Below the pieces are notes generated by a model that was not told the DNA's origin, made no database searches, and worked only from the letters and a program-made list of their open reading frames with translations. From contig JAJECB010000218.1 in the NCBI GenBank assembly GCA_022822245.1, forward strand, positions 1-14,041: DNA of 14,041 nt, given 5' to 3'. The translations under genes were made by a program, and so were the position numbers. Source of the DNA: Gammaproteobacteria bacterium (GTDB taxonomy: Bacteria > Pseudomonadota > Gammaproteobacteria > HK1). Positions 1-14,041 of this stretch are shown here, in pieces; position 1 is the stretch's first letter; each line of letters opens with the position of its first letter.

Positions 1-160
1 AATCGCCGTCAACTCATTGTCAGGCAGCACAAACAGTCAAAGAACGCATCCGCCCTGGCGGCCGCGCCCGGTCGTATTGCGGCCCGTCAGGGGCTCTAGT
101 ACCATGCCGCGGCTCCGGGCGGACCGGGTTCGGCCGCGTACGGGAGAGAGAAGCGCGGGC

Positions 161-682
161 ATGGTGTCGATGAGCGGCGAAGGGCCGGACCACACCCTGG
201 TCCTGCGCCCGAACCTGTCTCTCTCATGGCGGCAAGCGAAGGTCTTCCTCGTGGTCATGGCGGTCGTGCTCGCGGGCCTTGCATCGGGATTCGCAGGTGC
301 AGGGCTCTGGCCGGTGCTGCCCCTCGCGGGAGCGGAATGGCTGGCCCTCGCATCGGCGTTCTATCTGGTGCAGCGGCGGGGCCATCGGATGGAGGTGGTC
401 TCCGTCAGGGGCGGACGGGTCGCGGTGGAGAAGGGCTCCGGTCCGTCGCGCCCCGCCCGATGGGACTTTCCCCGCGGGTGGGTGCGGGTGCGATTGCAGC
501 GCCCCCGGGTCCGGGGGCATCCGTCGCGGCTGGTGCTCGCGATGCACGATGAGGAGGTCGCACTGGGCGATTTTCTGGCGGAAGACGAACGGCGGCAGGC
601 GGCCGAGCTCCTGCGCCGAACGCTGTTGCGGCCCGTTCCCCAAGCCGCCGCCCCGGCGTCTCCCGCCAACCAGGATTCTTGA
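161..682 (+). CDS. DUF2244 family integral membrane protein
   Basis: A 173-residue protein resembling the DUF2244 family, whose members often lie directly upstream of cytochrome c oxidase genes; no biochemical role is established. Two hydrophobic stretches are visible, at about residues 27-46 and 50-67, followed by a charged Arg-rich soluble part. This fits a hairpin of two membrane helices with a cytoplasmic C-terminal domain. The reading frame is open back to position 17, but the upstream part is Arg/Pro-rich and not protein-like. I chose the ATG at 161 because a GGGAGAGAG stretch lies about 10 bases before it; the ATG at 170 is the alternative. The gene ends 91 bases before coxB on the same strand, so it probably belongs to the oxidase operon. 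Only a weak promoter candidate was seen upstream (TTGCGG at 77 and TACCAT at 100), too poor to list. Family call is moderate; the function is unknown. Confidence 0.72.
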   Translation: MVSMSGEGPDHTLVLRPNLSLSWRQAKVFLVVMAVVLAGLASGFAGAGLWPVLPLAGAEWLALASAFYLVQRRGHRMEVVSVRGGRVAVEKGSGPSRPARWDFPRGWVRVRLQRPRVRGHPSRLVLAMHDEEVALGDFLAEDERRQAAELLRRTLLRPVPQAAAPASPANQDS

Positions 683-773
683 AGAAGCGGATTCGATGGG
701 TGGGAAGCAGTCCGGACCGGCCTGCGCCGCCGAGGCGGGGCGCCGGGAAGGCCAGCCAGTGAACGGAGAGCCG

Positions 774-1922
774 ATGGCCCTCGACGATCGACTTTGCCGT
801 GGATGGGTTCACCGCGCCTCGCGGGCGGCGGCGAGCCTGGCCGCGCTGCTGCCGCTTGGAGCGGCACACGCGGCGTGGGAGCTCAACATGCCGCGCGGGG
901 TGACCCTGATCAGCCGCGAGGCATACGACCAGCACATGCTCATGCTGTGGTGGTGCGTCGGCATCGGGATCGTCGTCTTCGGCGTCATGTTCTACTCCAT
1001 GATCCGCCACCGCCGGGCCGCCGGCCACACCGCCGCGAACTTCCACCACAACACCTTTGCCGAGATCGTGTGGACGGTGATTCCGGTGCTCATCCTCGTG
1101 TTGATGGCGATTCCCGCGACCCGCGCGCTCATCGTGATGGAGGACACGTCGGAAGCCGACATGACCATCAAGGTGACCGGCCACCAGTGGAAGTGGCGCT
1201 ACGAGTACCTGGAGGACGAGGTCGACTTCTTCAGCAATCTCGCCCCGGAGAGCCGGGAAGCGATCTACACGGACGCGTATTCGCGCGAGCACTACCTGCT
1301 CGAGGTCGACAAGGAGGTGGTCCTTCCGGTCGGTCAGAAGGTCCGGATCCTGCTCACCGCGGATGATGTCATCCACGCCTGGTGGGTCCCCGCCCTCGGC
1401 ATGAAGAAGGATGCGATCCCCGGGTTCATCAACGAGCTCTGGACCCGCATCGACGAGCCCGGGGTGTACCGCGGCCAGTGCGCGGAGCTCTGCGGCAAGG
1501 ACCACGGATACATGCCCATCGTGGTGCGGGCGGTCTCGAGCGAAGACTACGCGGCCTGGGTCGGAGAGCACCACGCGGCGCAGGCGGAGGCGGCCCAGGC
1601 GGCCCTGCGTGACTGGACGGCGGACGAGCTGATGGCGCGCGGGGAGGAGATCTACATCACCGCGTGCGCGGCCTGTCATCAGCAGAACGGCCAGGGGCTG
1701 CCACCGGCCTTTCCCGCGATCACCGGCAGCCCGATCGCGACCGGTCCGCTCGACGCCCACCTCGATCGGGTCATGAACGGCAAGCCGGGCACCGCCATGG
1801 CCGCGTTCGCGGAGCAGCTCAACGACTCCGATCTCGCCGCGGTCATCACGTTCCAGCGCAACGCGCTCGGCAACGACGTCGGCGACATCGTCCAGCCGGC
1901 CGACATCCGGGCGGTCCGCTGA
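774..1922 (+). CDS. coxB: Cytochrome c oxidase subunit II with fused cytochrome c domain
   Basis: Subunit II of an aa3-type oxidase (also called ctaC), 382 residues. It takes electrons from cytochrome c and passes them through CuA to subunit I. In order, the protein shows a signal peptide (about 1-33, ending A-H-A), two membrane helices (about 56-78 and 96-118) and a periplasmic cupredoxin domain. The CuA ligands are all present: H201, C236, E238, C240, H244 and M247. A C-terminal cytochrome c domain carries the haem c motif CAACH at residues 298-302. The fused haem domain makes this a caa3-like subunit II, as is common in gamma- and betaproteobacteria. I chose the ATG at 774, preceded by GGAGAG and followed directly by a convincing signal peptide. 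Further upstream starts (GTG 759, ATG 696) would add a non-conserved extension. coxA follows after 49 bases. Confidence 0.96.
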   Translation: MALDDRLCRGWVHRASRAAASLAALLPLGAAHAAWELNMPRGVTLISREAYDQHMLMLWWCVGIGIVVFGVMFYSMIRHRRAAGHTAANFHHNTFAEIVWTVIPVLILVLMAIPATRALIVMEDTSEADMTIKVTGHQWKWRYEYLEDEVDFFSNLAPESREAIYTDAYSREHYLLEVDKEVVLPVGQKVRILLTADDVIHAWWVPALGMKKDAIPGFINELWTRIDEPGVYRGQCAELCGKDHGYMPIVVRAVSSEDYAAWVGEHHAAQAEAAQAALRDWTADELMARGEEIYITACAACHQQNGQGLPPAFPAITGSPIATGPLDAHLDRVMNGKPGTAMAAFAEQLNDSDLAAVITFQRNALGNDVGDIVQPADIRAVR

Positions 1923-1971
1923 GGGGCCGCGGCTCCCCGAGTCGCGAACGAACGGCAGGAGGAATGGGGAA

Positions 1972-3561
1972 ATGAGCGCGGCAACGACGCACGACGCGCA
2001 CCACGACGACCATCACCACCACGGCCCCGAGCCCGGCGTCCTCCGGTGGGTGTTCACCACCAACCACAAGGACATCGGAACGCTCTACCTCGTGTTCTCG
2101 TTCCTCATGCTCCTGCTCGGAGGCGTTCTCGCCCTCGGCATTCGCACCGAGCTGTGGTCCCCCGGCCTTCAGTTCGTGGAGCCGGACTTCTTCAACCAGT
2201 TGACCACCATGCACGCGCTGATCATGGTCTTCGGCGCGATCATGCCGGCCACCGTGGGCTTCGCGAACTGGATGGTTCCGATGATGATCGGGGCCCCCGA
2301 CATGGCCCTCCCGCGCCTGAACAACTGGAGCTTCTGGCTCCTCCCGTTCGCGTTCGCGCTCCTCATCTCCACGTTCTTCATGGAGGGCGGCGCCCCCGCG
2401 GCGGGCTGGACCCTCTATGCGCCGCTCGTCCTCCAGGGCGGGGCGAACCTTCCGTTCGCGATCTTCGCCATCCACCTGATGGGCATCGCTTCGGTGATGG
2501 GCGCCATCAACATCATCGTGACGATCCTGAACATGCGCGCCCCGGGCATGACCCTGCTGAAGATGCCCCTGTTCATCTGGACCTGGCTCATCACCGCGTT
2601 CCTGCTGGTCGCGGCCATGCCGGTGTTCGCGGGGGCGGTCACCATGCTGCTTACCGACAAGTTCTTCGGCACCACGTTCTTCGACGCCGCGGGGGGCGGC
2701 GACCCGGTCCTGTTCCAGCACATCTTCTGGTTCTTCGGGCACCCCGAGGTGTACATCATGATCCTGCCGTCGTTCGGGATCGTGTCCCAGGTCATCCCCA
2801 CCTTCGCTCGCAAGCCCCTCTTCGGCTACGAGTCCATGGTGTACGCCACCGCCTCGATCGCGTTCCTGTCGTTCATCGTGTGGGCCCACCACATGTTCAC
2901 CGTCGGGATGCCGCTCGCGGGCGAGCTCTTCTTCATGTACACGACGATGCTGATCGCGGTCCCGACCGGGGTGAAGGTCTTCAACTGGGTGGCGACGATG
3001 TGGCGGGGCTCGATGAGCTTCGAGACGCCCATGCTGTACGCGATCGCGTTCGTCATCCTGTTCACCCTCGGCGGGTTCTCGGGCCTGATGCTCGCGATCG
3101 TCCCCTCGGACTTCCAGTACCACGACACCTACTTCGTGGTGGCCCACTTCCACTACGTGCTGGTCACCGGTTCGCTGTTCGGGATCTACGCCGGGGTCTA
3201 CTACTGGCTGCCGAAGTGGACCGGCAACATGTACGACGAGCGGCTCGGCAAGTGGCACTTCTGGCTCTCCACCATCTTCGTCAACGTCCTGTTCTTCCCC
3301 CAGCACTTCCTCGGGCTGGCGGGGATGCCGCGGCGGATCCCGGACTACGCGGTGCAGTTCGCCGACTGGAACATGGTGTCGAGCATCGGGGCGTTCGGGT
3401 TCGGGCTCTCCCAGCTCCTGTTCGCCTGGATCGTGCTCAAGTGCTGCCGGGGCGGAAAGCGGGCGACGTCCGAGGTGTGGGACGGATCGGAGGGGCTCGA
3501 GTGGACGGTGGCTTCCCCCGCGCCGTACCACACGTTCGAGACCCCGCCGGTGGTCCGCTAG
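1972..3561 (+). CDS. coxA: Cytochrome c oxidase subunit I
   Basis: Catalytic subunit (ctaD), 529 residues, the usual length. It reduces oxygen to water and pumps protons. All metal ligands are visible: haem a by H81 and H394, haem a3 by H392, and CuB by H257 and the H306-H307 pair. HPEVY at 257-261 supplies the Tyr (Y261) that cross-links to a CuB His and the Glu (E259) of the D proton channel, marking a type A1 haem-copper oxidase. The protein is very hydrophobic, consistent with about 12 membrane helices. The ATG at 1972 has a perfect AGGAGG at 1957-1962, nine bases upstream, the best ribosome site in the operon, which fits a highly expressed subunit. Unusually, the N-terminal tail has seven His in residues 7-17. 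Confidence 0.98.
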   Translation: MSAATTHDAHHDDHHHHGPEPGVLRWVFTTNHKDIGTLYLVFSFLMLLLGGVLALGIRTELWSPGLQFVEPDFFNQLTTMHALIMVFGAIMPATVGFANWMVPMMIGAPDMALPRLNNWSFWLLPFAFALLISTFFMEGGAPAAGWTLYAPLVLQGGANLPFAIFAIHLMGIASVMGAINIIVTILNMRAPGMTLLKMPLFIWTWLITAFLLVAAMPVFAGAVTMLLTDKFFGTTFFDAAGGGDPVLFQHIFWFFGHPEVYIMILPSFGIVSQVIPTFARKPLFGYESMVYATASIAFLSFIVWAHHMFTVGMPLAGELFFMYTTMLIAVPTGVKVFNWVATMWRGSMSFETPMLYAIAFVILFTLGGFSGLMLAIVPSDFQYHDTYFVVAHFHYVLVTGSLFGIYAGVYYWLPKWTGNMYDERLGKWHFWLSTIFVNVLFFPQHFLGLAGMPRRIPDYAVQFADWNMVSSIGAFGFGLSQLLFAWIVLKCCRGGKRATSEVWDGSEGLEWTVASPAPYHTFETPPVVR

Positions 3562-3574
3562 GCAGGCGCTCCTC

Positions 3575-3697
3575 TTGAGCGATGCTCGAGATGCGGCGCA
3601 ACGAAAGCGCAGGTCGAACATCCGGCTCGCCCTGGTGATCGCGCTCGTGGCGGTCGGGTTCTACCTGCTCATATTCGTGATGGGGGGCCGGTGGTGA
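3575..3697 (+). CDS. Small single-helix protein, cytochrome oxidase small assembly protein-like
   Basis: A 40-residue ORF that starts at TTG, 13 bases after coxA, and ends inside the start of ctaG. The N-terminus is charged and Arg/Lys-rich (QRKRR at 9-13), followed by one hydrophobic helix at about residues 17-36 and a short GGRW tail. This indicates a small inner-membrane protein with its N-terminus in the cytoplasm. In size, shape and position it matches the tiny proteins annotated as cytochrome oxidase small assembly proteins between coxA and ctaG in proteobacteria. That identity is by position and architecture, not by a signature motif. The upstream ribosome site is weak (GCAGG at 3562-3566), so translation may depend on ribosomes finishing coxA. 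The TGA at 3695-3697 overlaps the GTG of ctaG at 3694, suggesting coupling to the Cox11 copper chaperone. Confidence 0.7.
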   Translation: MSDARDAAQRKRRSNIRLALVIALVAVGFYLLIFVMGGRW

Positions 3698-4290
3698 GCG
3701 CCGCCCGCCCCGCGGCACGTGCGAATCGGCGCCTGGCGATCCGGCTGCTCGTCGTGACCGCGGCCATGTTCGGCTTCGGCTACGCCCTCGTGCCGCTCTA
3801 CGACATCGTGTGCGACTTGACCGGGATCGGCGGGCGCACCGGGGTCGTCTCCGAGGCGACGGCCGCGACCGGCGGGGTGGACTCGACGAGGGTGGTCAAG
3901 GTCCAGTTCGTCGCCACCGTCAACAGCGCCCTTCGCTGGAAGTTCGACGGCCCGGGGCAGCCCCTCGAGGTTCATCCCGGAAAGGTCTACGAGACGAGCT
4001 TCTCCGCCTCCAACCTTTCCAATCGGCCGGTGGTCGCCCAGGCGGTGCCGAGCGTCACCCCCGTCGGCGCCGCGGCGCACTTCAACAAGGTCGAATGCTT
4101 CTGCTTCACCCGCCAGCGCCTCGAGCCCGGGGAGACCCGCGACATGCCGGTGCGGTTCGTGGTGAACGAGGAGATCCCGCGCCGAATCGGCACCCTGACT
4201 CTTGCCTACACCTTCTTCGAGGCGGAGCCCGCCGCCCAGTCGGCGGCCGCGAGCGCCGCCGCCAGTGACGGAACCCGAACCAATGGCTGA
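3694..4290 (+). CDS. ctaG: Cytochrome c oxidase assembly protein CtaG/Cox11
   Basis: Copper chaperone that helps build the CuB centre of subunit I; 198 residues, the normal length. One N-terminal membrane helix is visible at about residues 14-32, followed by a conserved YDIVCDLTGIGG stretch. A periplasmic immunoglobulin-like domain then carries the copper-binding CFCF motif (C135 and C137). The last 20 residues are an Ala/Ser-rich tail of no obvious function. Two GTG codons (3691 and 3694) lie side by side; I chose 3694 because its GTGA overlaps the stop of the 40-residue ORF, a standard coupling arrangement. The 3' end overlaps the coxC start by eight bases. Placement between coxA and coxC agrees with a dedicated role in assembling this oxidase. 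Confidence 0.95.
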   Translation: MSAARPAARANRRLAIRLLVVTAAMFGFGYALVPLYDIVCDLTGIGGRTGVVSEATAATGGVDSTRVVKVQFVATVNSALRWKFDGPGQPLEVHPGKVYETSFSASNLSNRPVVAQAVPSVTPVGAAAHFNKVECFCFTRQRLEPGETRDMPVRFVVNEEIPRRIGTLTLAYTFFEAEPAAQSAAASAAASDGTRTNG

Positions 4291-5143
4291 AGCCCAGTAC
4301 TACCTTCCCCACGGCACGAAATGGCCCATCATGGGCTCCATCGGGCTCACCGCCCTCGTTGCCGGCTTCGCCGCGATGCTCAACGGCGCGAGCGTCGCGT
4401 CGCTGGTGATGGCCCTCGGTTTCGTCATCCTCGTCGCCATGATGTTCCTGTGGTTCGGGCAGGTGGTCCGGGAGAGCGAGTCCCGCATCTACAACGACCA
4501 GGTCGACCGCTCGTTCCGGTGGGGGATGGGGTGGTTCATCTTCTCCGAGGTGTGCTTCTTCGGCGCCTTCTTCGGGGCCCTGTTCTACGCGCGCGTCTAC
4601 TCCGTGCCGTGGCTGGGGGGCGAGGGTACCGGGGTCGCGACGAACCTGTTCCTGTGGCCCGCGTTCGACTCGGTCTGGCCGACCAACGGGCCGGAAGCGG
4701 TCGGCGGCGCGTACCGGGTCATGGAGGCGTGGGGCATTCCCGCCCTCAACACCATCATCCTCCTCTCGAGCGGAGGCACGGTCACCTGGGCGCACTGGGG
4801 CATCATCAAGGGCAGCCGCCCGCAGTTCATCTGGGGGCTGCTGCTGACGGTCGCGCTCGGGTTCCTCTTCGTCGCGCTGCAGGCGTACGAGTACTACGAG
4901 GCCTACGTCCACCTCAACCTGAAGCTCACGACCGGGATCTACGGATCGACCTTCTTCATGCTCACCGGGTTCCATGGAGCTCACGTCACCATCGGCGCGA
5001 TCATGCTCCTGGTGGTCATGCTGAGGGGGATGAAGGGGCACTTCGACACCAAGCACCACTTCGCATTCGAAGCGGCGGCGTGGTACTGGCACTTCGTCGA
5101 CGTGGTGTGGCTGGGGCTCTTCATCTTCGTCTACTGGCTCTGA
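4283..5143 (+). CDS. coxC: Cytochrome c oxidase subunit III
   Basis: Subunit III (ctaE), 286 residues, a non-redox membrane subunit that stabilises the enzyme and supports proton uptake. The sequence shows about seven hydrophobic helices and the conserved SEVCFF segment with E89, the carbodiimide-reactive Glu of the family. The C-terminal stretch from about residue 230 (HGAHVTIGAIML onward, ending YWHFVDVVWLGLF) is typical of the family. I chose the ATG at 4283, which overlaps the ctaG stop by eight bases. A GTG at 4265 is in frame and would add six residues, and neither start has a strong ribosome site. The gene ends only 16 bases from the stop of the opposite-strand DUF2909 gene, leaving no room for an ordinary terminator between them. 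Confidence 0.97.
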   Translation: MAEAQYYLPHGTKWPIMGSIGLTALVAGFAAMLNGASVASLVMALGFVILVAMMFLWFGQVVRESESRIYNDQVDRSFRWGMGWFIFSEVCFFGAFFGALFYARVYSVPWLGGEGTGVATNLFLWPAFDSVWPTNGPEAVGGAYRVMEAWGIPALNTIILLSSGGTVTWAHWGIIKGSRPQFIWGLLLTVALGFLFVALQAYEYYEAYVHLNLKLTTGIYGSTFFMLTGFHGAHVTIGAIMLLVVMLRGMKGHFDTKHHFAFEAAAWYWHFVDVVWLGLFIFVYWL

Positions 5144-5159
5144 GCGCGGCGGAACGAAT

Positions 5160-5366
5160 TCAGATTCCGTGCGGGCGGATGAGGCCCGCCCACCAGAGCA
5201 GGAAGAGAAGCGCGAAGAGGGCGAAGGACATGCCGATGCGGACGGTGAGAGCCTTCGCGGTTCGCTCCGAGCTTCCCCGGCCCCGGACGAGATGGACCAG
5301 AGCGGATCCCAGGCTCGCCAGGATACCGATGAATATCAACACGATGATGATGGTTGCGAAGTTCAC
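5160..5366 (-). CDS. DUF2909 family twin-helix membrane protein
   Basis: A 68-residue protein read against the surrounding oxidase genes. Two membrane helices are clear, at about residues 4-26 and 44-63, joined by a short basic loop (RGRGSSERTAK). This matches the DUF2909 family of small twin-helix proteins, often found between coxC and surf1; its molecular function is not known. I chose the GTG at 5364-5366 because the next residues are the conserved NFATIIIVL start of the first helix and a GGGAG ribosome site lies nine bases upstream. The 3' end converges on coxC with a 16-base gap, and the 5' end diverges from surf1. A role in oxidase assembly or stability is inferred only from location. 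Confidence 0.85.
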   Translation of the reverse strand: MNFATIIIVLIFIGILASLGSALVHLVRGRGSSERTAKALTVRIGMSFALFALLFLLWWAGLIRPHGI

Positions 5367-5474
5367 GAGGGCTCGCTCCCGGGCCGGTTCGTCGGCAGGG
5401 AGTCTAGCGCGGATGTTCCAGCGGCTCGTGTCCCTTGTGTCTCGAGAAACGGCGGCAGCATCTCGTCGCCTCCC

Positions 5475-6191
5475 TTGAAGCTCGCCGGCTACCGGTTCTC
5501 TCCCTCCGTCCTGCCGACGGCGGCGGCCGCGGCGGTGTTCGGACTGCTCTGCGGCCTCGGCTTCTGGCAGCTCGATCGGGCCGCGGGCAAGGAGGAGCGC
5601 GAGACCGCGTTCGAGGAGGCGCGCGCCATCGTGCTCGACGAGACCGCCCTCGACGGAGAGGTCCGCGAGTTCGCACGGATCCGCCTCGAAGGCAGGTACG
5701 ATCCGTCCCGCCAGTTCCTCCAGGACAACCGTACCCACCAGGGCCGGGCCGGGTACTACGTGCTCACTCCCTTCCGGATCGCGGGCCATGGCGCGGTGCT
5801 CGTCAACCGGGGCTGGGTCCCGGCCGGTCCGGACCGGACCGTTCTCCCCGAGATCGCGGCCCCCGCGGACGCGCTCCGTCTGCGGGGAACCGTTCGTCTC
5901 CCGCGCGAAGACCTCGTCGTGCTCGGCGACACCGGATACGCGGCGGACGGATGGCCGAAGGTCGTGCAGCGGGTGGAGATCGACGCCATGCAGCGTTCGC
6001 TCGGCTATCCCCTCGCCGCATGGCTCGTGGCCCTGGACCGGGATGTACCGCACGGCTTCGTCCGGGAGTGGAAGGCCGCTCCCGGCCTGAGCCCGGACCG
6101 ACATCGGGGGTATGCCTTTCAGTGGTTTGCGCTTGCGACGGCGTTGTTCGGGATCTGGGTGGCGGTCAACGTCAAGCGGCGCGCCGCATGA
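5475..6191 (+). CDS. surf1: SURF1 family cytochrome oxidase assembly protein
   Basis: SURF1 (Shy1) homologue, 238 residues, which binds haem a and helps place it in subunit I. An N-terminal membrane helix (about 12-32) leads into the conserved GFWQLDRA segment. A periplasmic domain with the family signature VNRGWVP near the middle follows, then a C-terminal helix preceded by YAFQWFALA. The two-helix layout and length are standard. No ATG lies at a sensible place; the TTG at 5475 gives an N-terminus just before the first helix, as in relatives, but no clear ribosome site precedes it, so the start is tentative. Because the DUF2909 gene on the other strand intervenes, surf1 may need its own promoter in 5367-5474, though none was convincing. 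Confidence 0.92.
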   Translation: MKLAGYRFSPSVLPTAAAAAVFGLLCGLGFWQLDRAAGKEERETAFEEARAIVLDETALDGEVREFARIRLEGRYDPSRQFLQDNRTHQGRAGYYVLTPFRIAGHGAVLVNRGWVPAGPDRTVLPEIAAPADALRLRGTVRLPREDLVVLGDTGYAADGWPKVVQRVEIDAMQRSLGYPLAAWLVALDRDVPHGFVREWKAAPGLSPDRHRGYAFQWFALATALFGIWVAVNVKRRAA

Positions 6192-6357
6192 CCGGGGGAG
6201 TTTCGTTGCAGATCCCGGTCAGGGAGTGGGGCGGCCCGGTGGCGATGGGGCGTGCGGGGGCGTGCATCCGCTCTCCGCGCACGGTGGGTGACGGCCGATC
6301 TCCACCGGCGCTCCGGCCGCGCCTGGCTCGGACGGTCGGACCGCGCGGCCGCGGGAC

Positions 6358-6933
6358 ATGCTGACCCGTTCGCGCCTGGCGCTCCTCGGGTTGTTCGCCG
6401 TGTTTGCGGCGCCGCCCCTCCTCGCGCTCGTCTTCTACTCCGGAGTCGGATCGTGGTTCGAGCCGGGGACGGTGAACCGCGGCTCGCTCCTCGACCCGCC
6501 CCGTCCCGCCCCGGAAGGCGGCCTCGTCCTCGTGAACGGCAACGCCCTTCCCGCGGACTGGCTGTACCGCCGGTGGACCCTCGTCCACCTGGCCGCGGAC
6601 GGTTGCGCGAGCGCGTGCGAAGCGGCGCTCCGGGCGATGCGCCAGGCGCATCGGGCGCTCGGGAGGAACGAAGGCCGGGTGCAGCGGCTGCTCCTCCTTC
6701 CGGAGGCGTCGCCGCCGCCGGCCGATGCCGATCACCCGGTGGCGCGGGTCACGCCGGCATGGCATCGGGTCCTTCGAGATCCGAGCCGCGAGGGGGGAGA
6801 GGGCCAATCCGGGACCTGGCTCGTGGACCCACGGCGATTCGTGGTTTCGTACTTCCCGGCCAGTACCGGCCCGCGCGCGATCAAGGACGATCTCACCCGC
6901 CTCCTCAAGCACTCGAAGTGGCAGACGGGATGA
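6358..6933 (+). CDS. SCO/thioredoxin-like membrane protein in the oxidase cluster
   Basis: A 191-residue protein with one N-terminal membrane helix (about 7-27) and a periplasmic domain that looks like a shortened thioredoxin/SCO fold. A predicted strand (WTLVHLAA at 73-80) is followed by a Cys pair, C83-ASA-C87, with CxxxC spacing as in SCO copper chaperones, and by an amphipathic helix. A later strand, TWLVDPRRFVVSYF, resembles the SCO C-terminal region. The His that completes the SCO copper site is not visible before that strand, so copper binding may be lost or altered. Uncharacterised proteins of this kind commonly sit between surf1 and ctaA. A role in reducing or metallating the CuA cysteines of CoxB is inference. 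Its TGA overlaps the ctaA ATG. No upstream ribosome site is evident for the ATG at 6358. Confidence 0.75.
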   Translation: MLTRSRLALLGLFAVFAAPPLLALVFYSGVGSWFEPGTVNRGSLLDPPRPAPEGGLVLVNGNALPADWLYRRWTLVHLAADGCASACEAALRAMRQAHRALGRNEGRVQRLLLLPEASPPPADADHPVARVTPAWHRVLRDPSREGGEGQSGTWLVDPRRFVVSYFPASTGPRAIKDDLTRLLKHSKWQTG

Positions 6934-7973
6934 TCCGACCCGACGTGCGCCCGGAGGGGCTGGCGGGGCGGATGCACGAGCGACGCTTCCGCCGGCTCGC
7001 TCTCGGGGTCACGGTCCTCGCGTTCGTGGTCGTCGTGCTCGGCGCGTGGGTGCGGCTCACCGGGGCGGGGCTCGGCTGCCCGGACTGGCCGGGCTGCTAC
7101 GGCCGGCTGGTGGTCGGCCCGGAGGGGTCCGGGCTCGGATCGACCGTCGAGGGCGCGGCGGTCGACGCAGGCAAGGCGTGGCGCGAGATGGTGCACCGCT
7201 ACTTCGCGGGCGCCCTCGGGCTCGCGATCCTGGCCCTCGCCGTCGCCGCCGTCCGCCACCGCCGCCGCGCGCCGGGGGCGGGCGGCCCGCTCGGGCTTCC
7301 CGTCGCCCTCGTCGTTCTCGTCGCGTTTCAGGCCGCGCTCGGCGCGTGGACCGTCACCCTCCGGCTGCAGCCGGCGGTGGTGGTCGCGCACCTCCTCGGG
7401 GGGATGGCGATACTCGGCCTGCTGTGGCGGCTGTACCTCGGCCCGCCGGTCCGCGCCGGGGGGTCCCGCCCGGAATGGGTGCGGCCCGCCGCCGCGATCG
7501 GGTTGGCGGTGCTTGCCATGCAGATCGCGCTTGGCGGCTGGACCAGCGCCAACTACGCGGCGCTCGCCTGCCCGGACTTTCCCACGTGTCACGGCCGGTG
7601 GTGGCCGGACGGGGACTACGCGGCCGGATTCCGGCTCTGGCAGGAGGCCGGTTCCCGCTCCGGCTTCGAGGGAGGGGTGCTCACCGTCGAGGCGCGGCTC
7701 GCCATCCACATGGTGCACCGCATCGGGGCGCTCGTCACCGTCCTCTACCTCGGGGGGCTTTGCGCGGCGGCGCTGTGGAGGGGAAGGCCGGATCGGAGCC
7801 TCGCCGCGGCGACCCTCTCGGTCCTCGGGCTGCTCGTCGTCCAGGCCGCGCTCGGAGTCTCGAACGTGTGGCTCGGATTGCCGCTCGGGGTGGCCGTCGC
7901 CCATAATGCGGCGGCAGCGCTTCTGCTCCTTGCGCTGGTCACGATGCATCACCGATCAAGCCGAAGACCATGA
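6930..7973 (+). CDS. ctaA: Haem A synthase (Cox15/CtaA family)
   Basis: Converts haem O to haem A by oxidising the C8 methyl group; 347 residues, integral membrane. About eight hydrophobic helices are visible in two similar halves. The four haem-ligand His are present at H89 (MVHRYFAG), H154 (AHLLGGM), H263 (MVHRIGALV) and H325 (AHNAAAALL). Both external loops carry a Cys pair: CPDWPGC (C50, C56) and CPDFPTC (C214, C220). The ATG at 6930 overlaps the preceding stop in ATGA form. An alternative ATG at 6972 removes 14 residues, starts closer to the first helix and has GGAGGGG about 12 bases upstream, so the true start may be there. The gene overlaps ctaB by four bases, matching their consecutive steps in haem A synthesis. 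Confidence 0.95.
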   Translation: MIRPDVRPEGLAGRMHERRFRRLALGVTVLAFVVVVLGAWVRLTGAGLGCPDWPGCYGRLVVGPEGSGLGSTVEGAAVDAGKAWREMVHRYFAGALGLAILALAVAAVRHRRRAPGAGGPLGLPVALVVLVAFQAALGAWTVTLRLQPAVVVAHLLGGMAILGLLWRLYLGPPVRAGGSRPEWVRPAAAIGLAVLAMQIALGGWTSANYAALACPDFPTCHGRWWPDGDYAAGFRLWQEAGSRSGFEGGVLTVEARLAIHMVHRIGALVTVLYLGGLCAAALWRGRPDRSLAAATLSVLGLLVVQAALGVSNVWLGLPLGVAVAHNAAAALLLLALVTMHHRSSRRP

Positions 7974-8896
7974 CCGTTCCTCGGGCGAGCGCCGCCGCGG
8001 CGGACTCGGGGCCCGTGCCGGTGCGGCACTATTGCACCGCCTACCTCGAGGTGTGCAAGCCGAAGATCGTGGTCACCATCGTCTTCACCGCGGTGGTCGG
8101 CATGTTCCTCGCGGTGCCGGGGATGGTGCCGGTCGGCATCCTCCTCGCCGGCGCCGCGGGCATTGGGCTCGGCGCGGCCGCCGGGGCCGCCTTCAACCAC
8201 GCGGTGGAGCGGCGCATCGACACGGCCATGGCCCGTACCCGGAACCGCCCGGTGGTGGCCGGCGTGCTCGCTCCCCGGTCCGTGACGGTGTTTGCCTGCA
8301 TCCTCGCGGCCGCCTCGGCCGGCGTGCTCCTCGCGTGGGTCAACTGGCTGACGGCCGCCCTGACCCTGGTCTCGACGACCGCCTACGCGGTGGTCTACAC
8401 GGTGTGGCTGAAGCCGGCCACGCCACAGAATATCGTCATCGGGGGGGCGGCCGGGGCGATGCCGCCCGTCATCGGGTGGGCCGCGGTGACCGGGGCGGTG
8501 GACCCGCACGCCCTGCTCCTCTTCCTCATCATCTTCGCCTGGACACCGCCCCACTTCTGGGCGCTCGCCATCCATCGGCGGAGCGACTATGCGGCGGCCG
8601 ACGTGCCCATGCTCCCGGTCACCCACGGGGTCGCGTTCACCCGGCTCCAGATCCTGCTCTATACCCTGCTGCTCCTCGTCGCGAGCGTGCTGCCCTACGT
8701 CACCCGCATGAGCGGGGTCGTCTATCTGGTGGGCGCGATCGTCTTCGGCGCGGGGTTCGTGTACTACGCGCTCGCGCTCATGTTCCGGGACGACCCGACG
8801 CTGCCCATGAAGACCTTCGGATATTCGATCGTGTACCTCTTCGGGATATTCGCCTGCCTGCTCGTGGATCACCATTTTCAGGTGGTGATGGTCTGA
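7970..8896 (+). CDS. ctaB: Protohaem IX farnesyltransferase (haem O synthase)
   Basis: UbiA-type prenyltransferase (Cox10, CyoE), 308 residues, which attaches a farnesyl group to haem B to give haem O. The prenyl-diphosphate binding signature is clear: N76 and D84 in the segment NHAVERRIDTAMARTRNRP. The second conserved loop, KPATPQNIVIGGAAGAMPP, follows further on. Multiple membrane helices fill the rest, as usual for the family. The start is the ATG at 7970, whose ATGA overlaps the ctaA stop. It is the last gene of the oxidase cluster on this strand; no canonical SCO gene follows it, as it does in some relatives. It ends about 95 bases from the stop of a gene on the opposite strand. Confidence 0.96.
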   Translation: MTVPRASAAAADSGPVPVRHYCTAYLEVCKPKIVVTIVFTAVVGMFLAVPGMVPVGILLAGAAGIGLGAAAGAAFNHAVERRIDTAMARTRNRPVVAGVLAPRSVTVFACILAAASAGVLLAWVNWLTAALTLVSTTAYAVVYTVWLKPATPQNIVIGGAAGAMPPVIGWAAVTGAVDPHALLLFLIIFAWTPPHFWALAIHRRSDYAAADVPMLPVTHGVAFTRLQILLYTLLLLVASVLPYVTRMSGVVYLVGAIVFGAGFVYYALALMFRDDPTLPMKTFGYSIVYLFGIFACLLVDHHFQVVMV

Positions 8897-8898
8897 CC

Positions 8899-8922
8899 GG
8901 GCGCGGGCGCGGGCGCGGGCGC
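8899..8922. repeat. Tandem GGGCGC hexamer, four copies
   Basis: Four exact head-to-tail copies of GGGCGC begin two bases after the ctaB stop. This is a short simple repeat in non-coding DNA, probably arising by slippage in a GC-rich spacer. No function is assigned. Confidence 0.85.
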
Positions 8923-8944
8923 CGGCGCCGCTGTCGCCGCCACC

Positions 8945-8980
8945 ACCGGCCCTCGGCCGGTCGCCCGGCCGGCTGGCCGG
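8945..8980. repeat. Two adjacent GC-rich hairpins between convergent genes
   Basis: Two small inverted repeats lie in the spacer between ctaB and the DUF3726 gene. The first has a 7-base stem, ACCGGCC / GGCCGGT, with a CTC loop (8945-8961). The second has a 6-base stem, CCGGCC / GGCCGG, with a GGCT loop (8965-8980). The arms can also pair with each other. Neither strand has a T-tract after the stems, so they are not standard intrinsic terminators, but their position between converging genes suggests a part in transcription ending or RNA end protection. Confidence 0.5.
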
Positions 8981-8990
8981 AACGAAAGGG

Positions 8991-9692
8991 CTACACGTTG
9001 TCGTCGACCTCCGCGCCCGCTCCGCGCGATCGCGATCGCTCGGTAGCGGGAACGAGGATCCGGGCCGCCGCTTCGCGGATCGCTCGCCAGTCGTCCATGC
9101 CAAGCCGGAGCCCGCGCGCAAGCGATGCGGCGTGGCGCGACTCGAGCTCCGGCGTCGCCAGCCGGGAGCGCGCCGGCGCTGGCGGGAGAGCGGTGGTGGG
9201 CGGACCCTCCGCCGCGATCAGGCGAACGTCGGCGGCATCGAGCTCCGCGAATGACCGGTCCAGGGTCGTCTCGCCCGCCGCGACGAGGGCCTCGCATCCT
9301 CCGGCCTCGAGCCGAAAGCTCCAGCCGTGACCGGCCTGGACCACCGCTTCGGGAAGGAGGACACGGGGGGTGCGGCAGCCCGCAAGGACGATCGCGGTGC
9401 CGGCGGCCAGCATCGCGGTCTCGATGAGGGTGCTGCCCCAGATGAGGACCGGACCGCCCGCGAGGTCCACCCGGTTGCCGGCGAAGCTCGGGGGTCGGTT
9501 CCCTGCTTCCGCCACCGCACCGAGCTCGGAGACGAGCGCGACCGCGCCGCGGAGCCCCCGCGATTCGAGCCAGACCGCCGAGCGCGCCCCGTCGCGCTCG
9601 GTGCCGGCCGGCGCCCCCGCTCCATGGAGGGCGCGGTTCGCGGCGGTGCGAAGCTCCGAGAGGGAGACGTGGACCCGTTCCGCCCCGTTCAC
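8991..9692 (-). CDS. DUF3726 family protein of unknown function
   Basis: A 233-residue protein that I match to DUF3726, a family without a known function. It has no signal peptide; the hydrophobic stretch around residues 80-105 (GGPVLIWGSTLIETAML) looks like a buried core rather than a membrane helix. The N-terminal LSELRTAANRALHGAG and the C-terminal LVPATERSR-x-GAGAEVDDN segment are the parts I recognise as typical. The region 160-190 is Pro/Ala-rich and probably a linker. The start is a GTG at 9690-9692 whose GTGA overlaps the stop of the upstream 551-residue gene, so the two are probably translated together and may act in one complex. A paired partner without catalytic motifs fits a subunit or assembly role, but this is a guess. 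Confidence 0.75.
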   Translation of the reverse strand: MNGAERVHVSLSELRTAANRALHGAGAPAGTERDGARSAVWLESRGLRGAVALVSELGAVAEAGNRPPSFAGNRVDLAGGPVLIWGSTLIETAMLAAGTAIVLAGCRTPRVLLPEAVVQAGHGWSFRLEAGGCEALVAAGETTLDRSFAELDAADVRLIAAEGPPTTALPPAPARSRLATPELESRHAASLARGLRLGMDDWRAIREAAARILVPATERSRSRGAGAEVDDNV

Positions 9693-11344
9693 GCGGTGCC
9701 GCCGCCGCCGGTCGTCGCGAATGCCCAGTCGTCCGCGCCGGGGCTCTCGAGCTCGTCCGCGAGCGGCGCGCCCTGGAAGAACGTCACCCGGGTCCAGAGG
9801 AGGGACTTCGGATCGAACCGGCTCGCCCCCAGCATCGACAGCTTGCAGCGCAGCAGGTCCACCGGCTCGCAGTCCCGGTCGAGCAGGTTCTCGTGGATCT
9901 CCGCGTAGGGGGCATCGTCGAGCGACTGGATGCGTCGCACGGCCTGGCGGAGCTCGGGGTTCGCAAGGAGGAAGCGGCCGACCGGCATCGCGGGGTCGGC
10001 GCGTTCGAGCGCACGGTGCAGGTCCGCCGCCTGGCGGGCGATCCCGAGGCGAAGCTCCCGGTCCGCCCCCGGCTCCTCGTAGCGGAACCCGAGCCTCGGC
10101 TCCTCCTTCTCCTTCGAGTAGTACCAGAAGAGCGCCCGGGACTCGGGCGGGTCGAAGTCCACCTCGAGCGCCCAGCCATAGCGGTCCTCGATCATCCGTC
10201 TCAGCGCCTCCACCGCCATCGCGGGCCGCACCTCCTCCCGCTCGTCCGAGCCGGCCGTCGTTTCGAGGTCGTCGACCCGGTCGGGGTACAGCTCGATGAG
10301 GAGGCTGTTCAGGAGTTCCCCGGTCTCCGCGTCGTCGCCCGCCCAGTCGGCGAGCGCGGCCCAGGGCCGGCGGCCGGCGAGGAGGATCGGGTCGCCGCCC
10401 GGGCCGACCAGGCGTTCGAGCTCTGCAAGGCGCCGGCCGGCGGTTGCGAGTCGCCGCCCGAGGGTCTCGTCGCCCACCTGCGCCCGCCACTCGTCGACGT
10501 GGGTGCGGGCGCGGGCGAGGAGGGTCCGGAACCGCGCTCGCTCCGGCGGATCGGCCCGCTCGACCTCCTTCACCCGGGCAAGGGCGATCTCGCGCATCCG
10601 GATCCAGCGCCCGATGAGTTGCGGGCGGTTGATGAGGAACGGAGCCATCCCGAGACCGGTCGCGTTGCCGACCCCGAGCGCCCGGCGCCGCGACCGGTCG
10701 AGGGCCGCCGCCCGGCGCCCCCCGCGCCGCGCCGCGAGGTGGTCCACCAGCTCCAGGCTGAAGTGCCGGGCGAGGTACACGGTGAGCATCTCCGCCTGGA
10801 AGGGCAGGGTGAGGATCCCCCTCCGACGGACCTGCTCGAAGTCCGCGAGCCCGAACTTCCCGTTGCCGTAGACGGCGGTCGTTCGCATCAGGTAGCCGAC
10901 GCGGCCGATCGCGTCGCGCGAAGGCTGGCGGCCGGCCGCGAGGGCGGTCACCACGTCGTCGAAGAGTCGCACGCTCCGATTGGCGCGGCTGAGCACGATC
11001 TCCCCCGCCCCGCAACGCCCCGCCTCCTGGCGCGGCACGTTGTCCTCGAGGCGTTCGAGATCGGCCGGGGCCGGCGGCTCCAGGGTGAGGGCGAAGCTCG
11101 CGTCCCAGCGCTCGGCGATGACCCGGTCGGTCCGGTCCGCGGGGTCGAGATGGTGCGAGAACGCCGCGAAACCGAGCACCCCGGCCGGCGTGTGCACGTG
11201 GTAGGCCACGCGACCGTAGCCGTCGTCGTCGAGGTCGCGGAGGGCGGTCTCGATGCACCAGCCCTCCCGGGCCATGCGGCGGACGAGGGTCCGGGCGAAG
11301 CTGAGGCGGGTCGGATGGAACCGGCCGAGCCGGGAGAGCCGCAT
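9689..11344 (-). CDS. Conserved uncharacterised 551-residue protein, partner of DUF3726
   Basis: I cannot name a function. The protein is soluble in appearance, with no signal peptide or membrane helix, and rich in Arg, Glu and Leu. I recall similar proteins beside DUF3726 genes in other proteobacteria, but cannot confirm this here. Segments that look conserved are NVPRQEAGR (102-110), SRANRSVRLFDD (119-130), RTTAVYGNGKFG (154-165), FQAEMLTVY (182-190) and the Gly-rich GVGNATGLGMAPFL (224-237). The C-terminal part has FWYYSKEKEEPRLGFRYEEP and LRCKLSMLGASRFDP. No P-loop, nucleotide-binding fold or metal motif is obvious. The start is uncertain: I chose the ATG at 11344, just before the segment RLSFARTLVRRM. 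In-frame GTGs at 11347, 11395 and 11407 are possible (the last gives 572 residues), and none has a well-spaced ribosome site. The stop overlaps the DUF3726 start. Confidence 0.65.
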   Translation of the reverse strand: MRLSRLGRFHPTRLSFARTLVRRMAREGWCIETALRDLDDDGYGRVAYHVHTPAGVLGFAAFSHHLDPADRTDRVIAERWDASFALTLEPPAPADLERLEDNVPRQEAGRCGAGEIVLSRANRSVRLFDDVVTALAAGRQPSRDAIGRVGYLMRTTAVYGNGKFGLADFEQVRRRGILTLPFQAEMLTVYLARHFSLELVDHLAARRGGRRAAALDRSRRRALGVGNATGLGMAPFLINRPQLIGRWIRMREIALARVKEVERADPPERARFRTLLARARTHVDEWRAQVGDETLGRRLATAGRRLAELERLVGPGGDPILLAGRRPWAALADWAGDDAETGELLNSLLIELYPDRVDDLETTAGSDEREEVRPAMAVEALRRMIEDRYGWALEVDFDPPESRALFWYYSKEKEEPRLGFRYEEPGADRELRLGIARQAADLHRALERADPAMPVGRFLLANPELRQAVRRIQSLDDAPYAEIHENLLDRDCEPVDLLRCKLSMLGASRFDPKSLLWTRVTFFQGAPLADELESPGADDWAFATTGGGGTA

Positions 11345-11428
11345 CACCTCGCCGGGTGGCCGAATCGTCGCAGGCGTCGGGTTCGTGTCTCTCACCCCGT
11401 GGCTCACGCTCGCGATGCACCGTAACGG

Positions 11429-11462
11429 ATCGTGGCGCCGCCGGAGAGGGGGGCGCCGCGAT
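11429..11462. repeat. GC-rich hairpin between the methyltransferase and the 551-residue gene
   Basis: An 11-base stem (ATCGTGGCGCC with GGCGCCGCGAT, ten of eleven bases pairing plus one possible G-U) encloses a 12-base loop. It lies 30 bases after the methyltransferase stop and before every candidate start of the next gene. There is no T-tract on the - strand after the stem, so it is not a classic terminator. It could act as an attenuator or mRNA-processing site that sets different levels for the two parts of the cluster. Confidence 0.5.
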
Positions 11463-11492
11463 TGGGGCAGGGTGAGGGATGCACGGCTTCGC

Positions 11493-12599
11493 TCAGCCGC
11501 GGACCTTCGACGCGATGAGGTAGCAGTGCACGTAGTCCATGGCGTGGCCGTGCGGCGCCTCGCGGACCCTCGCCTCGTAGCGATCGTAGAAGCGGTCGAG
11601 GATGGCCGTGCGTTCCTCCGCCGGCCGGTCGGCCGAGAGACCGCTCGCGAACGCGGACTCGCTCCACGAGCGCAGGGTCGGGATGTACTCGCGGGCGAAC
11701 TTCGCCGGATCGCCGTGCTCCTCGAAGTGGGCCTCGAACGGGCACCGCACCACCCGCGTCTCCGCGTGTTCGAGCCGCAGGCCCGCCCGGTGCACGGGGT
11801 TGGCCGGGTCCCGGAACGGCCGGGTGAACTCTTCCACCGTGCGGTAATGCTGGGGGAAGTTGGTGTCGACGTACTCGTCCGGGGTGATCGACCCTTCGTC
11901 GCGGAGCTCTTCCCAGAGCGCGTTGAAGGTGTCGAACATGCTGATCCCGCCCGTGTTTCCGAGATAGCGCCCCTCCTCGTCGATCCCGAAGTTGAAAAGG
12001 GCGAGTCGCCCCCCGGGGGCGAGCTCGCGCGCCCGGTGGAGCAGCATCGCCTCCCAGTCGCGGCGGCCCTGCTCGGCGTAGGCGTCCCGCTCCGCGCCGG
12101 CCGCCCCGACCATGTGCACGTGGTTCGCGATCCTCGCCGGCTTCTCGCTCAGGTAGTGCGACGCGGTGGCCGAGAACCCGAGGTGGAGGGTTCCGGGCGG
12201 AAGGATCGGGCGGTGAAACGAGGTTCCCGAGGCGAAGACGTGGAGGTTGTCGATCTCGTCGTGGTACGAAACGACGTCGGTGAGGCCGAGGACGTTGCGA
12301 AAGACCTGGCTGAAGTCGTTGCGGGGGAGGTCGGTGTAGACCATCTGAATCGGCCGCGAAGGGATGCGCCGGCGCACCGCCTTCAGCACCGTGCCGACCA
12401 TCGTCATCGAGGTGCCGGCGTCGGCGCAGCCCATGTCCGACATCGTGAAGATCGAGCCGTCGTCGGGCGGGCTCATGTCTTCGATGCTGTCGAGGATGAG
12501 GGGGGTGGCGCCGTCGATGACGTGCTTCGCGCCGATCGTCGCGCGGGAGTAGTACCCGCCGCCCTTCATGGCGATGTCGCGGGCGGTGCTGACCGTCAT
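11493..12599 (-). CDS. SABATH-family SAM-dependent carboxyl methyltransferase homologue
   Basis: A 368-residue protein with the layout of SABATH methyltransferases, known mainly from plants for methylating the carboxyl groups of salicylate, jasmonate and other small acids. Visible signatures are MKGGGYYS (11-18), the SAM-binding loop MSDMGCADAGTS (53-64), TDLPRNDFSQVF (89-100) and the segment GTSFHRPILPPGTLHLGFS (125-143) ahead of SHYLS. The plant Trp that helps hold the substrate carboxylate aligns by eye with Y149, and the plant Gln near K25/H26 also seems replaced, so the substrate is probably different. The start ATG has GGAG eight bases upstream; M11 is an alternative. It is the first gene of a possible three-gene - strand unit with the 551-residue and DUF3726 genes. 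The family call is good; the substrate is unknown. Confidence 0.82.
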   Translation of the reverse strand: MTVSTARDIAMKGGGYYSRATIGAKHVIDGATPLILDSIEDMSPPDDGSIFTMSDMGCADAGTSMTMVGTVLKAVRRRIPSRPIQMVYTDLPRNDFSQVFRNVLGLTDVVSYHDEIDNLHVFASGTSFHRPILPPGTLHLGFSATASHYLSEKPARIANHVHMVGAAGAERDAYAEQGRRDWEAMLLHRARELAPGGRLALFNFGIDEEGRYLGNTGGISMFDTFNALWEELRDEGSITPDEYVDTNFPQHYRTVEEFTRPFRDPANPVHRAGLRLEHAETRVVRCPFEAHFEEHGDPAKFAREYIPTLRSWSESAFASGLSADRPAEERTAILDRFYDRYEARVREAPHGHAMDYVHCYLIASKVRG

Positions 12600-12629
12600 G
12601 GGCGAGGCTCCGGGGAGAAACCGCGCCCC

Positions 12630-12658
12630 TTTCTATGCCATCGGGAAGGTGGTCGCAA
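12630..12658 (-). promoter_or_regulatory. Possible sigma-70 promoter for the methyltransferase gene
   Basis: On the - strand TTGCGA (12653-12658) and TAGAAA (12630-12635) are separated by 17 bases, each matching four of six consensus positions. The predicted start site lies about 25 bases before the methyltransferase ATG. The 171-base gap after rpoH otherwise shows no strong terminator, so read-through from rpoH is also possible. This is a by-eye prediction only. Confidence 0.35.
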
Positions 12659-12770
12659 GCACCGGGCGCGGTGTCGCCGGGCTCGTCCTCATTCCGCTGG
12701 AGATTTCGGCCCGATCCCCGGGCGAAGCCTCTCGGCAAACGAGCGGCTCGGCCCGGGAGCGTCCGGGGGA

Positions 12771-13619
12771 TCAGATTTCGATCCGGCCCCGCAGCTTCTT
12801 CATGGCGTTCTTCTCGATCTGCCGGATCCGCTCCGCCGACACGCCGTATTCGTCGGCGAGCTCCTGGAGGGTCGACTTCTCCTCCTGGAGCCACCGCCGG
12901 GTCAGGATGGACCGGCTGCGATCGTCGAGGGTCTCCAGGGCTTCGTAGAGCGAGCGGGTCGACCTCGCTTCCCACTCCTCGGCCTCCACCTGCTGCTCGG
13001 GCTCGAACCGGCGATCCTCGATCCACCCGGAGGGGGCGGCCACGTCGCCGTCGGCGTCGACCGGCAGATCGAAGGGGGTGTCGCGGGCGTGAAGCCGCTG
13101 CTCCATCTCGAGCACGGTGCGCGACGGCACGCCGAGATCCGCCGCGACCTCTTCCACCTCCTGGTGGTTCATCCAGCCAAGGCGCTTCTTGGCGCTGCGC
13201 AGGTTGAAGAAGAGCTTGCGCTGGGCCTTGGTGGTCGCGACCTTGACGATGCGCCAGTTGCGCAGGATGTACTCGTGGATCTCGGCCCGGATCCAGTGGA
13301 CCGCGAAGGAGACGAGACGAACGCCCAAGGTCGGGTCGAAGCGCTTGACCGCCTTCATGAGCCCGACGTTGCCTTCCTGGATGAGGTCGGCCTGAGGCAG
13401 GCCGTAGCCGGAGTACCCGCGGGCGACGCGGGCAACGAAGCGAAGATGCGAGAGAACGAGTCCCCGAGCCGCTTCCAGGTCCTCGTGGTCGCGGAACTGC
13501 TCGGCGAGGTGCCGCTCCTCGTCCTCGGAGAGCATGGGAATGGTGTGCACCGCCTGGAGGTACGCCTCGAGGCTGCCCCCCGACGGGACTGCGAGCGAGA
13601 GTTCCAGTGCTTTGCCCAT
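12771..13619 (-). CDS. rpoH: RNA polymerase sigma factor RpoH (sigma-32)
   Basis: Heat-shock sigma factor, 282 residues, the usual size. Region 2 shows [18 protein letters not shown] (79-96) and the DNA-melting segment [19 protein letters not shown] (104-122). The RpoH box, QRKLFFNLR at 133-141, separates it from other sigma-70 proteins and marks the region of core-polymerase binding and turnover control. Region 4.2, with the helix-turn-helix [27 protein letters not shown], ends the protein. The ATG at 13617-13619 has an AGAGG ribosome site 12 bases upstream, rather far, which may favour regulated translation. A CIRCE operator overlapping a predicted promoter lies 43 bases upstream, so HrcA repression is expected on top of any control of RpoH stability. 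The neighbours here are unrelated genes: the methyltransferase downstream and a chaC-like gene upstream. Confidence 0.97.
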
Positions 13620-13659
13620 GGCGTTGATTTGCCTCTGGTCTGATGAGTGCGTGGAGCGG

Positions 13660-13689
13660 AGTTTAGCACTCTCCCCGAGAGAGTGCCAA
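13660..13689 (-). promoter_or_regulatory. Predicted sigma-70 promoter of rpoH
   Basis: On the - strand TTGGCA (13684-13689, five of six consensus bases) and TAAACT (13660-13665, four of six) are spaced by 18 bases, and TG one base before the -10 gives an extended -10 element. The expected start site is near 13653, leaving a leader of about 33 bases before the rpoH ATG. Both hexamers overlap the arms of the CIRCE repeat. Confidence 0.7.
13663..13689. promoter_or_regulatory. CIRCE operator (HrcA binding site) upstream of rpoH
   Basis: The inverted repeat TTAGCACTC-N9-GAGTGCCAA matches the CIRCE consensus TTAGCACTC-N9-GAGTGCTAA at 17 of 18 arm positions, with the exact nine-base spacer. CIRCE is the binding site of the repressor HrcA, usually found before groESL, dnaK or hrcA. 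Here it lies 43 bases before rpoH and covers the predicted promoter, so bound HrcA should block RNA polymerase. No hrcA gene is in the window. Confidence 0.92.
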
Positions 13690-13740
13690 TCTCGGTCCGT
13701 TACGGAAGGTGAACCCGCGCGCCCCGGTCGACCTGCAAAG

Positions 13741-13773
13741 GCGGCGCCCTCCTCAGCGACGATCGGGCGCCGC
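13741..13773 (-). terminator. Possible weak terminator at the end of the chaC-like gene
   Basis: A perfect 9-base inverted repeat, GCGGCGCCC / GGGCGCCGC, with a 15-base loop spans the stop codon of the chaC-like gene. On the - strand the stem is followed only by CTTTG rather than a real T-tract. It may slow or end transcription before rpoH, but as an intrinsic terminator it is weak. Confidence 0.35.
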
Positions 13774-14041
13774 GCCCCGCACGCTCCGCTCGATCTCGAA
13801 GACGTGGGGGTCGTCGATGCCGTGTCCGCGAAGCGCGTCGGCGAGGCGGAGCACGTAGTCGAGGTTGGTCCCGCTTGGGCCCTCGCAGCGCGCGATCTGG
13901 GCCGCCATCGCCTCGAGCGGCGCCGGCCCGAGGAACGCGTGGTTGTCCCGCGGGGCGATGTAGACGCAGCCTTCGGTCGAGCGGCCGTCGCGAAACCGGA
14001 GGGTGACGGGTGTCAGCCCGTAGCCGTTCTTCTCGCGGTGG
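13753..14041 (-). CDS. ChaC-like gamma-glutamylcyclotransferase, C-terminal part (cut by window edge)
   Basis: The last 96 codons of a gene whose 5' part lies beyond position 14041. Visible segments are [19 protein letters not shown], then [22 protein letters not shown] and the end [14 protein letters not shown]. These match the C-terminal half of the ChaC family, with its typical YxGPAP and GxSGxNxxYLLRLA pattern. ChaC enzymes cleave glutathione or other gamma-glutamyl peptides to 5-oxoproline and an amino acid in the cytoplasm. The catalytic Glu and the N-terminal YGSL-type motif are not in view, so activity cannot be judged. The gene runs in the same direction as rpoH, which has its own promoter in the 133-base gap between them. 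Confidence 0.8.

Follow-up and report, generated by a model that had tools for sequence, protein, structure and literature searches.

The window, the whole stretch of 14,041 nucleotides analysed here, carries on its minus strand an rpoH gene whose predicted promoter is overlaid by a CIRCE element. The encoded protein scores 407.3 bits against TIGR02392 (cut-off 323.1) and 431.7 bits against NF005143, and contains Sigma70 regions 1.2, 2 and 4. The features of the locus, in the direction of rpoH transcription, are as follows.

13753..14041, minus strand: 3′ end of a chaC-like gene (PF04752, E 3.8e-18), cut by the window end; flanking, outside the switch
13684..13689, minus strand: sigma-70-type −35 hexamer TTGGCA, within one CIRCE arm, from the promoter scan
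13663..13689, no strand assigned: CIRCE operator, predicted HrcA site, TTAGCACTC-N9-GAGTGCCAA as read on the plus strand, with 1 mismatch
13660..13668, minus strand: extended −10 TGCTAAACT (hexamer at 13660–13665), six bases common with the other CIRCE arm and three beyond it
13620..13652, minus strand: predicted untranslated leader of about 33 nt, its start placed from the −10
12771..13619, minus strand: rpoH, heat-shock sigma factor RpoH (sigma-32), 282 aa (TIGR02392, NF005143)

Downstream of rpoH, on the same strand, lies a gene for a SAM-dependent carboxyl methyltransferase (11493–12599; PF03492, E 1.7e-31), a family that we take to be mostly plant. The gene adjoining it (9689–11407, minus strand) matched nothing in Pfam or NCBIfam at E 0.001. 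The plus strand encodes cytochrome c oxidase subunit I (1972–3561) and heme o synthase (7970–8896); by eye, both seem to belong to a cox assembly cluster that converges on the rpoH group. That the CIRCE controls a divergent gene was ruled out, since the chaC-like gene upstream shares its strand with rpoH.

A CIRCE is a 9-9-9 inverted repeat close to TTAGCACTC-N9-GAGTGCTAA. The window element reads TTAGCACTC-TCCCCGAGA-GAGTGCCAA on the plus strand, one mismatch from this consensus, and is the sole match in the window at ≤3 mismatches. A chance origin was ruled out, as none of 200 shuffled sequences contained a match. Over the same bases, the minus strand reads TTGGCA-N18-TAAACT, which has nine of the 12 consensus bases and a TG preceding the −10. 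This is the only sigma-70-like promoter found between 13500 and 13800 by a scan that covers sigma-70 types only. The first-pass annotation had placed a CIRCE, one mismatch from consensus, over a predicted rpoH promoter, with the −35 inside one arm and the extended −10 touching the other, and both the shuffles and the promoter scan bear this out. In a stress gene under HrcA, the operator is expected to overlap the promoter or the start; the window element overlaps the predicted promoter of rpoH. The CIRCE lies 43 bases from the rpoH start, and the leader length of about 33 nt assumes that transcription begins some 7 bases after the −10.

The closest genome compared, G001, shares 44% of the window's 31-letter words, and its RpoH is 98% identical; by these measures the window probably belongs to the genus of G001. 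HrcA (PF01628) is encoded in 30 of 38 relatives and in all 17 genomes of the same family, G001, G002 and G003 included, and the window's own genome is therefore expected to carry hrcA as well. G001, G002 and G003 each contain exactly two CIRCEs (≤3 mismatches), one before groES and one before rpoH, so that HrcA would reach the other heat-shock genes only via RpoH. At the two hrcA loci examined (G001 and G002), no CIRCE was found at ≤4 mismatches; in both genomes, hrcA lies approximately 1 kb upstream of dnaK. When the window is aligned with G001–G003, conservation covers the CIRCE arms and the −10, and most of what lies further upstream diverges. Of the checks proposed with the first-pass annotation, those made by genome comparison turned out in its favour: hrcA is present throughout the nearest family, the repeat and the −10 are kept before rpoH in the nearest relatives, and the other CIRCE sites of these genomes are confined to groES, as its proposed cascade from HrcA through RpoH needs. 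Across the window's family, a CIRCE (≤3 mismatches) precedes rpoH in 12 of the 16 genomes with an RpoH match, and G011 has one at 4 mismatches. None was found before rpoH in G006, G007 and G017, the rpoH of G007 being on a short contig.

The distribution of the arrangement was surveyed in 158 evenly sampled genomes of Gammaproteobacteria (≥90% complete), with RpoH in 148 and HrcA in 115, a CIRCE being called at ≤3 mismatches within 400 bp upstream of rpoH. The sample holds 149 rpoH copies in 148 genomes; one copy (L260, from the hrcA-positive G166) had no usable alignment and was dropped, leaving 148. A CIRCE precedes rpoH in 98 of 108 copies from hrcA-positive genomes, leaving ten without, compared with 5 of 40 copies from hrcA-negative genomes (Fisher P 1.2e-19, a value that overstates independence because the genomes share ancestry). 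The two classes are well separated, as all 45 copies scored without a CIRCE have at least six mismatches. The hrcA-positive part of the survey spans 93 families, in a table compiled by hand, and the median distance from CIRCE to predicted rpoH start codon is 43 bases (range 11–193). A CIRCE before rpoH is thus the common state in hrcA-positive Gammaproteobacteria, and the view that the arrangement is unusual does not hold, the more so as it was already predicted in Geobacter sulfurreducens in 2004 (PMC545781).

By the same rule, 19 of 80 named rpoH loci have the element, counted irrespective of hrcA status, and many of the loci without it belong to Pseudomonas, Halomonas or Marinobacter. In Pseudomonadota other than Gammaproteobacteria, counted likewise irrespective of hrcA, a CIRCE at ≤3 mismatches was found before one of 40 rpoH copies, with one more at 4 mismatches (38 genomes, chosen to cover 29 families among the matches listed). 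The five CIRCE-bearing copies in genomes where HrcA was not found (L133 in G100, L164 in G084, L180 in G129, L232 in G033 and L234 in G136) could possibly be explained by gaps in the assemblies, by hrcA having been lost recently or by a different reader of the site. A CIRCE without any mismatch is present at the Ketobacter locus L007. Two rpoH-like copies, one with and the other without a CIRCE, occur in a single Thiotrichaceae assembly (JALXAQ01; L009 and L060) and in G049 (L148 and L203), where a division of labour is possible. One rpoH is preceded by two tandem CIRCEs (L123 in G027, at 2068–2094 and 2100–2126), and L025 likewise has a second copy, with 3 mismatches.

Comparison of the surveyed sites revealed a composite layout in which the CIRCE is interleaved with promoter elements of two kinds. 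A sigma-E −35 element, GGAACTT, is followed after 9 bp by the CIRCE, whose left arm gives the sigma-E −10 (TCnnA) and whose right arm completes an extended sigma-70 −10, TGCTAAAAT. Outside the operator, three bases past the CIRCE, 92 of 103 rpoH sites have a T, which gives the extended −10 TGCTAA-A-A-T. The same base is T in only one of 28 groES sites (CIRCEs assigned by protein motif) and in two of four hrcA sites (L302 was left out of the latter, as it is the rpoH site of G157). Because a −10 would need this T and an operator would not, its prevalence argues for reading the right-hand side as a promoter −10.

Sigma-E promoters have the form GGAACTT-N16-TCnnA. GAAC, the core of GGAACTT, is found 8, 9 or 10 bases before the CIRCE in 67 of the 103 rpoH sites, 54 of them at a gap of 9, against a mean of 0.6 sites at other offsets; before the 28 groES CIRCEs, no xGAACxx was found at gaps of 8–10. 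A gap of 9 and the first seven CIRCE bases together make 16, and the bases that follow are TC in all 103 rpoH sites. Two bases beyond the TC stands an A in 62 of 67 rpoH sites with the box, compared with 17 of the 36 that lack it and 5 of 28 groES sites, so that GAAC at gap 8–10 and TCnnA occur together in 62 of the 103 surveyed sites. Searched at ≤1 mismatch, the three-part pattern is present in 147 of 370 genomes, and its reversed counterpart gave none among the matches listed. Examples of the three-part pattern lay upstream of rpoH in 28 of the 30 cases examined; the exceptions are L282, whose 1598-base stretch contains no rpoH, and L298, where rpoH has no CIRCE in the preceding 300 bp. Matches on contigs other than that of rpoH occur in G081 (C8, 47854–47898) and G101 (C56, 101975–102019), and one of two matches in G077 (C77) adjoins hrcA, off the rpoH contig.

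The sigma-E part of the layout follows the presence of rpoE. RpoE, called where TIGR02939 scored over its cut-off, is encoded in 110 of the 158 genomes of the even sample. In rpoE-positive genomes, 67 of 89 rpoH-CIRCE sites have the box (the other 22 lack it at gap 8–10), compared with none of 14 in the rest (P 5.5e-8, which again overstates independence, as the genomes share ancestry). Among these 14 rpoE-negative sites, 13 come from genomes without a match at E 1e-40, and the remaining one (G130) from a genome with a match below cut-off. A wider search of the 250 bp upstream gave the same picture. Where a CIRCE is present, a sigma-E-like promoter was found in 75 of 89 rpoE-positive and 0 of 14 rpoE-negative cases (1.9 and 0.3 in shuffles); where it is absent, the counts were 9 of 17 and 1 of 28 (0.2 and 0.5 in shuffles). 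In the window's family, the box was seen by eye in six of the seven genomes that combine a CIRCE at ≤3 mismatches with RpoE over cut-off (G008, G009, G012, G013, G014 and G015, but not G016), and it is missing in G011, whose CIRCE has 4 mismatches, and in G004, whose RpoE is below cut-off.

The window itself has no such box: a search for a sigma-E promoter (GGAACTT, approximately 16 bp, TCnnA) found no GAAC at a gap of 8–10, and the −10 place reads TCTCG. No RpoE match, at E up to 1e-30, was found in G001, G002, G003 and G005, and the same four lack the box. The co-occurrence of box and rpoE supports the sigma-E reading and would explain the window as a reduced form: its genus seems to have lost both sigma-E and the box, so that what remains is a sigma-70 promoter controlled by HrcA. 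Since the nearest relatives have hrcA and no RpoE match, and the window has no box, HrcA is probably the main transcriptional input of the window rpoH. A TAACGG-like stretch (window positions ~13696–13702), present in G001 and G003 as well but absent from G002, sits near the position of the lost box.

We therefore read the element as an HrcA operator placed on the rpoH promoter, through which HrcA would repress rpoH until GroEL is occupied, and put the probability of this reading at roughly 0.83. The observations behind it are the sequence of the element, its position, its conservation and its co-occurrence with hrcA and rpoE. From these we infer HrcA binding, repression, the link to GroEL and the order of events that follows. 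The dependence of HrcA activity on GroEL comes from Bacillus subtilis. Free GroEL would keep HrcA active, and HrcA, covering the promoter, would hold rpoH transcription low by steric repression. Once misfolded protein occupies GroEL, HrcA would lose activity, groESL and rpoH would be released, and the RpoH made would drive the other heat-shock genes. Most rpoE-positive relatives also have the sigma-E −10 inside the CIRCE, and there HrcA would control entry into rpoH by sigma-70 and by sigma-E alike. If HrcA and RpoH both act on groESL, a coherent feed-forward loop may result.

The rpoH thermometer of E. coli draws mostly on the beginning of the coding region, where temperature-dependent pairing masks the start codon. 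The first-pass suggestion that the short leader leaves little room for such a thermometer is consequently not supported. In single-sequence folding at 37 °C, the ribosome site has a mean unpaired value of 0.50 in the window rpoH and 0.21 in E. coli, and the same method shows little change of openness with temperature in either gene, so that it did not discriminate for or against a thermometer in the window, which HrcA might replace. These values bear on the possibility that HrcA binds but acts as a minor brake, with rpoH output set mainly after transcription, through translation and through control by DnaK and FtsH, as in E. coli. That possibility has a precedent, given that heat control of sigma-32 in E. 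coli is mostly translational and post-translational, and the window RpoH retains a QRKLFFNLR stretch, presumably the RpoH box. We nevertheless regard it as rather unlikely, as the predicted ribosome site is no more closed than that of E. coli and the co-occurrence of CIRCE and hrcA across roughly ninety families implies that the effect of the site has been under selection, though it does not show how large that effect is.

It is less likely still that the main promoter lies further upstream, with the sigma-70 promoter at the CIRCE in a secondary role. Several promoters serve rpoH in E. coli. One of them is the sigma-E-dependent P3 (PMC8103513). In some relatives, a sigma-E-like promoter lies, by eye, wholly upstream of the CIRCE, and the unexplained TAACGG-like sequence that the window, G001 and G003 share some 7 bp ahead of the CIRCE is a further point in favour. 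Against this, the sigma-70-type scan found a single promoter-like site in 13500–13800 of the window, and the genus conserves little else upstream. Being GC-rich, inverted and set between two same-strand genes, the repeat might also terminate transcription of the upstream chaC-like gene or form a hairpin in the mRNA rather than serve as an HrcA operator, and part of the 9-base spacer in the window is itself self-complementary. We rejected this explanation as highly improbable, because no T run follows the repeat and no terminator-like site was found by scan in 13500–13800; moreover, the arms fit the CIRCE consensus and not merely each other, and the presence of the repeat tracks hrcA.

We consider it fairly probable that the ancestral gammaproteobacterial rpoH promoter had three inputs, with a CIRCE interleaved with a sigma-E promoter (TC in the left arm) and a sigma-70 extended −10 (TGCTAA in the right arm), and GroEL–HrcA gating both envelope-stress and housekeeping entry. 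E. coli would then be the derived case, a remnant in which the sigma-E spacing outlived HrcA, and the window's genus the opposite reduction, with HrcA kept and sigma-E lost. The textbook account of heat-shock control of rpoH derives from E. coli. If most hrcA-keeping gammaproteobacterial families put rpoH under HrcA, the master sigma factor would be tied through transcription to GroEL as the sensor of folding, and rpoH control as seen in E. coli would be a special case. The composite site would also offer a clean test of one repressor gating two sigma factors at once.

A close known counterpart within Gammaproteobacteria is the groESL CIRCE, which has the same operator and the same predicted repressor as the rpoH CIRCE. 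The groES CIRCEs differ in their setting, as they directly follow a CTTGAC...TAT(T)A promoter (the CC.TAT element; 28 sites), with a sigma-E box in 0 of 28 and T at +3 in 1 of 28; by consensus, we take this element to be compatible with both sigma-70 and sigma-32 use. E. coli has, to our knowledge, no HrcA, and no HrcA match was found in it as one of 14 control genomes, whereas the window's genus has the CIRCE and no sigma-E box. Upstream of rpoH, E. coli K-12 (L332) carries TGAACTT-N16-TCTGA, which we take to be rpoH P3, and its spacing equals that of GGAACTT-N9-TTAGCAC-TCnnA in the CIRCE sites. Transcription by sigma-E is established for rpoH P3 of E. coli (PMC8103513) and for rpoH of Pseudomonas aeruginosa (PMC13104619).

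A CIRCE before rpoH is not new in kind, having been predicted upstream of rpoH (listed at −51) in G. sulfurreducens by Rodionov et al. (2004; PMC545781). Among the openly licensed matches listed, no report was found of its gammaproteobacterial breadth or of the interleaving with sigma-E elements, part of which may be contained in Permina and Gelfand (2003), Ueki and Lovley (2007) or RegPrecise. Like the window's nearest relatives, G. sulfurreducens combines a CIRCE upstream of rpoH with groESL as a further predicted HrcA target (PMC545781). That case is a prediction in one delta-proteobacterium, and the accessible text of the report does not mention promoter overlap at rpoH (PMC545781). In Gammaproteobacteria, by contrast, CIRCE and rpoH are frequently linked, and the operator is merged with promoter elements for sigma-70 and, in many cases, for sigma-E.
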